Source of the DNA: an uncultured Schlesneria sp.
Lineage (GTDB): Bacteria > Planctomycetota > Planctomycetia > Planctomycetales > Planctomycetaceae
Direction of reading: 5' to 3'
Assembly (NCBI GenBank): GCA_903834925.1
Contig: CAILLA010000091.1
Location: 1 to 64,000 of the forward strand
DNA: 64,000 nt
The translations under genes and the position numbers were made by a program. A model generated the notes under the pieces. The model searched no databases. It was not told the origin of the DNA and saw only the letters and a program-made list of their open reading frames with translations. Positions 1-64,000 of this stretch are shown in pieces (positions within the stretch are counted from its first letter, which is position 1; each line of letters starts with the position of its first letter).

Positions 1-16
1 AAGGAGTGCCTCAGCC

Positions 17-679
17 GTGAAGAAAGTTATCGTTTCGGCATCTGTAATCGCCCTATTGGCTGGTGTTCTCGCGCTGACCGGGGACGCTTGGAGCCAGAAT
101 AAGGAACCGGCTGCGGCCGCGACCAACATCCCTCACAAGGTTGGCCTGATCGACATGGCCTATGTCTTCAAGAACTACAAAAAGTTCGAATCACTTCGAG
201 AAGACCTGAAGGTCGAAATCTCGGAGAGTGAAGAAAAAGCCAAGGAAATGCAAAAGGGAATCGTCGAACTTCAACAGAAGATGAAAGGCCTGGTTGAAGG
301 GGCGCCCGAGTATTCGAAGTACGAACAACAGGCGGTTAAGCAGGCTGCTGAATTCGAAAACTTCCGCCGCCAGATGTCACGTGAATTCCTGAAGAAGGAA
401 TCACAGATCTATCTGCAGGTCTACAACGAAGTTTCGAAGATGGTCGAAAAGTACGCGACCCACTTCAACTACACCTTGATCATTCGCTTCAATCGCGAAG
501 ATCTTGACACCGAGAACCCACAGCAGTTGCTGCAAGGGATGAATCGTCAGGTCGTTTACTACCGCCCGAACGAAGACATCACCACGCCAGTTCTCGAAAG
601 CTTGAACAAGAAGTTCAGCCCGGAAAAGAAAGACATTCCACAAGAGGCAAAAGGCCCACGTGGAAATCCTAAGAACTAG
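17..679 (+). CDS. OmpH/Skp-family periplasmic chaperone
   Basis: This is a 220-residue secreted protein of the OmpH/Skp family, which holds unfolded outer-membrane proteins in the periplasm. Residues 1-27 form a signal peptide ending near DAWSQ. Residues about 40-190 are rich in Glu, Lys and Gln and read as the long helical coiled-coil arms of the family, and the length is typical. The start is GTG, with AAGGAG at bases 1-6 at good spacing. It precedes lpxC and lpxA, the usual skp-lpx neighbourhood of Gram-negative envelope genes; bamA would be expected just upstream, outside the window. The family call rests on architecture and context. The exact client range is unknown. Confidence 0.85.
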   Translation: MKKVIVSASVIALLAGVLALTGDAWSQNKEPAAAATNIPHKVGLIDMAYVFKNYKKFESLREDLKVEISESEEKAKEMQKGIVELQQKMKGLVEGAPEYSKYEQQAVKQAAEFENFRRQMSREFLKKESQIYLQVYNEVSKMVEKYATHFNYTLIIRFNREDLDTENPQQLLQGMNRQVVYYRPNEDITTPVLESLNKKFSPEKKDIPQEAKGPRGNPKN

Positions 680-882
680 TCCCGTTCGATGGACTTGAAA
701 CGCCTCCGACCCTGGATTGAACTCCAGGGTCGGTTTCCGTTCCTTCTTCAGTCACTTCGTTATCCACAAGCCCGTGGCCGCTCTCACAACGTCCAGCGAT
801 TTTGATATCGGCTCGGCGGCGGTCTCGCCCTTCCAGAACTCAGCGATCCGGTCGTGGCGACAGGCAGCGCAGGGTGAAACAC

Positions 883-1761
883 ATGATTCAAAGATGCCAA
901 CGTACGCTGAACCGTCCTGCGGAATATCGGGGCTTCGGATTCCTGACGGGAGCCGACGTCAAGGTCTCGTTTCTGCCAGCGGATGAAGACTACGGTATTC
1001 GCTTTCAGCGGGCCGATTTGAAGGGGACGCAGCCGATCCCCGCTCTGTTGGACTTTGTTATCCCCCGTCAAAGACGAACTGCCATTTCGAATGGTGCCGC
1101 GACGGTTGAACTGATCGAACACGTCATGGCGGCATTGGCCGGATTGCAGATTGATAATTGTCTGGTCCGCCTTGATGCCCCGGAACTCCCAGGAGCCGAC
1201 GGATCGTGTCTGCCGTTCGTCCAAACCCTGCTTGAGGCGGGAATCACCGAGCAGACTGCTTTACGCGAAGTCCTCGTGCTTCAATCTGATGATCGAACCG
1301 ACCCGTCAGCTGATGGTTCACAGATTACGGCAGGGCCCGTTTTCCATCGGACGCTGGTTGTGACTTATGAACTGGATTATGGGCCACGTTCGCCGATCAA
1401 GCCTCAGTTAAAGACCTTTGAATTCTCGACCGAACGATTCGTCAAGGACATTGCCTTCGCCAGAACGTTTATTCTCAAGAGCGAAGTTCAGGCACTGAAG
1501 TCCCAGGGGTATGGCTCGCGAGTGACCGAGAAGGATCTCTTGATCTTCAGTCCTCAGGGAGTCATCGGCAACGAATTACGCGCCACCGATGAATGTGCTC
1601 GCCACAAAATACTCGATTGTATCGGTGACTTTGCGTTACTTGGCTGTGATGTTCAAGGCCATTTTAAAGCCTATCGATCGGGTCACAATCTGAATCATGC
1701 CATCTGCGAAAAAGTCCGATTGAATCAACAGATCAAGTCGCCTTTTTGCGAGGCGGCTTAA
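883..1761 (+). CDS. lpxC: UDP-3-O-acyl-N-acetylglucosamine deacetylase
   Basis: LpxC is the zinc deacetylase that carries out the committed step of lipid A synthesis in the cytoplasm. The 292-residue product has the family signatures: an EHVMAALAGL zinc-ligand helix, GADGSCLPFV, and the C-terminal HKILDCIGD (metal-binding His and Asp) followed by SGHNLNHA. A longer reading frame starts at TTG 802, but the upstream part is Arg-rich and unrelated to the family. I chose ATG 883, preceded by a weak AGGGTGA. The gene lies between the Skp-like gene and lpxA in the same direction, so these probably form one envelope operon. Length fits single-domain LpxC; there is no FabZ fusion. Confidence 0.93.
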   Translation: MIQRCQRTLNRPAEYRGFGFLTGADVKVSFLPADEDYGIRFQRADLKGTQPIPALLDFVIPRQRRTAISNGAATVELIEHVMAALAGLQIDNCLVRLDAPELPGADGSCLPFVQTLLEAGITEQTALREVLVLQSDDRTDPSADGSQITAGPVFHRTLVVTYELDYGPRSPIKPQLKTFEFSTERFVKDIAFARTFILKSEVQALKSQGYGSRVTEKDLLIFSPQGVIGNELRATDECARHKILDCIGDFALLGCDVQGHFKAYRSGHNLNHAICEKVRLNQQIKSPFCEAA

Positions 1762-1865
1762 ATGACAAATACGTCTTTTCGATTGCATCGTAATAGCGAC
1801 CTGCGAATCCATTGCTGAACCCTTCAAAGTCTCATTCAACAACTGACGTTCTCAAGGACGACACC

Positions 1866-2711
1866 ATGACACGAACGATCTCACCCTTGTCGCAAGTTGA
1901 TGCTCGAGCACAGATTGGCGACGATGTCGAGATCGGACCATTCTGTGTCGTGGGTCCGCACGTGACCCTTGGCAATGGCTGTAAGCTGGATAGTCATGTA
2001 GCGATTGTCGGACACACAACGATTGGCGAGCGGAATCGCTTTTTTCCCGGATCGGTGATCGGCGGCGAACCACAGGACATCGGTTACAGCGGTTCAGCAA
2101 CCCGGGTCGAAATTGGTGACGATAACCTGTTTCGTGAAGGGGTGACGGTCAATCGAGGTGCGGATAAAGAAGACGGCGTCACCCGGATTGGACATCGCAA
2201 TTTTTTGATGGCGAACGCCCACGTCGCACACAACTGTCACGTCTTTAACAATGTAATCCTGTGTAACGGAAGTCTGTTGGGCGGACACGTGCATGTACAG
2301 GATTTTGCGATCGTCTCGGGTAATTCGGTCGTCCATCACTTTGCCACATTGGGAACCGGTTGTTTTATCAGTGGCGGCTGTCGTGCTCCACAGGATATCC
2401 CACCTTACATGCTGGCAGCGGGAAGCGATAACCCTGAGATCATTACCGTAAACGTCGTTGGGATGCGTCGGCGAGGAATCTCGGAAAACGCGATCACCCT
2501 CGTTCGCAAGGCATATAAACTGATGTACCGTGAACACCTCAAGTTGGAAGAGGTTCGCGAGCGACTTTCCGAACAAACCGAAGGTGTGTTCCCGATTGAG
2601 TTAATGACGCTGCTCAACTTCTGCGAGCAATCGGCCAAGGGAAAGAATGGTCGAGCACGAGAAGCGTTGCGGTCACAACCTGCTGCCAGTGAAGGGCAAA
2701 AGGCGGCGTGA
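1866..2711 (+). CDS. lpxA: Acyl-ACP--UDP-N-acetylglucosamine O-acyltransferase
   Basis: LpxA transfers the first 3-hydroxyacyl chain onto UDP-GlcNAc in lipid A synthesis. The 281-residue product begins with left-handed beta-helix hexapeptide repeats (IGDDVEIGPF, IGERNRFFPG, IGDDNLFREG). It carries the catalytic His in NAHVAHNC (about residue 122, equivalent to E. coli His125) and ends in the helical C-terminal domain. ATG 1866 is preceded by AAGGACG; an upstream TTG at 1812 adds a non-conserved tail and was not used. Following lpxC directly, it is probably co-transcribed. A Gfo/Idh/MocA oxidoreductase comes next, which may bear on which sugar is acylated. Confidence 0.93.
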   Translation: MTRTISPLSQVDARAQIGDDVEIGPFCVVGPHVTLGNGCKLDSHVAIVGHTTIGERNRFFPGSVIGGEPQDIGYSGSATRVEIGDDNLFREGVTVNRGADKEDGVTRIGHRNFLMANAHVAHNCHVFNNVILCNGSLLGGHVHVQDFAIVSGNSVVHHFATLGTGCFISGGCRAPQDIPPYMLAAGSDNPEIITVNVVGMRRRGISENAITLVRKAYKLMYREHLKLEEVRERLSEQTEGVFPIELMTLLNFCEQSAKGKNGRAREALRSQPAASEGQKAA

Positions 2712-2734
2712 GACCGGAAAAGGTTGTGAGTTTT

Positions 2735-2796
2735 CGCCGTGTGGGCTTTAGCCCGCACTTAACGTGATGGCGCACGGGCTAGAGCCCATGCTACGG
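2735..2796. repeat. Interspersed double-hairpin repeat, copy 1
   Basis: This 62-base intergenic element has two short hairpins, GGGCTTTAGCCC and GGGCTAGAGCCC, separated by about 20 bases. A near-identical element lies in the opposite orientation at 8092-8152. The layout resembles a REP/BIME unit. It sits between lpxA and the oxidoreductase gene and could affect readthrough or mRNA stability. Confidence 0.8.
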
Positions 2797-2845
2797 TAAA
2801 CATTGGTCTCGTTTCAGTATCAATTAATACGAATAGGCTTCAAGA

Positions 2846-3931
2846 ATGGATCGGTTGCGAGTTGCTGTGATTGGCGTTGGTGCCCTTGGTCGACATCATG
2901 CTCGCATTCTGAGTGAAATTGACGGAGTCGAACTGGTTGCCGTGGCCGACAGTCAGGCCGAACGGGGCCAGGAAGTTGCCGCCAGACATCAAACTCGTTG
3001 GGTCGCGAATTACCGCGATTTAATCGACAACAAGAGTGTAGACGCCGTCTCGGTCGTCGTTCCGACGATTGCTCATCGAACTGTTGCTGGTGCATTCCTT
3101 GAAAAAGGGATTCCTGTTCTTGTGGAAAAACCCCTGGCGGGAAATGTGACCCAGGCTAAGGAACTGGTCGAACTGGCGCGCCGAACCAAATCGTTACTAC
3201 AGGTTGGCCACATCGAACGATTCAATCCCGCGTTCCAGGCGGCTCAAAAAGTCATCGTCTCGCCCAAATATATTCGTTGTGAACGAACCAGCACTTACAC
3301 GTTTCGTTCAACCGATATCGGCGTCGTTTTGGATTTGATGATCCATGATATTGATCTTGTCCTGTCGCTGGTGCGCAGTCCTTTGCGTAGCTGCGAAGCG
3401 TTCGGGGTCGGCGTCATGGGTCAGAATGAAGATGCGGCTCAGGCTCGTCTTCGTTTTGAAAACGGCTGTATCGCAGACCTAACTGCGAGCCGAATCTGTC
3501 CGACCCCCTCACGTTCCATGACCGCCTGGTCAGCAACGGGTTGCGTGACCGTGGATATGCATCAGCGGGAAGTGAAGCGATTCTCTCCCGGTCAGGCGTT
3601 AACACAAGGTACGCCGCCATTGGAACGAGCGGCTCAGCCAGGTGCCGATCTGGAAGCCTTGAAAAAGGATGTCTTCGGCCAGTTTGTGAATGTTGGAAAT
3701 GAGTCAGTTGAATTGACGGGTCCCGACGCATTGACGCAGGAATTGCGTGAATTCGTGCAGTGTGTAAAAACAGGCCAGGCACCGCACGTGGACGGCGCTC
3801 AAGCATTAGAAGCAATGATTGTCGCGAACGAAGTTCTGCAAGAGATCGCGACCCATCGTTGGGACGGCCATCCCCACGGTGCCGTGGGCCCGTATCCACG
3901 AACACCGTTCTTGCCGAAAAAAGCAGGGTAA
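2846..3931 (+). CDS. Gfo/Idh/MocA-family NAD(P)-dependent oxidoreductase
   Basis: This 361-residue dehydrogenase has an N-terminal Rossmann fold (VIGVGALGRHHAR, residues about 8-20) and the family's catalytic EKP motif in VEKPLAGN near residue 95. A C-terminal alpha/beta substrate domain follows, with the helix GVVLDLMIHDIDLVLSL. The family oxidises sugar alcohols or UDP-sugars. Its position just after lpxA suggests a role in lipid A sugar chemistry, as for GnnA, which oxidises the 3-OH of UDP-GlcNAc. The GnnB aminotransferase partner is not in this window, so that role is inference. The downstream gene (ispH) is convergent, and only 15 bases separate the two stops. Confidence 0.85.
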   Translation: MDRLRVAVIGVGALGRHHARILSEIDGVELVAVADSQAERGQEVAARHQTRWVANYRDLIDNKSVDAVSVVVPTIAHRTVAGAFLEKGIPVLVEKPLAGNVTQAKELVELARRTKSLLQVGHIERFNPAFQAAQKVIVSPKYIRCERTSTYTFRSTDIGVVLDLMIHDIDLVLSLVRSPLRSCEAFGVGVMGQNEDAAQARLRFENGCIADLTASRICPTPSRSMTAWSATGCVTVDMHQREVKRFSPGQALTQGTPPLERAAQPGADLEALKKDVFGQFVNVGNESVELTGPDALTQELREFVQCVKTGQAPHVDGAQALEAMIVANEVLQEIATHRWDGHPHGAVGPYPRTPFLPKKAG

Positions 3932-3946
3932 TCGGATCCAGTTTCT

Positions 3947-4888
3947 TCAGGCTTTGGCCGATTGCAGGACTCGCAGTTCGCGGGGTAATGGAAACGAGAC
4001 GTGTTCTTCACGAATCGTGACTTCTTCCACTGTTGCACCAAATTCTTTGCTCAGCCATGTAATACAGTCTTGAACAACAACTTCAGGAGCACTGGCTCCC
4101 GCAGTGATTAAGACCGTTGATTTGCCCGAGAACCATTCGCGGTGAAGTTCCTCCGAACCGTCGATCAGGTGCGATGGCTTGCCGAACAATGCACCGATTT
4201 CCTGTAGCCTGCGACTGTTGGAACTATTCTGGCTACCGAGCACGATCACAATATCGGATCGTTGAGCCAGTTGTTTCACAGCATCCTGTCGGTTAGTCGT
4301 GGCATAACAGATGTCTTCCTTGGGCGGGCTTTCGATATGCGGTAACTTTGCCTTGAGGGCATCGATGACTCGTCCCGCCTCTTCGACGCTCAGTGTTGTT
4401 TGAGTCAAATACGCAACCTTGGCGTCGTTGGAAAATGACAACGCTTCGACGTCCTGCGGGTCTTCGACAAGCGTGATGCTGGCTGGAGCTTCACCCATGG
4501 TCCCGATCACTTCGTCATGCCCCTCGTGACCAATCAGGATAATGTGATAACCGTCGCGAGCGTACTTGATCGCTTCGAGATGCACTTTCGTCACCAAGGG
4601 GCATGTCGCGTCGATGGTCTGAAGTTTCCGATTCCGTGATTGTTCGCGAATTTCCGGTGAAACTCCATGCGCCGAGAAGAGCAGAATCGACCCTTCGGGG
4701 ACTTCTGCGATCGTATCGACGAAAGTGACACCTTGTTGGGTAAATCGTTCGACGACGTACTTATTATGGACAATTTCATGGTAGACATAGATGTTCGGAC
4801 CAAACATCCGAATCGTCTCGTCCAGACATTCAATTGCCATGTTCACGCCAGCACAAAAGCCGCGAGGATTTGCCACGAGGATTTTCAT
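3947..4888 (-). CDS. ispH: 4-hydroxy-3-methylbut-2-enyl diphosphate reductase
   Basis: IspH (LytB) is the iron-sulfur enzyme of the last MEP-pathway step, reducing HMBPP to IPP and DMAPP. The 313-residue product shows the three cluster cysteines: Cys12 in RGFCAGV, one in DATCPLV, and one in ICYATTNRQ. HEIVHNKYV and the SAHGVSPE substrate loop are also present. The frame stays open upstream for 74 more codons, but the conserved N-terminus MKILVANPRG starts at ATG 4888, preceded by a purine-rich AGGAA. Length is normal for the family. It is followed on the same strand by no other gene and converges with the oxidoreductase gene. Confidence 0.95.
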   Translation of the reverse strand: MKILVANPRGFCAGVNMAIECLDETIRMFGPNIYVYHEIVHNKYVVERFTQQGVTFVDTIAEVPEGSILLFSAHGVSPEIREQSRNRKLQTIDATCPLVTKVHLEAIKYARDGYHIILIGHEGHDEVIGTMGEAPASITLVEDPQDVEALSFSNDAKVAYLTQTTLSVEEAGRVIDALKAKLPHIESPPKEDICYATTNRQDAVKQLAQRSDIVIVLGSQNSSNSRRLQEIGALFGKPSHLIDGSEELHREWFSGKSTVLITAGASAPEVVVQDCITWLSKEFGATVEEVTIREEHVSFPLPRELRVLQSAKA

Positions 4889-4959
4889 CAAAGTCCCATT
4901 TCCTGTAGTTCGACCGTTTTGCCAGTGGATTCTAGCAGCGAATCCGAACTTTGGGAGCG

Positions 4960-6222
4960 TTAGAACGGCCAGGGAAGCAGAATCCCATGATGCTGAAAGA
5001 GGACCGCTCGTCCCGCCGCACCGATCGCCGGGGTGAAGAACAACACAAAAACGTAAAACGCCAGCAAGGGAAACAGCAGCAGTGAAAGGGGCCAGCTCAA
5101 AATTCGCCACGCCCGTTTCTCAGTGCGGACTGCTTTGGAATAGGCCCAACCGATCAAAATTTTCGCGGGATAAATCGACGCGATAAAAATCGGTGTGAAC
5201 AACCAGTAGACGTCTTGAGGGAGTGCTGCGACTTTGAAAAGGTATAAAGGAAGTGACAGTGCATACAGAATCACTACCGAACCAAACATCACGATCGGTG
5301 CCTTGCGGTAAAGTTCCCGGATCGTTCGCAATTCGAACATGGCTCGCCAGCGATTTTCTGCTGCGAAACGAGCTTGTAGGAACGGAACCCAACTGAGAAC
5401 GAGAATCAGAAGAAAACCACCGATCAACGTAACGATCACCTGGCCCGGTTTCGACGTGTCACGAAGCGCCGAAAATAACGCCGTGGGGATGAACAGCCAG
5501 GCGAAAGCGAAAATAAATCCGCGAAAGCCCAGCCAGAAGTGATGCCTGATGCGTAAGGCCACCATGAATTCCCGGACCGCGCTACCTGCTGTTTTCAGGT
5601 AATTCCCTTGTTGAAACTGTTTCCACAACCACATTGCGTTAAGCGGTGTCGGCCAGAAGAAAAGGCTGAGCCGTCCCCCTCGAGCGAGAGCCAGAACTAA
5701 ATGGATCGCCACGGCTGACGAAAACAAAATCAAACCAATCTGCCATGCAGTAGCAATGCCAGTTCCGGGGGAAATCAGTCGTGCATCGCTGGCTGCATCG
5801 GCGACAAGTCGCACGATCCACCACCAGACCCACATTCCGGCCGCGATTCCGCCCAATCGAGGAGCGAGCGGCAGCAGAGGCAATGCGTATCTCAGTTTTC
5901 CCGTTCGCGCAACGCGGCCTTCCGCCTCAAGCAGATATCCGAGTGCGATAAAATTCACAATAGGAACCGCCGCCAGGAATGCCAGCAACGCAAACAGGCT
6001 GCTCAGTCCAAACCCAAGTTCCAAGATCCAATAAGCCGCCAGATGCGGCCTCCAAATCGGATGAGGGAAGGGGCGTAATCGATAAAATGCCGAGAAAGTG
6101 TCGTCGGCAAGAAAGTTGTCGTCCGTCAGTACAAATGCCTCATCCGACGCAGATACAACGATTCCTTGTGAAGAATCCTTGGACGGATCAGTCGTCTGCG
6201 GCAACATTTCGATCGTGTTCAT
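4960..6222 (-). CDS. Multi-pass membrane protein of unknown function
   Basis: This 420-residue integral membrane protein has about 65 hydrophilic N-terminal residues followed by seven or eight hydrophobic segments (roughly 68-100, 120-140, 158-178, 225-250, 258-285, 312-358, 375-400). The first span is followed by a GYLLEAEGRVARTGKLRYALP stretch. A related layout is common in planctomycete proteins of the DUF4013 type, but I see no catalytic motif and cannot assign a function. It lies 71 bases upstream of ispH on the same strand and could share its transcript. It is divergent from the DUF1549/DUF1553 gene at 6436. Confidence 0.75.
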   Translation of the reverse strand: MNTIEMLPQTTDPSKDSSQGIVVSASDEAFVLTDDNFLADDTFSAFYRLRPFPHPIWRPHLAAYWILELGFGLSSLFALLAFLAAVPIVNFIALGYLLEAEGRVARTGKLRYALPLLPLAPRLGGIAAGMWVWWWIVRLVADAASDARLISPGTGIATAWQIGLILFSSAVAIHLVLALARGGRLSLFFWPTPLNAMWLWKQFQQGNYLKTAGSAVREFMVALRIRHHFWLGFRGFIFAFAWLFIPTALFSALRDTSKPGQVIVTLIGGFLLILVLSWVPFLQARFAAENRWRAMFELRTIRELYRKAPIVMFGSVVILYALSLPLYLFKVAALPQDVYWLFTPIFIASIYPAKILIGWAYSKAVRTEKRAWRILSWPLSLLLFPLLAFYVFVLFFTPAIGAAGRAVLFQHHGILLPWPF

Positions 6223-6435
6223 GAATACGCCTGCTTGAATACCCGTTCAAGTATCCAAGATTACCCGGATCGAATGCAATCGGTTGCAACAATCAAATTG
6301 AAACCTGCGTCTCGATTGTTGGGTATTGAATCGAGTAAGCTTGGTACGATGGCGAAGCGACAGACGGCCACATCATACATTTGCTATTTAACCGGGTTCG
6401 TTTCGAACGGACTTTTACGTACTGGACGAATCGTC

Positions 6436-8091
6436 ATGAATCGACGACGCGCGCTCGTGACTGCGATTGCACCCTTGCTGGTGGTTGTCGGCGTATTTGT
6501 CCTGGTGGCATCGGCCGCTCGCAGCCCGATCAAGTCGACGCGGCCTGAAAAGGTTACCGAGAGTATTATTGATCCGACTGACGTTGAATCCATCGTTCAT
6601 CGGGTTGACCGGTTGTTTTCTGACCGCTGGCATGAAGCGGGGCTGGAACCGGCTGTCCCGGCGGATGATTTGACTCTCTATCGTCGACTTTCGCTCGTCT
6701 TGCTCGGGACGGTGCCGTCACTGGAAGAGATTCGTCTGTTTGAATCGGATGGGGCACCCGACCGGGTTGAACGGTGGACAGATCGAATGCTGTCCGACCG
6801 GCGATTCGCCGATTATTTCGCTCGCCGATTTTCGCGGTTTTTTGTGGGCGCTGACGAGGGCCAGTTCGTGGTCTTTCGCCGCGATAGATTCTGGGCCTGG
6901 TTGGGCAACCAGTTTCATAAAAACCGTCCGTATGATGAGATTGTCCGCAGCATGATCGCCCAGCGAGGCTTGTGGACCGACAAGCCTGAAGTCAATTTTG
7001 TCGCGGCAGTCGTCACAGAAGGTGTCGTTGATCACAACAAACTGGCGGGTCGAACGGTCAGGGCTTTTCTCGGTCAGCGGATCGATTGTGCCCAATGTCA
7101 CAACCACCCCTTTGCCGATTGGAAACAAGCTCAGTTTGAAGGTCTGGCTGCCTGTTACGGCCAACTCAATATTTCCGGGGTCGGTGTTGAAGACAATAAC
7201 GATAAGACCGACAAGCCACCGTATTTGATTCAGGACCGGCTTACGCTTTTGGATCGAGAGATTGAGCCTGCCGTTCCGTTTCACCCTGAATGGATGCCGG
7301 AAACGGGGAAGACTCGAGAACGGCTTGCTGCCTGGGTGACTCATCACGATAACCGAAGATTCGATCGGGCGATCGTCAACCGCATCTGGGGACTGATGTT
7401 TGGCCGACCATGGATTCAACCGGTCGATGACCTTCCCAACCCGAACGAGGCTGGCAGCGTTCCGAAGGACCTGCTCGATTTGATCGGTTCCGACTTTCGA
7501 TCTCATGGCTGTGATTTGAAGCGACTGATACGGACCATTGCCGCGACACGAGTCTTTCGGACGTCGTCGCAACATTCTGCGTTTGACGAGGGTGACAAGG
7601 CTGACAGTGTCGAAGAAACCTGGGCGGCATTTCCACTGACTCGGTTACGACCCGAGCAAGTCATCGGGTCGATGTTGCAAGCCTCGTCAATCAAGACCGT
7701 TGATCAGAATTCACATTGGACCATTCGAGCAGTTCGTTTTTTTCGTGAGCTGGATTTCGTCAAAGAATACGGAGATCTTGGTGACGACGAATTGACCGAA
7801 AGGGCAGGGACGATCCCTCAGGCGCTGTTACGAATGAACAGCAACTTCGCTGCAGAGTGGACAAAGAGCACGATCTTCAGTGCGGCAGGCCGCATTGCAG
7901 GAATCGCACCAGACGATGAAACGTGCCTGGATACCTGTTTTCTGGTCTGCCTGACACGACACCCGACCAGGGAAGAACGATCCGTGATGTTAAAGCAACT
8001 TGAAGGAACGAAGAAAGACGAACGGAGTCGGGTGGTCGAAGATCTGTTCTGGACTCTTTTCAACGCCCCCGAGTTTTGTTGGGAGCACTAG
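6436..8091 (+). CDS. Secreted DUF1549/DUF1553 protein
   Basis: This 551-residue protein belongs to the DUF1549 plus DUF1553 architecture expanded in planctomycetes; its biochemical function is unknown. Residues about 8-30 are a hydrophobic signal or anchor segment. DUF1549 follows, with the haem-like motif CAQCHNHPFADWK. DUF1553 covers the C-terminal half, with RAIVNRIWGLMFGR and DLKRLIRTIAATRVFRTSS. The frame is open upstream to 6235, but the segment starting at ATG 6436 (MNRRRALV) gives a proper export signal, so I prefer it. It forms a pair with the DUF1501 gene at 8226, as seen again at 12743/14592. The stop codon touches a repeat element. Confidence 0.88.
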   Translation: MNRRRALVTAIAPLLVVVGVFVLVASAARSPIKSTRPEKVTESIIDPTDVESIVHRVDRLFSDRWHEAGLEPAVPADDLTLYRRLSLVLLGTVPSLEEIRLFESDGAPDRVERWTDRMLSDRRFADYFARRFSRFFVGADEGQFVVFRRDRFWAWLGNQFHKNRPYDEIVRSMIAQRGLWTDKPEVNFVAAVVTEGVVDHNKLAGRTVRAFLGQRIDCAQCHNHPFADWKQAQFEGLAACYGQLNISGVGVEDNNDKTDKPPYLIQDRLTLLDREIEPAVPFHPEWMPETGKTRERLAAWVTHHDNRRFDRAIVNRIWGLMFGRPWIQPVDDLPNPNEAGSVPKDLLDLIGSDFRSHGCDLKRLIRTIAATRVFRTSSQHSAFDEGDKADSVEETWAAFPLTRLRPEQVIGSMLQASSIKTVDQNSHWTIRAVRFFRELDFVKEYGDLGDDELTERAGTIPQALLRMNSNFAAEWTKSTIFSAAGRIAGIAPDDETCLDTCFLVCLTRHPTREERSVMLKQLEGTKKDERSRVVEDLFWTLFNAPEFCWEH

Positions 8092-8152
8092 CCGTAGCAT
8101 GGGCTTTAGCCCGTGCGTCACAGCATCTTGTGCGGGCTAAAGCCCACACTAC
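8092..8152. repeat. Interspersed double-hairpin repeat, copy 2
   Basis: This 61-base element starts one base after the stop codon of the DUF1549/DUF1553 gene. It matches the reverse complement of the 2735-2796 element closely: a GGGCTTTAGCCC hairpin, a spacer, then GGGCTAAAGCCC. A short AGTAGACTTGAGA-type repeat follows at about 8178-8210, and a related copy lies near 54536. Confidence 0.8.
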
Positions 8153-8225
8153 AAAAACTCACGAGCCCTGCCGGCCAGAGAGTAGACTTGAGAAAGTTGA
8201 GAGTAGACAAGAAGAGGATGAAGAC

Positions 8226-9491
8226 GTGAATAGAATTGACTCATCTCGTCGAGACTTTCTGCGGCTGGCCGCTGCCACGCTGGGGTTGTCGTTTTCTGTA
8301 CCTGGCCTGGATTTGCGGGCTGCTGAAGCGCGCGGTTCTGAGCGTGCGAAATCACTTCTGACGATCTGGCTGGGTGGTGGCCAGAGTCAACTCGAGAGTT
8401 GGGACCCTCATCCCGGCACTCGGATTGGTGGCGAAGTTTCGGCGATTAACACTACGTTACCCGGCCTCGAAATCGCCGATCTTTACCCGCAATCGGCCGA
8501 ACAACTGCATCATCTTTGTGTCATCCGATCGATGGTTTCCAAAGAAGGTGATCACGAACGAGCTTCGTACATGCTGCATACCGGCTATCGGCCGGAACCG
8601 ACTCTTGTCCACCCGAGTATCGGTTCGATCGCGATTTACGAGCAGCCCAACGCTGCGGTTGAGATTCCTCAATTTGTGTCACTGGGCGATGCCAATTTCC
8701 CACCGCGTGGCGGATTTCTGGGTGATCGATTCGACGCGTATCGAATTTTCAATCCGGGAGAAACCGGGCAAAACATCAAAGCCTTGGTCGATCAAGATCG
8801 ACAAGACCGGCGACTAAAGAGCTTGAGCGTTGTGTCTAAGTCGTTCATGCAGGGACGGAAGTCGAAAGTCGAACAAACGCTGCATCAACACACGATCGAC
8901 GCGGCACTGCGGATGATGACATCAGAGCAGTTGAAGGCGTTTTCCATCGAACAGGAACCAAAAGAACTTCGTGCGGCCTACGGTGACAATCCGTTTGGCC
9001 GAGGTTGCCTTGTCGCTCGACGGCTGATTGAAGTGGGCGTTCGCTCGCTCGAAGTTTCGCTGCAAGGATTCGACACCCACGCCAAGAACCATGAGGGACA
9101 AGCGGCTCGGGCCAAGACTCTCGATCCGGCTCTGGCGACACTGATAAAAGATCTGGTGGAACGAGACCTGTTGCAATCGACGATTGTGCTCGTGACAGGT
9201 GAATTCGGTCGGACGCCGAACATTAACCCCCTTGGTGGACGCGATCATTGGCCGAACGGGTTTTCGTGTTTGCTGGGTGGTGGAGGACTTTCGAGTGGTC
9301 TTGTCATCGGTGAGACCGATCCTGAAGGCGAGGCGAAACAACCGAAAGACCCGATTGAAGTCGCCGACCTGTATGCGACCATCCTGCATCGTCTGGGCGT
9401 CGATTATGCCAAGGAAGTCATTACACCGATCGGCCGACCGATGAAGTACTGTGCCGGGCAGCCCATTGAACGATTACGAGGAACGGTGTAA
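8226..9491 (+). CDS. Tat-exported DUF1501 protein
   Basis: This is a 421-residue DUF1501 protein, a family with a sulfatase/alkaline-phosphatase-like fold that is abundant in planctomycetes; the substrate is unknown. The N-terminus has a twin-arginine signal, SRRDFLRLAAATLGLSF, ending near residue 38. Family motifs include LTIWLGGGQSQLESWDPHP, SKEGDHERASYMLHTGYRP, TGEFGRTPNIN and GRDHWPNGFS, where the conserved Asp and His would lie at a metal site. I chose GTG 8226, preceded by GAGGATGAAGAC. The DNA before it carries repeats although the frame stays open. It is probably co-transcribed with the upstream DUF1549/DUF1553 gene, and the two products likely act together outside the cytoplasm. Confidence 0.88.
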   Translation: MNRIDSSRRDFLRLAAATLGLSFSVPGLDLRAAEARGSERAKSLLTIWLGGGQSQLESWDPHPGTRIGGEVSAINTTLPGLEIADLYPQSAEQLHHLCVIRSMVSKEGDHERASYMLHTGYRPEPTLVHPSIGSIAIYEQPNAAVEIPQFVSLGDANFPPRGGFLGDRFDAYRIFNPGETGQNIKALVDQDRQDRRLKSLSVVSKSFMQGRKSKVEQTLHQHTIDAALRMMTSEQLKAFSIEQEPKELRAAYGDNPFGRGCLVARRLIEVGVRSLEVSLQGFDTHAKNHEGQAARAKTLDPALATLIKDLVERDLLQSTIVLVTGEFGRTPNINPLGGRDHWPNGFSCLLGGGGLSSGLVIGETDPEGEAKQPKDPIEVADLYATILHRLGVDYAKEVITPIGRPMKYCAGQPIERLRGTV

Positions 9492-9606
9492 CGTCACTGT
9501 TCGCGGTCGAGTGTCCGAAAATCGTCCGGATGCCAACTCTCGAAGCAGCCTGACGGAAATCCTGCAATCCTAGTCGCGTTCAGAAAACCCACGACGGTCG
9601 TTGATC

Positions 9607-10686
9607 GTGCCGATTAAATTTCGATGTAATTATTGCCGACAGTTTCTTGGCATTTCACGTGCTCAGGCGGGTGGTGTCGTTGATTGTCCCACGTGCGGTC
9701 GATCAATTCGTGTACCGTTGCTCGATGGTAGCGTTCAGCCGATGCCGGGACCGGAACTCGACGTGGATGATACTCATCTGTCGCGAGCACTTGATGAACT
9801 GGCAAAACTTGTTGATGCGCCGACTCAGCCGAGTGTGTTGGTGAAGCCGCTGACGGACTCTGACGATGCTGATACTGAGAACCAGATTCCGCAACCGCTA
9901 CCCGAACCAATTCCGATTGAGGTACCGCTTCCGCCCACTCCGGTAATTGTTGTCCAACCGACGAACGCGTCACTGACAGCGCCGTCCGAAAATGGGATCT
10001 CTAGCGAGCGTGGATTGTTGGCGGAATTAGCCGCGTTATCCGATGGATCAACGCCAGTCGATTTTACGGATGCGACGAAGTTGGAACCCGGACCAACTTA
10101 CATTAATCGTCGGCCGGACGCTTCGCCACTAAAAACGTCGTTGATGTTGCTGGTCCCGTTTGTGGCGGGAATGCTGACCGAGCGATTTGTACGAGTCTTC
10201 GAAGCCCGCGGACGTGTCGAAGCTGTCTCAACCGAAGTGGCGAAGAAGGAACTCGCCGACAATGAACTGACGGGGCGGATCACCTTTAAATCGAAAGACG
10301 GTGAAAGTCAGCCTGATCGCGGGGCCAGGGTGATTGTTTTCCCACAGCAGCGAACGGGCGAAGTGAAACTTTCCGTCGTTGGGTTCCGGCCGGCTGACTC
10401 GGTTGCTGACCAGCTTGTTGCCAATGCGGCGATGAAAGCACTCGGTGGTGCGGCAGCTTCGGTCGACGATCATGGCGGGTATCGATTGCCGATCGAGGCG
10501 GGGTCGTACCGAATGCTGGTCTTATCGCACTTTCAACCGCGACCGGATGGGGATCCCGACCCAGCGCTGGATAAGCTGCTGTCAGAATACTTTGACAAAC
10601 CCGAAGATCTGCTTGGTCGCGTTCAACACCAGTTTTCGCCGCTGCGCATCAAGGGGACTGGCGATACCTGGGATCATTCGTTCTGA
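9607..10686 (+). CDS. Zinc-ribbon membrane protein with extracytoplasmic domain
   Basis: This protein of about 359 residues starts with a zinc ribbon (FRCNYC ... VDCPTCGR, two Cys pairs). A long low-complexity linker rich in Pro, Glu and Thr follows (residues about 45-175), then one membrane span (LMLLVPFVAGML, about 180-195). The C-terminal domain of about 150 residues contains GRITFKSKDG, VIVFPQQ and GGYRLPIEAGSYRMLV, which reads like a carboxypeptidase-regulatory-type beta domain. Planctomycete zinc-ribbon proteins often begin PIKFRC, so I chose GTG 9607; TTG 9601 is possible. The function is unknown. The layout suggests coupling of a cytoplasmic zinc ribbon to an external domain. Confidence 0.75.
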   Translation: MPIKFRCNYCRQFLGISRAQAGGVVDCPTCGRSIRVPLLDGSVQPMPGPELDVDDTHLSRALDELAKLVDAPTQPSVLVKPLTDSDDADTENQIPQPLPEPIPIEVPLPPTPVIVVQPTNASLTAPSENGISSERGLLAELAALSDGSTPVDFTDATKLEPGPTYINRRPDASPLKTSLMLLVPFVAGMLTERFVRVFEARGRVEAVSTEVAKKELADNELTGRITFKSKDGESQPDRGARVIVFPQQRTGEVKLSVVGFRPADSVADQLVANAAMKALGGAAASVDDHGGYRLPIEAGSYRMLVLSHFQPRPDGDPDPALDKLLSEYFDKPEDLLGRVQHQFSPLRIKGTGDTWDHSF

Positions 10687-10787
10687 CGGATAGTCAGCGT
10701 CCTGACGATGCACTGCATTGAGTTTGGTCGCGTAAGTCATTGGAAAAAGGCGTTCCAACGGGATCGTTTCGCTTGAAACCGAGTCCA

Positions 10788-10881
10788 GGTGAGCCGGGCG
10801 ACGTCAGCCCTCGGACTCTTCGTTCGCCATTTGCAATTAGATTCTATGAAAGGTCCGAGGGCTGACGCCTCCCGGCTCACC
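10788..10881. repeat. Long imperfect palindrome
   Basis: The left arm AGGTGAGCCGGGCGACGTC with AGCCCTCGGAC (10788-10817) pairs with the right arm beginning GTCCGAGGGCTGACG (10854-10881). About 38 bases of loop lie between them. The arms are imperfect by only a few bases. It looks like an interspersed palindromic repeat rather than a gene. Confidence 0.75.
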
Positions 10882-10913
10882 TTGTTTTCCGGTAGTTGCG
10901 AGTTCGTCTTGAT

Positions 10914-10957
10914 CGAAGAACATGGCTTAACCGAAGACGGTAAAGCCATGCCACCCC
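10914..10957 (-). repeat. GTCTTC-loop hairpin family, half-length copy
   Basis: Read on the minus strand, the stem CATGGCTTTACC, loop GTCTTC and stem GGTTAAGCCATG (10921-10950) are followed by TTCTTCG. Eleven of twelve stem positions pair. It matches the first half of the full-length elements at 17693, 31031, 52689 and 59126, but with its own stem sequence. The second half of the element is missing here. Confidence 0.75.
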
Positions 10958-10968
10958 GGGCTACCCTG

Positions 10969-11008
10969 CCCATCCGGTTTTCAACAGTGGCGATGAAAAC
11001 CGGATGGG
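10969..11008. terminator. Perfect 15-bp hairpin, possible bidirectional terminator
   Basis: CCCATCCGGTTTTCA (10969-10983) pairs perfectly with TGAAAACCGGATGGG (10994-11008) across a 10-base loop. It lies between the convergent zinc-ribbon gene and pilT. There is no T-run after the stem, so termination is inference. It could also be another interspersed palindrome. Confidence 0.5.
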
Positions 11009-11073
11009 ACAGATAGGACTTATACGACCCATGGGATCTATAAGACTTATGAAATCGACATCTCTCGCACAGA

Positions 11074-12240
11074 TTACAAAATCCCCGACGATTTGACGTT
11101 GATTCCCTTGAGCATCATCTTCAATTCTTCGACGTTCGGACTGATTTCGAAAGCTTCAGCACGACTGACGAATTCTTTCGTGACGAAGTGGAACAGGCTG
11201 TCGTTGAACTGCTGCATCCCTTCGGCTTTACCGATACGGATCGCTGCGGGCAGCTTTTCGTCCTGTTCTTCCAGAATCAGCTTTCGAATCGTTCCGTTGA
11301 AAATCATGATCTCGGTGATGGGGACTCGTTTTGGCTTATCCAGAATCGTCGGCAACAATTTCTGAGCGACAATCGCCTTCATGTTGAAGCCCATGGATGA
11401 ACGCAACGCCCGGTGCATTGTCTGAGGGAACAAGTCGAGAATACGACCAATGGTTGACGGGGCAGACGACGCGTGAATCGTTCCGAACACAAGGTGTCCG
11501 GTTTCCGCCGCGTGCATGGCGGTTTCGAACGTTTCACGGTCTCGCATTTCACCCACCAGCATGATATCGGGGTCTTCTCGCACCGCATGTTTCATTGCGG
11601 TATGGAAGTCACTAACGTCCTGCCCCAGCTCTCGCTGGTTGATCAGGCACTTGTCGGCCTTGTAAACGAATTCGACAGGGTCTTCGATCGTGAGAATATG
11701 TTTCTTGTGATTGCGGTTGACCCAGTCGAGCATCGAAGCAATCGTGGTCGACTTACCCGAACCGGTCACACCGGCGAGCAGCACCATTCCCTGATCGTAC
11801 ACGCACAGGTTTTCGAGAATCGGAGGCAGGAACAGCCCTTCAAAGTTAGGAATGCTTCGTTCAACCTTACGAGTCACCATCCCCATTTTGCTCATTTGAA
11901 TGAACAAGTTCACACGGAACCGCCACGGTTCGCCTTTGTGTTCCACAACGTGCGCAAAGTCCGCTCCACCGGTATCTTTGAAGATTTGCTGATTACGTTC
12001 GTCCATGAGCGGCCAACAGAGTTCGCGCATTTTGTCTTCGTCGATCGGGGGCATATCGAGCGGGTTCAGTGAGCCTTTGACTCGCAGAATTGCCGGCTTG
12101 CCGACTTGCATATGCAAGTCGGAACCGTTCAGATCGATCAGTGCTCGGAAGTACTTGTTGACAGGCAAATCTTCCTTTTTCGTACCGAGTCGAATCCCCG
12201 CTGCGGGCTTGGATCCATGTGATTCTTCGCTACCACTCAT
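11074..12240 (-). CDS. pilT: Type IV pilus retraction ATPase PilT
   Basis: PilT is the hexameric ATPase that retracts type IV pili at the inner membrane. The 388-residue product has an N-terminal PAS-like domain (LNGSDLHMQVGKPAILRVKG), then a RecA-like domain. Walker A is GVTGSGKST (Lys163). The Asp box is LTIEDPVEFVY, Walker B is DIMLVGEMRD, and the His box is TGHLVFGTIHASSA. The start is ATG 12240, with GGAG eight bases upstream; the frame extends 23 codons further without support. The N-terminal tail before the PAS-like domain is somewhat long. No other pilus genes lie nearby, so it stands alone here. It could equally be called PilT/PilU family. Confidence 0.92.
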   Translation of the reverse strand: MSGSEESHGSKPAAGIRLGTKKEDLPVNKYFRALIDLNGSDLHMQVGKPAILRVKGSLNPLDMPPIDEDKMRELCWPLMDERNQQIFKDTGGADFAHVVEHKGEPWRFRVNLFIQMSKMGMVTRKVERSIPNFEGLFLPPILENLCVYDQGMVLLAGVTGSGKSTTIASMLDWVNRNHKKHILTIEDPVEFVYKADKCLINQRELGQDVSDFHTAMKHAVREDPDIMLVGEMRDRETFETAMHAAETGHLVFGTIHASSAPSTIGRILDLFPQTMHRALRSSMGFNMKAIVAQKLLPTILDKPKRVPITEIMIFNGTIRKLILEEQDEKLPAAIRIGKAEGMQQFNDSLFHFVTKEFVSRAEAFEISPNVEELKMMLKGINVKSSGIL

Positions 12241-12742
12241 AAGAAACTCCAGACAGAAAGCAAAACGAACCTGCGAACGACGTGAACGAACTTGGTTAAT
12301 TCTAACCAAAAGGGAGGAGGATTCGGCAAGTCTCGACTGAAGAACTCTTCGGATTGTCGCGAAGAGATTGGCCGTTGGTTACTGATTTAAGCTTTTAATT
12401 AAGAATCCTGTCGTCTGTTCCGTTGTCAACACGTCGCCGCGATATTTGATCTCAAACCTCGGGGAGACTGCTTTTTGAGAAAAAACCGGGGAAAGGTTGG
12501 CCGTTTCCACTTTCGTGCGGTTGGCTGAAATTCGGTAACGATCCATGGTGTTGGGTGGCTGCGAAGCAGAGCTTCGAAGATTTGCGTTACCAAGCTGGAG
12601 CTTGGTAACGAGAGAAGGTGCTGGAGCTTGGTGGCGAGAAAACAACAACAGCGGGCTTGACAAATCAGACGTTCCGTCTGTTAATGGTTGGGGGTCTAAA
12701 CGGATTACCGGTATCGTCCTGGGTTGGTTTGGGAACTGAATC
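12241..12742. other. Intergenic region with repeats between divergent genes
   Basis: This stretch separates the divergent pilT and DUF1549/DUF1553 genes and must hold both promoters, which I cannot place with confidence. The half near 12743 carries the repeat at 12559-12640. An unusual run rich in AGG and TTGG follows. No gene is supported. Confidence 0.6.
12559..12640. repeat. Palindromic 'CCAAGCTGGAGCTTGG' repeat
   Basis: GTTACCAAGCT (12586-12596) pairs perfectly with AGCTTGGTAAC (12599-12609) across a 2-base gap. A second partial copy, GCTGGAGCTTGGTGGCGAG, follows at about 12620-12638. A CGAAGC/GCTTCG palindrome lies just before, at 12562-12576. Palindromes of this 'CAAGCTGGAGCTTG' type are, from memory, common intergenic repeats in planctomycetes and other bacteria. 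Confidence 0.7.
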
Positions 12743-14395
12743 ATGACACAAACGGCTCGATCGCATCGCTTCGGCAAAAAAGGTTCTCGATTCAATGTAC
12801 TTTTTCCAAGAACGAGATCGTTGTCATTGGCATGTTTCACTGGCGTGATGCTGATTTTCGTTGGTGATGCCTTGGCGGACGAAGTTCAGAATCTTGCCGA
12901 TCTGATCGATCGGCGGATCGAGGCTCGCTGGAAATCTGACGGGGTGACTCCGGCACCCAGGGCGGGTGATGCGGAGTTTCTGCGTCGTGTGTCTCTGCAT
13001 GTTGCGGGTTCTATTCCGCCGGTGGCCGATGCACGACAGTTCCTGCGTGACGAATCGCTTGATCAACGGCGTCGGCTGGTCGATCAAGTGCTGGAAAGTC
13101 CTCATTACATCACGAACTTCAGTAATTTCTGGACTCGCGTGATGATGCCTGAGTCGGCGACGGACCTGCAGGGGCAGGCTCAGAGACCAGGGTTTCAGGC
13201 CTGGCTCAGGCAACACCTCGGGAATAATACTCACTACGATACGATGGTCCATGAGCTGCTGACGACTAAGCTCGAAGGTGATCGCAGCATGAATTCGGCG
13301 CTGCAGAATACCGGCACGGTTTCGCCAATTGCGTTTTTCACGACGAAGCAGATCAAACCGGAAAACCTCGCTGCCGCCACATCGCGAATGTTTCTGGGGA
13401 TTCGGATTGAATGTGCCCAGTGCCATAACCATCCTTACGACTCGTGGAAGCAGGAACAGTTCTGGGGTTATGCCGCGTTCTTCGCGGGGATCGAACGGAC
13501 GACCCGAAATGAAGAAGCCATCGGCCAGGTCAGAGAAGTGTTTGATCGCCGCGAATTAACGATTCCTGATCATGAAACGGTGGTCCAGGCGACGTATCTG
13601 GATGGGACTCAACCGCAATGGAAATCGCGAATCAGTTCACGTAAAACGTTAGCAGACTGGATGACGGCGAAACAAAATCCGTATTTCGCTAAAGCGGTGG
13701 TCAATCGCTTATGGGGTCATTTCTTCGGGGTGGGAATCGTAGATCCGATTGACGATTTTGGTGGGACAAACAAACCGAGCCACCCAGAGTTATTGGACGA
13801 ACTGGCGGCAGACTTTGCGGCTCATGATTTCGATTTGAAATATCTGATTCGAGGAATCACGGCATCACAAACCTATCAGCGGACGAGTCGGAAGACTCAC
13901 GATTCGCAGAATGAGCCGCAGCAGTTTGCAAGAATGGCAGTACAGGGTCTGACGGGCGAGCAATTATTCGATTCGATCGCAGTCGCCGTCGGACACCTGG
14001 AATCGTTCCAGCAGCAGCAACCGTTTCAGTTCAATCAGAACGGAGCGCGAGGCGAGTTTCTGGAACTGTTTGCTCCCGATAATAATTCGCCGACCGAGCG
14101 GCAGACGTCCATTCTTCAGGCACTGGCGCTGATGAACGGCCAGTTTACGTCGGCGGCAACCAACGTGGATCAGAGTTCGACTCTCACCGCGGTTGTTGAA
14201 TTTCCTTGGATGAAGACGCCCGATCGGATCAACGCACTTTACCTGTCGGCTTTGACTCGAAAACCTCGGCCCGATGAGTTGGAGAGGCTGACGAAGTATG
14301 TTGATTCGGGTGGACCGTCAACGAATCAGAAGCAGGCAATGGCCGATGTCTTCTGGGCACTGCTGAATAGTTCTGAGTTCTTGTTTAATCACTAG
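12743..14395 (+). CDS. Secreted DUF1549/DUF1553 protein
   Basis: This 550-residue protein is a second DUF1549 plus DUF1553 protein and a paralogue of the one at 6436. The N-terminal 46 residues are a long signal peptide (basic stretch, then LSLACFTGVMLIFVGDALAD). DUF1549 carries IECAQCHNHPYDSWKQEQFWG. DUF1553 has AKAVVNRLWGHFFGVG, then DLKYLIRGITASQTYQRTS, and near the C-terminus LALMNGQFTS and YLSALTRKPRPDELE. The function is unknown; the CxxCH motif might bind haem or metal. ATG 12743 follows a weak GGGA. It heads a same-strand run with DUF1501 (14592), an EF-hand protein (15958) and perhaps the FG-GAP protein (17924). Confidence 0.88.
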   Translation: MTQTARSHRFGKKGSRFNVLFPRTRSLSLACFTGVMLIFVGDALADEVQNLADLIDRRIEARWKSDGVTPAPRAGDAEFLRRVSLHVAGSIPPVADARQFLRDESLDQRRRLVDQVLESPHYITNFSNFWTRVMMPESATDLQGQAQRPGFQAWLRQHLGNNTHYDTMVHELLTTKLEGDRSMNSALQNTGTVSPIAFFTTKQIKPENLAAATSRMFLGIRIECAQCHNHPYDSWKQEQFWGYAAFFAGIERTTRNEEAIGQVREVFDRRELTIPDHETVVQATYLDGTQPQWKSRISSRKTLADWMTAKQNPYFAKAVVNRLWGHFFGVGIVDPIDDFGGTNKPSHPELLDELAADFAAHDFDLKYLIRGITASQTYQRTSRKTHDSQNEPQQFARMAVQGLTGEQLFDSIAVAVGHLESFQQQQPFQFNQNGARGEFLELFAPDNNSPTERQTSILQALALMNGQFTSAATNVDQSSTLTAVVEFPWMKTPDRINALYLSALTRKPRPDELERLTKYVDSGGPSTNQKQAMADVFWALLNSSEFLFNH

Positions 14396-14435
14396 TAGTC
14401 CGTCATGGCTTAGGGCCGATCGAAAACCGTTATAA

Positions 14436-14541
14436 ACACAGAGGCAAAGAGGAGCACGGAGGAAGCAAATTCACGAATGAGGAATAATTCGCTGAATTTC
14501 CTGCATTTTAAGTCTTCTCCGTGTTCTCTGTGGCTCTGTGG
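14436..14541. repeat. CACAGAGG / CTCTGTGG inverted repeat
   Basis: The left arm ACACAGAGGCAAAGAGG with AGCACGGAGGA (14436-14463) is nearly complementary to the right arm TTCTCCGTGTTCTCTGTGG and CTCTGTGGT (14514-14541). The loop is about 50 bases. Elements with this 'ctccgtgttctctgtgg' signature are, from memory, found in many unrelated bacterial genomes. It sits between the DUF1549/DUF1553 gene and its DUF1501 partner. Confidence 0.75.
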
Positions 14542-14591
14542 TAAAATTCATTCTTCTCTTCTGGATCTCTATCAAAATCAGGAGTTTTATC

Positions 14592-15941
14592 ATGACCGAT
14601 CGAGCCAGGCTTACTCGACGCGATCTGATCAAGTTGTCGGCCTGTGGAGCATTTGGGTCGTCGATGTCACGCTGGCTACCTGCATTGGCAAACGAAGTCA
14701 GCAAATCGACTGATCGACGTCGATCGGTCATCCTGTTATGGATGACCGGAGGCCCCCCGCAGACCGATACCTTTGATATGAAGCCGGGACATGAAAACGG
14801 CGGTCAGTTCAAACCGATTGATACTTCGGTTCCAGGAATCCAGATTTGCGAGCATCTGCCGCAAGTGGCCAAGTTGATGCAGCACTGTGCCCCGATCCGG
14901 TCGATGAGCACCAAGGAAGGGGATCACACGCGGGCCACGTATCTGCTACGGACTGGCAATCTTCCTCAAGGCCCAATCGATTATCCGACTCTTGGTTCGC
15001 TGTTCAGCAAAGAGCTTGGGAAAGAGAATTCCGATCTTCCCAACTTTGTTGCCGTGGCACCGTATACCCAGTTCAGTCCTGCCGCATACGGGCCGGGGTT
15101 TCTCGGGCCGAAGTTTGCTCCGCTGGTCGTCGGCGACGCTAATCGAGTCGTTGCGAACACGCCGGGAACGAATTACGACCAGTCTCTGGCTGTGAAAAAC
15201 TTGTCATTACCTCAAGGGATTAACGTCGAACGAGCCGATGCTCGACTCTCATTGTTGGGAGACCTGGAGTCTGACTTTGCCACCCAACGTCCTGGCTTAA
15301 ACTCAGAAAGTCATCAGTCGGCCTATGCTGCAGCAGTTCGCATGATGCGGTCGGAAGCGGTGAAAGCGTTCAATCTCGACGACGAAGATGCGAAACTTCG
15401 TGACGCTTATGGACGGAATCAGTTTGGTCAGGCCTGTCTGCTGGCACGCCGACTTGTGGAACGGGGTGTTCCGTTTGTGGAAGTCTCGCTGAATGGTGTT
15501 GGTAACAACCAGACGTTTGCCTGGGATACTCATGCGCAGAATTTCACTTCGGTAAAAAGTCTGCTGGGAGTTCTCGACCCTGCCTGGGCAACGTTGATGT
15601 CCGATCTTAAAGATCGCGGTTTGCTGGATTCGACGATGATCGTCTGGATGGGTGAATTTGGTCGCACTCCGAAGATTAATCCTCAGATGGGTCGCGACCA
15701 TTTTCCGAACGCGTGGTCGTCGGTGCTGTGCGGCGGCGGAATCAAGGGTGGGCAGGTTGTCGGCAAAACCAGCGACGACGGAATGAAAGTCGATGATCGT
15801 CCTGTTTCTGTGCAAGATTTGTTTGCCACGATGTGCAAAGGTTTAGGCTTGGATTCGATGAAACAGAATGTTTCCAATGTCGGCCGACCCATTCGTCTGG
15901 CTGATCCAGCGGCCAAGCCGATCACCGAGATCGTCGGTTGA
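14592..15941 (+). CDS. Tat-exported DUF1501 protein
   Basis: This 449-residue DUF1501 protein is a paralogue of the one at 8226. The N-terminus LTRRDLIKLSACGAFGSSM is a twin-arginine signal ending near ALA. Core motifs are LLWMTGGPPQTDTFDMKPG, STKEGDHTRATYLLRTGN, WMGEFGRTPKIN and GRDHFPNAWSS, with the same Asp/His pattern as the other copy. ATG 14592 has AGGAG eight bases upstream. Its stop is 16 bases before the EF-hand gene, which suggests one transcript. Its likely role is in an extracytoplasmic complex with the DUF1549/DUF1553 product; the substrate is unknown. Confidence 0.88.
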   Translation: MTDRARLTRRDLIKLSACGAFGSSMSRWLPALANEVSKSTDRRRSVILLWMTGGPPQTDTFDMKPGHENGGQFKPIDTSVPGIQICEHLPQVAKLMQHCAPIRSMSTKEGDHTRATYLLRTGNLPQGPIDYPTLGSLFSKELGKENSDLPNFVAVAPYTQFSPAAYGPGFLGPKFAPLVVGDANRVVANTPGTNYDQSLAVKNLSLPQGINVERADARLSLLGDLESDFATQRPGLNSESHQSAYAAAVRMMRSEAVKAFNLDDEDAKLRDAYGRNQFGQACLLARRLVERGVPFVEVSLNGVGNNQTFAWDTHAQNFTSVKSLLGVLDPAWATLMSDLKDRGLLDSTMIVWMGEFGRTPKINPQMGRDHFPNAWSSVLCGGGIKGGQVVGKTSDDGMKVDDRPVSVQDLFATMCKGLGLDSMKQNVSNVGRPIRLADPAAKPITEIVG

Positions 15942-15957
15942 AATCAAGGAAACTTCG

Positions 15958-17658
15958 ATGAAACAACTCGGTTTGCTACTGCTGTTACTTGTGGCGCCCG
16001 CTCTGGCCGAAGAATTGCCAGGTGATGCACAATATGCCGTTTTTATGGGTGAAACCGGCGTTATCGTGCTGAAGTTTGACATTCAGATTGGCGGGAAGAG
16101 TCCGCGTGGATCTTATGAACGCTACGTTGATGATCTGATGAAGTCGCTGGATAAAGATCAGGATGGCGTTGTGACGGTGGAAGAGGCCAAAGGAAAATAC
16201 CTTACTGCGCGCGACGCTCTTCAGGCACAGTTGATCCCACAAACCGACGCTGTCCCGGCAGATTCTTCCCCCGACGTAAGTCCTGCTGACGGTAAAATCA
16301 CACGGCAAGAGTTCTTGTCCTATTTCAAGAGAATTGGATTACAACCGTTCCTGATGCAGTACCAGCCGAATCTGAATCAAACTCAGGGGGGGAACAGACA
16401 AGCCCGGCAAGGGGCAGTGAATACTGCTGAAGTACCGCTTTTCGCTCGACTTGATACAAACGGTGACGGCAAGTTGTCGGCGGCAGAATTGACGGGAGCG
16501 TTACGAACGCTTCGCAAATTGGATCTCGACGACGACGAAACCATCAGTCTGGCCGAGTTGAATCCGATCAACAACCAGTTTGCAGTCCAGCAACTGCAAC
16601 AGCAGAATGGGGCACGAGCGCCTTCGACCAGTCCCTTTCTCGGCCCCGGTTCTGACGAATCGTTGAACAAACAGATTCGTCGTTTGATCGATAAATATGA
16701 CAGTATCGATCCGATCAAATCGGGTGTCGAAGGAGCTAAGGTTCGCAATCAAAAACTGAGTCAGAAGGAATTAGGGCTGTCTGTGACTGAATTCTCTCGA
16801 TTCGATGGAGATGGCGATGGTCAACTCGATTTTGACGAGCTTCGTCAATTTCTGACGTCCCCCGATCCGACAGTCACTGTCTCGGTCAATGTCGATTCCG
16901 CAGACCCGTTATCTGCAACGTCTGTGCGAGAAGAGATTCAGGAAAAAATGAAAACGACACCTGATGGGTCGGCCAATATTAATCTGGGGACAACGCAACT
17001 GAGTGTTGTTCGAGGTGCTTCTTACGATGTCGGAACGGCTGAGACATTTTTGAAACCGCAATTCATGGCCGCAGATGCGGACGCAAATGGGTATCTCGAA
17101 AAATCCGAGGCAGAACGTGCCTTTCTTTACGGTGCGACGTTTGAAAACCTTGATACCGATAAGAATGGCAAGGTTTTTCTTGACGAAGTCATCGCCTATT
17201 TTCAGGTTCGATTTGACGCTGCACGCAGTCGAACCGTGCTGTCGATCAACGAACAGGGCCGAACCTTGTTTGAAATTCTTGATACTGACCGAGATCGTCG
17301 TCTGTCGTTTCGTGAATTACAGGCCGCAGCCGACAAGCTGTCGCTATGGGATAAGGACGGTGATGGTTTGCTGTCCGAGTCGGAAGTTCCGCTTCAATAT
17401 CGGTTGACGATTGCCCGAGGGAACTTGCCAGCCCTTGGTGGAAATTTTCTGATCGACGCTGGGATGGTTCAAGCAGGAACGCCTGCGGAACGGACATCGG
17501 GACCGCTTTGGTTTCGCAAAATGGACAAAAACCGTGATGGTGAAGTGTCGCAGCGTGAGTTTCTTGGCGAGACCGCGACCTTTGAAATGTTAGACCGAAA
17601 CCATGATGGGTTCATCGACTTGACGGAAGCGGCCACTGGGACTGGTTCGATTGAGTAA
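15958..17658 (+). CDS. Secreted multi-EF-hand calcium-binding protein
   Basis: This 566-residue secreted protein has a signal peptide (MKQLGLLLLLLVAPALA). At least ten EF-hand-like loops follow, for example DKDQDGVVTVEE, DTNGDGKLSAAE, DLDDDETISLAE, DGDGDGQLDFDE, DADANGYLEKSE, DTDKNGKVFLDE, DTDRDRRLSFRE, DKDGDGLLSESE, DKNRDGEVSQRE and DRNHDGFIDLTE. These bind calcium in the family. There is no catalytic domain that I recognise. A region near residues 295-370 breaks the repeat pattern. ATG 15958 is preceded by AAGGAAAC. It follows the DUF1501 gene by 16 bases and is probably a calcium-dependent partner or structural component of that secreted system; that is inference. Confidence 0.88.
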   Translation: MKQLGLLLLLLVAPALAEELPGDAQYAVFMGETGVIVLKFDIQIGGKSPRGSYERYVDDLMKSLDKDQDGVVTVEEAKGKYLTARDALQAQLIPQTDAVPADSSPDVSPADGKITRQEFLSYFKRIGLQPFLMQYQPNLNQTQGGNRQARQGAVNTAEVPLFARLDTNGDGKLSAAELTGALRTLRKLDLDDDETISLAELNPINNQFAVQQLQQQNGARAPSTSPFLGPGSDESLNKQIRRLIDKYDSIDPIKSGVEGAKVRNQKLSQKELGLSVTEFSRFDGDGDGQLDFDELRQFLTSPDPTVTVSVNVDSADPLSATSVREEIQEKMKTTPDGSANINLGTTQLSVVRGASYDVGTAETFLKPQFMAADADANGYLEKSEAERAFLYGATFENLDTDKNGKVFLDEVIAYFQVRFDAARSRTVLSINEQGRTLFEILDTDRDRRLSFRELQAAADKLSLWDKDGDGLLSESEVPLQYRLTIARGNLPALGGNFLIDAGMVQAGTPAERTSGPLWFRKMDKNRDGEVSQREFLGETATFEMLDRNHDGFIDLTEAATGTGSIE

Positions 17659-17692
17659 CCGAAGATTGTCTTGAGCAGTAAGCCGCGAAAAT

Positions 17693-17794
17693 GGGTGGCA
17701 CGGTTTTACCGTCTTCGGTAAGGCCGTGCTCTTCGGAAGTGTTTTCGAACCATGAAGACACGGCCTTGTCGAAGACTCCAAAACCGTGGCACCC
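17693..17794 (+). repeat. GTCTTC-loop hairpin family, full copy 1
   Basis: This 102-base imperfect palindrome lies between the EF-hand and FG-GAP genes. The first hairpin is CACGGTTTTACC, loop GTCTTC, GGTAAGGCCGTG (17699-17728), pairing over 12 positions with two G-T wobbles. It is followed by CTCTTCGGA, then a second half with GAAGAC loops ending in AAAACCGTGGCACCC. The last 52 bases differ at only two positions from the copy at 31031-31134. Confidence 0.85.
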
Positions 17795-17923
17795 TGAGTT
17801 TTAACGGTTTTTCGGTCGTCGGTTCGCAGGTGTTTTGTTCGTTTCTCTATCGTCCCTCGTCTTTCCCGATTACTCTATCTTCCCTATTCATTTCCTGAGT
17901 TGTTGGTGGAAGGAACGGAATTC

Positions 17924-20260
17924 ATGCGGACATTTATCCGACGATCGATACTTTTTGTTGCAATGATCAGTCTTACAGCGGGAAAGTGTTTCGCGCAAGA
18001 AGATGAATCGACGTTGGCTCAGTATTACGGGTTCAAGCCAGTCGAAGTCTTTAAGCTGGCGGAACGTTCAGGAAATATGCTGAATGGCGACTTGAACCAC
18101 GATGGCCTGACCGACTTGATCCTGGTCGATAATTCTCATAGCCGTCTTGATTTGTTGCTTCAGCGTAAAGAACATCCCGCAGCAAAGGACGCTCCGGCAG
18201 GTCGAACGGACGTCAACGTGATTGATAACGATTGGCGATTCGATCACAAAAAACTGCCCGTGGACCATGATGTCGCCGCGTTAACGCTTGGCGATTTCAA
18301 TGGTGATGGTCGGACAGACATCGTTTATTTTGGCACGCCGGATCAACTCGTTATTCGGTATCAGCCTGTGACCGGCGAGTGGACCGAAAAGAAACAGCAA
18401 CGCATCCCTGACGTTGCTCCGACCCAATGGTTTCTCACGGCAGGCGATCTCGACGGGAATGGTCTCGACGATCTGGTCATCCTGGGCAAGCACGAAACGA
18501 TTCTGTTGTACCAAACGGCAAAAGGAGTTCTTGGGGCACCAAAGCGCCTGATGAACACCTCAGACAAACTGGGGTTAGCTCAGATTGCCGATCTTGATGG
18601 GGATGGACGGCTGGATTTGTGTTATCTGGCTGGTGAAGGGTTGAATCGAGTCTTGGGAGCGCGGCTTCAGCAGAACAATGGCCAATTGGGTCCAGAATAC
18701 GTTTTCGATCTTGAGCGACCCCGAGCGGTATCGCTACGTGATGTTGACGGGAAGCCGGGTCATGAGATTCTAACGATTGACTCGCGGACTGGGCGGCTGA
18801 AACTTCTCAACGTCGAACAGAAGAAGTTAGCTGAGCATGAATTGCCTGAGCGGCTGATTCAATATGGGTTTGGCAAACAAGGCTCAGGAAAAGATCGTGA
18901 TCTGGCCGTTGGTGATTTTGACGGAGATGGTCTGAGTGACGTCGTTGTGTCCGACCCGGACGCCTCTCGAGTTTTGTTTTTCAAGCAAAACAAGGGTCAG
19001 GGGCTGGATATGGGGACTCCGTTTCCGAGCTTGACAGGTTCGGACCAGATTCGTGCAGCGGATCTGGACGGGGATGGCAAAAGTGATCTTGTCGTTCACA
19101 GCGCATCGGAAAAGACGGTCGGTGTCAGCCGGTTTCAAGAAGGGCGATTGACGTTTCCACAGTCGATCCCGACGGATGCCGATGCTTCGGTGATTGAACT
19201 CGTTGATCTGGACGGCGATGGAAAACTGGAAGTCCTGTTTATCGCCAAAACCAAAAAGGATCGGTCATCGGAATATTCGCTGCAGGCAATGAAGCGAACG
19301 GGAAAAGAAGATTGGCAGCCAGTGAAATTCGCCGACAAGCTCGCTGTCACATTGGAATTGAAAGGAACTCCTGAACGACTTCTGATCGCTGACGTTTTTG
19401 GAGATGAACGGCCTGAATTTCTGATTTTTCAAGGCTCGAAGCCACCGCAGTTGTTTGGCTTGAACGCTGAAGGAATCCCTGTCGAGATCATCACGGCTGG
19501 GAATTTGGGGGTTGGTGCAGTCGGGTCAGGATCAGTCAGTCTCTGCTCACTGGAAGGTAAGAAAGGGCTACTCGTCACGCAGGAAAATTTCGCCCGGCAC
19601 ATGATCCTGAGTCCTCAGAAACGGTGGGAAGTTGCCGACCAGTTCAATGTCACTGAATCCAATTCAAAAATTGTCGCAGGAACGGTCGTTGATTTGAACG
19701 GTGAAGGAGATCCCGAAATCACGCTGGTGGACGCGGGCCTTCGCAAGTTACGCGTGCTGAGGAAAATTGACGGTAGTTATCAGCCTTGGAAAGAAATCGA
19801 TATCGGTGAATTTCAGCTGAAGTCGTTGAAAGTGGCTGATTTAAACGGTGATCACCGTGACGATTTAGTTTTGTTCGGGGCAGACAAGTTTGCCATTTTG
19901 TTCGCGGGGGGAACATCGCCCGCACTGAAGGAATTGGCGGCGTTCGAGAGTCAACTCGACAAAGTTTATCCGACGGATGTTGTTGCTGGCGACTTGAACG
20001 GTGACGGTCATATTGATCTGGCGATGACTGATACCCGCAGTCATTTTATCGAGATTATCCAGTATCGGCCCGACACAGGGTTGAAACACGCACTCTATTT
20101 CAAGATTTACGAACAGAAGTCATTTCGAAATGACGACGATACAAAAGATGCCGAACCGCGTGAAGCTCTCGTCACGGACGTGACGGGTGATGGTCTGCCT
20201 GACCTGATCCTGCTGGCACACGATCGTTTGCTCGTTTACCCTCAGGACAATGGAAAGTAA
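17924..20260 (+). CDS. Secreted FG-GAP/VCBS beta-propeller-like protein
   Basis: This 778-residue secreted protein has a signal peptide (residues 1-25, ending KCFAQ). About ten FG-GAP/VCBS repeats follow, each with a calcium-binding DxDxDGxxD loop: GDLNHDGLTDLILVD, GDFNGDGRTDIVYFG, GDLDGNGLDDLVILG, ADLDGDGRLDLCYLA, GDFDGDGLSDVVVSD, ADLDGDGKSDLVVHS, VDLDGDGKLEVLFIA, ADLNGDHRDDLVLFG, GDLNGDGHIDLAMTD and TDVTGDGLPDLILLA. Such repeats fold as integrin-like propellers. No enzyme domain is visible. ATG 17924 follows AAGGAACGG. A hairpin repeat separates it from the EF-hand gene. Both are calcium-binding and secreted, suggesting a common extracellular role. Confidence 0.88.
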   Translation: MRTFIRRSILFVAMISLTAGKCFAQEDESTLAQYYGFKPVEVFKLAERSGNMLNGDLNHDGLTDLILVDNSHSRLDLLLQRKEHPAAKDAPAGRTDVNVIDNDWRFDHKKLPVDHDVAALTLGDFNGDGRTDIVYFGTPDQLVIRYQPVTGEWTEKKQQRIPDVAPTQWFLTAGDLDGNGLDDLVILGKHETILLYQTAKGVLGAPKRLMNTSDKLGLAQIADLDGDGRLDLCYLAGEGLNRVLGARLQQNNGQLGPEYVFDLERPRAVSLRDVDGKPGHEILTIDSRTGRLKLLNVEQKKLAEHELPERLIQYGFGKQGSGKDRDLAVGDFDGDGLSDVVVSDPDASRVLFFKQNKGQGLDMGTPFPSLTGSDQIRAADLDGDGKSDLVVHSASEKTVGVSRFQEGRLTFPQSIPTDADASVIELVDLDGDGKLEVLFIAKTKKDRSSEYSLQAMKRTGKEDWQPVKFADKLAVTLELKGTPERLLIADVFGDERPEFLIFQGSKPPQLFGLNAEGIPVEIITAGNLGVGAVGSGSVSLCSLEGKKGLLVTQENFARHMILSPQKRWEVADQFNVTESNSKIVAGTVVDLNGEGDPEITLVDAGLRKLRVLRKIDGSYQPWKEIDIGEFQLKSLKVADLNGDHRDDLVLFGADKFAILFAGGTSPALKELAAFESQLDKVYPTDVVAGDLNGDGHIDLAMTDTRSHFIEIIQYRPDTGLKHALYFKIYEQKSFRNDDDTKDAEPREALVTDVTGDGLPDLILLAHDRLLVYPQDNGK

Positions 20261-20395
20261 CCTTCGATCTGTTTGGTTTTCGGACAGATTTATGATCACT
20301 ATCATCTGGCGAACGATGTTGGCTGGCGGTATAGTCAGCGATGTTTCGGAAAAGTTCTTGGGCAATGGTGTTTATTTGGATCGAGGATCCTCACG

Positions 20396-20785
20396 ATGAG
20401 CGACAGTATTCACGACGACCATGAATCCGCAATGGGCGATTCGGCGATAAAAATGAGCGATTTGAAGGATCCCAATGTCCTCAAGATCTATCAAACGGGT
20501 GAACTGACGGTTGTCGGATTTGGTGGTCAAGACGTGCCGGACGAGGTTTGTATTGCCGCGTATCGCGACCAGTTGTTTAAGTTGATTGAAGAGCACAAGT
20601 GTAAGATTCTGGCTTTTGATTTGACTGGAGTGACTCTCGTTCCCAGCGGAATGCTCGGCGTGCTGACTTCTTTGCGAAGTCGAGTGCAACGAGTCGAACT
20701 CTACAATCCTTCAGTTGATGTCCGCGAAGTGTTGCGGCTGACACGACTTGAGAGTTTGTTCGACATCAAGGAAGTCGCGATTTAA
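20396..20785 (+). CDS. STAS-domain protein (anti-sigma antagonist type)
   Basis: This 129-residue protein is a STAS domain, the fold of anti-sigma-factor antagonists such as SpoIIAA. A tail of about 20 residues precedes strand TVVGFGGQDV and the core KILAFDLTGVTLVPSGMLGVLTSLRSRV. The phosphorylatable serine of SpoIIAA-type proteins (D-S-S/T-G-L) corresponds here to LVPSGMLG, so a Ser before Gly is retained. I chose ATG 20396, preceded by GAGGAT; the open frame starts earlier without support. It precedes a Ser/Thr kinase gene by about 100 bases, which fits a phospho-switch partner. The pairing is inference. Confidence 0.8.
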   Translation: MSDSIHDDHESAMGDSAIKMSDLKDPNVLKIYQTGELTVVGFGGQDVPDEVCIAAYRDQLFKLIEEHKCKILAFDLTGVTLVPSGMLGVLTSLRSRVQRVELYNPSVDVREVLRLTRLESLFDIKEVAI

Positions 20786-20889
20786 TTTGAAGCCATGACA
20801 AGGGATGATGCTCAAATAATCCCTTTGCCTAAACCGCTAATATTTTCCCTCTTCCGGTGCGACCGAGAAGGTTGTGGATTGAATCAGTA

Positions 20890-22326
20890 ATGCACTTTTC
20901 GAGCCTTCAGAACTTTCAAAACTATCTGCTACAGTCAAAACTGGTCGAAGCATCGCAACTCCAGCAGTGCATGGTTCGTTTGCAGTCACGTGGTCAGAGT
21001 ATTGATGGACTGATTCGGGAACTCGAAACGGCCCATGTATTAACGCCCTACCAGGTGGCCAAGCTGAATAAGCGTGACCTGGACGGATTGCTCTTAGGAA
21101 AATTCAAACTCCTTTATCGCAACGCTTCAGGCAGTTTTGCTCGTGTTTTTCGCGGGTGTTCTGTGAATGACGGGCGCATGGTTGGGATCAAGGTTCTTCG
21201 ATCACGTTGGGCAGAAGATCCTCGAAAAGTGATTCTGTTCAAGAGAGAAGGAGAACTGGGAAAACGACTGCAGCATAAAAACATTGTGCCAATTTACGAG
21301 GTTGGCTCTGAGGGCAATCAGCACTATCTGACGATGGAATTCGTTGAAGGTGGAAATCTTCGCGAGCTACTCAAGGCTCGCGGAAAATTCTCGCCGTTTG
21401 AAGCGACTCGATATCTCTTAGATATCGCACAGGGGCTGGACTATGCGTTGAATCTTGGAGTGACCCATCGCGACTTAAAACTCACGAATGTGCTGCTGAG
21501 CGCACAAGGTGTTGCCAAGCTGGTGGACTTTGGATTGGCAGGACAGGATGCGAGTTCACGCTCAATTGACGAAGAGGTTGATCGAGCAGTTGAATATTCG
21601 ACTCTGGAAATGGGGACCGGAGCACCCGATAACGATCCACGAAGCGACCTGTTTTTTCTCGGTACAATTTATTACGAACTTCTTACGGGAAGGCATCCGT
21701 ATCCTCCCACGAAAAGTAAGGACGAACGGCGGCAGTTCAGCCGATATCGCGACATCCAACCGATTCGAGAAATTGATCCATCTCTTCCGTTGGCTGTTAC
21801 CAAAATCGTCGACAAGTTGATCCGCATCAGCCCGTCTGAGCGATATCAGACGCCATCGGCTGTCGCAACGGATTTGCGTGCGGTGCTTTTAAGTCTCGCT
21901 CCTGCGACATCAAACGATGACTCGGTCGTCGTCCCGATCCCGAAACAATTCTCTCCGACGGTCCTGTGTGTTGAAGATCGAGTTCGTCAGCAGGATTCAC
22001 TACGCGAATACTTTTCCAAACATGGCTATCGCGTATTGTTGTTGCGAGATTTTGATCGCGCCTTAACGAGACTTCGATCAGACCCGCCGAAAGGCCTGGT
22101 TCTAATGGGTGAAACCCTGGGGAATGACGCGAAGATGCTTTTTGATAAAGCGGTGACCACATGCCGACCGTCCGGGACGGCAGTGGTCCTTGTGCTTTCA
22201 AAAGGGCAATCCGACCTGAAGGAGACCGTTACCGAATCGGATGTCTCGCGAGTGCTCTTTGAGCACCCGGTTACTCTGCGAAGCATCCGGAAGGCTCTGG
22301 AAGACGTCTGGAATAAGTCGACCTGA
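20890..22326 (+). CDS. Ser/Thr protein kinase with degenerate receiver domain
   Basis: This 478-residue cytoplasmic protein combines an N-terminal helical segment with the planctomycete-type LTPYQVAKL motif (1-65), a Hanks-type kinase domain (about 70-335) and a response-regulator receiver-like domain (about 357-475). Kinase residues are intact: Lys101 in VGIKVLR, HRDLKLTN with Asp195, and DFG with Asp213. The glycine loop NASGSFARV has lost its first glycine. In the receiver, the acidic pair Glu362-Asp363 remains, but the phosphoacceptor Asp position reads Gly (LVLMGET) and the usual C-terminal Lys is His. It is therefore probably a pseudo-receiver. ATG 20890 is chosen; GTG 20857 is possible. 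It follows the STAS gene. Confidence 0.88.
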   Translation: MHFSSLQNFQNYLLQSKLVEASQLQQCMVRLQSRGQSIDGLIRELETAHVLTPYQVAKLNKRDLDGLLLGKFKLLYRNASGSFARVFRGCSVNDGRMVGIKVLRSRWAEDPRKVILFKREGELGKRLQHKNIVPIYEVGSEGNQHYLTMEFVEGGNLRELLKARGKFSPFEATRYLLDIAQGLDYALNLGVTHRDLKLTNVLLSAQGVAKLVDFGLAGQDASSRSIDEEVDRAVEYSTLEMGTGAPDNDPRSDLFFLGTIYYELLTGRHPYPPTKSKDERRQFSRYRDIQPIREIDPSLPLAVTKIVDKLIRISPSERYQTPSAVATDLRAVLLSLAPATSNDDSVVVPIPKQFSPTVLCVEDRVRQQDSLREYFSKHGYRVLLLRDFDRALTRLRSDPPKGLVLMGETLGNDAKMLFDKAVTTCRPSGTAVVLVLSKGQSDLKETVTESDVSRVLFEHPVTLRSIRKALEDVWNKST

Positions 22327-22343
22327 CGGCAATTTTCTGACCG

Positions 22344-25300
22344 TCAGACCGTTTCGATCCAGATCGAGACTTTTGCATCCCCCACCGTGACGGATTCGAG
22401 TCCATCAGCCCCTTGCGTTGTTGAATTCAGGCTTTCGGCCAGAGTTTCGTTTCGAATCAAGTCGCCCCATTCTTTCAAAGTTTCCGCAATTTGCGGATTG
22501 TCGCTGACGTAGTAGACACGAATGTGGTTTTCGATTTCGAGGTTTGCATCCTTTCGAAGCTGTTGAACCTGCCGGATGAAGTCGCGAGCCATCCCTTCGC
22601 GCAGCAGGGCAGGTGTCAGTTCTGTCGACAACGCCAGTTGAATGCCGCGATCATCGGCACAGACCCAGCCGGTTGCCTGTTCCGTCCCGACTTGGACATC
22701 TTCGGGATCAAGTTTGATTTCGTGGCCATCGAGCGTCACGGTCACGGATTGGCCCGCACGAATCGGTGCCATGAGACCCGCGTCCACAGACGGAAGTTTC
22801 TCGCGAAGCAGATTCAGCAATTTGCCATACTTTGGTCCCAACGTCTTGAGGTTCGCTTTGTAAACGTACTTAACGATATCCGCGAGGCTGTCACAGACGG
22901 TCACCTGTTTAACATTGAGTTCTTCGCGCACGAGATCGCTTAACCGTTCAATCGCGTGACGTTGTTCTGAGTTACTGGTCGAGACGCGCAGTTCGGGCAA
23001 CGGTTGCCGTACTCGACGATCGGCTTCGTCTCGCAATTTGTGCCCTAACGCCACCACTGTTTGTGCCGCAGCCATGCTTTCATTCAAGTCGCGGTCGAGG
23101 ATCGTCAGATCCGGTGTCGGATAGTCGCACAGGTGAACGGATTCTGGTGTTTTGTCATCGGCATCAGTTTTCACCGCAACCACGAGATTCTGATAGAGCC
23201 GTTCGGCTAAAAATGGGATCAACGGTGCCAGCAGTTTACTGAGTGTGACGAGAACCTCGTACAGCGACTGATACGCAGCCAGCTTGTCACGGTCACCAGC
23301 GTCTTTCGATCGCCAGAAGCGGCGTCGATTCCGTCGGATGTACCACGAGGAAAGGTCGTCAATAAACGTCGCCGCCAGTCGGGTCGCTTCTGACGTGTTG
23401 TAGTCTTCGATCGCCGCTCGCATCCCTACGATCAGTGCCTGCAGATTCGAAAGCAGCCAGCGATCGATCTCAGGTCGTTCGGCAACAGTGATCTGGGGAG
23501 CTTGCGGATCAAACTCGTCGAGTCGAGCGTAGTTGACGAAGAATGCGTAGCTGTTCCAAAGCGGAATCAAAACCATGCGGCGCGTCTCGTCAGCCGGTGT
23601 GCTGGTGACAAGGCTGGTGTAGACGCCATCAATCGTGACATTCGACGGACCGTTCACCGTTTCCAGGGTGACCGGCTGATCTTTATGACGCGTGCCGAAC
23701 CGCAGGTCTGAGGCGGGGTTCTGGGCCAGGTACATCCAGCGCATCGTATCGACGCCAATTTGTTCTGCCGCCTCTTCAAACCAGATCGCCGTCCCATCAG
23801 ATTTATGCATCGGCTTGCCGGCTTCGTTCATCACCAGGCGATGCCCGAGCAACGTCTTGAACGGCTTCTTTTCATCCGGGTTATCCGTGCGGTCCCAATT
23901 CATCATCGTTCCCATTGAGAGCAACGAATAGAACCAGTTGCGGAACTGACCAGGAAAACATTCCGTGACCAGATCAGCCGGATACCACTTTCGCCAATAA
24001 TCGGGATGGGTGTTAAAACCCAATGTGCTGAACGAGACAATGCCCGCGTCGAGCCAGGGATTTCCGACATCGGGAATCCGTGTCAAAACAGCACCGGTTT
24101 TCTCACTGCGGATCTTGACCAGATCGATCCACGGCTTATGTGGCGTATGTCCTTCAAATTCCGCCCAGCCTTCGACGGCTCGTTCTTTCAATTCGGCAAC
24201 CGAACCGATCACGTCGAAGTCCGTTGGATCATCAGGGTTGATCCAGATCGGGAGCGCAAGTCCCCAGAAACGCTTCTTGGAGATCATCCAGTCGCGCATG
24301 TTCGTCAGCCATTCTCGCTCGCGCTCGCCCCCCTGAATGCTGTCGGGAAGCCAGCGGATGCAATCCGTGACCTGCATGATTTCGTCGCGCCAGTCCATAT
24401 CGATGAACCATTCGTCGACAAGTCGAAAGACCAGTTCGTCACCCGTCCGCCAGCAGAACGGATAGATATGTGGGTATTTTTCGTCAGCAACGAGCAAATG
24501 CCGCTCTTTGAGCCTGGTCAAGACCAGATCAATTGTGGCAGGGTCGGTCGCTTCGCGTCCGGTGAATTCGCCAAACCCATCGATAAACCGCCCATCTTCA
24601 CCCAGGGGTGCGATTCCCACGACTCCCGCAGCCATGCCCAGTTGATGGTCGACATCACCACAACCGGGGGCGATGTGAACGATACCAGTTCCTTCACCAG
24701 CGACAACATTGGCGCTTCCTTTGAAATCCCGCCCGCCGTCGACCACCTGGTGGCAGAGAACGCCGGTCTTGCCTTCGAGTCGTGGATCAAATGGAACGCC
24801 GCCGGACGCGTTTTGAGCGGGCAAGTCGTCAAACGGACCGGTGTACCGCCAGCCGATCATTTCGGCCCCCTTTAGGGTCCCTTCGATTTCGTAGCCGCCG
24901 ATTTCTTTGAAGAACTGGCCGATCGTCTTCAGCTTTGGAACACCCGCTGGCCACATCCATTCGGGACGGCCAAACCCTTCTTTGAACTCTTTTGCCAACC
25001 GTTGAAAATCGAGGTTGTCTTTGGCGAAGTAATAGATCGCGCCATCGCGCTTCGCTCGTAATTTGACGTAATCCAAGTCGGGATTTACCGCCGCAGCGAC
25101 GTTACTTGTCAAAGTCCAGGGTGTTGTCGTCCAGACCAGCAAGAACTCTTTATCCGGGTTTGCGACGATCGCGTCTTGATGGTCGCGTACGACGGGGAAT
25201 CGAACAAAACAACTGCGATGGACGGTCAGCTTTCGTCCGTCAGCGACTTCCATCTGGCTGTAAGCACTACCGCCGCGCCCCGACCACGGCATGACATCGT

Positions 25301-25964
25301 GGCCGCGGTAGACCTTGCCTCGCTGAAAACACTTTTTCAGGAAAGTCCAGATCGTCTCGTTGTTTTCGGTCGAGAACGTAAAGTAGCTACCGCCCCAGTC
25401 TGGGTTACCAAGTTTCGCTACGATCGCTTCTGCGGTATCGCGGATGACGGTTTCCGGCTGTTTCGGGGGCGTGAATTCCACAACCGCATCGGTGCCGATT
25501 GCATCGGCCAGACGTCGTAACTGATCGGGATCGTCCCATTCCATCCAATAACCCAGTCGGATCGACTGTTCTGTCTGAATGGCGGCGTATTTGAGTACGC
25601 GTTGCTTGCAGGTATGTACAAACTTGTCGATGCCGTAGGACTCGATCTGGCTCTTCGCGCCGAGTCCAAGTTGTTTCTCGACTTCGACTTCGACCCACAG
25701 CCCCTGGCAATCAAATCCGTTTTGATGACGTAGATCACGTCCGTTCATGGCCCAGTAACGCTGGAACGTATCTTTGTACGTGCGGCCCCATGCATGGTGG
25801 ACACCCATGGGGTTATTGGCAGTGATGGGGCCATCGAGAAAGCTCCAAGGGGTTTTGCCGGAAATTTTCCGTCGCAACTTGGCGAAAGTCTGTTGTTCGC
25901 CCCAGAGCTTCAGGATCTCATGCTCACCCCGCACAAACTCCGCATCGCCGACTTTTTGAAACAT
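22344..25964 (-). CDS. ileS: Isoleucyl-tRNA synthetase, large divergent type
   Basis: This class I aminoacyl-tRNA synthetase of 1206 residues resembles the long eukaryote-like IleRS group. The N-terminal [21 protein letters not shown] and [16 protein letters not shown] are family features. The HIGH signature reads HHAW (residues 56-59, in [11 protein letters not shown]), and KMSKS reads MHKSD (in [10 protein letters not shown]), with the second Lys kept. The editing domain has [11 protein letters not shown] and [15 protein letters not shown]. The anticodon-binding domain and a long C-terminal extension follow. The start ATG 25964 is preceded by AAGGATTC. Assignment to isoleucine is by overall likeness; ValRS or LeuRS is less likely. 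The convergent kinase gene ends 17 bases away. Confidence 0.87.
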
Positions 25965-26319
25965 CGTCTTCAGAATCCTTTACCACCATCAGTCAAACCA
26001 GGATTTGATTTTCAGATCCTGGACCAACTGTTGTATCCGCTAAACCAATGGTTCAGAAAGTGACTGGAAATGCGTTTGAGGCTGAAATTAGGAAAAAGCA
26101 GGAGGAGATGCTGAATGATAAAACAATATCCCGTGACAACGGGACGTGACTTACAGATGGACACGGTCGTATAATTCCGTTTTTCGCAGAGGTTGCCATT
26201 TTCAATCAAGTGTCCCGTTTAAATGCCTGTTTACTTTTGATCCCGAAATTGTTTGACTCAATCAAGTTTTATCTGTCTTAACCCATTCTTCCGTCGGGCC
26301 GTGAAAAGGAAAGCTTAAA
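25965..26319. other. Divergent intergenic region
   Basis: This 355-base stretch between the divergently transcribed ileS and leucine-rich-repeat lipoprotein genes is richer in A and T than its surroundings. It should hold both promoters, but I could not place -35 and -10 boxes with confidence. I see no gene, repeat or T-box-like leader in it. Confidence 0.5.
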
Positions 26320-27513
26320 ATGCGAAACTTAAATCTCGCAGCAATTCTCTTGGCGGGTTTACTCCTGGCGACCACAGGTTGTGGAAAGATTCCTACGTGG
26401 GGTGAATTAACGGGTCAGGCACAGACCCAGCAAGCTCCGGCCAAGCCTGTCCAAGTCGCGCCTCAGATGGCCCATGCTGACGTTGCACCACCCAAAGTCA
26501 CGGAACCGTCGCCCGACGAAGTGATTGCAAGGTTTTCTTCCTTGCAAGGATCACAAATCACGGATGGGTCCCTTTTTGAATTAACGTCTCTCAAGGAAGG
26601 GGCTGACCGAGTTACAGAAATCAATGCAGACAACAGCCCGTTGACAAAGAATGCCTTTGAGCACATTGATCGACTAACTGGCCTCCGGCAACTTCGCCTC
26701 AATCGGACGCTGATTGATAATGATGTATGTCAGAAACTTGCATCGCTGACGTCGTTGGAGGTTCTTGCTCTGGCTGATACCCAGGTCACCGACGTCGGCA
26801 TTGCCGCGTTATCCGGATTGCAGAATCTCAAGCATCTTGAACTGACGCGGTGCAGGATTTCAGAAAATGGATTTCATGCGATCGGCAATTTGCCGTCACT
26901 CAAGACAATCCTGATCGATTCGACCTCTCTCAATGATCGATCATTGGATCTTCTCTGCAATGCCAGTACATTGACGGAGCTCACGCTGTCGAGGAATGCC
27001 ATTTCGGATTTCGGCCTTACGGCGCTTAAAAAGCTGGAACCGCTCGAATATCTTGAGATTGGTAATACCGGCATTTCGGGTGAGGGTCTTTCGAAATTGA
27101 CGAAGGGTGGTGGCCTGAAAAACCTTCGTTATCTGGGTGTTTACGCTTGTCCAATCACCGAAAAGGGGGCCAAAGCGATCAGCACGATTAAATCGCTCGA
27201 GCAGTTAAATATTGGATCCGTTCCGATGATGAACGATGTCGGCCTGGCATCTATCATCGGGGGAATGAAGAATCTGAAATACATCAATCTTTCCCTTTGC
27301 GTGGGTCTCGATGGCTCGGGATTAAAGGTGTTAAAAAATTCTAAAGAAATGGAAGTCGTTCTGATTGATCAATGTCCAAAAGTTGGTGACGGTGTGATTT
27401 CCATTTTAAAGACGATGAAAAATCTCAAGCGGGTCGGCCTCGGATCGACTGCCGTCACGCCTCGTGGTCGGCAAGAATTAAAATCGGCGTTGCCCGACGC
27501 CGAAATTTTTTAG
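26320..27513 (+). CDS. Leucine-rich-repeat lipoprotein
   Basis: This 397-residue lipoprotein has a signal peptide with lipobox LATTGC, so Cys21 should be lipidated. A linker of about 65 residues rich in Ala, Pro and Gln follows. About ten cysteine-containing leucine-rich repeats come next, each near 24 residues (for example LTSLEVLALADTQVTDVGIAAL, here in two parts: LTSLEVLALADT and QVTDVGIAAL). LRR proteins of this kind bind other proteins. The call of envelope location rests on the lipobox. ATG 26320 follows AAAGGAAAGC. There is no operon partner close by; the next gene starts 73 bases on. Its ligand is unknown. Confidence 0.87.
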   Translation: MRNLNLAAILLAGLLLATTGCGKIPTWGELTGQAQTQQAPAKPVQVAPQMAHADVAPPKVTEPSPDEVIARFSSLQGSQITDGSLFELTSLKEGADRVTEINADNSPLTKNAFEHIDRLTGLRQLRLNRTLIDNDVCQKLASLTSLEVLALADTQVTDVGIAALSGLQNLKHLELTRCRISENGFHAIGNLPSLKTILIDSTSLNDRSLDLLCNASTLTELTLSRNAISDFGLTALKKLEPLEYLEIGNTGISGEGLSKLTKGGGLKNLRYLGVYACPITEKGAKAISTIKSLEQLNIGSVPMMNDVGLASIIGGMKNLKYINLSLCVGLDGSGLKVLKNSKEMEVVLIDQCPKVGDGVISILKTMKNLKRVGLGSTAVTPRGRQELKSALPDAEIF

Positions 27514-27586
27514 ACCTCGAAAACCGCCGATACAATGTCGGTCGTCACTGTTCCTATTCCAATAGATCCCCCTGACCAGGCTTCAT

Positions 27587-28858
27587 ATGTCACAGTTCCC
27601 TCGAATGTTTCGGCTCCGTCAAACGTTTGACGACCGTCGCGTAACGGATATTTCTGGCGAAGTCGCTCGTCAGCTTGATTCACTGAAGCTGAAAGAGCAG
27701 ATTCGCCCGAATCATTCGGTCGCGATCACGGCGGGCAGCCGAGGCATTGCTCATATCGGCCAGATCACGCGTGCGGTGGTCGACCATATCAAGGGTTTGG
27801 GAGCCAAGCCGTTCATCGTTCCCGCGATGGGAAGCCACGGTGGCGGAACAGCCGCCGGACAAACGCAGTTGCTTGAGCATTACGGGATCACTCCTGAGAA
27901 AATGGGTTGCGAACTTCGAGCGTCGATGGAGACGGTGATCGTCGACAGGACGCCGCAAGGGATTCCGGTCCACTTTGACAAGCACGCTTCGACCGCAGAT
28001 CACGTCTTGATTGTCGGTCGAGTCAAGCCGCATACAGGCTTCGTCGGCGACGTTGAATCGGGGCTGCACAAGATGATGCTGATCGGTCTCGGCAAACATG
28101 AAGGGGCCAAGATTTATCATCGAGCGATCGCTGATTACAGTTTTATGGAGATCATCACGGCCGTTGCCGCTTCGGTGATTGCCAAGTGCCGTGTTGTCGG
28201 CGGTCTGGCGATCGTTGAGAATGCCTACGATGAAACCGCCTTGATCGAAGCGGTCCCCCCCGCGCGGTTTCTGGAACGCGAAAAAGAACTTCTCAAGCTG
28301 GCGACTCAGTGGTTGCCCCGTTTGCCGTTTCCGGTCGCTGACCTGCTGATTATCGATCAGATCGGCAAGAACATCAGCGGGACGGGACTCGACACCAATG
28401 TCGTCGGACGAAAGTATAGCGACCATGCTGCCACCGACCGTGATACGGTTCGTTGCAAGAGAATTTTTGTCAGGGGACTGACAGAAGAGACTCATGGCAA
28501 CGCGACGGGGATCGGGATCAGTGAATTTACGAATCAGCGTACGGCCGATGCGATTGATCGCAAGATTACGGCAATCAATTGCATTACCGGACTGCACCCC
28601 ACGGCAGCGATGATCCCAATCGCCTATGAAACGGACCGCGAAGCCATTTCACAAGCCTTGCACACGTGCGGGTTGGTCGAACCACCGAACGCGAAAGTCA
28701 TTCAGATCAAGGACACACTGCATTTGGCAGATGTCCTCGTCAGCGAAAAATATCTGGATGATTTGTCGGGTCGAAAAGATCTTGAGCGGCTGAGTGAACC
28801 TGAGGAAATGGCGTTTGATGCCAACGGAAACTTGCGAGCGGTAGATGACCGTGCCTGA
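27587..28858 (+). CDS. LarA-like (DUF2088) nickel-dependent racemase family protein
   Basis: This 423-residue protein belongs to the lactate racemase (LarA)/DUF2088 family. Recognisable segments are GSRGIAHIGQITRAVVDH, AMGSHGGGTAAGQ, VGRVKPHTGFVGDVESGLHKM and LIGLGKHEGAKIYH. In LarA the histidines and a lysine hold a nickel-pincer nucleotide. Here the substrate is unknown and could be a hydroxy acid other than lactate. ATG 27587 has no strong Shine-Dalgarno sequence. Its last 14 bases overlap the cysteine desulfurase gene, so translation is probably coupled. The larB/C/E cofactor genes are not in this window. The family call is firm; the exact reaction is not. Confidence 0.82.
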   Translation: MSQFPRMFRLRQTFDDRRVTDISGEVARQLDSLKLKEQIRPNHSVAITAGSRGIAHIGQITRAVVDHIKGLGAKPFIVPAMGSHGGGTAAGQTQLLEHYGITPEKMGCELRASMETVIVDRTPQGIPVHFDKHASTADHVLIVGRVKPHTGFVGDVESGLHKMMLIGLGKHEGAKIYHRAIADYSFMEIITAVAASVIAKCRVVGGLAIVENAYDETALIEAVPPARFLEREKELLKLATQWLPRLPFPVADLLIIDQIGKNISGTGLDTNVVGRKYSDHAATDRDTVRCKRIFVRGLTEETHGNATGIGISEFTNQRTADAIDRKITAINCITGLHPTAAMIPIAYETDREAISQALHTCGLVEPPNAKVIQIKDTLHLADVLVSEKYLDDLSGRKDLERLSEPEEMAFDANGNLRAVDDRA

Positions 28859-29987
28859 AATCTACCTCGATAACAATGCTACGACTCAACCGTTGCCGGA
28901 AGTGATCGAAACGGTATCGCGTCATATGCGAGATTCATATGGCAACCCGAGCAGCCGGCATGGGCTGGGGCGAAAGGCTCGACGAGTCTTGGAAGACAGT
29001 CGTGAACAGATTGCGGCCATACTCGGTGCCCTGCCCTCCGAATTGATCTTCACCAGTGGCGGGACGGAGGCCAATAATCTGGCGGTCTTCGGTCTGACAC
29101 CGCATCAAGCAGGCACAATTTTGATTTCGCCGGGTGAACATCCCTCAAATCTGGAAGCCTGCCGGTTACGAGAGCGACAGGGATGGAAGTTGGAAACGCT
29201 TCCTGTGGACGGATCTGGACTGATGCAGTTGAGCGGACAGAACCTTGCCGAACTTGATTGGACCGACGTCCGGTTGGCGGCGGTCATTCTGGCTCATAAT
29301 GAAACCGGCGTCATCCAGAACGTTGAGCCGTTGATCGAGCGGGGAAAGGAATCTCAATTCGCCGTGCATTTGGACGGCGTGCAGGCCGTAGGAAAGCTTC
29401 CGGTCAATTTTCGGAAGCTGGGTGCAACGACGCTCAGTTTTGGTGCTCATAAGTTTCATGGACCTCGCGGAATCGGAGGTTTGCTGGTACGCGAAGGAGT
29501 TAAACTTTCTCCTGGGTTCTCGGTGGGGGGGCTTCAGGAATCGGGGCGACGAGCGGGGACCGAGCCTGTTCCGCTCGTGGCTGGCATGGCCAAGGCTTTG
29601 GAACTGTGGAATTACGCACAGGCTGAACGGACCGCCTATGTGACAAGTTTGAGAGATCACTTGGAAGCACGGCTTTTGTCGCTGGCTGCACCGGCGGTGG
29701 TTAACGGGCAACTGTCACTGCGACTACCGAATACATTGAATATCTCGTTTCCCGGTGTTGATGGCGAAGCATTGCTGGTGGCACTCGATCTGGAAGGGGT
29801 TGCGGCTTCGCTCGGAAGTGCCTGTGCCAGCGGTTCCATCGAACCGACCCCCATTCTCGTCGCGATGGGACTGGCACCGGATCTGTATCGTTCGGCAGTC
29901 CGTCTGACGTTGAGTTGCCTCAATACACACGAGGAAATCGACGAAGCCGCAAGTCGAATTGCCGAGGTCGTCAAGTATTTGCGATAG
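28845..29987 (+). CDS. Cysteine desulfurase (NifS/IscS family)
   Basis: This 380-residue PLP enzyme takes sulfur from cysteine as a persulfide. It starts EIYLDNNATTQPLPEV. The PLP lysine is Lys203 in FGAHKFHGPRG. FTSGGTEANNL binds the cofactor phosphate, and HNETGVIQ and HLDGVQA carry further cofactor contacts. The persulfide Cys is probably Cys327 in LGSACASGS. The length matches IscS/NifS. It begins inside the preceding LarA-like gene (14-base overlap), so the two are translationally linked. No iscU or other Fe-S assembly gene lies next to it, so it may serve a special sulfur need rather than general cluster assembly. Confidence 0.9.
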   Translation: MTVPEIYLDNNATTQPLPEVIETVSRHMRDSYGNPSSRHGLGRKARRVLEDSREQIAAILGALPSELIFTSGGTEANNLAVFGLTPHQAGTILISPGEHPSNLEACRLRERQGWKLETLPVDGSGLMQLSGQNLAELDWTDVRLAAVILAHNETGVIQNVEPLIERGKESQFAVHLDGVQAVGKLPVNFRKLGATTLSFGAHKFHGPRGIGGLLVREGVKLSPGFSVGGLQESGRRAGTEPVPLVAGMAKALELWNYAQAERTAYVTSLRDHLEARLLSLAAPAVVNGQLSLRLPNTLNISFPGVDGEALLVALDLEGVAASLGSACASGSIEPTPILVAMGLAPDLYRSAVRLTLSCLNTHEEIDEAASRIAEVVKYLR

Positions 29988-30104
29988 CCATTGATCCACT
30001 AAATAAGAGGCTTTGTGGTTCCGAGTGTTCGGCTTTGAATCGAACGACATGAGCCAGAATAATCCCTTGAAAGTCGAATCTTCCATGAAAGTTTTGAGAC
30101 CGTT

Positions 30105-31001
30105 TTGACTTCGAATTCGCGCACATCCGAGCAGTTATCAACTGACGGCACGACACTCGCTTGTGTTCGTACGTTGCGTATGACTCTGTCATATGACGGG
30201 ACGAATTACTGTGGATGGCAGGTTCAACCGAACGGTATCGCACTGCAGGCCGTTGTCGAGCAAGCCCTGACAGAATTTACCGGCGAAACGACTCGGGTTG
30301 TTGCTTCGGGGCGAACGGACGCCGGTGTTCACGCCGTTGGTCAAGTAACGAGTTTTACGACGAGTTCGACTGCTCCTTGTCATGGTTTCCTGCACGGATT
30401 ACCTCGATATCTGCCGGAAGATATTGTTGTGCGAGATGTCCAGGAGGTCCCTGAGGGGTTTAATGCCCGTTATGACGCCAAGCGAAAGTGGTATCGCTAT
30501 GTGATTCATAACAGTCGGATTCGAGTTCCGTTTCTCCGCAATGCCGCTCTCTGGCAGCGTTCGCCGCTGGATGAATCGGCGATGCACACTGCCGTTCAAT
30601 GTCTTGTTGGGACACACGACTTTCGCTGCTTTGAAACTCAGTGGCCCAATCGCTCGTCCAGCGTCCGCACGATCTTTCACGCCTCGGTCACGCGTAAGAC
30701 GGGATGGAACGTCTGGGAGTCGTCAGATCTTGAACGCCCTGGCACAAGCATTCTTTCGGCGACAACGCTGGATTCCGATCGAGAAAACTCGAAACACGAT
30801 CCTGCGTTTCTGTGTTTCGACGTCGAGGCCGACGGTTTTCTTTACAATATGGTGCGAGCCATCGTTGGGACTTTGATTCACGTCGGACGCGGACGATGGA
30901 CTCCGGATGATCTGCGTCGGATTCTCGAATCAGGTGACCGCACGCATGCCGGCGAAACAGCCCCGCCGCAGGGACTTTATCTGATGCGAGTCGACTACTG
31001 A
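30105..31001 (+). CDS. truA: tRNA pseudouridine synthase A
   Basis: TruA makes pseudouridine at positions 38-40 of the tRNA anticodon stem. The product contains LSYDGTNYCGWQVQPN, the catalytic ASGRTDAGVHAVGQV (the Asp is the nucleophile), and the C-terminal FLYNMVRAIVGTLIHVGRG that stacks on the target base. The start is uncertain: TTG 30105 gives 298 residues with a non-conserved leader, while ATG 30180 gives 273 residues but begins inside the first strand. A loop of about 25 residues near 210-235 is longer than in E. coli. It has no obvious operon partner, and the downstream gene is convergent with a hairpin repeat in between. Confidence 0.9.
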   Translation: MTSNSRTSEQLSTDGTTLACVRTLRMTLSYDGTNYCGWQVQPNGIALQAVVEQALTEFTGETTRVVASGRTDAGVHAVGQVTSFTTSSTAPCHGFLHGLPRYLPEDIVVRDVQEVPEGFNARYDAKRKWYRYVIHNSRIRVPFLRNAALWQRSPLDESAMHTAVQCLVGTHDFRCFETQWPNRSSSVRTIFHASVTRKTGWNVWESSDLERPGTSILSATTLDSDRENSKHDPAFLCFDVEADGFLYNMVRAIVGTLIHVGRGRWTPDDLRRILESGDRTHAGETAPPQGLYLMRVDY

Positions 31002-31030
31002 TGCTGTTGTGAATCGAAATCGCCAAAAAA

Positions 31031-31134
31031 GGGTGCCACGGTTTTACCGTCTTCGGTTAAGCCGTGCTCTTCGGACACGTAATTGAACCACGAAGACACG
31101 GCCTTGTCGAAGACTCCAAAACCGTGGCACCCCG
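31031..31134 (+). repeat. GTCTTC-loop hairpin family, full copy 2
   Basis: This 104-base imperfect palindrome lies between the convergent truA and coiled-coil genes. The first hairpin is CACGGTTTTACC, GTCTTC, GGTTAAGCCGTG (31037-31066), with 11 of 12 stem positions paired. The second half is almost identical to the copy at 17693-17794. Confidence 0.85.
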
Positions 31135-31201
31135 AGTTTTGACCGCTATTCCGCTGGTCATTAAGAATCGAGGTCGACGAGTTTTGGCGAAAAAAACGTC
31201 G

Positions 31202-32716
31202 CTAAAACCCTTCTCCCGTCGTAAAATTTCCGCCGCTGCGGGGGCGACCGGTTTGGGTTTGGCGGACTTCGCGTTCGGGAGCTCGGCGTTCGATACCGCT
31301 TTGGGCCATCGAGTTCAGTGCGCCCTCGACTACTTGTGCAGTCGCATTGACCAGCACTCGAGAGACTCGGGGGTTATTCAACGCTTCCATGACGATCTGG
31401 GCTCCCTGGACCGAGACGGTTTCCGCCCAGGTTGGTTCGAATTGCTGTTGTCGGCGTAAAACTTGCCAAAGCTCTTCGGGCTTGGTCAGTCCCTGAAGAT
31501 ACCGTTGAAGCTCCGCATCTGCGCGGAGCGCATCGGCGAATGAACTGCGTTCAGAATCGAAGTTGTTCTGACGGAAGCGATTCACAACCAGGTCCATGCC
31601 TCCGGCCAGTTCATCCGCTTTTTTCCGTTCGAGCGCGGCTCGAGCGATCTGGGGCTTCAGTCGTTCGATCTGTGCGGTCAGATCGGCGATTCGCGCGACG
31701 ATTTCGTCGTCGCGGGGATCAGGTGTCCGCTGTGCCCGCGTCTGAAGAACGCCCGTTTCCGTCTGCATGAGAAATTGTTCGAACTTCTTGATCGCCTCTT
31801 CGTAAAACTTTCCCTGCGTCTGATCAAGTTGTTGTAATTCCAGATCCACTGCCTGCTGCTCAGTCCGAGTCTTTTCGAGTGTCGCGACGATCTCGTCTCG
31901 CTTGGCTCCCAGTTTTCGTCCTTCCTCTAATACTGCGGTCAGGCCGACTGCGTCTGTATGGCGATATTCGATGGCTTCGATCTTTTCCATCAACGACTTA
32001 AATTCCGCCTGACGTCGAGCGACTTCCTCGGCCATTAATTTCGGTGTGTTACGAAGAAACTCGTAACCGTTTCGCGCTTTCGGAAAGTCGATCAACTTCG
32101 CGACCCACTTGTCGAGCGACTTCGTTAGCCCGGTCCCCTTATACTCGGACGTCGCGTAGCCATTTCGATACAAGTATTGAAACAACTGACTCTTTTCGTA
32201 GGGGGGAAGTTTTTCATTGGCGGATGATTGCATTTCGTGGACGCGAGCTTCGTTCTGTTGGAGTCTCGCCTCCATCTGAGCCGCCTCGCGAGACAGTCGC
32301 TGGAAATCAACGTCTCCTTTCAACTTGTCGGCGACTTGAATCTCCAGCTCTTCGCGGCGTTCCACCTGTTTATTGAGCTGCTGAGTAATGAAGTCCAGCT
32401 TGTCGTCGAGAGTCTGAACCGTTTCGACGAATCGACCAGCCCGGGCGGTCAGTTCGGCCTGAGTACGTTCTTTTCGCCCCAGAACTTCCAACAGTGCCGA
32501 TCGAACCTCGGCAAACGTCGATTCGACGGTGGCCCGGCTGAATTCGGGCAGGTAGTACCGCGCAAGATCCAATAGCGCAGCCCCCTTCTGCGCGACAAGT
32601 TCGTTCAATTGAACGTCGAGCAAATCAACGTCCCGTTTTTGACTTGCCGCAACCGATCGGCTTTGATCGAGTACTTCCTGCAGCTGATGGTAGATCGCAA
32701 CACCGGGTATGGGCAT
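31202..32716 (-). CDS. Long coiled-coil protein of unknown function
   Basis: This protein of 504 residues is dominated by heptad-rich helix: residues about 10-180 (QLQEVLDQSR, LDVQLNELVAQK, LDDKLDFITQQLNKQVERREELE) and about 225-370 (RRQAEFKSLMEKIEAI, LEKTRTEQQAVDLELQQLD). There is a less helical GYATSEYKGTGLTKSLDKWV stretch between them and a polar C-terminal tail. There is no signal peptide or membrane span, so it should be cytoplasmic. I recognise no family. ATG 32716 is chosen; GTG 32737 is possible. It is the last of three minus-strand genes after the NagB-like and single-span membrane proteins. Confidence 0.75.
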   Translation of the reverse strand: MPIPGVAIYHQLQEVLDQSRSVAASQKRDVDLLDVQLNELVAQKGAALLDLARYYLPEFSRATVESTFAEVRSALLEVLGRKERTQAELTARAGRFVETVQTLDDKLDFITQQLNKQVERREELEIQVADKLKGDVDFQRLSREAAQMEARLQQNEARVHEMQSSANEKLPPYEKSQLFQYLYRNGYATSEYKGTGLTKSLDKWVAKLIDFPKARNGYEFLRNTPKLMAEEVARRQAEFKSLMEKIEAIEYRHTDAVGLTAVLEEGRKLGAKRDEIVATLEKTRTEQQAVDLELQQLDQTQGKFYEEAIKKFEQFLMQTETGVLQTRAQRTPDPRDDEIVARIADLTAQIERLKPQIARAALERKKADELAGGMDLVVNRFRQNNFDSERSSFADALRADAELQRYLQGLTKPEELWQVLRRQQQFEPTWAETVSVQGAQIVMEALNNPRVSRVLVNATAQVVEGALNSMAQSGIERRAPEREVRQTQTGRPRSGGNFTTGEGF

Positions 32717-32821
32717 GGTTCGCGTAGTCCGTTTCACAAGTCACGTTAGGCCAAGGCTTCGTGTAGATTCGCCCTCGGATTCGACGTAACGATTATGCAA
32801 TATGAATCGTTGAACAAACAG

Positions 32822-33307
32822 TCAACGAACATTCATCCCCCAACGGTCATCGTCTGGACCTGCGCGTTCAATCTCGTCAAGCATTTGTTCTTTGAACCGC
32901 TGGTATCTGGCACCATGCGGACAAAGACTGGCATATTCATCCCAAATCCAATCAATGGTGCGCATGTCGACACGTCCTTCGAGTCGCTTTCGCAGCCTCT
33001 GCTCGAACGCGGCAATTGTGGGCCCGTCTGCCTCAAACTTCAAAAGGCTGTTCGCATGCAAGTTGCGAGTCCAAGCAACGGCGCTTCCCCATTGGCCACG
33101 AGTGATCTCGGGGGGACGTCGATCTTTCAGCGATACGATCAGAGCCCAGACAGCTTCGGAACGTCGATGCGGTTCGGTGGCCTTGTAGAAATACCAACCG
33201 CCCGCGACGACGATGAAGATGAAGACCAGAAAAGCAACCACAATTTGCCACGGCCGAATGCGAAACCGCTTGGTTGAGGGCGATAGTTGCGACGAGGTGT
33301 CGCTCAT
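32822..33307 (-). CDS. Single-span membrane protein of unknown function
   Basis: This protein of 161 residues has a short basic cytoplasmic N-terminus (TKRFRIRPW), one membrane span (VVAFLVFIFIVVAGGWYFY, about 22-40) and a soluble domain of about 120 residues rich in Trp, Arg and Glu. I recognise no family. ATG 33307 lies two bases after the stop of the NagB-like gene, so the two are almost certainly co-transcribed and probably translationally coupled. The coiled-coil gene follows 105 bases later. The context suggests a function in common with these neighbours. Confidence 0.75.
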   Translation of the reverse strand: MSDTSSQLSPSTKRFRIRPWQIVVAFLVFIFIVVAGGWYFYKATEPHRRSEAVWALIVSLKDRRPPEITRGQWGSAVAWTRNLHANSLLKFEADGPTIAAFEQRLRKRLEGRVDMRTIDWIWDEYASLCPHGARYQRFKEQMLDEIERAGPDDDRWGMNVR

Positions 33308-33309
33308 TG

Positions 33310-34260
33310 TCAATTACATTCTGCCAAAAGCGGTCCTGCAAGCTCTTTCAAGAAGAACAATCGACCTGGCTGGCCGGGCATGAAGGTCGAGGGAATCCAC
33401 GGCGTTGGTTCATGACGAAGAGTCATCCAAAGTGACAGACCCTGCCATTGCATCCCACGACCGAACGTTCCATCCGCCCCTCCGATGATTTTATCGCAGC
33501 CCAGAAACAGACCAGGTCCGACCGTGTTGGCGAAAGCTGGAACATGTGTGGTCCGGCTTTTGAAGCTCGTCAACGCGTTCTGTTCGATCGTCAACGGATG
33601 CAACTTCGCACCCAGCCGATGTGTCTGCTTTTTCCACTCGGAAACCGACGCGAATTCTGCTGCGAAATGAGGTTCCCAGAAGGCGATGTGACAGACTCGA
33701 CCGATCCCGAAGATCGTTGTCAGTTTGGCTCCTTGTGACCGTAACTCGCCAATCCTTTCGGCGTACGTTGGCAACAGTTTCTTTGTGGCGAAGTAACGCT
33801 GTTTCTTGGGAACGGTCAGTTTGCCGAGTGGTCCGTAGAAGGCTTGTTCCATAGCGTATTGAAACGACCCCGTGTTCGTTGACGGCAGTGTGTTTCCTGC
33901 ACTGTCGGACCATTCATCCATGTTGAAGCCATGCACGTGGTCGCACGAAACGTTCCATTCCGTCAGGAAATAGATTGCCCAGCGATACATTCCCATCGGT
34001 CCCACCGGCAGGATCATCGCCGCTTGTTGATTGGCGTCGCGAGCCTGTTTAATGGTTAATGCAATCTCGTGACCAAGCATCATGTCAAAGTCGGAAAGAC
34101 TGGCACACGGGATGGGCTGAAAGTTCTTGTGCCAGGACTTTTGTCGTACGGTAATTGTCGCCGGATCTGGATCAACGCAGGCATCGATCTTCGCCAGATC
34201 CCATCCCGCCGGAAAAAATCCTTCCATGAGCGAACCAGACAGCGTCGTGAGCAAATCCAT
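33310..34260 (-). CDS. NagB-like sugar-phosphate isomerase/deaminase, divergent
   Basis: This protein of 316 residues has the glucosamine-6-phosphate deaminase/6-phosphogluconolactonase fold: LPVGPMGMY for phosphate binding, HGFNMDEW with Asp115 (equivalent to E. coli NagB Asp72), and [13 protein letters not shown] with His191 and Glu196 of the active site. The position of NagB Asp141 (in the NDG/PDG motif) reads Val189. It therefore keeps the fold and part of the catalytic set but may have a different reaction. ATG 34260 is preceded by GGAGTC, and the open frame extends 45 codons upstream without support. It heads a three-gene minus-strand unit and is divergent from xseB. Confidence 0.8.
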
Positions 34261-34451
34261 TAACAAGACTCCAAAAGAAGGCAAACCAAAACAAGTCCAA
34301 TCGGTCGCGGTATTGTAAACCAATACCGGGGTCGTCGCGAACCCGACGTGAATCAAGTCTATGAACGACAGTTGCCGTACCATGTTGGCTTGCACTCGAC
34401 GGGTGGGGTCTTTACCGTGACGACTGCCGCGACACCTGCAGGAATTGATGA

Positions 34452-34793
34452 ATGGCCAAGCAGACTACCTCTGAAAAAAACTTACGCAGTGAAAAGAGTT
34501 CCACCGCTTCGGACGGCACTGCTAACTCCGAACAGGCTTTGACTTTTGAGCAGGCGATGTCTGAACTGCAGCAGATCGTGAACGATCTCGAAGATAACTC
34601 GCTGGGTCTGGAAGCATCCCTGGCCCAGTTCGAACGTGGGATCGGGCTGCTTCGCAATTGTCATTCGTTTCTGGAGCAGGCTGAGCAGAAAATTGAGATC
34701 CTGGTCAATTTCAAAGCGAATGGCGAACCGACAACCGCTCCGTTCGATGCCACACCAACCGCCGGCACCAGCGATCCGAAGACGCTTTTCTAA
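34452..34793 (+). CDS. xseB: Exodeoxyribonuclease VII small subunit
   Basis: XseB is the small helical subunit that wraps the XseA nuclease in exonuclease VII, which degrades single-stranded DNA. The 113-residue product has the family core [18 protein letters not shown] and [18 protein letters not shown], ending in a helix [11 protein letters not shown]-terminal and C-terminal tails are longer than in E. coli (80 residues). ATG 34452 is preceded by AGGAATTG. The xseA gene is not adjacent. The PaaK-like gene starts 12 bases after its stop, so they likely share a transcript. Confidence 0.9.
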
Positions 34794-34805
34794 CGAGGTA
34801 TTCCC

Positions 34806-36098
34806 TTGAGTCACGGTTCAGTACCGGAATTGTGGAGTCGAACGGAACTCGCCGACTGGCAAGGAACCCACCTCGCTGAATTGCTGAAATTGGTTGTTCC
34901 AGCGAACCCGTTCTGGACACGAAAACTGGCTGACTCTGGTGTGGACCTCAGTTCGATTCGCTCGCCCGATGACCTGCAGTGGCTGCCGTTCACAACAAAA
35001 GCAGAGCTTGTCGAAGACCAGCTGGCTCATTCACCATATGGTACGAATCTGACATTTCCCACCGTTGATTATTCACGGTTACATCAAACGAGTGGAACGA
35101 CCACGGGTCAACCGCTGCGCTGGCTGGACACTCCAGCAAGTTGGAATTGGATGCTCGACTGCTGGTCGACGATCTATCGATTGCTCGGTTTGCGCCGAGA
35201 CGATCGGCTCTGCTTTCCCTTTTCATTCGGTCCGTTTCTTGGCTTTTGGGCAGGGTTTGAAGGGGCCGCTCGACAAGGCAATCTTTGCCTTGCTGCGGGT
35301 GGCATGAGTAGTGAAGCACGGCTGAAGCTGATTCTGGAAAATGAAGTGACCTGGCTTGGTTGTACGCCGACCTATGCTTTGCGATTGGCCGAAGTAGCTG
35401 CCTCACAGGGAATCGATGTTTCCAGCAGCAGGGTTCGCGCCGTGCTGGTTGCGGGTGAACCGGGTGGTTCGATTCCGTCCGTTCGTGCTCGAATCAGCGA
35501 CGTATGGGGAGCACGAGTTTTTGACCATTGGGGCATGACCGAAATTGGGCCTCTGGCGACAGAATGTGAAGACGACCCTGATTGCCTGACAGTCAATGAA
35601 TCGGCGTGTATTCCCGAGATCATTGACCCAGAAACGGGCAGGCCATCAATTGACGGTCGAGGTGAGCTGGTAATCACCAACTTGGGCCGAACCGGTTCGC
35701 CTCTCTTCCGATATCGTACGGGCGATCTGGTCGAAGCCGATCGGGTACCGCATCCATCGGGCCGCAATTGGCTGCGTCTGAAAGGAGGCATCCTGGGTCG
35801 AACCGACGATATGCTGATCATTCGAGGCAACAACGTCTTTCCATCGAGTATCGAAGCGATTGTTCGAGAATTTCCGGACGTGACGGAGTTTCGAATTGTC
35901 GTTACTCGACTTCGTGAGATGCAGCACATTCGCCTGGAATTGGAGCCTCAACCCGGTTCCGACGCCGAGACGTTAGCTCAAAATGTTGCCGCGACGATTA
36001 AGCAGCGACTGCAATTTCAGGCCGAAGTGACGCTGGTCCCAACAGGTTCACTTCCTCGGTTTGAAATGAAAGCAAAGCGACTGGTCCGTGAAGGATGA
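34806..36098 (+). CDS. PaaK-like AMP-forming CoA ligase/adenylating enzyme
   Basis: This 430-residue enzyme of the phenylacetate-CoA ligase branch of the ANL superfamily activates a carboxylic acid as the acyl-adenylate. The P-loop is HQTSGTTTGQPLRW. The aromatic motif is DHWGMTEIGPLA. The YRTGDL motif is FRYRTGDLVEADR, and the hinge/C-terminal domain has GRTDDMLIIRGNNVFPSSIE with LPRFEMKAKRLV at the end, supplying the catalytic Lys. The start is TTG 34806 with CGAGGT upstream. It follows xseB by 12 bases. The substrate is unknown; phenylacetate is only a family name here. No ring-cleavage genes are nearby. Confidence 0.85.
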   Translation: MSHGSVPELWSRTELADWQGTHLAELLKLVVPANPFWTRKLADSGVDLSSIRSPDDLQWLPFTTKAELVEDQLAHSPYGTNLTFPTVDYSRLHQTSGTTTGQPLRWLDTPASWNWMLDCWSTIYRLLGLRRDDRLCFPFSFGPFLGFWAGFEGAARQGNLCLAAGGMSSEARLKLILENEVTWLGCTPTYALRLAEVAASQGIDVSSSRVRAVLVAGEPGGSIPSVRARISDVWGARVFDHWGMTEIGPLATECEDDPDCLTVNESACIPEIIDPETGRPSIDGRGELVITNLGRTGSPLFRYRTGDLVEADRVPHPSGRNWLRLKGGILGRTDDMLIIRGNNVFPSSIEAIVREFPDVTEFRIVVTRLREMQHIRLELEPQPGSDAETLAQNVAATIKQRLQFQAEVTLVPTGSLPRFEMKAKRLVREG

Positions 36099-36142
36099 TT
36101 CGTTGTCAATGAGGCGTAGCTTTCATCTTCGCCGAATGCGAA

Positions 36143-38725
36143 TTATTCACGCGTGATGAACTCATCCAGGTTCATCAGGACTCGCGAAACGGCGGTCCAG
36201 GCTGCCGCGTCAGAGACCGGAACGTTTGACGGGACGGGCTTCGGCGCGAAAGCGGCTGCGGCTGTCGGATCTTTTCCGAATTGGTCGCGTTGTTGCTGGA
36301 GGTATCCGCGAAGCCGAGCCAGTTCGGTCGATGTTGGCTCGCGGCCTAATGCCGTTTCAACCGCCATCGACAAACGCTGGCTGTCGTCAGCAACGGGGGC
36401 CTCAAGCAGTTTCGTGGCAAAACCGCGTGCGAATTCGAAGAACGTTTCGTCGTTGGCCAGCGTCAGCGATTGCAGCGGCGTGTTTGAACGATTACGTCGA
36501 GTACAGGCGACGTTCGGTTCGGGAAAATCAAAAACCGCCATCGCGGGATACAAACTCGAGCGCCAGATGTGCGTGTAGATCCCTTTGCGATATCGATCGC
36601 GACCGACCGAGGTCTTCCAGGGTTTTTTATCCTGAGTGAAATCGAAGACACCTTCCGGCTGAGGTGGATAAACAGGCGATCCACCAAGTTCTTCCGTCAG
36701 TAACCCGCTCGCCGCCAGGGCCGCATCACGGATCACTTCGGCGTCGACGCGTAGTCGCGACTGACGCGCAAGCAGTTTGTTCAGGGGATCAAGTTCCAGC
36801 AGATCAGACCTGGTATGCGACGATTGCCGGTAGGTTGCTGAAGTGACGAATAGTCGATGAAGGCGTTTGAGATCCCACGACGGACGCGAAGTCGTCAATT
36901 CGGGCCTGTCCGCGCTACCCGTTCCGCGCAATTCATTCGCCAGCCAATCGAGCAATTCCGGGTGCGTCGGTCGATCACCTTGTGTTCCAAAATCGTTTTC
37001 GGTCTCAACAAGACCCCGTCCGAAAAATCGCTGCCAGTAACGATTCACGATGACGCGCGACGTCAGCGGGTTATCGGACGAAACCAGCCATTCCGCCAGA
37101 CCCAACCGATTGGCATACTGACTTTGTTGGATTTCTGCTGTTTCCCGGTTTGCGTTTCGATTAAGGGCACTTGGGATCGCGGGTTGGACCCTTGCTCCCT
37201 TTCGTAAAAAGTCACCGCGAATCTGAATATAGGCTTCACGAGGCGACTTGGTTTCGCGCGTGATCATCGTGGTCGGAAACTTTGGCTCTGATTCACGTAA
37301 ACGAGCGATCTGGTTTAATTGCGGATATTTCTCTCGGGAGATGCTCAATCCTCGAAAATATCCGTCGAGATCTCGCTTATGAACTTCAGACCGGTCCATG
37401 AGAGGTAGATCAACAGCATTCTTCACGTTGAACGGCAGCTTTTTCTTTTCGTCTTCGGTCAAACCTTTTTCCCAAAGAGCCAGATCGGCTGCGATGTTTG
37501 GCGCTTGTTCCTTCAACTCCTGTTCCAGCCGACGGATTTCACTTCGAATCTGTGCAAGTCGTTCGGGTTCGCCATTTTTCAATTGATCCGTCGATGGAAC
37601 ATCGATCCGCGGTGCGGCAGGATCTCCAGCGGAAAATTCCGTCGAATTGAAGAACGCGTAAAACTGGTAGTAGTCTCGCTGCGAAATGGGATCGTACTTA
37701 TGATCGTGGCATTGAGCACATCCGATCGTCAGCCCGAGGAAGACGGAACCAGTGGTGTTGACGCGATCGATCACCGCTTCGACGCGGAATTGTTCCGGGT
37801 CGGTTCCCCCTTCTTCATTGATCAAAGTATTGCGGTGGAACCCCGTGGCAACCAGTTGTTCGAGCGTTGGTTTGGCAAGCAGGTCACCGGCGATCTGCTC
37901 GATTGTAAACCGGTCGAACGGCAGGTTTTCGTTGAACGCCACCACCACCCAGTCGCGGTACTTCCAGATCGTACGAGGCTGGTCACGAGTGAATCCGTTT
38001 GAGTCTGCATATCTGGCGGAATCAAGCCAGTCACGTCCCCAGCGTTCTCCGTAATGGGGTGAGGCGAGCAGTCGGTCGACAAGTCGCTCGAAAGCATCGG
38101 GCGATCGATCTGCAAGATACTCGCGAACGGTTTCGATCGATGGAAGAACTCCCAAAAGGTCGAGATGGACTCGTCTCACAAGCGTCGTTTTGTCCGCCTC
38201 TGGAGAAGGAGCGACCTCCTCAGTTGAAAGGCGATCGAGAATAAAATTATCAATCCCGTTACGTCGCTGGAAATCATTGGCGCGATTTGGAGGGACGATC
38301 GATCGGATCGGCTGAAATGCCCAATGGTCGCTACGACGGACTTCGGCGGCTTCGGTCAATTCATCGGCAGGATATTTCGCGCCGTCGTTGATCCATTTGC
38401 GAATCGTCGCGATTTCGGCATCGCTTAATTTATCCCCCTCAGGAGGCATTTGCGATGCTCCTTCAGTCCCTGTGATCGCCTGGAACAAAAGGCTTTTCGC
38501 CGCCTCGCCAGGGACGATCGCCGGACCCGAATCACCTCCATCGAGCAGGGTTCGGGCCGAATCGACGCGCAATCCGACCTGCTGCTTCTTGACCCCGTGA
38601 CACGCGGCACAATGCCTGGCCAAGATTGGTTTGACCTGAGTTGAGTAGTCTACGGACGCTTCGTCCGCAGATGCGAACGAAGCGGTGAACAGCAGCAACA
38701 AACAAAAACAACGAGCGACGGGCAT
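36143..38725 (-). CDS. Planctomycete cytochrome c plus DUF1549/DUF1553 secreted protein
   Basis: This 860-residue secreted protein has a signal peptide (VARCFCLLLLFTASFASA) and a planctomycete-type cytochrome c domain with the haem motif HCAACHGVKKQQVG (about residues 35-115). DUF1549 follows, with LLGVLPSIETV and IGCAQCHDHKYDPISQRDYYQFYAFF, a second CxxCH. DUF1553 is C-terminal, with SRVIVNRYWQRFFGRGLVE and DLKRLHRLFVTSATYRQSS. Two CxxCH motifs suggest haem or electron transfer; this is not proven for the family. ATG 38725 is preceded by GAGGGG; a GTG five codons upstream is less likely. No DUF1501 partner is adjacent, unlike the two shorter paralogues in this window. Confidence 0.9.
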   Translation of the reverse strand: MPVARCFCLLLLFTASFASADEASVDYSTQVKPILARHCAACHGVKKQQVGLRVDSARTLLDGGDSGPAIVPGEAAKSLLFQAITGTEGASQMPPEGDKLSDAEIATIRKWINDGAKYPADELTEAAEVRRSDHWAFQPIRSIVPPNRANDFQRRNGIDNFILDRLSTEEVAPSPEADKTTLVRRVHLDLLGVLPSIETVREYLADRSPDAFERLVDRLLASPHYGERWGRDWLDSARYADSNGFTRDQPRTIWKYRDWVVVAFNENLPFDRFTIEQIAGDLLAKPTLEQLVATGFHRNTLINEEGGTDPEQFRVEAVIDRVNTTGSVFLGLTIGCAQCHDHKYDPISQRDYYQFYAFFNSTEFSAGDPAAPRIDVPSTDQLKNGEPERLAQIRSEIRRLEQELKEQAPNIAADLALWEKGLTEDEKKKLPFNVKNAVDLPLMDRSEVHKRDLDGYFRGLSISREKYPQLNQIARLRESEPKFPTTMITRETKSPREAYIQIRGDFLRKGARVQPAIPSALNRNANRETAEIQQSQYANRLGLAEWLVSSDNPLTSRVIVNRYWQRFFGRGLVETENDFGTQGDRPTHPELLDWLANELRGTGSADRPELTTSRPSWDLKRLHRLFVTSATYRQSSHTRSDLLELDPLNKLLARQSRLRVDAEVIRDAALAASGLLTEELGGSPVYPPQPEGVFDFTQDKKPWKTSVGRDRYRKGIYTHIWRSSLYPAMAVFDFPEPNVACTRRNRSNTPLQSLTLANDETFFEFARGFATKLLEAPVADDSQRLSMAVETALGREPTSTELARLRGYLQQQRDQFGKDPTAAAAFAPKPVPSNVPVSDAAAWTAVSRVLMNLDEFITRE

Positions 38726-38975
38726 CGGGCAACCCCTCACAATTCAAAAAAACACGAATTGAAAGCCATTTATCAGTATTGCCCGCGAAGCGGCGCAGGT
38801 CAATTCGGTAGCGGAATGTGAAGAAATTGATCGCCTCGATCACGATGTTGCGGGAAACGGATGCACAGCTGAGGCAGTTCCTGCGTTCCAGGAATCTTGT
38901 CTTTGCGCATTTCTGTTTTCCTGCTATTTCACAGCCTTCCCCAACTTTTTTGTTGATCAATCTAAGGGCTGTGCG

Positions 38976-39434
38976 ATGAAGGTCGTTTACGGTCGCGCTG
39001 TAACACTGGTCTGCTTGATGTCGATTTTCACCGGCGTCGTGAGTGGTTGTACAATTGGCAGCAAGAGCTTTTCGATCGACAGCAATTCTCGAGTTCCCTT
39101 TTTCGGCCTCGAATTAAAAGAGCGGAAACCAAAGAGTACTGCTCCTTCGTATCAATCCATTTCGCGGTCAAATCGTGATTTGTCGGATGTGAAAATCGCC
39201 TTTCGAGTCGGACCCGCAATTCCTGCTGCCGGACAAAGTAAAAGAGATAATCGACTTGTTGCAACGACTTTGTCAGACCGCCAGTACTTGTATTCCACGC
39301 CATCTGACGGTGAGGTTCGTGTCCCAAATGCCCAAAAAGAAGTGCCGTTATCAACAATTCCGCTGCCGTTAACAGATTTGGAACGACCCCGAGCCGACCA
39401 ACGAGTCAAGTCGTCCGATGTCGACTTTCAATGA
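38976..39434 (+). CDS. Small predicted lipoprotein
   Basis: This 152-residue protein has a signal peptide with a lipobox, GVVSGC, so Cys25 should be lipidated and the protein anchored in a membrane. The mature part is polar, rich in Ser, Arg and Pro, with no recognised domain and little predicted order. ATG 38976 is preceded by AAGGG. It is divergent from the cytochrome/DUF1549 gene. I do not recognise the family. The strong export and lipidation signal, and a length well above chance for that architecture, support a real gene. Confidence 0.65.
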   Translation: MKVVYGRAVTLVCLMSIFTGVVSGCTIGSKSFSIDSNSRVPFFGLELKERKPKSTAPSYQSISRSNRDLSDVKIAFRVGPAIPAAGQSKRDNRLVATTLSDRQYLYSTPSDGEVRVPNAQKEVPLSTIPLPLTDLERPRADQRVKSSDVDFQ

Positions 39435-39840
39435 TCCGGCTCGCATAAGAAACACCGAGTTCGCCAAAACATTCTTTTTCCGCCAACTTATTCAATCTCA
39501 AAAGTCATCTCGCTTTTGGATAATTGGTGAGTGTTCGACGATTCTGTTTCCTCTCTTTCAACCAGAACGCCGATCGCTTTTTGGTTTTCCTTACCCAAGT
39601 AAGGTGTTACACTTGGAACGCGGGCGGTTATTCTGGTTTTCGCGCAATGCGGACAGGCTCGCATCGAAAGTGACCAATGAATCGAATGTCAATCATAATG
39701 AGGACTTGTAACTCAGGTGATTGACGGGCGATTCCTGCGGAATACAATCGAGGCAACGGTTTCCCCGGGGGCGTTGTCCTCGGGGTTATTTTGTCAGCAA
39801 AAAATCGTGTATTGAGTTCTTAAAGAAAGAGTAGGTTTCG
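39435..39840. other. Intergenic region upstream of hpf
   Basis: This 406-base stretch holds no credible gene. Two small structures are visible: a CCTTAC/GTAAGG hairpin with loop CCAA at 39589-39604, and a GC-rich terminator-like hairpin at 39763-39785. The promoter of the hpf-PTS cluster must lie here, or between the second hairpin and 39841. No convincing sigma-54 or sigma-70 box could be placed. Confidence 0.6.
39763..39793 (+). terminator. Terminator-like hairpin before hpf
   Basis: CCCCGGGG (39763-39770) pairs with CCTCGGGG (39778-39785), with one G-T wobble, across a 7-base loop. TTATTTTG follows. It resembles an intrinsic terminator. It lies 330 bases after the lipoprotein stop and about 50 before hpf, so it could end the upstream transcript or act as a leader attenuator. 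Confidence 0.55.
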
Positions 39841-40197
39841 GTGCAAGTCGCCATTACCAGCAGACACGGTACCTTAAGTCCCAGCGCACACGAACATATT
39901 GCTCGTAAAGCGGAAAAACTATTGACATACTTCGATCGGGTGACCGCCATCAATGTGACGGTCGATTTCTCCAATGATCGAATCAACGTTGAAATTCTGG
40001 TTGATGCCGAACATCGCCATGATTTCGTGGCGAGTGAGTCGGGGGACAATGTGGTTCCCGTCTTTGACGCAGCTCTTCACAAAATGGAAAATCAAGTCCG
40101 TAAGTATAAAGAAAAAATCCAAGACCATCGTGGAGACCCAGCACTGGGTGAAATTGCGGAAGCTGCGGAAAAACGAAACCCAGAAGCGAAGCCGTAA
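39841..40197 (+). CDS. hpf: Ribosome hibernation promoting factor (short HPF/RaiA family)
   Basis: This 118-residue protein is an HPF/RaiA-type ribosome-binding factor, which stabilises idle 70S or 100S ribosomes in stationary phase. It starts VQVAITSRHGTLSPS. The conserved helix AHEHIARKAEKLLTYFDRV is followed by a beta sheet with INVTVDFS and VEILVDAEHRHDFVA. The helix DAALHKMENQVRKYKEKIQDH closes the fold. No long C-terminal dimerisation domain is present, so it is the short form. The start is GTG 39841. It precedes ptsN-like, HPr and EI genes, an arrangement that recalls the rpoN-hpf-ptsN locus of proteobacteria without rpoN. Confidence 0.88.
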   Translation: MQVAITSRHGTLSPSAHEHIARKAEKLLTYFDRVTAINVTVDFSNDRINVEILVDAEHRHDFVASESGDNVVPVFDAALHKMENQVRKYKEKIQDHRGDPALGEIAEAAEKRNPEAKP

Positions 40198-40322
40198 TCG
40201 CTATTCTGCAAGAAACTTCGAATCATGATTTCGAAGGCGAATGTTCGATCAACAGTTCATTGCAGCCTTGAGAATTTTCAACACGTAGTCATAAGCGGCG
40301 ATAAGCCGAAAGGGGAGAATCC

Positions 40323-40793
40323 ATGAAGTTGTGTGACTTCGTTGTTCCAGGAGCGATCGTTCCGGAACTGCCAGCCGGAAACAAAGAGTCGGCCATTCGC
40401 GCAATGGTGGCCAGCCTTCAAAAAGCGGGCAGCATCAAGGCCGAGGACGAGGAAAACATTGTTGCTGCAATTTTGAAGCGAGAAGAGCTCGGTTCGACAG
40501 GCATCGGGCGCGGCGTCGCAGTTCCGCACACGAAACACGGTTCAACCGACAAATTAATTGCAGCAATCGCACTCGCCAAAGATGGCGTTGATTTCGCAAG
40601 CCTAGATGGCGAGCCGGTTTACATCATCTTCTTGCTGGTGTCGCCACCGGATCGGCCTGGTGATCATCTGCGGGGCCTGGAAAACATTTCGCGGCACTTG
40701 CGAAACGATCACTTCTGCAAATTTCTACGCCAATCGAAGACGAGCGAGGATATTTGGGAACTTTTAACGGAAGCTGACAATAACGAGATTTAG
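40323..40793 (+). CDS. PTS EIIA domain protein (PtsN/fructose type)
   Basis: This 156-residue stand-alone EIIA of the fructose/nitrogen (PtsN) type has its active histidine at His69 in [12 protein letters not shown]. Further family segments are [33 protein letters not shown] and [14 protein letters not shown]. It receives phosphate from HPr. No EIIB or EIIC membrane permease is nearby, so its role is more likely regulatory than in sugar uptake. ATG 40323 is preceded by AAAGGGGAG, one of the strongest Shine-Dalgarno sites in the window. It lies between hpf and the HPr gene. Confidence 0.9.
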
Positions 40794-40972
40794 TGTTTTG
40801 CCCCGCTGAGTTTTTGATGGGGCGAAGCAAAGACGTGGCCTGGAATCAATGTGAGGGTAAAAGAGGGAGCGGCGAAACCCAGCAGCGTGTTCGACACTTA
40901 ATCGTTGCGTTGCCATCCTGTCCACAAACTGTGTCACTGGGCTCGAAACATCCACGTGATGACCGATTCATC

Positions 40973-41266
40973 ATGTCCGAGGCGGTTATTCATCGACGAA
41001 CGGTTAAAGTAATCAATGAGCAAGGGCTGCATTTTCGCCCCTGCCAGTTGATTGCGATCGCCGCACAGCAACATCGAAGTTCCGTGATACTTTCTCGAGG
41101 TTCGACGCGAGCTGATGCAAAGAGTTTGCTAGAATTGCTGACGTTGGCCGCAGAGCAAGGAACGGATCTTGAGCTTGAAGTGGCCGGACCGGATGCGATT
41201 GATGTTTTGAACGAAGTGACTGAACTTTTCTCGTGCGGTTTTCAATCGCCACCTCGGCCTGTTTGA
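40973..41266 (+). CDS. HPr-family phosphocarrier protein
   Basis: This 97-residue HPr has its phosphoacceptor His20 in [12 protein letters not shown] (family pattern GLHARPA) and a regulatory-serine region [16 protein letters not shown], where the Ser aligns with Ser46 of Gram-positive HPr. It passes phosphate from EI to EIIA. The open frame runs back to the EIIA stop, but the HPr fold starts at ATG 40973. About 180 bases separate EIIA and HPr, longer than expected within an operon, so an internal promoter is possible. HPr kinase (hprK) is not in the window, although the retained Ser would be its target. Confidence 0.9.
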
Positions 41267-41321
41267 TTTATTATTATCAGTTATCAATGGTGGCGATGTC
41301 CCCTGTAGATTGTTGTCCTTT

Positions 41322-43073
41322 ATGCAGATCAAACGCGGAATCGCAGTTTCGCCCGGGGTGGCGATTGGTCCAGCGATGGTCCTCGGTTCCGAGAATTTTC
41401 GAATTCCACACCGATATCTTTCGGCAAGCGCTGTCGGATTTGAACTGAGCCGTTTTCACACGGCACTCGAAGCCGTATGCCGAGAAATCTCTCTTAATGA
41501 AAAACTGGCCCGTGAGCGATTGGGTGAACAGTACGCAGCAATTTTTTCTGCGCATTTGATGCTTGTGCAAGACCCGCAACTGATTGAACAGGTCGAAACG
41601 CGAATTCAGCAGAAGCAGTCACCAGAATATGCCGTCAGCCAGGTCTTGGGACAATATGCCAAGCAACTGCAAAACCTTGGTGGACATTATCTTGCGGAGC
41701 GGTCAGTCGATATTTTTGACCTCGAAAAACGGATTTTGCGTCATTTATTGGGTGAACGTCGGGAAGAACTGGGAAATCTGACGGAACCTGTCCTTGTCTT
41801 AGCGAGTAATCTGACGCCAAGCGAAACCGCAAATTTAGACCGCAAATTTGTGCTTGGATTCGCGACGGAAGTCGGTGGCCACACAAGTCATACCGCGATC
41901 CTTGCAGGTGCAATGGAAATCCCCGCAGTCGTAGGGATCGGCAAGTTCTTATCGGATGTAACGGGTTCCGAAACGATCATTATCGACGGTAGTCATGGCG
42001 TGGTCATCATCGACCCGGACGAGGATACCCTCGTCAAATACCGCGATTCCGAAGAACGATTTCGAAGCCATGAACGGCGACTCAAATCTCTGAGTAAGCT
42101 CCCCTGCGAGACTCAAGATGGGGTCGCAATCAGTCTGCTTGGTAACATTGAATTTCCCCAGGAGGCTGGACCCTGCAAAGAGAAGGGTGCTGCGGGAATC
42201 GGTCTTTATCGAACGGAATTCTTGTATCTCGAGTCCAATCGCGAGCCGACCGAAGAAGATCACTATCAAGCGTACTGCCAGGTCTTGAAAGCGTTTCCCA
42301 ATCAGCCCGTTACGATCCGCACGCTTGATCTCGGTTCGGATAAAATGCCCGGAGCCCTTCGCGCCAAGTATCCCGAGAGTGTGAATCCTGCGTTGAGTGT
42401 ACGAAGCATTCGATTGAGCCTGCAGCATCTTCAGCTGTTCAAAACCCAGCTGAGGGCGGCGCTGCGAGCGGCAGAATTTGGAGATCTTCGGATCATGTTT
42501 CCGTTGATTTCGACGCTATTGGAGTATCGTCAGGCAAAGATGGTCTTAAGTGACGTTGTGGAAGATTTAGAGGAACAGGGGATTCCTTTTCGGCGTGAAG
42601 TTCCCATCGGAATGATGGTCGAAGTCCCCTCAGCCGCGATCATGGCGGAAGAATTTGCTCAAGAAGTCGGTTTCTTCTCGCTTGGGACTAACGACCTGAT
42701 CCAGTACACTCTTGCAGTGGATCGGGCTGATCAAGCCGTTGCAAATCTCTATCGGTCTGGAGACCCGTCGATACTGCGAATGATCCGTAATGTCGTTAAT
42801 GCAGCAAGGAAGCATAATATTCCCGTTTCGGTTTGCGGCCAAATGAGTTCCGATGCTGTATTCCTGCCGCTGCTGATTGGAATGGGGATTCGCCAATTTA
42901 GTGTGACACCCCATGCAATTCCTGAACTGAAGGAGGTTATTCGAAATCTGACGATCTCAAAGGCGGAAAAAATCGCCGCGCGAGCCGAGACTCTGGAAGT
43001 CGCTCGTGATGTTGAGAATTATCTTGGAGGGGAATTGAGGCGACTCTGCCCCGATTTAATGCAGATGGACTGA
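41322..43073 (+). CDS. ptsI: Phosphoenolpyruvate--protein phosphotransferase (EI)
   Basis: Enzyme I takes phosphate from PEP and hands it to HPr. The 583-residue product has an N-terminal HPr-binding domain, the active histidine His190 in [15 protein letters not shown], and a PEP-binding TIM barrel with [23 protein letters not shown] and [28 protein letters not shown] contains the catalytic Cys. There is no GAF domain, so it is a canonical EI rather than PtsP. ATG 41322 is chosen over the upstream TTG because it begins [12 protein letters not shown], as in the family. It completes the EIIA-HPr-EI phosphorelay with its two upstream neighbours. Confidence 0.95.
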
Positions 43074-43717
43074 CCCGCGAATGCCTCTCTTCGAGTGGCT
43101 CGCTACGATGCAGTCGCCTGCAAAACCGTAAGGTTGCCGCGGTTATGTGACCGCGACGAAACACATTGGATTGGATTCATTTCGAGTGCGCAATTGCGAC
43201 CCAGGTGCCAACGAACGATTGCCGAGTGATCGAGCATCGCGATGTTGGAATGATGACCTTGTTTTTCGCTGCTATGAGCAGTTGACAGGTCATTGCGCGC
43301 CGAGTTGGCGGATCGTGTCCACGCACGAAAGTGATCGAAGACCACCACAAATCGGTGGCGTTGAAAGACGAATTGAGATCGTGTCAGCGGTGACCGCCGT
43401 GACCGGAGAAGACTGCCCGAAAGAGTGCAGTTTCAACCACGATCGACGTTTTCAGCAATCATCTTCGTATCATTCTGTCGATTTGGGACTTGCCGACGTC
43501 AAGCGAACAGCTTCATTGTTCGAATCGGTCAGGGCACCTCAGCGCATCGCTTCGTTTTTTGACATGTTCAGGCCATTCTTCTCTTGGAATGCCCGTAGGG
43601 GAGTCCCAAATCGCGATCTCCAGATCTCGCACCGATTTTGGGATCGTAGACCGTTAAGGGTAGTCAAGACATTGTCGCAAAACGTTCGACGCACTCATTC
43701 TTTGATAAGGGTGAGTA
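43074..43717. other. Intergenic region between ptsI and the RNase E/G gene
   Basis: This 644-base stretch has no gene that I can support. An open frame from 43147 to 43779 is rich in Arg, Ser, His and Trp, resembles no family, and overlaps the RNase gene, so I treat it as chance. Near 43603-43650 an imperfect GATCTCCAGATCTCG palindrome is visible. The promoter of the RNase gene probably lies in the last 150 bases. An RNase E-type autoregulatory 5' leader is conceivable but not shown. Confidence 0.5.
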
Positions 43718-45328
43718 ATGAAAAAAGAAATGTTGATGAACGTCCTCCAACCAGAGGAAAGCCGAATCGCCATCGTTGAAGATGGAATATTGCAAGAGCT
43801 TTACGTCGAGCGCAACAGTCTCGAAAATTATGTCGGCAACATCTACAAGGGCCGGGTCGTTAATATCGAACCCAGCATCCAGGCTGCCTTCGTTGATTTT
43901 GGCGTTGGCCGTAACGGTTTCCTGCACGTGAGCGATGTCGAATTTCAGTATTATAAGCATCTGGTCGACGGCCGGGACGTCGATGATTCCGACGCTGATG
44001 ACGATGATGATAACCGGCCTTCCCGTTCGCCAAAGGGCAAGTTCAACGAGCGAAGTGTCCGGAACAAGCCGCCGATTCAAGATATTTTGAAGCGTGGAAG
44101 CGAAGTTCTGGTTCAAGTCATCAAGGGCGCAATCGGATCGAAAGGGCCAACACTTTCGACGTACGTAAGCATTCCGGGGCGATATCTGGTCTTGATGCCC
44201 GGCTTGCAACGAGTTGGGGTGAGTCGCAAAATCGCTGACGATGACGCTCGCAAGCGACTCAAACGAATTCTTCGTGACCTTAGCCCGCCCGAAGGTTTGG
44301 GATTCATCATCCGGACAGCAGGGGTCGATCGATCGCAAGCGGATCTGCAACGGGATTTGAATTATCTGTTGCGATTATGGAAGGTGATCGTCAGTCGCGT
44401 CAAAAAATTTCCAGCTCCCGTAGATATCTACGAAGAGAGCGACATGATCACGCGGACAATCCGCGACATCTATACCTCGGAAATCGACACGATCTGGATT
44501 GATGAGCCACGTGCTTTTGAACGGGCGTGCGAATTCATGAAGATTGTACTTCCGCGCCACGTCGATCGAGTCAAGCTTTACGACGGTAAAGAACCGATCT
44601 TCCAGCAGCATGACATTGAACAGGAAATCACCCGGATCCAAAGTCGACATGTGCCACTGAAAGGGGGCGGCTCGATTGTCATCGATCAGACAGAAGCACT
44701 GGTGGCGATTGACGTCAACAGTGGCAATTTTCGGATGGACGATGACGCGGAAGAAAATGCATATCAGGTCAATTTGCGAGCGGCCGAAGAAATCAGCCGC
44801 CAGATTCGCCTACGCGACCTGGGCGGCGTGATTGTGAACGATTTCATCGATATGCGGGATGAGCGGCATCGACGAGGTGTCGAAAGGGCACTTCATAATG
44901 CGGTCAAACGCGATCGTGCCCGGACAAAAATCCTGCATATCAGCCCATTCGGCTTGATCGAAATGACTCGCCAAAGAATTCGCCCGTCGTTACGACGCTC
45001 GGTCTATGAAGACTGTCCTTGCTGTTCCGGAACAGCTCAGGTCAAGACCGGGGAAAGTATGGCGATTGATGTCATGCGGCTTCTTATGTCACACGCCAAT
45101 CGCGATGATGTCTCAAAAATAACGGTCGAAGTGCATGAACGCGTGGCAGCCTTTCTGAATAACCGAAAAAGAAAAGACATCACGCAACTTGAAGAGACAT
45201 ATGATGTTTCGGTAACAGTTGACTCGAAAGTCGGGGTTGGTCCGGAACATCTGAAATTCCACTGTTCGAATGCAACCGGGACAGAAGTGAGAATTTTGGC
45301 CCCCGCAGACTCGAAATTGAAGAGCTAA
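43718..45328 (+). CDS. Ribonuclease E/G family endoribonuclease
   Basis: This 536-residue endoribonuclease of the RNase E/G family acts in mRNA decay and rRNA processing. The N-terminal S1 domain begins VEDGILQELYVERNS and YVGNIYKGRVVNIEPSIQAAF, and is split by an acidic insert around residues 85-120 (DDSDADDDDDN). The 5'-sensor/RNase H-like region and DNase I-like catalytic region carry VAIDVNSGNF and the metal-binding DLGGVIVNDFIDM. The Zn-link CPCCSG is present. The length matches RNase G and the catalytic half of RNase E; no long degradosome-scaffold tail is present. ATG 43718 is preceded by AAGGGTGAG. It is followed 95 bases later by rplU. Confidence 0.93.
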   Translation: MKKEMLMNVLQPEESRIAIVEDGILQELYVERNSLENYVGNIYKGRVVNIEPSIQAAFVDFGVGRNGFLHVSDVEFQYYKHLVDGRDVDDSDADDDDDNRPSRSPKGKFNERSVRNKPPIQDILKRGSEVLVQVIKGAIGSKGPTLSTYVSIPGRYLVLMPGLQRVGVSRKIADDDARKRLKRILRDLSPPEGLGFIIRTAGVDRSQADLQRDLNYLLRLWKVIVSRVKKFPAPVDIYEESDMITRTIRDIYTSEIDTIWIDEPRAFERACEFMKIVLPRHVDRVKLYDGKEPIFQQHDIEQEITRIQSRHVPLKGGGSIVIDQTEALVAIDVNSGNFRMDDDAEENAYQVNLRAAEEISRQIRLRDLGGVIVNDFIDMRDERHRRGVERALHNAVKRDRARTKILHISPFGLIEMTRQRIRPSLRRSVYEDCPCCSGTAQVKTGESMAIDVMRLLMSHANRDDVSKITVEVHERVAAFLNNRKRKDITQLEETYDVSVTVDSKVGVGPEHLKFHCSNATGTEVRILAPADSKLKS

Positions 45329-45423
45329 ATCTGTATTCTTTCCCTCCCCCCTCTGGGTCGCCAGAGTCGGTACGTCAATAGGTTGCTCTGGAAAACGGGG
45401 CAAGCGCTTTCAAGGTCGAAGCA

Positions 45424-45822
45424 ATGTTCGCAGTATTTGAAGACGGTGGTCGTCAATTTCGAGTCCAAAACGGCGATGTTCTTGCCATTGATTATCGAAA
45501 TGATGTGAGTGACGGTCAGGTCATTACGTTTGACAAAGTTCTGCTCGCAAATGGCGGTGGCCCAAGTATTGTCGGCCAACCTCTGATTTCTGGGGCAACC
45601 GTCACCGCTGAGATTGTGACGGCACAGTTAAAAGGCTTGAAGCTGGAAATCCAGACTTTTCATCGCCGAAACGCGTCCAAGCGTCACACCGGACATCGCC
45701 AGAAATACACTCGAATCAAGATTACTGGGATTTCGATCCCGAACCTGCAGGTTATTGAGCGGCCAAAGGCAACCGAAAACTCCGCTTCGGAAGCCCCGTC
45801 AGTAGCCACGACCGCGACCTGA
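45424..45822 (+). CDS. rplU: 50S ribosomal protein L21
   Basis: This 132-residue L21 is a 23S rRNA-binding protein of the large subunit. It starts MFAVFEDGGRQFRVQNGD and has VLLANGGGPSIVGQPL and the conserved RRNASKRHTGHRQKYT RNA-binding loop. It is longer than E. coli L21 (103) because of a C-terminal Ala/Thr/Ser-rich tail. AAGGTCG precedes ATG 45424. rpmA (L27) and obgE usually follow rplU; here a strong terminator follows instead, so the common rplU-rpmA operon is split. Confidence 0.95.
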   Translation: MFAVFEDGGRQFRVQNGDVLAIDYRNDVSDGQVITFDKVLLANGGGPSIVGQPLISGATVTAEIVTAQLKGLKLEIQTFHRRNASKRHTGHRQKYTRIKITGISIPNLQVIERPKATENSASEAPSVATTAT

Positions 45823-45857
45823 TTTCGGTTTTCGGTCGAATTGAACGAATTTTTTGA

Positions 45858-45888
45858 ACGTGGGACGAGAAATCGTCTCACGTTTTTT
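45858..45888 (+). terminator. Intrinsic terminator after rplU
   Basis: ACGTGGGACGA (45858-45868) pairs with TCGTCTCACGT (45873-45883), with one G-T wobble, across a GAAA tetraloop. It is followed at once by a run of T. This is the clearest intrinsic terminator in the window and ends the RNase-rplU transcript 36 bases after the rplU stop. Confidence 0.9.
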
Positions 45889-46032
45889 GTTTCTTTGTGA
45901 TCGATTTTTGTTGAAGCCTGGACGATTTGAATTTTCGATTTCTCAGAATTTTCTCCCATTCGCCTGCATATGTTCGATTTCCTGCAATCGTTTATCGTTC
46001 ATGTAACCCTCCAAGAAGCACTATTTAGATAC

Positions 46033-46058
46033 ATATGACACATTCTGAAGTGTCATAT
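46033..46058. promoter_or_regulatory. 9-bp inverted repeat, possible operator
   Basis: ATATGACAC (46033-46041) and GTGTCATAT (46050-46058) form a perfect inverted repeat with an 8-base spacer. TTTTC follows, so a weak terminator is also possible. It lies about 300 bases upstream of the sigma-factor gene. The dyad size suits a dimeric repressor or activator. No regulator for it is identified. Confidence 0.45.
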
Positions 46059-46302
46059 TTTCAATGACAAAAACCGGCTTTGGAAGATTGGGATAAATGG
46101 GATGAGTGAACGTTTTGAACGTTGCGCGAATTCACCAGAATTAACTGAGCGTTAACTAATTCGCAGCAAAAAAACACAGCCAAAATGGCTTTTAATCAAA
46201 AAGTACATAAAAACATGGGGTTTAATCAAATTTCAGAAAAACGAAAAAAAACAGGAAAAATTCTCTTGCCGATCTGAATCGATCGACTACTATCTCCCAG
46301 CC

Positions 46303-46329
46303 GAACGATTTGAACGATTTGAACGATTT
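46303..46329 (+). promoter_or_regulatory. Three tandem GAACGATTT repeats before the sigma gene
   Basis: GAACGATTT occurs three times without gap at 46303-46311, 46312-46320 and 46321-46329, ending 33 bases before ATG 46362. The 9-base period is near one helical turn. It could be a repeated protein-binding site or part of the 5' leader. Function is inference. Confidence 0.5.
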
Positions 46330-46361
46330 AACTTTTCCCCGATGGGCAGTGGACGATTATC

Positions 46362-47297
46362 ATGTTGGCAGGTTTATCAATGAACGAATTCAACGTCAGC
46401 AAGAATCAATTGCGATTGGAACGAATTTTGAAGATGAAGATTGAATTCATCGAAAGTGATGAGTTTGAATCGATGCTGTCAACGCGAATTCGTCCTGGCG
46501 TGTTTGAGACGGTTCCACCGAACCCATCAACGAACTCTAATATTAGCAGTGATTCCGAAAACCTCGCTTGCCTTGCACCAGCGTTGGGTGAGGCCCTGCT
46601 GTCGTTCGCCGAAGAGCAACATGAATTTCGCCGACTGAACTTCTTGAAGTTCCAAGCTGCTCGATTGCAAGCGTCGATTGACGCGGATCAGCCAGATGCC
46701 AATATCCTTGATCAGATTGAGCGATTGCTTGCTGAAGCCAAAGACGTCCGCGATCATATTATCCGGTCAAATATGCGACTCGTCATCTCCAATGCCGGGA
46801 AGTACTGCACCGCAAGCTATGGTTTTGAAGATCTGGTAAGCGACGGTTCGTTGTCGCTGATGGAAGCGGTTGATAAATTCAACTACCAACTCGGTTTCCG
46901 ATTCAGCACATACGCCACCCACGCAATTCGACGAAGCTTCTTCCGACGAATTGAACGAAAGCAGAAAGATCGCAAGCGATTTTCTGTCACTGACCCTGAG
47001 ATTATGATGACCGCCCCTGATACGCAGGAAGTTGACTATGATGCTCCAGCAGAAAATCAGCTGATGGCACACATGGTTGAAGTCATGTCAGAACACCTCA
47101 CAGAACGCGAACGCCAGATCATCGAAGGCCGATTCGGTTTAAATGGTCGAAGCGAGCCTTTGACTCTGATGCAACTTTCGGCCGAGCTTGGGATCTGCAA
47201 AGAACGAGTTCGTCAAGTTGAAGGAACCGCCTTGAAGAAACTGCATGCTGTTGCGGTCAAGTATTCAAAACAACAACTCGCGTCGGCAAAGGCATGA
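46362..47297 (+). CDS. Sigma-70-family RNA polymerase sigma factor (non-ECF)
   Basis: This 311-residue sigma-70-family factor has region 2 at about residues 131-205: HIIRSNMRLVISNAGKY, FEDLVSDGSLSLMEAVDKF and FRFSTYATHAIRRSFFRRI, the last containing the -10 recognition and melting residues. Region 4 is at about 235-300 (LTERERQIIEGRFGLNG and LGICKERVRQVEGTALKKL, the -35 helix-turn-helix). A variable N-terminus of about 90 residues replaces region 1.1, and region 3 is short. It is larger than ECF factors and smaller than RpoD. ATG 46362 or 46380 may be the start. Its stop overlaps the DUF1295 start in ATGA, so it is translationally coupled to the lipid-modification genes. No anti-sigma gene is adjacent. 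Confidence 0.88.
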   Translation: MLAGLSMNEFNVSKNQLRLERILKMKIEFIESDEFESMLSTRIRPGVFETVPPNPSTNSNISSDSENLACLAPALGEALLSFAEEQHEFRRLNFLKFQAARLQASIDADQPDANILDQIERLLAEAKDVRDHIIRSNMRLVISNAGKYCTASYGFEDLVSDGSLSLMEAVDKFNYQLGFRFSTYATHAIRRSFFRRIERKQKDRKRFSVTDPEIMMTAPDTQEVDYDAPAENQLMAHMVEVMSEHLTERERQIIEGRFGLNGRSEPLTLMQLSAELGICKERVRQVEGTALKKLHAVAVKYSKQQLASAKA

Positions 47298-48088
47298 GTC
47301 TCGAACCTGCATCACAACTTGCTCTGGCTTTGTTGTTCGCCGCCCTTTTCATGCTCCTGCTGTGGTGTATTCAATGGCGAACTCGTGATGCAGGCGTTGT
47401 CGACGTCGGTTGGTCAGGCTGTCTCGGCCTTCTGGCACTCTTCTACGGCACGACGCTTCCCCATTGTACGCCGCGAACGTGGGTGGTCGTCGTGATCGCA
47501 AGTATCTGGTCCGTGCGTCTGGCTTTCTATTTGCTTCGTGATCGTGTTCTAGGAAAACCCGAGGATGGTCGCTATCAGAAGTTGCGAGTCGGGTTTGGGG
47601 CACGAGCGAACCTGTTTTTTTTCGGATTCTTTCAGTTTCAGGCCCTGCTCGCCTGGTTCTTTTCGCTGGCTTTCTGGCTGGCAATGCGACGAAGTGACCC
47701 GATGGATGCTTGGGATCTCATCGGCATCTCGATCTGGGCGACCTCCGTCGTCGGTGAAACTCTTGCCGACTCCCAATTAGCCCGCTTTCGCGCCGACCCA
47801 TCCAATCGAGGAACAACCTGTCGGAATGGGCTGTGGAAGTATTCGCGTCATCCCAATTATTTCTTTGAATGGCTGCACTGGTGGACTTACGTCGCGATCG
47901 CGTGGATATCCCCGTGGGGTTGGCTGACCGTTTTAGCGCCGGCGCTGATGCTGTTTTTCTTATTCAAAGTCACCGGTATCCCCGCGACGGAAGCGCAAGC
48001 TTTGATCAGTCGCGGCGACGACTACCGAAAATATCAGCAGACAACTAGCATGTTCGTTCCTTGGTTCCCGAAAAAGTTTCCGAATTGA
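47294..48088 (+). CDS. DUF1295 membrane protein (steroid 5-alpha-reductase-like)
   Basis: This 264-residue integral membrane protein of the DUF1295 family is related to steroid 5-alpha-reductase and isoprenylcysteine methyltransferase folds. Spans are visible at about 8-25, 40-60, 65-82, 105-130, 137-155 and 198-230. The C-terminal cofactor-binding motif is present: GLWKYSRHPNYFFEW, then FLFKVTGIPATEAQ. The family is thought to use NAD(P)H or SAM on lipid substrates. ATG 47294 overlaps the sigma stop by 4 bases. Genes of this family recur next to CFA synthase, DUF1365 and FAD oxidoreductase genes, exactly as here, supporting a membrane-lipid role. Confidence 0.85.
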   Translation: MSLEPASQLALALLFAALFMLLLWCIQWRTRDAGVVDVGWSGCLGLLALFYGTTLPHCTPRTWVVVVIASIWSVRLAFYLLRDRVLGKPEDGRYQKLRVGFGARANLFFFGFFQFQALLAWFFSLAFWLAMRRSDPMDAWDLIGISIWATSVVGETLADSQLARFRADPSNRGTTCRNGLWKYSRHPNYFFEWLHWWTYVAIAWISPWGWLTVLAPALMLFFLFKVTGIPATEAQALISRGDDYRKYQQTTSMFVPWFPKKFPN

Positions 48089-48106
48089 TTTGAACATGGG
48101 TATTGA

Positions 48107-49147
48107 ATGTTGTCCGGTGTCGAACTTGCTGAACGAGGTTGGCTTCCTGATCAACTGATCCGATTCGGGATCCGACGGCTGCTTGCTGCGCGTCTTCGAG
48201 AAGAATCGCGGATGGGATGCGAGGGTCTAAGCGAACTGAATCGGAAGTTTGTTGCGGAATTGCGTCAAAGTCCCATCGCACTTCATACCGCTTCGGCGAA
48301 TGAACAGCACTACGAAGTCCCCGCATCCTATTTCGAGTTGGTCCTCGGTCCGCATCGCAAATACAGTTCTTGTCTTTGGAATGCTGGAGTCGTCGATCTG
48401 GCTGTTGCCGAACAGGACATGCTCCGGGTGACCGGCGAGCGAGCCGATTTGCATGACGGAATGGAAATCCTGGAACTTGGTTGCGGCTGGGGTTCACTCT
48501 CCCTCTTTATGGCCGAACGATTTCCCCGCAGCAAGATTCTTGCGGTTTCGAATTCCGCATCCCAGCGAAAATTCATTCTCGACCAGGCGGCCTCTCGTGG
48601 CTTTTCGAATCTTGTCGTCGAAACGGACGATATGAACGATTTTCAAACCGACCGTACTTTCGATCGGGTGGTTTCGGTCGAAATGTTCGAACACATGCGC
48701 AACTATGAAGAGTTGTTTGCGAGAATCTCGCGCTGGCTGAAGCCAAAGGGAAATCTTTTCACTCACGTTTTCTATCACGGGCGATGTGCCTATCCGTTTG
48801 AAACCGATGGAAACAACGACTGGATGGCACGGCACTTTTTCACCGGCGGACTGATGCCGTCGGCGGATTTGTTTCTAGAATTCCAGCGAGATTTGTTATT
48901 CGAAGATCGTTGGCTGATCAACGGACAACATTATCAGAAGACGCTTGAGGCCTGGCTGATACGTCACGATGCATCGCGCGAGAAAATCCTTCCCTTATTC
49001 CAGGAAACGTACGGCAAGGAACTGGCAAACGTGATGTTTCAGAGATGGAGAATGTTCTATCTCGCGTGTGCAGAGTTGTTTGGCTATCGAGAAGGCGAGG
49101 AGTGGGGTGTTGCTCATTTCCTGTTTTCCAAACGCGAGGGAAAATGA
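48107..49147 (+). CDS. CFA-synthase-like SAM-dependent methyltransferase
   Basis: This 346-residue class I methyltransferase of the cyclopropane-fatty-acid synthase/coclaurine N-methyltransferase-like group has the SAM motif ILELGCGWGSLSLFMAE (about residue 125). It is preceded by NEQHYEVPASYF, with GPHRKYSSCLW then VAEQDML, and is followed by FDRVVSVEMFEHMRN. The N-terminal domain of about 85 residues is helical. The likely substrate is an unsaturated acyl chain or another lipid. It starts 18 bases after the DUF1295 gene, with a weak ATGGG ribosome site. It is clearly distinct from the second enzyme of the cluster at 51387, so the cluster encodes two methyltransferases. Confidence 0.85.
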   Translation: MLSGVELAERGWLPDQLIRFGIRRLLAARLREESRMGCEGLSELNRKFVAELRQSPIALHTASANEQHYEVPASYFELVLGPHRKYSSCLWNAGVVDLAVAEQDMLRVTGERADLHDGMEILELGCGWGSLSLFMAERFPRSKILAVSNSASQRKFILDQAASRGFSNLVVETDDMNDFQTDRTFDRVVSVEMFEHMRNYEELFARISRWLKPKGNLFTHVFYHGRCAYPFETDGNNDWMARHFFTGGLMPSADLFLEFQRDLLFEDRWLINGQHYQKTLEAWLIRHDASREKILPLFQETYGKELANVMFQRWRMFYLACAELFGYREGEEWGVAHFLFSKREGK

Positions 49148-49252
49148 ACGATTCACTGGGGTTTAAGCTCTAGAATCAGATTTCTGAGCAAGCCTCTATC
49201 AAATTAAATTCCTGAACGAAGTTAATCGCCGGGGAGGAACCAAGGCCAAAAC

Positions 49253-50494
49253 ATGAAGATTGCCATCATCGGGACCGGAATCTCGGGAATGGTTGCCGCA
49301 TGGCATTTGAACCAGAAGCACTCCATCACTGTCTTTGAAGCGAACGACTATATCGGCGGGCACACTCACACCGTTCCCGTCGAAAAAGAGGGGCGTTCGT
49401 ACGCGATTGACACGGGATTTATCGTTTTCAACGAACGAACCTACCCGAATTTTTGTCGGTTGCTTGATCGGCTGGGCGTCGCATCGCAGGAAAGCGAAAT
49501 GAGCTTCAGCGTGAAATGCGAGCGGACAGGACTGGAATATTGTGGCACGTCACTCAACACACTTTTTGCCCAACGGACGAATCTGTTCCGCCCGTCATTC
49601 CTGAGCATGTTGATGGAAATCATTCGATTCAACCGTCAATCCCCTGAATTATTGTCCGAAGAATCCGACGAAATTTCATTGGGAGATTATCTGGATCAGG
49701 GTCGCTACTCACGGACGTTTCGTGAAAATTATCTGATCCCGATGGGAGCCGCGATCTGGTCAACTTCGCCGTCGAAGATGTTAGAATTTCCGGCTCGCTA
49801 CTTTATTCAATTCCTCGTCAATCACGGGCTTGTCACTCTGACCGATCGTCCAATCTGGCGAACAATCGTCGGTGGATCGTGGAAGTACATTGATCGCCTG
49901 ACCGATCCATTTCATGACCGAATTCGAATGAATTGCCCTGTGATTTCAGTGCGTCGAACCGAAGATTCCGTCGAAGTGACTTCATCATCTGGTTCTGAAC
50001 GATTCGATCAGGTTGTGTTTGCAACCCACGGTGATCAGGCGCTGCGACTTCTCAGTGACGCAAGTCCTCTCGAACGTGAGGTCTTAACCCCGTTTGTCTG
50101 CTCAAAGAACGTGGCTGTGCTTCACACGGATGCATCGTTATTACCGAAACGGCGTCGAGCATGGGCCAGCTGGAATTACCACTTATCGAATAGCCCGCTG
50201 GATGCACCTTCGGTGACTTATCAGATGAACATCCTTCAGCGGCTGAATTCTACCGATCCGTTTTGCGTGACTCTTAACAGGGAAGACGCCATTCGTCCGG
50301 ACAAGATTCTGGGAAGATTTGTGTATGAACATCCAATCTATTCTCCTGCTGCGGTCTTGTCTCAACGTCGCCACTCCGAGATCAGCGGAATCCACCATCG
50401 AACACACTTTTGCGGTGCGTACTGGGGCTTCGGATTTCATGAAGACGGCGTGAAAAGCGCTCTGGTTGTGGCTAACGCGTTCGGTATCGATTAG
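49253..50494 (+). CDS. FAD-dependent amine-oxidase-like oxidoreductase (UfaD-like)
   Basis: This 413-residue flavoprotein has an N-terminal FAD motif IGTGISGMVAAWHL, then VFEANDYIGGHTHTV. The mid-domain has AIDTGFIVFNERTYPNF and the C-terminal segment is THFCGAYWGFGFHEDGVKSAL. It belongs to the NAD(P)-binding amine-oxidase-like group found beside CFA synthase and DUF1365 genes. In Rhodobacter a related protein (UfaD) desaturates methylated acyl chains on the path to furan fatty acids; that function here is inference. ATG 49253 has GGGGAGGAACC upstream. A gap of 105 bases after the methyltransferase is the longest inside the cluster and could hold a second promoter. Confidence 0.87.
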   Translation: MKIAIIGTGISGMVAAWHLNQKHSITVFEANDYIGGHTHTVPVEKEGRSYAIDTGFIVFNERTYPNFCRLLDRLGVASQESEMSFSVKCERTGLEYCGTSLNTLFAQRTNLFRPSFLSMLMEIIRFNRQSPELLSEESDEISLGDYLDQGRYSRTFRENYLIPMGAAIWSTSPSKMLEFPARYFIQFLVNHGLVTLTDRPIWRTIVGGSWKYIDRLTDPFHDRIRMNCPVISVRRTEDSVEVTSSSGSERFDQVVFATHGDQALRLLSDASPLEREVLTPFVCSKNVAVLHTDASLLPKRRRAWASWNYHLSNSPLDAPSVTYQMNILQRLNSTDPFCVTLNREDAIRPDKILGRFVYEHPIYSPAAVLSQRRHSEISGIHHRTHFCGAYWGFGFHEDGVKSALVVANAFGID

Positions 50495-50542
50495 AAGTGA
50501 CCGGTCACAACTCAAAAAAACGCTGATCGTCAGGGCCGGGTC

Positions 50543-51382
50543 ATGCAGAGTGGCATTTATGAAGGAACGGTTCGTCATCGAAGATTCGAGCCTGTTCGTC
50601 ACGAATTTCGCACGCCTCTTTTCATGATGTATCTTGATCTCAACGAACTTCCGAACGTGTTTTCAGGTCGATGGTTCTGGTCCATTGAAAATTGGAATCT
50701 TGCCACGTTCCGTCGACGAGACCATTTCGGTGACAAAAATCAGACGCTGGACGAAACCGTTCGAAACCTTGTCGAAGATAAATCCGGTAACCGTCCAGTC
50801 GGACCAATTCGGCTGCTGACTCATTTGAGTTACTTTGGATATTGCTTCAATCCATTGAGTGTCTACTTTTGTTTTGATGAAAGTGGAAATCACATTCAAT
50901 GCATCGTGGCTGAAGTCACAAACACACCGTGGCGAGAACGACACTGTTATGTCTTGCCTGTTATCGACGCGAAGCAGAATCATCAGGCGGCGTCATCAGG
51001 CGAACCGGAAAAGCTCAAGTTTCGATTTGCCAAGTCGTTTCACGTTTCTCCCTTTATGACGATGGATTTTGAATATCGATGGAATCTGGTCGGTCCAGGC
51101 GATCAACTGGTACTCCAGGCCGAGAATTGGCGTGGCGAAAAACCTTCTTTTGATGCGACTTTGAATCTCAAGCGAAAAGAAATCTCGACCTGGTCTCTCG
51201 CTCGGGTTCTAGTTATGTATCCATTGATGACAGCACAAGTTATGGCGAACATCTATTGGCAGGCTTTTCGTCTGTGGTGGAAGCGGATTCCATACGTTCC
51301 TCATCCTGAAACTTCCCGATTGGACGAACCAGATAAGATCCCACAAACGGAAACTCCGACCCAAGATTCAATACAGAACTGA
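50543..51382 (+). CDS. DUF1365 protein
   Basis: This 279-residue DUF1365 protein starts SGIYEGTVRHRRFEPVRHEF. Conserved motifs include LLTHLSYFGYCFNPLSVYF, VAEVTNTPWRERHCYV, KFRFAKSFHVSPFMTMDFEY and, near the C-terminus, a hydrophobic LARVLVMYPLMTAQVMANIYWQ segment that may lie on the membrane. The biochemical function is unknown; it nearly always sits with the FAD oxidoreductase and CFA synthase. The start is ATG 50543. It precedes the CFA synthase gene by only 4 bases, so the two are coupled. The context supports a role in acyl-chain modification or handling. Confidence 0.88.
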   Translation: MQSGIYEGTVRHRRFEPVRHEFRTPLFMMYLDLNELPNVFSGRWFWSIENWNLATFRRRDHFGDKNQTLDETVRNLVEDKSGNRPVGPIRLLTHLSYFGYCFNPLSVYFCFDESGNHIQCIVAEVTNTPWRERHCYVLPVIDAKQNHQAASSGEPEKLKFRFAKSFHVSPFMTMDFEYRWNLVGPGDQLVLQAENWRGEKPSFDATLNLKRKEISTWSLARVLVMYPLMTAQVMANIYWQAFRLWWKRIPYVPHPETSRLDEPDKIPQTETPTQDSIQN

Positions 51383-51386
51383 CAAC

Positions 51387-52682
51387 ATGAGCAGCATTAC
51401 CGAATCGCAATCAACTCTGTCATTGGATAATTATTGCCAGGAACGCGATGTCTCTCCTCGTTGTCTGCGGGAAAAATTCGCGAGGAACGCAGTCATCTCG
51501 CGTCTGAAAGGGATCGAACACGGGAAGATCACGCTCGTCGAAGGAACTTCCCAGCAAACGTTTGGGCAAACGACCTTGAATTGCCCGCTGCATGTGACTT
51601 TGATAGTTCAACGATCACGGTTTTATCCGCGAGCGGCATTCGGCGCAGACCTCGGTGCTGCCGAATCGTTTATGGACGGCGACTGGTCCTGTGACAATCT
51701 TACCAATCTGGTCCGAATCCTGATTGTGAATTCGCAAACGCAAGCGGCGAAACCGGGATGGATTTCCTTTTTGTTTGAGCCGCTTTATCAAATCGCTCAT
51801 CGACTCAACCGGAATACCAAGCGAGGAAGCCGAAAAAACATTGCGGCCCATTACGATCTGGGAAACGATTTTTTCAAGCTGTTTCTCGATGAAACTATGA
51901 TGTATTCCGGCGGCATTTACGAGTCTCCGGACAGCACGCTTTTCGATGCCTCGACAGCGAAGAACGAACGCATTTGTCAAAAACTGCGGCTCTCTCCACA
52001 GGATCATCTTTTAGAAATCGGAACAGGCTGGGGTGGGTTTGCTCTGCATGCGGCCAAGAATTTCGGCTGTAAAGTGACAACGACCACGATTTCACGCGAA
52101 CAATTTGAATTCGCAACGCAGCGAATCGCCGATGCAGGACTGAGCGATCGCGTCACGGTGGTCATGCAAGATTACCGTGACCTGAAAGGTCAGTATGACA
52201 AACTGGTCTCGATCGAGATGATCGAAGCTGTCGGCCATGAATTCTTTGATACCTACTTTGAATGCTGCAGTCGATTATTGAAACCTGAAGGTCTGTTCGT
52301 TCTACAAGGGATTACGATCGCCGACCAACTCTATCAAGGCTACATCCGTAGGGTCGATTTTATTCAGCGATACATTTTCCCTGGCGGGTGTCTACCTTCA
52401 GTGACACACGTCTGCGACGTTTTGACTCGCTCGACCGATCTCCGTTTAACTCACCTTGAAGACTTTGCTGTCCATTATGCAAAAACCCTTCGCGATTGGC
52501 GTGCAAGGTTCTTAAATCGGATTGCTGACGTAAAACAACTTGGGTTTGATGAACGCTTTATTCGAATGTGGGACTACTACCTCTGCTACTGCGAGGGGGC
52601 CTTTCTCGAACGAAACTGCGGTCTGGTACAACTAGTTCTCGCCAAACCCGGATGCCGATCAAACTCGTTAGACGCTCAATAA
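51387..52682 (+). CDS. Cyclopropane-fatty-acyl-phospholipid synthase family enzyme
   Basis: This 431-residue methyltransferase of the CFA synthase (CMAS) family adds a methylene or methyl group from SAM to double bonds of membrane acyl chains. The N-terminal domain of about 120 residues binds lipid. NIAAHYDLGNDFFKLFLDETMMYSGG is a family hallmark (split here as NIAAHYDLGNDFFKLF and LDETMMYSGG). The SAM loop is LEIGTGWGGFALHAA. SIEMIEAVGHEFF holds the conserved active-site Glu, and FIQRYIFPGGCLPS is also conserved. It is the last gene of the cluster, ending just before a nested palindrome. It may act as an UfaM-type methylase rather than a true cyclopropane synthase. Confidence 0.9.
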   Translation: MSSITESQSTLSLDNYCQERDVSPRCLREKFARNAVISRLKGIEHGKITLVEGTSQQTFGQTTLNCPLHVTLIVQRSRFYPRAAFGADLGAAESFMDGDWSCDNLTNLVRILIVNSQTQAAKPGWISFLFEPLYQIAHRLNRNTKRGSRKNIAAHYDLGNDFFKLFLDETMMYSGGIYESPDSTLFDASTAKNERICQKLRLSPQDHLLEIGTGWGGFALHAAKNFGCKVTTTTISREQFEFATQRIADAGLSDRVTVVMQDYRDLKGQYDKLVSIEMIEAVGHEFFDTYFECCSRLLKPEGLFVLQGITIADQLYQGYIRRVDFIQRYIFPGGCLPSVTHVCDVLTRSTDLRLTHLEDFAVHYAKTLRDWRARFLNRIADVKQLGFDERFIRMWDYYLCYCEGAFLERNCGLVQLVLAKPGCRSNSLDAQ

Positions 52683-52688
52683 ACACGC

Positions 52689-52826
52689 TGTCAAACTTCT
52701 GAATTAGGATCTTGTGCCACTGCTTCGGAGTCTTCGAAGAAGCAGTCTCTTCTTGTTCTGCCGATGAAAGAGCACTGTATGAGCGAAGACGATCATACAG
52801 TTGCACCCTAATTCAGAAGATTGACA
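52689..52826 (-). repeat. Nested palindrome with GTCTTC-loop hairpin, full copy 3
   Basis: This 138-base structure lies between the convergent CFA synthase and lipase genes. The outer arms TGTCAAACTTCTGAATTAGG (52689-52708) and CCTAATTCAGAAGATTGACA (52807-52826) match at 19 of 20 positions. Inside is a member of the GTCTTC-loop family, with stem ACTGTATGA/TCATACAGT (52774-52801) and a stem sequence unlike the other copies. It may work as a terminator for both genes. Confidence 0.8.
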
Positions 52827-52857
52827 AAACACAAGCAGGATCGGCTCTTGATCGTTC

Positions 52858-53724
52858 CTAATTCTTGCCCATTAGCCGCTCGATCATGCTGTGATAGCTG
52901 GGCATCAAATGGGCATCGACAGTTTGTGCCACCGCTTTCCAGACATCGTCGATCAGGGTCCCTTGTATGACTCCGTTGGCCGATCGACTCAAGAACTGGG
53001 TGAAAAGAGCCACCGAGGATGAGGCGCCCGGCCCGACTCCGGTCGACATTTCTTTTTCAACGTGACCATAATCATTCGCAATCAGGCTCATTGTTGGCAG
53101 CTTGGGGACTGGATCGGGGCCGTTCACGTACCGAAAAATCTTTCCGGCAAGTTCTCTGTCAAAGGCTTTCGACGCCTCAACATTGCCGATCATGGGGCCA
53201 CCAAACGTATAGACCTGATGGACGCTCACGAATTTTCGTGTAAACAACCACGTACTCAAAACGGCCAGGGCTCCACCAAGGCTATGTCCCGTAATCCACA
53301 ATGGACGGTCAGCTCGTTTGATTTCGTCTTCAACACCAGAAAACAATGGCCGCCAAATGTCATCCAACGCGTTGATGAACCCTTGATGAAACCGTGCTCC
53401 GACCCCGGCTGCCGCAAAATCGGTCCCCAGTCGTCCGGTGGGCAGGATCAATAGATTGACAGCATCCGATAGCAGCCAATCTTTCAGACCTTCAAAGGTC
53501 GTGGGAGATTCAGTTCCCCGAAATGCGACAACGATGTTATTCGCATTTTGCGCGATATATGCCTGAGTATTCCCGACGCTGATCAGCCGAGCGTCGAGTC
53601 CCAGCTGGGCTGCAAACTCTGCTTTCCCAAGATCTTCTGGAAGGTATGCCAGTTCGGATGCCTTTGCCAGGGCCTGTGCATTTCGGTGGTCACCGAACGA
53701 ATCTTCAAAAAGTTCTAAAACCAT
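52858..53724 (-). CDS. Class 3 lipase-like alpha/beta hydrolase
   Basis: This 288-residue lipase (class 3 type) of the alpha/beta-hydrolase fold has its nucleophile Ser148 in WITGHSLGGALAVL. The likely acid is Asp in NGPDPVPKLP and the likely base His in PSYHSMIERL near the C-terminus. VVAFRGTESP carries the oxyanion region of the family, and YTFGGPMIGN follows. There is no signal peptide, so it is predicted to be cytoplasmic or exported by another route. It has no operon partner: it converges with the CFA synthase and is divergent from the Dabb gene. The substrate is unknown, with triglyceride or phospholipid the usual choices. Confidence 0.88.
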   Translation of the reverse strand: MVLELFEDSFGDHRNAQALAKASELAYLPEDLGKAEFAAQLGLDARLISVGNTQAYIAQNANNIVVAFRGTESPTTFEGLKDWLLSDAVNLLILPTGRLGTDFAAAGVGARFHQGFINALDDIWRPLFSGVEDEIKRADRPLWITGHSLGGALAVLSTWLFTRKFVSVHQVYTFGGPMIGNVEASKAFDRELAGKIFRYVNGPDPVPKLPTMSLIANDYGHVEKEMSTGVGPGASSSVALFTQFLSRSANGVIQGTLIDDVWKAVAQTVDAHLMPSYHSMIERLMGKN

Positions 53725-53955
53725 TTCGACACCCCACCAGAAACGAAATCAATAAAGAACAGATCATAATCAGCAGAGTGGCAAGAAACGAGCCGATTCG
53801 TGATGATATCCGCCGACGAATCGGCAACTCGTGTTATTGGCAGTACGGATTTTCAAACCACACAATGACAATCGATCGAGACCGAAACGTATCGCCAAAC
53901 TGACTGGCGGTGGGAACCTGATTTTACAAAAACCGTAAGAGGAAGAGTTTTTTCG

Positions 53956-54288
53956 ATGGCTGATCACGCAAATCAATCGCAGCTGGTCCACAATGTCTTT
54001 TTCACGTTGAAAGACGGCACCGCAGAAAACATCCAGAAACTGGTTGATGCCTGTTTCAAGTACCTCAAAGATCATCCAGGAGTCGTTTTCTTTGGAGCGG
54101 GTCCGCTGGTCGCCGAGCTAGAACGTCCAGTCAACGTTCGCGATTTTCACGTTGCGCTGTTGGTTGTTTTCAAATCCAAGCATGATCACGACGTTTACCA
54201 GACCGCTCCGCTGCACTTGCAGTTCATCGAAGAAAATAAGCCAACCTGGGACAAGGTCCGAGTGTTCGACAACTACACTAAGGCATAA
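53956..54288 (+). CDS. Dabb-family (stress-responsive A/B barrel) protein
   Basis: This 110-residue protein is a dimeric alpha-beta barrel (Dabb) domain. It starts with LVHNVFFTLKDGTAENIQKLVDACF (given here as LVHNVFFTLKDG and ENIQKLVDACF). GVVFFGAGPLV follows, then DFHVALLVVFKSKHDHDVYQT and HLQFIEENKPTWDKVRVFDN. The family binds small hydrophobic ligands, and a few members are enzymes. ATG 53956 is preceded by AAGAGGAAGAG at slightly long spacing. It has its own promoter region, divergent from the lipase. The function here is unknown. Confidence 0.85.
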   Translation: MADHANQSQLVHNVFFTLKDGTAENIQKLVDACFKYLKDHPGVVFFGAGPLVAELERPVNVRDFHVALLVVFKSKHDHDVYQTAPLHLQFIEENKPTWDKVRVFDNYTKA

Positions 54289-54872
54289 GGTGGGAAGCCT
54301 GGATTTGGCGCAAAACAAACGATGTATTGCAAATTCTTAGTTTAACCCGAAGCCAGCGGCGCAGGGGATCGGCGTCCGGCCCGATCTCTTTGAGCGTTGC
54401 CATAGCTCCGATTTTTTTCAATGCCCCAAAGAGAAATGACGCCTCGGCTGACGGCAATTCCGCCGCTCCGCTCGCGCTTCTCTGAAAGGCGCGGTTAAAC
54501 GATAAGAAGAGAGCGGCAAGCCGAAGCGGCTAGTGGGTAGACTTGAGAGAGTCGTAAGTAGAAAATCAACGAATTGGTTTCTACTCCTGATCCATTCTAC
54601 TTTCTCCAAATCTGTTCTCTATTCGTTTCGACTAGCCGACCTCTTCGGATAATGTTGTACAATCGTTTCAGACGGCATTCGAGAAAAAAGGTTCAATTTG
54701 GTTTTGTCGTCTGCCGAGTGATTCCTTGTTGGGATAGAATGCATTGAGTTCGGATTGTTTCCAGACTTGCAGAGGTTTCCGACAGATGGGCCGGGGCAGG
54801 ATGTTCATGCGGCCGAGGTTTGCGAGTGATGTCTTGATGGCTTAACTCGCCCAGCGGTGAATCGAAAATTGC
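54289..54872. other. Repeat-rich intergenic region before htrA
   Basis: This 584-base stretch has no gene. It carries several palindromic fragments: TTTAACCCGAAGCCAGCGGC (54339-54358), a GCCGCTCCGC-rich part (54456-54475) with GGTTAAACGATAAGAAGAGAG (in two parts, GGTTAAACG and ATAAGAAGAGAG), and GCCGAAGCGGCTAGTGG at about 54519-54535. An AGTAGAAA/TTTCTAC repeat at 54536-54610 is related to the sequence at 8178-8210. Such mosaics are typical graveyards of interspersed repeats. The htrA promoter should lie in the last 150 bases. Confidence 0.6.
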
Positions 54873-56357
54873 ATGCGTCAACCATCGGCCCTGATTCTGT
54901 CTGCTGGAACTTTGATTGCAGGAATGATGATTGGAGCCGCCCTGGTGTGGCTCCCGGTACACCGTACGGTACACGCCCAGAATCTGGATGGTGCCACATC
55001 CGAACGGATCTACCACGAACTGAGCACCCAAGGCTCGTCGCTTCAGGACGGAAGTACGCTGCTCGCAAAAATCGCAGCGGTGACGACGCCAAGTGTTGTT
55101 CACATTCAATGTGAAAGACGGACTCAAGGCCGTGGAAAAGAGGAAGAGACTGGTTCGGGTGTGATCCTGACCAGCTCGAAAGCAAGCGGTTTTTTTGTGG
55201 TCACCAATTGTCATGTCGTTGACAAGACTCCCGTCGATTCCATTTCGATCTCGCTTAATGACGGACGCGTGGTCCAGCCAGAACGAGTTTTCACCGATGC
55301 CGAATCGGATATCGCTGTTCTGAAGATCGGTACGACAAACGTAACCGCTGCGAAATGGGGCGACAGTCGGAAAGTCGAAATTGGTCATATGGTCCTGGCT
55401 ATGGGAAGCCCGTTCGGACTAAGCCGTTCGGTCACACTCGGGATCATCAGCGCTCGAGGTCGACGGAAATTGCAATTGGGTCAGACGGAAGTCATCAATC
55501 AGGATTTCCTACAAACCGATGCCGCAATTAATCCAGGAAACAGTGGTGGCCCACTGATTGATCTTCAAGGACGCGTGATCGGCATCAACACTGCGATTGC
55601 CACGTCGAGCGGTGGTAATGATGGAATCGGCTTCAGCATTCCGAGTTACCTTGCACAACGAGTGATGGATCAACTGCTTGAATACGGAGTTGTGCCACGA
55701 GCCTGGATCGGTGTGAAACTCGACGAGCACTTCGATATCAAAGTCGCCTCCAGACTAAAACTCGACCGGGCAATGGGTGCCCGAGTCAATAAAATCTACG
55801 AAAACTCACCCGCATCCCGTGCGGGGTTACAGCTGGATGACGTTGTCTTGAACTTTGACGGATTTGATGTTCAGGACCACGATCACTTGATCAATCTTGT
55901 CAGCCTGTCACCGATCGGAAAACAGATCCGCATGGCGGTTTGGCGAGGACAAAGAAAGGTGTCGCTTTCGATCGTGCTCGCCGACCGCAACGATCTTCGT
56001 AAGACAAGCGAAGCACCGGTTCAGCAAGGACGAGGCGTACCCGTCAGGCCGATGGGGCTAATTGTGCATCCATTGGATGGTGACCTGGCAGAACAACTCG
56101 GGCACCAGCGAACATCACGTGGTCTGCTCGTGATGAAAGTCGAACGTGGCAGCACATTGAGCGGCGACTTGCAAACATATGACGTTTTGGAAGCGGTCGG
56201 ACGAACCCCAGTTGCCACACTTGATGACCTGAGCCAGGCACTCGAAGAGAATTCTCACAGCGAATCCGTAATCCTCAGGATTCATCGGACCGCACAATCC
56301 GAAGCCAAAAACCAACTCGTCATCTGGCACAAATGGATCGCAGCTAGACCGCAATAG
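54873..56357 (+). CDS. HtrA/DegP-family serine protease with two PDZ domains
   Basis: This 494-residue envelope protease of the HtrA/Deg family has residues 1-26 as a signal or membrane anchor (ILSAGTLIAGMMIGAALVW). The catalytic triad is His114 in VVTNCHVVDKT, Asp146 in AESDIAVLKIG and Ser224 in NPGNSGGPLID. Two PDZ domains follow: about 275-365 (AWIGVKL, GARVNKIYENSPASRAGLQ) and about 395-490 (GLLVMKVERGSTLSGDLQ). It degrades or refolds misfolded envelope proteins. The start is ATG 54873. It stands alone, with a decayed island after it. Expression is probably stress-controlled, as in the family, but no such site was identified. Confidence 0.93.
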   Translation: MRQPSALILSAGTLIAGMMIGAALVWLPVHRTVHAQNLDGATSERIYHELSTQGSSLQDGSTLLAKIAAVTTPSVVHIQCERRTQGRGKEEETGSGVILTSSKASGFFVVTNCHVVDKTPVDSISISLNDGRVVQPERVFTDAESDIAVLKIGTTNVTAAKWGDSRKVEIGHMVLAMGSPFGLSRSVTLGIISARGRRKLQLGQTEVINQDFLQTDAAINPGNSGGPLIDLQGRVIGINTAIATSSGGNDGIGFSIPSYLAQRVMDQLLEYGVVPRAWIGVKLDEHFDIKVASRLKLDRAMGARVNKIYENSPASRAGLQLDDVVLNFDGFDVQDHDHLINLVSLSPIGKQIRMAVWRGQRKVSLSIVLADRNDLRKTSEAPVQQGRGVPVRPMGLIVHPLDGDLAEQLGHQRTSRGLLVMKVERGSTLSGDLQTYDVLEAVGRTPVATLDDLSQALEENSHSESVILRIHRTAQSEAKNQLVIWHKWIAARPQ

Positions 56358-56773
56358 TCGTCTCAGGACTACTTGAGTGACCTTCGAAACTCGACCCCAT
56401 CGATATTTTCTTCCCTCGAGCTTATGTCGCGTAGTGCCGCATGCGGCATTTCGTCGAGGCGAATGCTGGCTTTTCAATTCTGTTTTGTGGCTCGCTGTTT
56501 GTTCGTCAGTCGAAGCCCGACTCCTATATGCGAGCTGACAGATTGTCGCTCGCCGAGTCGTTTTCCCTATTTCGACAGCCCCCCTTGGCACTTCGAGAAC
56601 GTCCATTGCAGCGATGATTACATCATCGTACCGACAAACTGTGACTGCTCAATCGGATCAAACCAAATCGTTTATTGAAGAACGCGTGTGTTCGACGACA
56701 ATGATCCATTCGCTTCGTTGGGGGGGGGAATTTTAATTGTCGCTCTACATGGTTTTTACGACCGGGCTTCGAG

Positions 56774-57138
56774 TTTGTTGGCGAAGGGCGAACATGGACT
56801 GCGATCAAAGACTCTACCGAAGCTATCCGGTTGGTCCCAAAGTATGTATATGCTTGCCACGATCTCGCATGGCTATTTGCAACCTGTCCCGATGATCATT
56901 ATCGAGACGGCAAATTTGCGGTTGTATACGCCACCAGAGCATGTGAAGCGACCGAATGGAAAGAAGGCAAAAGGATTGAAGCACTTGCCGCCGCCTATAC
57001 CGAATCCGGCGATTTCCAGACGCCATAAAATGGCAAGAAAAAGCTATTGAATGTGGGTCAAAAAAATTCAGGCGGGAATACTCCGAACGTCTCGAACTCT
57101 ATCGCTCGAACAAGCCGTTTCGGGACATTCCACAGTAA
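56774..57138 (+). pseudogene. Tetratricopeptide-repeat protein relic with frameshift
   Basis: Frame 2 reads STEAIRLVPKYVYACHDLAW, then LFATCPDDHYRDGKFAV and ATEWKEGKRIEALAAAYTES. This is the C-terminal TPR unit common in planctomycete TPR proteins ('EAIRLDPK..NLAWLLATCPD'). It stops after GDFQTP at 57028. Shifting frame near 57022 restores the normal ending: DAIKWQEKAIE, RREYSERLELYRSNKPFRD, then a stop at 57136-57138. A second shift near 56793 may join AKGE in the other frame to AIKDSTEAIRL. Upstream repeats are gone. It is therefore a decayed gene, or a sequencing error in a fragment. Confidence 0.75.
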
Positions 57139-57156
57139 ACTCACGAAATAGGATGA

Positions 57157-57320
57157 TCAAAACGAGCTGCGGCAGATGGTTGGATTTACCACGTAATGAA
57201 TCGGGCCAACGCGCGGACACCGATCTTTTTGTCCCCGGATGATTTTGATGCCTTTGAGCGAGTCCTTGAGGAAGCAGTTGCTCTATTCCATTTGAGCCGT
57301 ATGTTCTGGGGTCGGGTGTT
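57157..57320 (+). pseudogene. REP-associated (RAYT/Y1) transposase N-terminal relic
   Basis: The frame reads RAAADGWIYHVMNRANARTP, then IFLSPDDFDAFERVLEEAVALF. This matches the start of IS200-like Y1 (RAYT) transposases: G-x-x-YHV-x-NR-x-x-x-R-x-x-IF, then a D-x-x-x-F-x-x-VL-x-EA helix. The match stops near 57310, before the expected HxH and catalytic Tyr parts, and there is an in-frame stop just upstream instead of a start. It is thus a truncated relic. RAYT proteins mobilise REP-type palindromes, which are abundant in this window. Confidence 0.75.
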
Positions 57321-57325
57321 CCTGC

Positions 57326-59062
57326 TTATCTCGCCTCAGCAGCATAAACCCGTCGACCACCAACGTACGTTTCGCTAACCGACATGTTTCTCAGTTCCTC
57401 GAGCGAACATGTCAGCAGGTCCGATTTCAGCACGACGAAGTCGGCCAGCTTGCCTCGTTCGAGCGATCCTTTTTGTCGCTCCTCAAATGTCAGCCAGGCG
57501 TTGTTGATCGTGTAGAGCCTCAGCATCTGTTCGCGTGTCAGTGCCTGCTCCAGATGCAGCGGTTGGTCTGTTCGTCGTGGTTGACGACTCAGCACGGTCC
57601 ACATTCCCAGGAACGGATTGTAGGGATTGACCGATCGCAAGCTGCCGATCCGCTGCATGTGGTCTGAACCTCCGCCGATGATCACTCCGTAATCAAAAAG
57701 AGTCTTATACGGCTGAAAGTACGTCAGACGTTCGTCACCAAACTGTTTTCGTAGTGTAGCTCCATCCAGCCACAGCCATACCGGTTGCAGATCCGCCACG
57801 ATTCCGAGTTGCTGCATTTGCTGAATCGCTTCGAGACTCATGAAATTGCAATGTGTGATACAAGGTCGGCAACGCCTGACAGGAAGTTCTTTGTTGATTT
57901 CTGCATAGGCATCAATCAACGCTTGGACGGCTCCGTCACCGACGGAGTGGGCCGTGAACTGAAGGTCTCGCTGAAGAGCGAATTTCGCCATCTGAACAAG
58001 GTTCTCCTGTTCAATAAAGCGAATGCCCCGATATTCGGGATCGGTGATCGAATAGATGTTGCTCACCCCCCAAGAAGTTTTCAGATAGGCACTTCCCGTC
58101 AGCATCCCCCCGTCGAGAAAGACTTTGATCCCTCGCAGCCACAGCATTGAATTGTATTCATGCAGCGGATGATTTGAGGCTTTTTCAATCCCCTTCAATG
58201 CGTCGTCCAGGCGACCGCCCCCTTCGACCGAATACGAAAGAAAGACGCGGCAGTTCAATTCGCCGCGTCGCTTCAACTCGGAATAGGCTTCAATACCATC
58301 ATCTTTGGCCGCACGATCGGCGACACTTGTCAGGCCAACCGAATTATAGTCGGCAAACAATTGCTTCAGCCGCTGCATCCGTTCTTCAAGCGTTGGCGTC
58401 TTCTCGTTTGGCTTTGACTTCACAAAACGGGAAGCGTTGCGAAGAATGCCGGTTAATTCACCTGTAACCGGATCACGTTCGATCTTTCCCGCCTGGCCAT
58501 CGGTAATCTGAAAATCTTTATCGATGCCACTCAGTTCCATGGCGAGCGAATTACAGACGCAGTCGGGGCCGGTGCTGAACATCACAGGATTCTTCGGTGC
58601 CACCGCATCGAATTCTTTTCGAGTCGGATAGCGCTGGTCCCGCAGCCTCGTAATGAAGACTTGCCTGACGACGATCCATTCGCCGTCAGGTAATAGCTCG
58701 GCCCGCGCCGCCACGTACTTCAGCACGTCGCCCACGGTATCCATTTCAGGAACTGGATGGTCGAACTCATACATCGAAGCCGCAGGCGCATGGACGTGTG
58801 AATCGCACAAACCCGGAATGACCGTGTGACCATGCAGATCAACAAGAACCGTCTTTGGACCGGCTAATTTCAGGATGTCGTCGTTCCGACCGACATCCTG
58901 AATCCGATCACCTCGCACGGTAATTGCCTGAGCAATCGAAAACGCGGGATCGACTGTGACAATTTTTCCATGATGGAAAATCGCATCAGGCTGCGCAACA
59001 ACCTGTGATGAGGCGAGAAAGAGGATAATACAAGGCAGGCAGAATCGAGTTCTTAGATGCAT
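57326..59062 (-). CDS. Secreted YtcJ-like amidohydrolase
   Basis: This 578-residue amidohydrolase of the YtcJ/Amidohydro_3 type has a signal peptide (residues 1-24, RFCLPCIILFLASSQVVAQ). The metal site is seen in GHTVIPGLCDSHVHAPA (HxH), with further ligands expected in FTAHSVGDGAV, THCNFMS and GGGSDHMQRIG. The C-terminal segment LERGKLADFVVLKSDLL is the closing beta sandwich. The start ATG 59062 is preceded by AGAGGAAC; the upstream extension of 14 codons is not needed. Family members hydrolyse amide bonds in varied substrates, and none can be named here. The export signal places it in the periplasm. It stands alone on the minus strand. Confidence 0.88.
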   Translation of the reverse strand: MHLRTRFCLPCIILFLASSQVVAQPDAIFHHGKIVTVDPAFSIAQAITVRGDRIQDVGRNDDILKLAGPKTVLVDLHGHTVIPGLCDSHVHAPAASMYEFDHPVPEMDTVGDVLKYVAARAELLPDGEWIVVRQVFITRLRDQRYPTRKEFDAVAPKNPVMFSTGPDCVCNSLAMELSGIDKDFQITDGQAGKIERDPVTGELTGILRNASRFVKSKPNEKTPTLEERMQRLKQLFADYNSVGLTSVADRAAKDDGIEAYSELKRRGELNCRVFLSYSVEGGGRLDDALKGIEKASNHPLHEYNSMLWLRGIKVFLDGGMLTGSAYLKTSWGVSNIYSITDPEYRGIRFIEQENLVQMAKFALQRDLQFTAHSVGDGAVQALIDAYAEINKELPVRRCRPCITHCNFMSLEAIQQMQQLGIVADLQPVWLWLDGATLRKQFGDERLTYFQPYKTLFDYGVIIGGGSDHMQRIGSLRSVNPYNPFLGMWTVLSRQPRRTDQPLHLEQALTREQMLRLYTINNAWLTFEERQKGSLERGKLADFVVLKSDLLTCSLEELRNMSVSETYVGGRRVYAAEAR

Positions 59063-59125
59063 GACGAGTTCCTCTAAAACCGATATGGCAACGCTATGAA
59101 CCATTTTCTTCGGACTGCATCTTAA

Positions 59126-59221
59126 TGTGCCACTGCTTGGGAGTCTTCGGAGAAGCAGCGGCTTCCCGTTCTACCCGTCGAAGAGCACTGCTTGACCGAA
59201 GACGGTCAAGCAGTGGCACAT
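59126..59221 (-). repeat. GTCTTC-loop hairpin family, full copy 4
   Basis: Read on the minus strand this 96-base element begins GTGCCACTGCTTGACC, loop GTCTTC, GGTCAAGCAGTG (59186-59215), where all 12 stem positions pair. It ends with the same word, CAAGCAGTGGCAC. Terminal GTGCCACTGCTTG and CAAGCAGTGGCAC arms close the whole element. It lies between the minus-strand symporter and amidohydrolase genes. Confidence 0.85.
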
Positions 59222-59271
59222 TTTTCGGAGGAACTGGCCCAATCTTTAGGAGAAATGCTTCGAAGCGCTGC

Positions 59272-61032
59272 CTAAATGGGTTGCTCGTTCCTCGTCCCGC
59301 GCGTCATCAGAGATACAAAAATCAGTGTGAGAAATCCAAGCGGGATCGTCACCAGCCCCGGCTGACTGAAGGGGACCTGGGCCAGCTTTGCGGCCTGGTC
59401 TGCTGTGTAACCGTAAACCTTCTGGAACGTATCGGCACTCAGCAGAATCCAACCCAATGAGCTGAAAAGGCCCACGAAGATCGCGGCGGTGATCCCCTGC
59501 TTGGTTGTCCGCTTCCAGAAGAGCAGCATCACCAGTGATGGAAGATTCGCCGATGCCGCCACACTAAAGGCCCAGCCGACCAGGAATCCGGCATTCATGT
59601 CCTTGAACAGAATTCCCAGCAAGATGGCGATGATTCCGACGATGACAGCAGCAATCTTGCCGACTCGCACTTTCTCGTGATCCCGCATCTCCCATTGCAG
59701 GACACTGCTGAGCAGATCATGAACGACGGCACCACTGGCGGCCACGATCAATCCACTAACTGTTCCCAGTACCGTCGTAAATGCGATCGCGGAAATCACT
59801 GCGAACAGGGTCTCGCCAAAACTCTTCGCGAGCAGCGGTGCCGCCATGTTGGAATCGGTTAAGTCCAACGTGCCGCTCGTCATCGCTCCTAATCCCAGAA
59901 ACAGAGTCAGGACGTAGAAGACACCGATGGTCCCGATACCGACAACGGTACTTAGACGAGCCGCCGCCTGATCCTTCACGGTGTAGTACCGGATTAAAAT
60001 ATGCGGCAGCGAAGCCGTTCCGCAGAACAAAGCCAGCATCAGCGAAATGAAATCGAGCCGGGCAAATAACTGATCCTTCTGCAGACCTTTGAAGAGTGGA
60101 CTATTTCCGGGTCGTAGGATTTTGGCTCCTGCTGTCGGTTGAGGCGACCATGTGGTCGTCTTGTCCCCGTTGTCATCGGTCACTTCTTTTTTCGACCACA
60201 GGACAACTTCGCTATTCTGCAACGTGGCAAGATATTCAATCGGACCCAGTGGGCCGGTTTCCGTTTTTCCGTTGGGAAGTTTGCTCAAGTGTCCAACCGG
60301 TCGCAGGTCTGCCTCGCCCTCTTTATCCCCATGTTTGATTCCGTCGACGAACTTTGTTCCATCCTTTTTGACGACCATTGTTTGAGGCGAATTCGCCAAT
60401 TCGCTGGTATCCACTTTCAAACCACGATTCAGGATCATCACCGTGAGGATGCCACTGAACAGAACAAGCAATGACCCCTTAATGAATTGGACGTAGGTGG
60501 TACTGACCATCCCCGCCGTAGCAACGATCAGCACAACGACGATCCCGACCAGCACAACACCGACTTCGTGAGGCCACCCAAGCAACGGTTTGATCAGCGA
60601 ACCGGCCCCGACCATTTGTGGGATCAGGTAGAACACACTGACAACCAGCGTGCTGATCCCTGCGGCCAAAGTGATCCCGCGCGATTGGAACTGGCTGTTG
60701 AGTGCGTCGGCAAACGTGTATTTCCCCAATCGCTTCAAAGGTTCGGCAACGACAAACAGAGCCACGACCCAACCGGCCAGGAATCCGATCGAATACAAAA
60801 ACCCATCGTAACCGAAGAACGCAATCGTCCCGCAGATCCCAAGGAATGAGGCTGCGGACAGGTAATCACCGGCGAACGCAACGCCGTTCACAAACCAATG
60901 GATCTGACCACCAGCAGCGAAATAACCCGCTGCTGATTTGGTTTTCGCGGCGAAATAGAAACTCAACCCCAATGTGATGGCAACAAAAACAGCAAACACA
61001 ATCACGGACAAGGTGGACGCATTATGAATCAT
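59272..61032 (-). CDS. Sodium:solute symporter, ActP (acetate permease)-like
   Basis: This 586-residue transporter of the sodium:solute symporter family has about 13 membrane spans. Family segments are AAGGQIHWFVNGVAFAGDYL, then SAASFLGICGTIAFFGYDG (sodium-site helix 1) and YLIPQMVGAGSLIKPLLG. The closest type is ActP, the acetate/monocarboxylate cation symporter. A long soluble loop at about residues 205-325 (KVDTSELANSP, HGDKEGEADLRPVGHLSKL) is larger than in E. coli ActP. The start is ATG 61032. The DUF485 gene (YjcH-like) lies 86 bases upstream on the same strand, the usual actP-yjcH partner, which supports the acetate-type call. Acetyl-CoA synthetase is not in the window. Confidence 0.9.
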   Translation of the reverse strand: MIHNASTLSVIVFAVFVAITLGLSFYFAAKTKSAAGYFAAGGQIHWFVNGVAFAGDYLSAASFLGICGTIAFFGYDGFLYSIGFLAGWVVALFVVAEPLKRLGKYTFADALNSQFQSRGITLAAGISTLVVSVFYLIPQMVGAGSLIKPLLGWPHEVGVVLVGIVVVLIVATAGMVSTTYVQFIKGSLLVLFSGILTVMILNRGLKVDTSELANSPQTMVVKKDGTKFVDGIKHGDKEGEADLRPVGHLSKLPNGKTETGPLGPIEYLATLQNSEVVLWSKKEVTDDNGDKTTTWSPQPTAGAKILRPGNSPLFKGLQKDQLFARLDFISLMLALFCGTASLPHILIRYYTVKDQAAARLSTVVGIGTIGVFYVLTLFLGLGAMTSGTLDLTDSNMAAPLLAKSFGETLFAVISAIAFTTVLGTVSGLIVAASGAVVHDLLSSVLQWEMRDHEKVRVGKIAAVIVGIIAILLGILFKDMNAGFLVGWAFSVAASANLPSLVMLLFWKRTTKQGITAAIFVGLFSSLGWILLSADTFQKVYGYTADQAAKLAQVPFSQPGLVTIPLGFLTLIFVSLMTRGTRNEQPI

Positions 61033-61118
61033 GAACCGGCTTTCGCGGGAATAGGAGACTCGTCAGAAACGTAGGTGGTGCAAACCAATCACCAGACAGG
61101 CAAGTTCGATCAACGACC

Positions 61119-61394
61119 TCAACCAGTTGGCTTCCCTCGGCAAAGCCACGTATAGACCAGGGCCAGCACCATCGCGATGACAATCAACGCCAGCCCGTAA
61201 AGGACAGCCAGATTCAGCCCCCAAACAGGAGTCAACTCCATGAGATCAGGCCGGAACGCATTCAAACCAACAAACCCGGCATAGATCGCAAGATAGATCA
61301 GAAACAGGGTCATCCCATACCGCGCATTGCGAGCGGAAATTACCGGGTCTTCGACTTCCTTGGGATGCATCGACCCATGATCAAAACCTGCCAT
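61119..61394 (-). CDS. DUF485 membrane protein (YjcH-like)
   Basis: This 91-residue membrane protein of the DUF485 family has two spans: TLFLIYLAIYAGFVGLNAF (about 30-48) and LNLAVLYGLALIVIAMVLALVY (given as LNLAVLYGLALIV and IAMVLALVY, about 60-82). The N-terminal tail is rich in His and Asp and carries the DPVISARNARYG motif. The family sits upstream of ActP-type symporters and is thought to help their function or assembly. ATG 61394 is preceded by AGGATC. It is followed by the symporter gene after 86 bases, so they form an operon. This is a small but secure gene. Confidence 0.88.
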   Translation of the reverse strand: MAGFDHGSMHPKEVEDPVISARNARYGMTLFLIYLAIYAGFVGLNAFRPDLMELTPVWGLNLAVLYGLALIVIAMVLALVYTWLCRGKPTG

Positions 61395-61746
61395 CAACGT
61401 GATCCTATAAAAATAACGTCACCAATTCGATGACAACAACTTCAATTGATGCGACCAGCACAGCAGGAATATCACGCAGCCAAGCCCATCGCAACCATCG
61501 GGTCCGCAGTTTGCCCATCCAACCAGACTTGAGTGGACCTCGGGAAAGAACTCGGGAACACTACAAGTCGGGTAAAGCGACGGTCGTCGAATAACGAATT
61601 CGGTCTTTCAGAAAGCGGTCGCTCTGCTTAGCGATGCGGGGGATTCCGCGCCGAACCGGTTGCTCCTTGTATGGTCTCGGCGTACGATGTGATGCCTCAA
61701 TTGCTTGGCTGACTGCGAAAAACTCGCCCCTGCCGGGATTTGATTC
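61395..61746. other. Divergent intergenic region
   Basis: This 352-base stretch separates the DUF485-symporter operon from the divergent Rpn-type nuclease gene. I see no gene and no strong repeat; a GGTCGTCGAATAACGA segment near 61578-61595 is unremarkable. It must hold both promoters, but I cannot place their boxes with confidence. Confidence 0.5.
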
Positions 61747-62751
61747 ATGACAGAAATTGAAAGCGAATTACCGGCGGAAGAACGGCAAGACAGCGACTAT
61801 GACGGTGCGTGGAAGGAAACCATTCGGTTGCATTTGCCAGAAGCAATTCAGAAAGGCTTTCCAGCGTTCGCGAACCTTATTGATTGGAATTGCGAGCCGA
61901 CGTGGTTGGATAAAGAGATCAGTCAGATCATCGGTCGATTCGGGCACCGTAGTCGAGAAGTCGATTTGCTATTCAAAGTGAGGCTGCTCGACGGACGTGA
62001 TCAATGGATTCTATGCCATCTTGAAATTCAGACGCAGTTTGAACCGGACTTTTCGTTCCGGATCGATCTGTACAATGCGGGTCTGAAATGGATGTTTCAG
62101 CAAGATGTGGTGACACTTGTAATCCTCGCCGACTTGCGACCGGATTGGCGACCGAACGTACACCGGTTTGAACTGGCTGATTTTCGGAGCGTTCGCGAGT
62201 TTCCAATCTGCAAGTTATTAGACCGGTTTGCCACGGACTGGATCGATGACAAATCTTTGGTTGTACAAGTGGCGAGAGCCCAGATTGCCGCGCTGCGAAC
62301 GTCGAGTGATCCTGACGCGCGATTCAACGCCAAAACTCAATTGGTGAGAAACCTCTACACGATGGGGTATACTTCGGATAGTATTCGTGAAATATTCCGC
62401 CTGATCGATTGGATGATGCGATTGCGGCCGGATCTTGATCGCAGATTTATGTCCGAATTGGTCACCTTTGAAGAGGAAAATCGCATGCCATATGTAACGT
62501 CGATTGAACGCATGGCAAAGGAAGATGGTTTTGAGAAAGGTCTTGAGAAAGGTCTTGAGAAAGGCCGCGAGCAGGGGAGCGCAACGTTGCTGCTACGAAT
62601 CCTTACTCGGAAGTGCGGTTCGTTGCCAGAAGACGTCCAGCAACAAATTCGCCAGTTAAAACTGGAGCAGAGCCAAGAACTCGGAGAGGCCCTTCTGGAT
62701 ATTAAGTCGGTTGAGGATCTCGGTATTTGGTTGAAAACAACGAACTTATAG
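61747..62751 (+). CDS. Rpn-family PD-(D/E)XK nuclease-like protein (DUF4351 tail)
   Basis: This 334-residue protein is of the recombination-promoting nuclease/'putative transposase' (Rpn, PDDEXK) group. The nuclease core is at about residues 40-130: REVDLLFKV (Asp73) and WILCHLEIQTQFEPDF (Glu93 and Gln95, the ExQ motif). A helical region follows, then a flexible GFEKGLEKGLEKGREQG hinge made from 12-base tandem repeats, and a DUF4351-type C-terminus (LLLRILTRKCGSLPEDVQQQI). Such proteins cut DNA in RecA-independent recombination in E. coli. ATG 61747 is chosen. It is a likely mobile or selfish accessory gene. Neighbours show no mobile context other than interspersed repeats. Confidence 0.85.
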   Translation: MTEIESELPAEERQDSDYDGAWKETIRLHLPEAIQKGFPAFANLIDWNCEPTWLDKEISQIIGRFGHRSREVDLLFKVRLLDGRDQWILCHLEIQTQFEPDFSFRIDLYNAGLKWMFQQDVVTLVILADLRPDWRPNVHRFELADFRSVREFPICKLLDRFATDWIDDKSLVVQVARAQIAALRTSSDPDARFNAKTQLVRNLYTMGYTSDSIREIFRLIDWMMRLRPDLDRRFMSELVTFEEENRMPYVTSIERMAKEDGFEKGLEKGLEKGREQGSATLLLRILTRKCGSLPEDVQQQIRQLKLEQSQELGEALLDIKSVEDLGIWLKTTNL

Positions 62752-62806
62752 TGTCCCAAACGTCACGGTTTACTTGTCTTTACGCCAACGGCGTTTCATA
62801 TCAAAG

Positions 62807-62839
62807 CCCAGGGTAGATCGCTTTGCGGTCTACCCTGGG
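62807..62839. repeat. CCCAGGGTAGA palindrome between convergent genes
   Basis: CCCAGGGTAGA (62807-62817) pairs perfectly with TCTACCCTGGG (62829-62839) across an 11-base loop. It lies between the facing ends of the Rpn and DUF1559 genes. From memory, palindromes of this kind occur repeatedly in planctomycete genomes. It may act as a terminator in both directions, although no T-run follows. Confidence 0.7.
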
Positions 62840-62854
62840 GTGCAACGTTTGAAA

Positions 62855-63940
62855 CTAAAAATCACCGACCGTCTCACCCCCTTGAGGCGTGGCCAGCGCG
62901 TTCAGCACTTTTGGATCGATGTTGTCGCTGACGAATCGAACGGACCCGTCGGCCAGCATCAACTGGGCTCCCCCCTTGAACGGACTGCCGAAACCATTTG
63001 GTGATTTATTGATGCCTAGCTGTGGGTTGCGGCAGTTGCCTGGTTTGCCCCACGGTTCGAAGTTTGCGTTCACTTCACCGGCGAGAATTGTGTTCGAGGT
63101 GCCATCTGTGATTTCTTTCATCGGTCGCTTGCGACCGGGCTGAAGGACCAGCGAGTTCGCTGCATAATGAATGGTTGAGTAGCCTGTCTCATCCGTATTT
63201 TTTGAAATGGCGGGATTTTGGAACGCCCAAACTCCCTTTTCAAATGACGGTCGATTTTCGTCAGCGGACCATGGCAGTTTGAGTCGGATCTTGTCGTACA
63301 ATTGCGACTGATCGAAATAAGGCAACAGGGCCGTTGCCCAACCATGCCGAAGCTGGCCCGGTTCATTAAACGTCATCGACTCGGGAAAACCCTGCGTCCC
63401 TTTATCATCATGAAAATTCCAGAACGCCAGCTCCAATTGTTGTAGGTTATTCCTCGACTGAGATCGCCGTGCGGCTAATCGTGATCCTCCGATTTTCGTC
63501 AGCGGAGCCTTCGATGTGGCAATCCAGACGAATTCATGAGTCATGCCGACCAGGCAGACCCCGGCTGTGAAGCAACTGAGGATCGTGGCAATCAAAACAA
63601 TCGAGCGGCGAAGTGGCCAATTCGATAATTTCGGTACAACGGACTCAGCCGATGCGACATCCGCACACGCGCGCGTCAACCAGACTGCTGTCCAATGACC
63701 GAATAGAGTCAGCAGAAGCAGTGCCACAAAGAACCAGCGAATTGAGCCGGCGTTAACCGTTATCTCGCTTGCGGTTCGCTGAAGAAAAAAGAACCAGCCG
63801 GATGCCAGAATCCAACCCATTTGAACGATGGGTACGATCAGCCCGGTGCAGACTAAAAAAAGCAGGACGATACCGTAGCCAAAGATCTTCGAAAAAACCT
63901 CGAAGCTCTGACCAACGGGGGAAGTTTCTGGTTCAGTCAT
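62855..63940 (-). CDS. DUF1559 protein with three N-terminal membrane spans
   Basis: This 361-residue protein is of the DUF1559 type, normally pilin-like secreted proteins of planctomycetes. The DUF1559 part (residues about 155-361) has ARRSQSRNNLQQLELAFWNF, FDQSQLYDKI, EITDGTSNTILAGEV and LMLADGSVRFVSDNIDPKVL, all family hallmarks. The usual prepilin N-terminus (FTLIELLVVIA) is absent. Instead, three or four membrane spans fill residues 20-145 (IVLLFLVCTGLIVPIV, WFFVALLLLTLFG, IVLIATILSCFTAGVCLVG). It is therefore membrane-anchored rather than a pilin. ATG 63940 has GGAGGG upstream. The gene is convergent with Rpn. The function is unknown. Confidence 0.87.
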   Translation of the reverse strand: MTEPETSPVGQSFEVFSKIFGYGIVLLFLVCTGLIVPIVQMGWILASGWFFFLQRTASEITVNAGSIRWFFVALLLLTLFGHWTAVWLTRACADVASAESVVPKLSNWPLRRSIVLIATILSCFTAGVCLVGMTHEFVWIATSKAPLTKIGGSRLAARRSQSRNNLQQLELAFWNFHDDKGTQGFPESMTFNEPGQLRHGWATALLPYFDQSQLYDKIRLKLPWSADENRPSFEKGVWAFQNPAISKNTDETGYSTIHYAANSLVLQPGRKRPMKEITDGTSNTILAGEVNANFEPWGKPGNCRNPQLGINKSPNGFGSPFKGGAQLMLADGSVRFVSDNIDPKVLNALATPQGGETVGDF

Positions 63941-64000
63941 TGATCAAGGCCCTCCATTCGAATCGGACGGACGATCTGTATTTACTGGCCCCACGGCCCG

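Follow-up and report, generated by a model that had tools for sequence, protein, structure and literature searches.

The ECF sigma factor RpoE of Rhodobacter sphaeroides acts with the anti-sigma factor ChrR, and ECF sigma factors, which are recognized by an ECF-like sequence and a region 4 of the ECF type (Sigma70_r4_2), usually have a cognate anti-sigma factor encoded alongside. The chrR-controlled set RSP1087-1091/ufaM of the same species encodes UfaM, a CFA-like methylase, UfaD, a FAD desaturase, and UfaO, a DUF1365 oxygenase, and furan fatty acids rise on loss of chrR (passages of PMC7380195). The class II LitR proteins of Pseudomonas (PplR/PmlR) keep only the helical-bundle B12 subdomain; ufaM and phrB are light-induced, the pmlR1 region includes a gene for a FAD oxidoreductase, and the passages concerned name no sigma factor (PMC9758184). 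In the LitR-LitS system of Streptomyces coelicolor, which produces carotenoids in the light, a MerR-type regulator of the LitR/CarH family acts on a sigma gene and this in turn on output genes; LitS is an ECF sigma factor, and LitR promotes litS transcription in the light, i.e. by activation and not by repression (passages of PMC12705666). AdoCbl photoreceptors of the CarH/class I LitR type are characterised by releasing DNA in the light. The CarH proteins of Thermus, Bacillus megaterium and Myxococcus combine an HTH domain with two B12 subdomains, carry a Wx9EH motif and bind tandem direct repeats at the promoter, the operator consisting of 11-bp direct repeats nnnnTnnACAn (passages of PMC9304148).

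The locus described here lies in a window of 64,000 nucleotides from an uncultured Schlesneria sp. (contig CAILLA010000091.1, positions 1 to 64,000). By family it shares the UfaD and UfaO types, and probably the UfaM type, with the R. sphaeroides set, from which it differs by a sigma gene within the operon, a putative transcriptional operator, the absence of ChrR among the genes scanned, and two additional genes, one for a DUF1295 protein and one for a second methyltransferase. Unlike in LitR-LitS, the sigma factor is RpoD-like without region 3, the lipid genes are in the same operon, repression is proposed, and the relatives of the regulator are devoid of the cobalamin His; the sigma gene in the operon also sets the locus apart from the class II LitR regions as those passages describe them. 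As judged from sequence, the arrangement is real and conserved, and would represent a new variation on known light and lipid regulons.

Gene content and organization

As the earlier note had described, six genes lie on one strand between 46362 and 52682, with an ATGA overlap of the sigma stop and the DUF1295 start at 47294-47297 and further gaps of 18, 105, 48 and 4 bases. The features are as follows.

45856-45885, + strand: rho-independent terminator-like hairpin 3' of rplU, 13-pair stem with T tail, aligned in four genomes
46362-47297, + strand: sigma-70 family factor, 311 aa, ORF with Pfam Sigma70_r2 and r4, without region 3
47294-48088, + strand: DUF1295 membrane protein, 264 aa, Pfam DUF1295, weak steroid-reductase/ICMT-like similarity
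48107-49147, + strand: CFA-superfamily methyltransferase, 346 aa, Pfam CMAS, nearest in PDB to coclaurine-type N-methyltransferases
49253-50494, + strand: FAD oxidoreductase (UfaD-type), 413 aa, Pfam Amino_oxidase/NAD_binding_8
50543-51382, + strand: DUF1365 protein (UfaO-type), 279 aa, Pfam DUF1365
51387-52682, + strand: CFA-synthase-type methyltransferase (UfaM/CFA-type), 431 aa, Pfam CMAS

The Pfam matches of all six proteins exceed the curated cut-offs. The ATGA overlap is kept in all four layout A genomes, and the sigma and FAD genes overlap by 4 bp in genomes G076 and G079 (FAD starts chosen by rule), which supports the view that the sigma gene is part of the operon. The gene upstream of the operon is rplU; the hairpin at 45856-45885 has the longest stem among 11 found and, being terminator-like, would set the operon apart from rplU. 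Weaker hairpins, the longest of them with 8 pairs (49099-49120), also occur inside the operon, and Rfam gave zero matches within 45700-53000. The earlier claim that no anti-sigma gene is adjacent holds for the four neighbours scanned, which encode ribosomal L21, RNase E/G, a lipase and a trypsin-like protease, but control is probably transcriptional, with the repressor encoded elsewhere (contig C20).

The enzyme set previously connected with furan fatty acids is borne out at the level of families, the FAD protein being UfaD-type, the DUF1365 protein UfaO-type (PF07103, 281 bits) and the CFA-like enzyme putatively UfaM-type. The FAD protein, placed by family, is phytoene desaturase-related (Amino_oxidase, NAD_binding_8, weak CrtD/CrtI matches), and the two CMAS-superfamily proteins, likewise assigned by family, are candidates for the SAM methylase that works on unsaturated acyl chains in this pathway. 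For the 346-aa protein, formerly designated CFA-like, the plant coclaurine-type N-methyltransferases (228 bits) are closer in PDB than CFA synthase (106 bits). The product of the operon is probably methylated or furan fatty acids.

Sigma factor

The sigma factor consists of regions 2 and 4 only, the two-domain layout found in ECF sigma factors. The linker between both regions comprises 47 residues versus 106 in four RpoD rows, and PDB alignments of the protein skip region 3. Region 4 matches Sigma70_r4 (PF04545); PF08281 has 45 matches in the genome, and this protein is not one of them. The best NCBIfam scores were those of MzaA and the RpoD/RpoS models, all far under their cut-offs, and the superfamily model TIGR02937 (sigma70-ECF) scored over its cut-off. 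The former statement that the sigma factor is not ECF is partly wrong: by sequence the protein is nearer to RpoD/RpoS-type models, but its layout without region 3 is that of ECF sigma factors. In the region that reads the -10, the WW of RpoD is changed to HA. No sigma-dependent promoter class was identified.

Conservation of the linkage

A search of related genomes, which the earlier note had called for, found the linkage conserved: a sigma factor of the same clade (P0001; support 99/92, 40 rows, tree taken without ECF sigma factors) lies beside the operon in 31 of the 117 DUF1365 loci of the order. Four of these loci have layout A, 21 layout B, three layout C+ and three layout D; the tree groups consist of related sequences, so that the locus counts are not independent. 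Partial sigma genes at contig ends (L131 and L174) were left out of the 31, and the sigma gene of L149, 5 kb from the operon, was rejected as linked because it falls outside the clade. The 1.03 Mb surrounding the operons contain 33 P0001-like sigma ORFs, of which two are partial, whereas the parts of the same regions that lie further out, 0.79 Mb in all, contain one. Together with the 31 loci, this control rules out that the linkage is an accident of one genome.

Five of the six C+/D loci are without a site of at least 16 bits (see below) before the sigma (SIG) or FAD gene, and three of these genomes are without the regulator; the linkage of sigma gene and operon therefore does not require the regulator. 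In the concatenated tree the layout A operon clusters with operons that have the gene order of layout B and not with those of the same genus. The single-gene trees partly disagree, the layout A FAD protein being nearest to G080 and G065/G066 and the DUF1365 protein nearest to G076/G079 (0.70). In layout B of genus g10 the interval between the sigma and FAD genes, where a second promoter was sought, is coding (a DCC1-like gene, one locus scanned).

Promoter and operator

46266-46293, + strand: predicted sigma-gene promoter, -35 TTGCCG at 46266-46271, 16-nt spacer, -10 TACTAT at 46288-46293, assigned by eye
46303-46329, + strand: operator, three tandem 9-bp repeats GAACGATTT, directly after the -10
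46107-46125, + strand: weaker operator-like site TGAACGTTTTGAACGTTGC, 2 mismatches to TGRACGWWTTGRACGWWTT, PWM 21.3 bits

The -35 and -10 boxes are, by eye, of ordinary, housekeeping-like shape; they are aligned in G143, G145 and G146, with similar boxes in G135, G144 and G148. A consensus promoter scan missed them, giving 3 sites versus 6.7 in shuffles, and no sigma-specific element was found at the sigma gene's own promoter. The repeats have the consensus TGAACGWTT with a period of 9 bp, and their core, TGAACG, is similar to TnnACA, the core published for CarH (passages of PMC9304148).

Across the assembly of 9.0 Mb, only the operator at 46303-46329 matches TGRACGWWTTGRACGWWTT without a mismatch, and exact GAACGATTTGAACGATTT is listed twice, both times within it. 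The sigma promoter also holds the only perfect operator site of the assembly in each of G143, G145 and G146. The unlinked sigma gene and lipid operon of G135 carry a 1-mismatch site each; the G148 operon has only a 12.4-bit site. PWM sites of at least 12 bits numbered 183 in the 1.9 Mb of fetched regions versus 5 in reversed controls, counts that are partly circular because the PWM was trained on those same regions. Of the 52 loci that have the regulator in the region, 33 carry an operator site of at least 16 bits before the sigma or FAD gene, as do 11 of the 49 whose regulator lies elsewhere in the genome and none of the 16 without a regulator; 19 and 38 loci of the first two groups, some on short contigs, are without such a site. 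Among layouts A and B it was present in 24/25 loci, the exception (L156) having its sigma gene at a contig end.

In examples of layouts A and C the repeats come after the -10, in those of layout B before the -35, and they stand before the FAD gene in three loci without a sigma gene in the region (L133, L148, L154; a sigma gene elsewhere in the genome is possible). A role of the repeats as a promoter element of the sigma factor was rejected on account of this variable position and of these loci. A site at 48624, within the gene of the 346-aa protein, was set aside, as the L106 and L168 copies of this gene show similar matches at the codons concerned.

CarH/LitR-like regulator

A homolog of the regulator is encoded in the window genome at C20:5228-6109 (E 5.6e-114); it is known by this match, the residues having been read in relatives. 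All eight relatives scanned match HTH_17 and B12-binding_2 and 7/8 match B12-binding (E at most 1e-3; most B12-binding matches are under Pfam's cut-off), so that, in contrast to class II LitR, both B12 domains are recognizable in 7/8. Of the 117 genomes with DUF1365, 101 have the regulator, and of the 53 lacking DUF1365, 20 do (Fisher p 5e-10, uncorrected for kinship). Among 70 sigma rows typed by hand, 26 have the regulator within 4 kb, in 25 cases divergently oriented.

The relatives differ from CarH in both cobalamin motifs. Wx9EH has become Wx9ER (W in 53/54, E in 53/54, R for H in 54/54), and the axial His of D/ExHxxG/P is Tyr in 53/54, the PDB relative 8jbs having His at this position. 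These two changes weaken the notion of light sensing through B12; light is the presumed signal of the regulator.

Proposed switch and alternatives

Since the operator tracks a CarH/LitR-family regulator, the switch is likely to be a repressor acting in trans and not a self-amplifying sigma factor. We consider it moderately probable that such a CarH/LitR-like repressor gates the sigma gene and the lipid operon as one unit, the enzymes of which remodel acyl chains. The six genes would form one transcription unit, silenced by the MerR-type repressor from C20:5228-6109 bound to the three 9-bp tandem repeats across the transcription start of the sigma gene. A signal, most likely light or light-made singlet oxygen, would release the repressor, and the sigma factor and lipid enzymes would then be co-produced. 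The enzymes may methylate, desaturate and oxidise phospholipid acyl chains in the membrane, the probable products being methylated or furan fatty acids that quench singlet oxygen, and the sigma factor would steer RNA polymerase to other protective genes, a feed-forward arm as in LitR-LitS. More tentatively, a CarH/LitR-descended planctomycete regulator that responds to light or oxidants and whose axial His has become Tyr (so that it would sense by a different chromophore, through a partner protein or by way of a reactive product) might gate a region-3-less sigma factor with its own promoter specificity, with sigma factor, regulator and operon repeatedly joined, parted and rejoined under one operator.

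It is rather unlikely that the repeats serve another regulator, of the two-component or redox type, which co-occurs with the CarH/LitR-like gene and responds to redox or envelope stress and not to light. The cobalamin-critical residues changed in 53-54 of 54 relatives, the period of 9 bp versus the published 11 bp, the weakly redoxin-like genes after the sigma gene in 5/6 C+/D loci, and G102, where the regulator was undetected yet a 33.7-bit site stands before a fasciclin gene, would all fit such a regulator. In several of the loci mapped, however, the operator sites sit between the regulator gene and the sigma or FAD gene divergent to it; the sites are never strong before the sigma or FAD gene in the 16 regulator-free genomes, and agree with the CarH core in TnnAC.

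The earlier note had proposed a self-amplifying switch; the sigma factor would then be a sensor output amplifying its own operon, RpoE-like without ChrR and independent of a repressor. This is improbable in view of the ordinary -35/-10 boxes, of the conserved element that tracks the regulator, and of the presence of that element before the FAD gene in L133, L148 and L154; what speaks for it is the position of the sigma gene, first in the operon and overlapping the next gene, the change of WW to HA, by which the sigma factor may read promoters of its own, and the D layouts, in which it adjoins the operon even in genomes with no regulator (G016, G101) or with a mere fragment of one (G100).

That the operon merely landed behind an existing sigma gene without a role in lipids and borrows its promoter is very doubtful, for although an orthologous sigma gene stands without the operon downstream of rplU in G148 and about 5.6 kb from rplU in G135, and the concatenated tree separates the layout A operon from those of its genus, the neighbourhood recurs with a different sigma lineage in B and in C+/D, and the unlinked sigma gene and operon of G135 each carry the operator.

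Implications

None of the literature matches listed, as judged from title, beginning of the abstract and counts of terms, joined planctomycetes, CarH/LitR and lipids, and in one list of 15 papers none contained "planctomycetes" and "carh" together; the passages of two planctomycete genome papers (PMC11588811, PMC4807772) hold nothing on a CarH/LitR-lipid link. For an order without a light-regulon study among those matches, a repressor-gated switch would supply a concrete operator together with a family of regulators and an output, and it would link a class of region-3-less sigma factors to the chemistry of membrane lipids. The resemblance of this planctomycete switch to a family of light sensors suggests an uncharacterised response to light or oxidative stress. 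Furan or methylated fatty acids as a conserved photoprotective output, and CarH-like signalling without the cobalamin ligand, may now be tested.

Operon anatomy and gene products

The six-gene structure given in the earlier note (forward strand, 46362-52682), with its gene lengths, gaps and ATGA overlap, was reproduced throughout by ORF reading in the genome of the window, an assembly of 9.0 Mb in 307 contigs. In gene order, the products match the Pfam families Sigma70_r2/r4, DUF1295, CMAS, Amino_oxidase, DUF1365 and CMAS. For the 346-residue methyltransferase, plant coclaurine-type N-methyltransferases (6gkv, 228 bits) score above CFA synthase (6bqc, 106 bits); the 431-residue enzyme is of the CFA-synthase type (6bqc, 205 bits). 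Judged by the account of UfaM, UfaD and UfaO in PMC7380195, the UfaD (FAD oxidoreductase) and UfaO (DUF1365) families are present, and the two methyltransferases could be stand-ins for UfaM and a second methylase. Because a 13-pair hairpin follows rplU, the sigma operon probably has its own start of transcription, separate from rplU; weaker hairpins also occur within the operon. Downstream of the operon lies a MITE-like element (52689-52826) whose terminal inverted repeats are 20 nt long (95%); searched with 145 bases as query, its own genome gave 52 matches, the query's own site included.

The sigma factor

The sigma factor of the window matches primary-sigma regions 1.2-2 and 4. Region 3 is absent, and the linker between regions 2 and 4 has 47 residues as against 106 in four RpoD rows. 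His-Ala replaces the tryptophan pair of the -10 reading region, and a different -10 preference is therefore possible. The best NCBIfam score, to MzaA, was far under the cut-off. A tree built from 99 sigma sequences places the protein within a supported clade of 40 members (99/92), 31 of which adjoin the lipid operon; the others are the orthologs in genomes G135, G144 and G148 (63-67% identity to the window sigma), two 750-residue forms (loci L009 and L010), and L011, L013, L018 and L289. At L210:9534-11804 (G090) and L010 (G094), a clade sigma in a frame of some 750 residues, with a long N-terminal part that has no match, is divergent from a CarH-like gene; neither genome has a DUF1365 match.

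Conserved linkage and gene order

The linkage of the sigma gene with the lipid operon is real and conserved. It was examined in 117 DUF1365 regions (116 fetched regions and the window).

Arrangements of the clade sigma gene beside the lipid operon
Layout A: sigma-DUF1295-methyltransferase-FAD-DUF1365-CFA; four genomes (the window genome G000, G143, G145, G146)
Layout B: sigma-FAD-DUF1365-CFA-DUF1295-methyltransferase; 21 loci, some cut by contig ends
Layout C+: sigma after DUF1295; three loci
Layout D: sigma divergent from FAD; three loci

A partial sigma gene stands at the contig end in L131 and L174, and L149 has a sigma of a different clade 5 kb off; no sigma was found in the remaining DUF1365 regions. 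As a control, 33 ORFs resembling the window sigma were counted in 1.03 Mb around the operons versus one in the other 0.79 Mb of the same regions. The orthologous sigma of G148 stands behind rplU, the position it has in the window, yet no lipid operon follows it, and that of G135 stands alone, about 5.6 kb from rplU.

A FastTree phylogeny, based on the concatenated proteins of 65 complete operons, joined layout A to a group of 22 operons at support 1.0 and left same-genus operons outside its group. The 14 listed members of the 22 have the B gene order, four of them (G051, G052, G053, G089) with no sigma in the region. The single-gene trees of DUF1295 (1.0), CFA (0.93) and the methyltransferase (0.77) agreed in direction; the DUF1365 tree placed layout A with G076/G079 (0.70), and the FAD tree disagreed. 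The sigma-DUF1295 ATGA overlap is retained in all four layout-A genomes, and sigma and FAD overlap by 4 bp in G076/G079. Given these layouts, trees and overlaps, this type of sigma seems to have become coupled with the lipid operon on more than one occasion. The gene order behind sigma in layout A is a circular permutation of that in layout B. In genus g10 a gene for a DCC1-like thiol-disulfide oxidoreductase (Pfam at a single locus, eight loci aligned) lies between sigma and FAD, e.g. L099:11575-12006.

Predicted promoter and operator repeat

The aligned layout-A leaders, and the leaders read for the unlinked orthologs, show predicted -35/-10 boxes (46266-46293 in the window) with a repeat behind them (46303-46329 in the window): TGAACGWTTTGRACGWWTT, a direct repeat of 9 bp. 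At a threshold of 12 bits, a PWM, built from the same regions on which it was scored, gave 183 sites in the 1.9 Mb fetched versus 5 in reversed sequence; the window has five sites at up to two mismatches versus 0.12 expected. Five of nine same-genus genomes (G000, G143, G145, G146 and G137) carry perfect sites, and in each of the first four the sole perfect site is at the sigma promoter. G135 has one single-mismatch site upstream of its unlinked sigma and another upstream of its lipid operon. The sigma site has two mismatches in G144 and G148, and the lipid operon of G148 has merely a 12.4-bit site. By eye, the site lies upstream of -35 in B examples and directly after -10 in A and C examples.

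G137, which has no DUF1365 or DUF1295 match, carries two strong sites at C101:20570-20797. Further candidates for the same regulon are the genes of fasciclin-domain, PQQ-propeller, SOUL heme-binding and NmrA/DUF2867 proteins (L149, L126, L104, L142, L203), which have operator-like sites in front of them or close by.

The CarH/LitR-like regulator

LitR/CarH-family proteins (HTH_17/MerR plus B12-binding) are encoded beside operator sites. They were found in 121 of 170 genomes of the order (E up to 1e-20): 101 of 117 with DUF1365 versus 20 of 53 without. In the phylum sample (246 genomes, reduced to 233 by excluding the 13 that belong to the same family), 33 have the regulator, 58 DUF1365 and 20 both (p 2e-6, not corrected for kinship); in eight genomes of two families, 1.6-2.1 kb separates the regulator gene from that for DUF1365. 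The window genome has a single homolog, located by match on another contig (C20:5228-6109). Such a regulator lies no more than 4 kb from 26 of 70 hand-typed sigma rows, and 25 of these pairs are divergent. By the criteria published in PMC9304148, the regulator's relatives are not B12-type CarH: ER stands in place of the EH motif in 54/54, and Tyr replaces the axial His in 53/54.

Where the regulator lies in the region, 33 of 52 loci have a site of at least 16 bits before the sigma or FAD gene; the figure is 11 of 49 where the regulator is encoded elsewhere and 0 of 16 where it is absent, so that 19/52 and 38/49 loci of the first two classes show no strong site there. Anywhere in the region, the counts are 45/52, 13/49 and 1/16, the last being G102. 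Sigma is kept without a strong site in five of the six C+ and D loci, three of these in regulator-free genomes. Because a weakly redoxin-like (AhpC/TSA) gene follows sigma in five of the six (L155, L165, L176, L190, L196), some in genomes without the regulator, a different input is possible there, and this gene may be an alternative redox partner.

Proposed regulation

The self-amplifying sigma switch proposed in the earlier note gives way to a repressor in trans, which appears the more likely from sequence; a role in lipid stress stays plausible. The CarH/LitR-like repressor would block the sigma promoter until a signal, probably light or singlet oxygen, freed it; sigma and lipid enzymes would then be produced together. 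Sigma would carry the response on to other genes, like LitS of Streptomyces; in contrast to the repression proposed here, Streptomyces LitR promotes litS (PMC12705666). The loci without a strong site before sigma or FAD, and the C+ and D loci that keep sigma without one, count against the model. The light reading gains weight from Pseudomonas mendocina, which has class II LitR regulators and in which light induces ufaM and phrB (PMC9758184), and Vibrio cholerae, where blue light works via ChrR and a MerR-type protein (PMC5241685). The model as a whole is considered somewhat probable, confidence being slightly reduced by the site in regulator-free G102 and by the activation of litS by LitR. Light and lipid regulons are already known, and the sigma-lipid operon described here is a variation on them, new as such.
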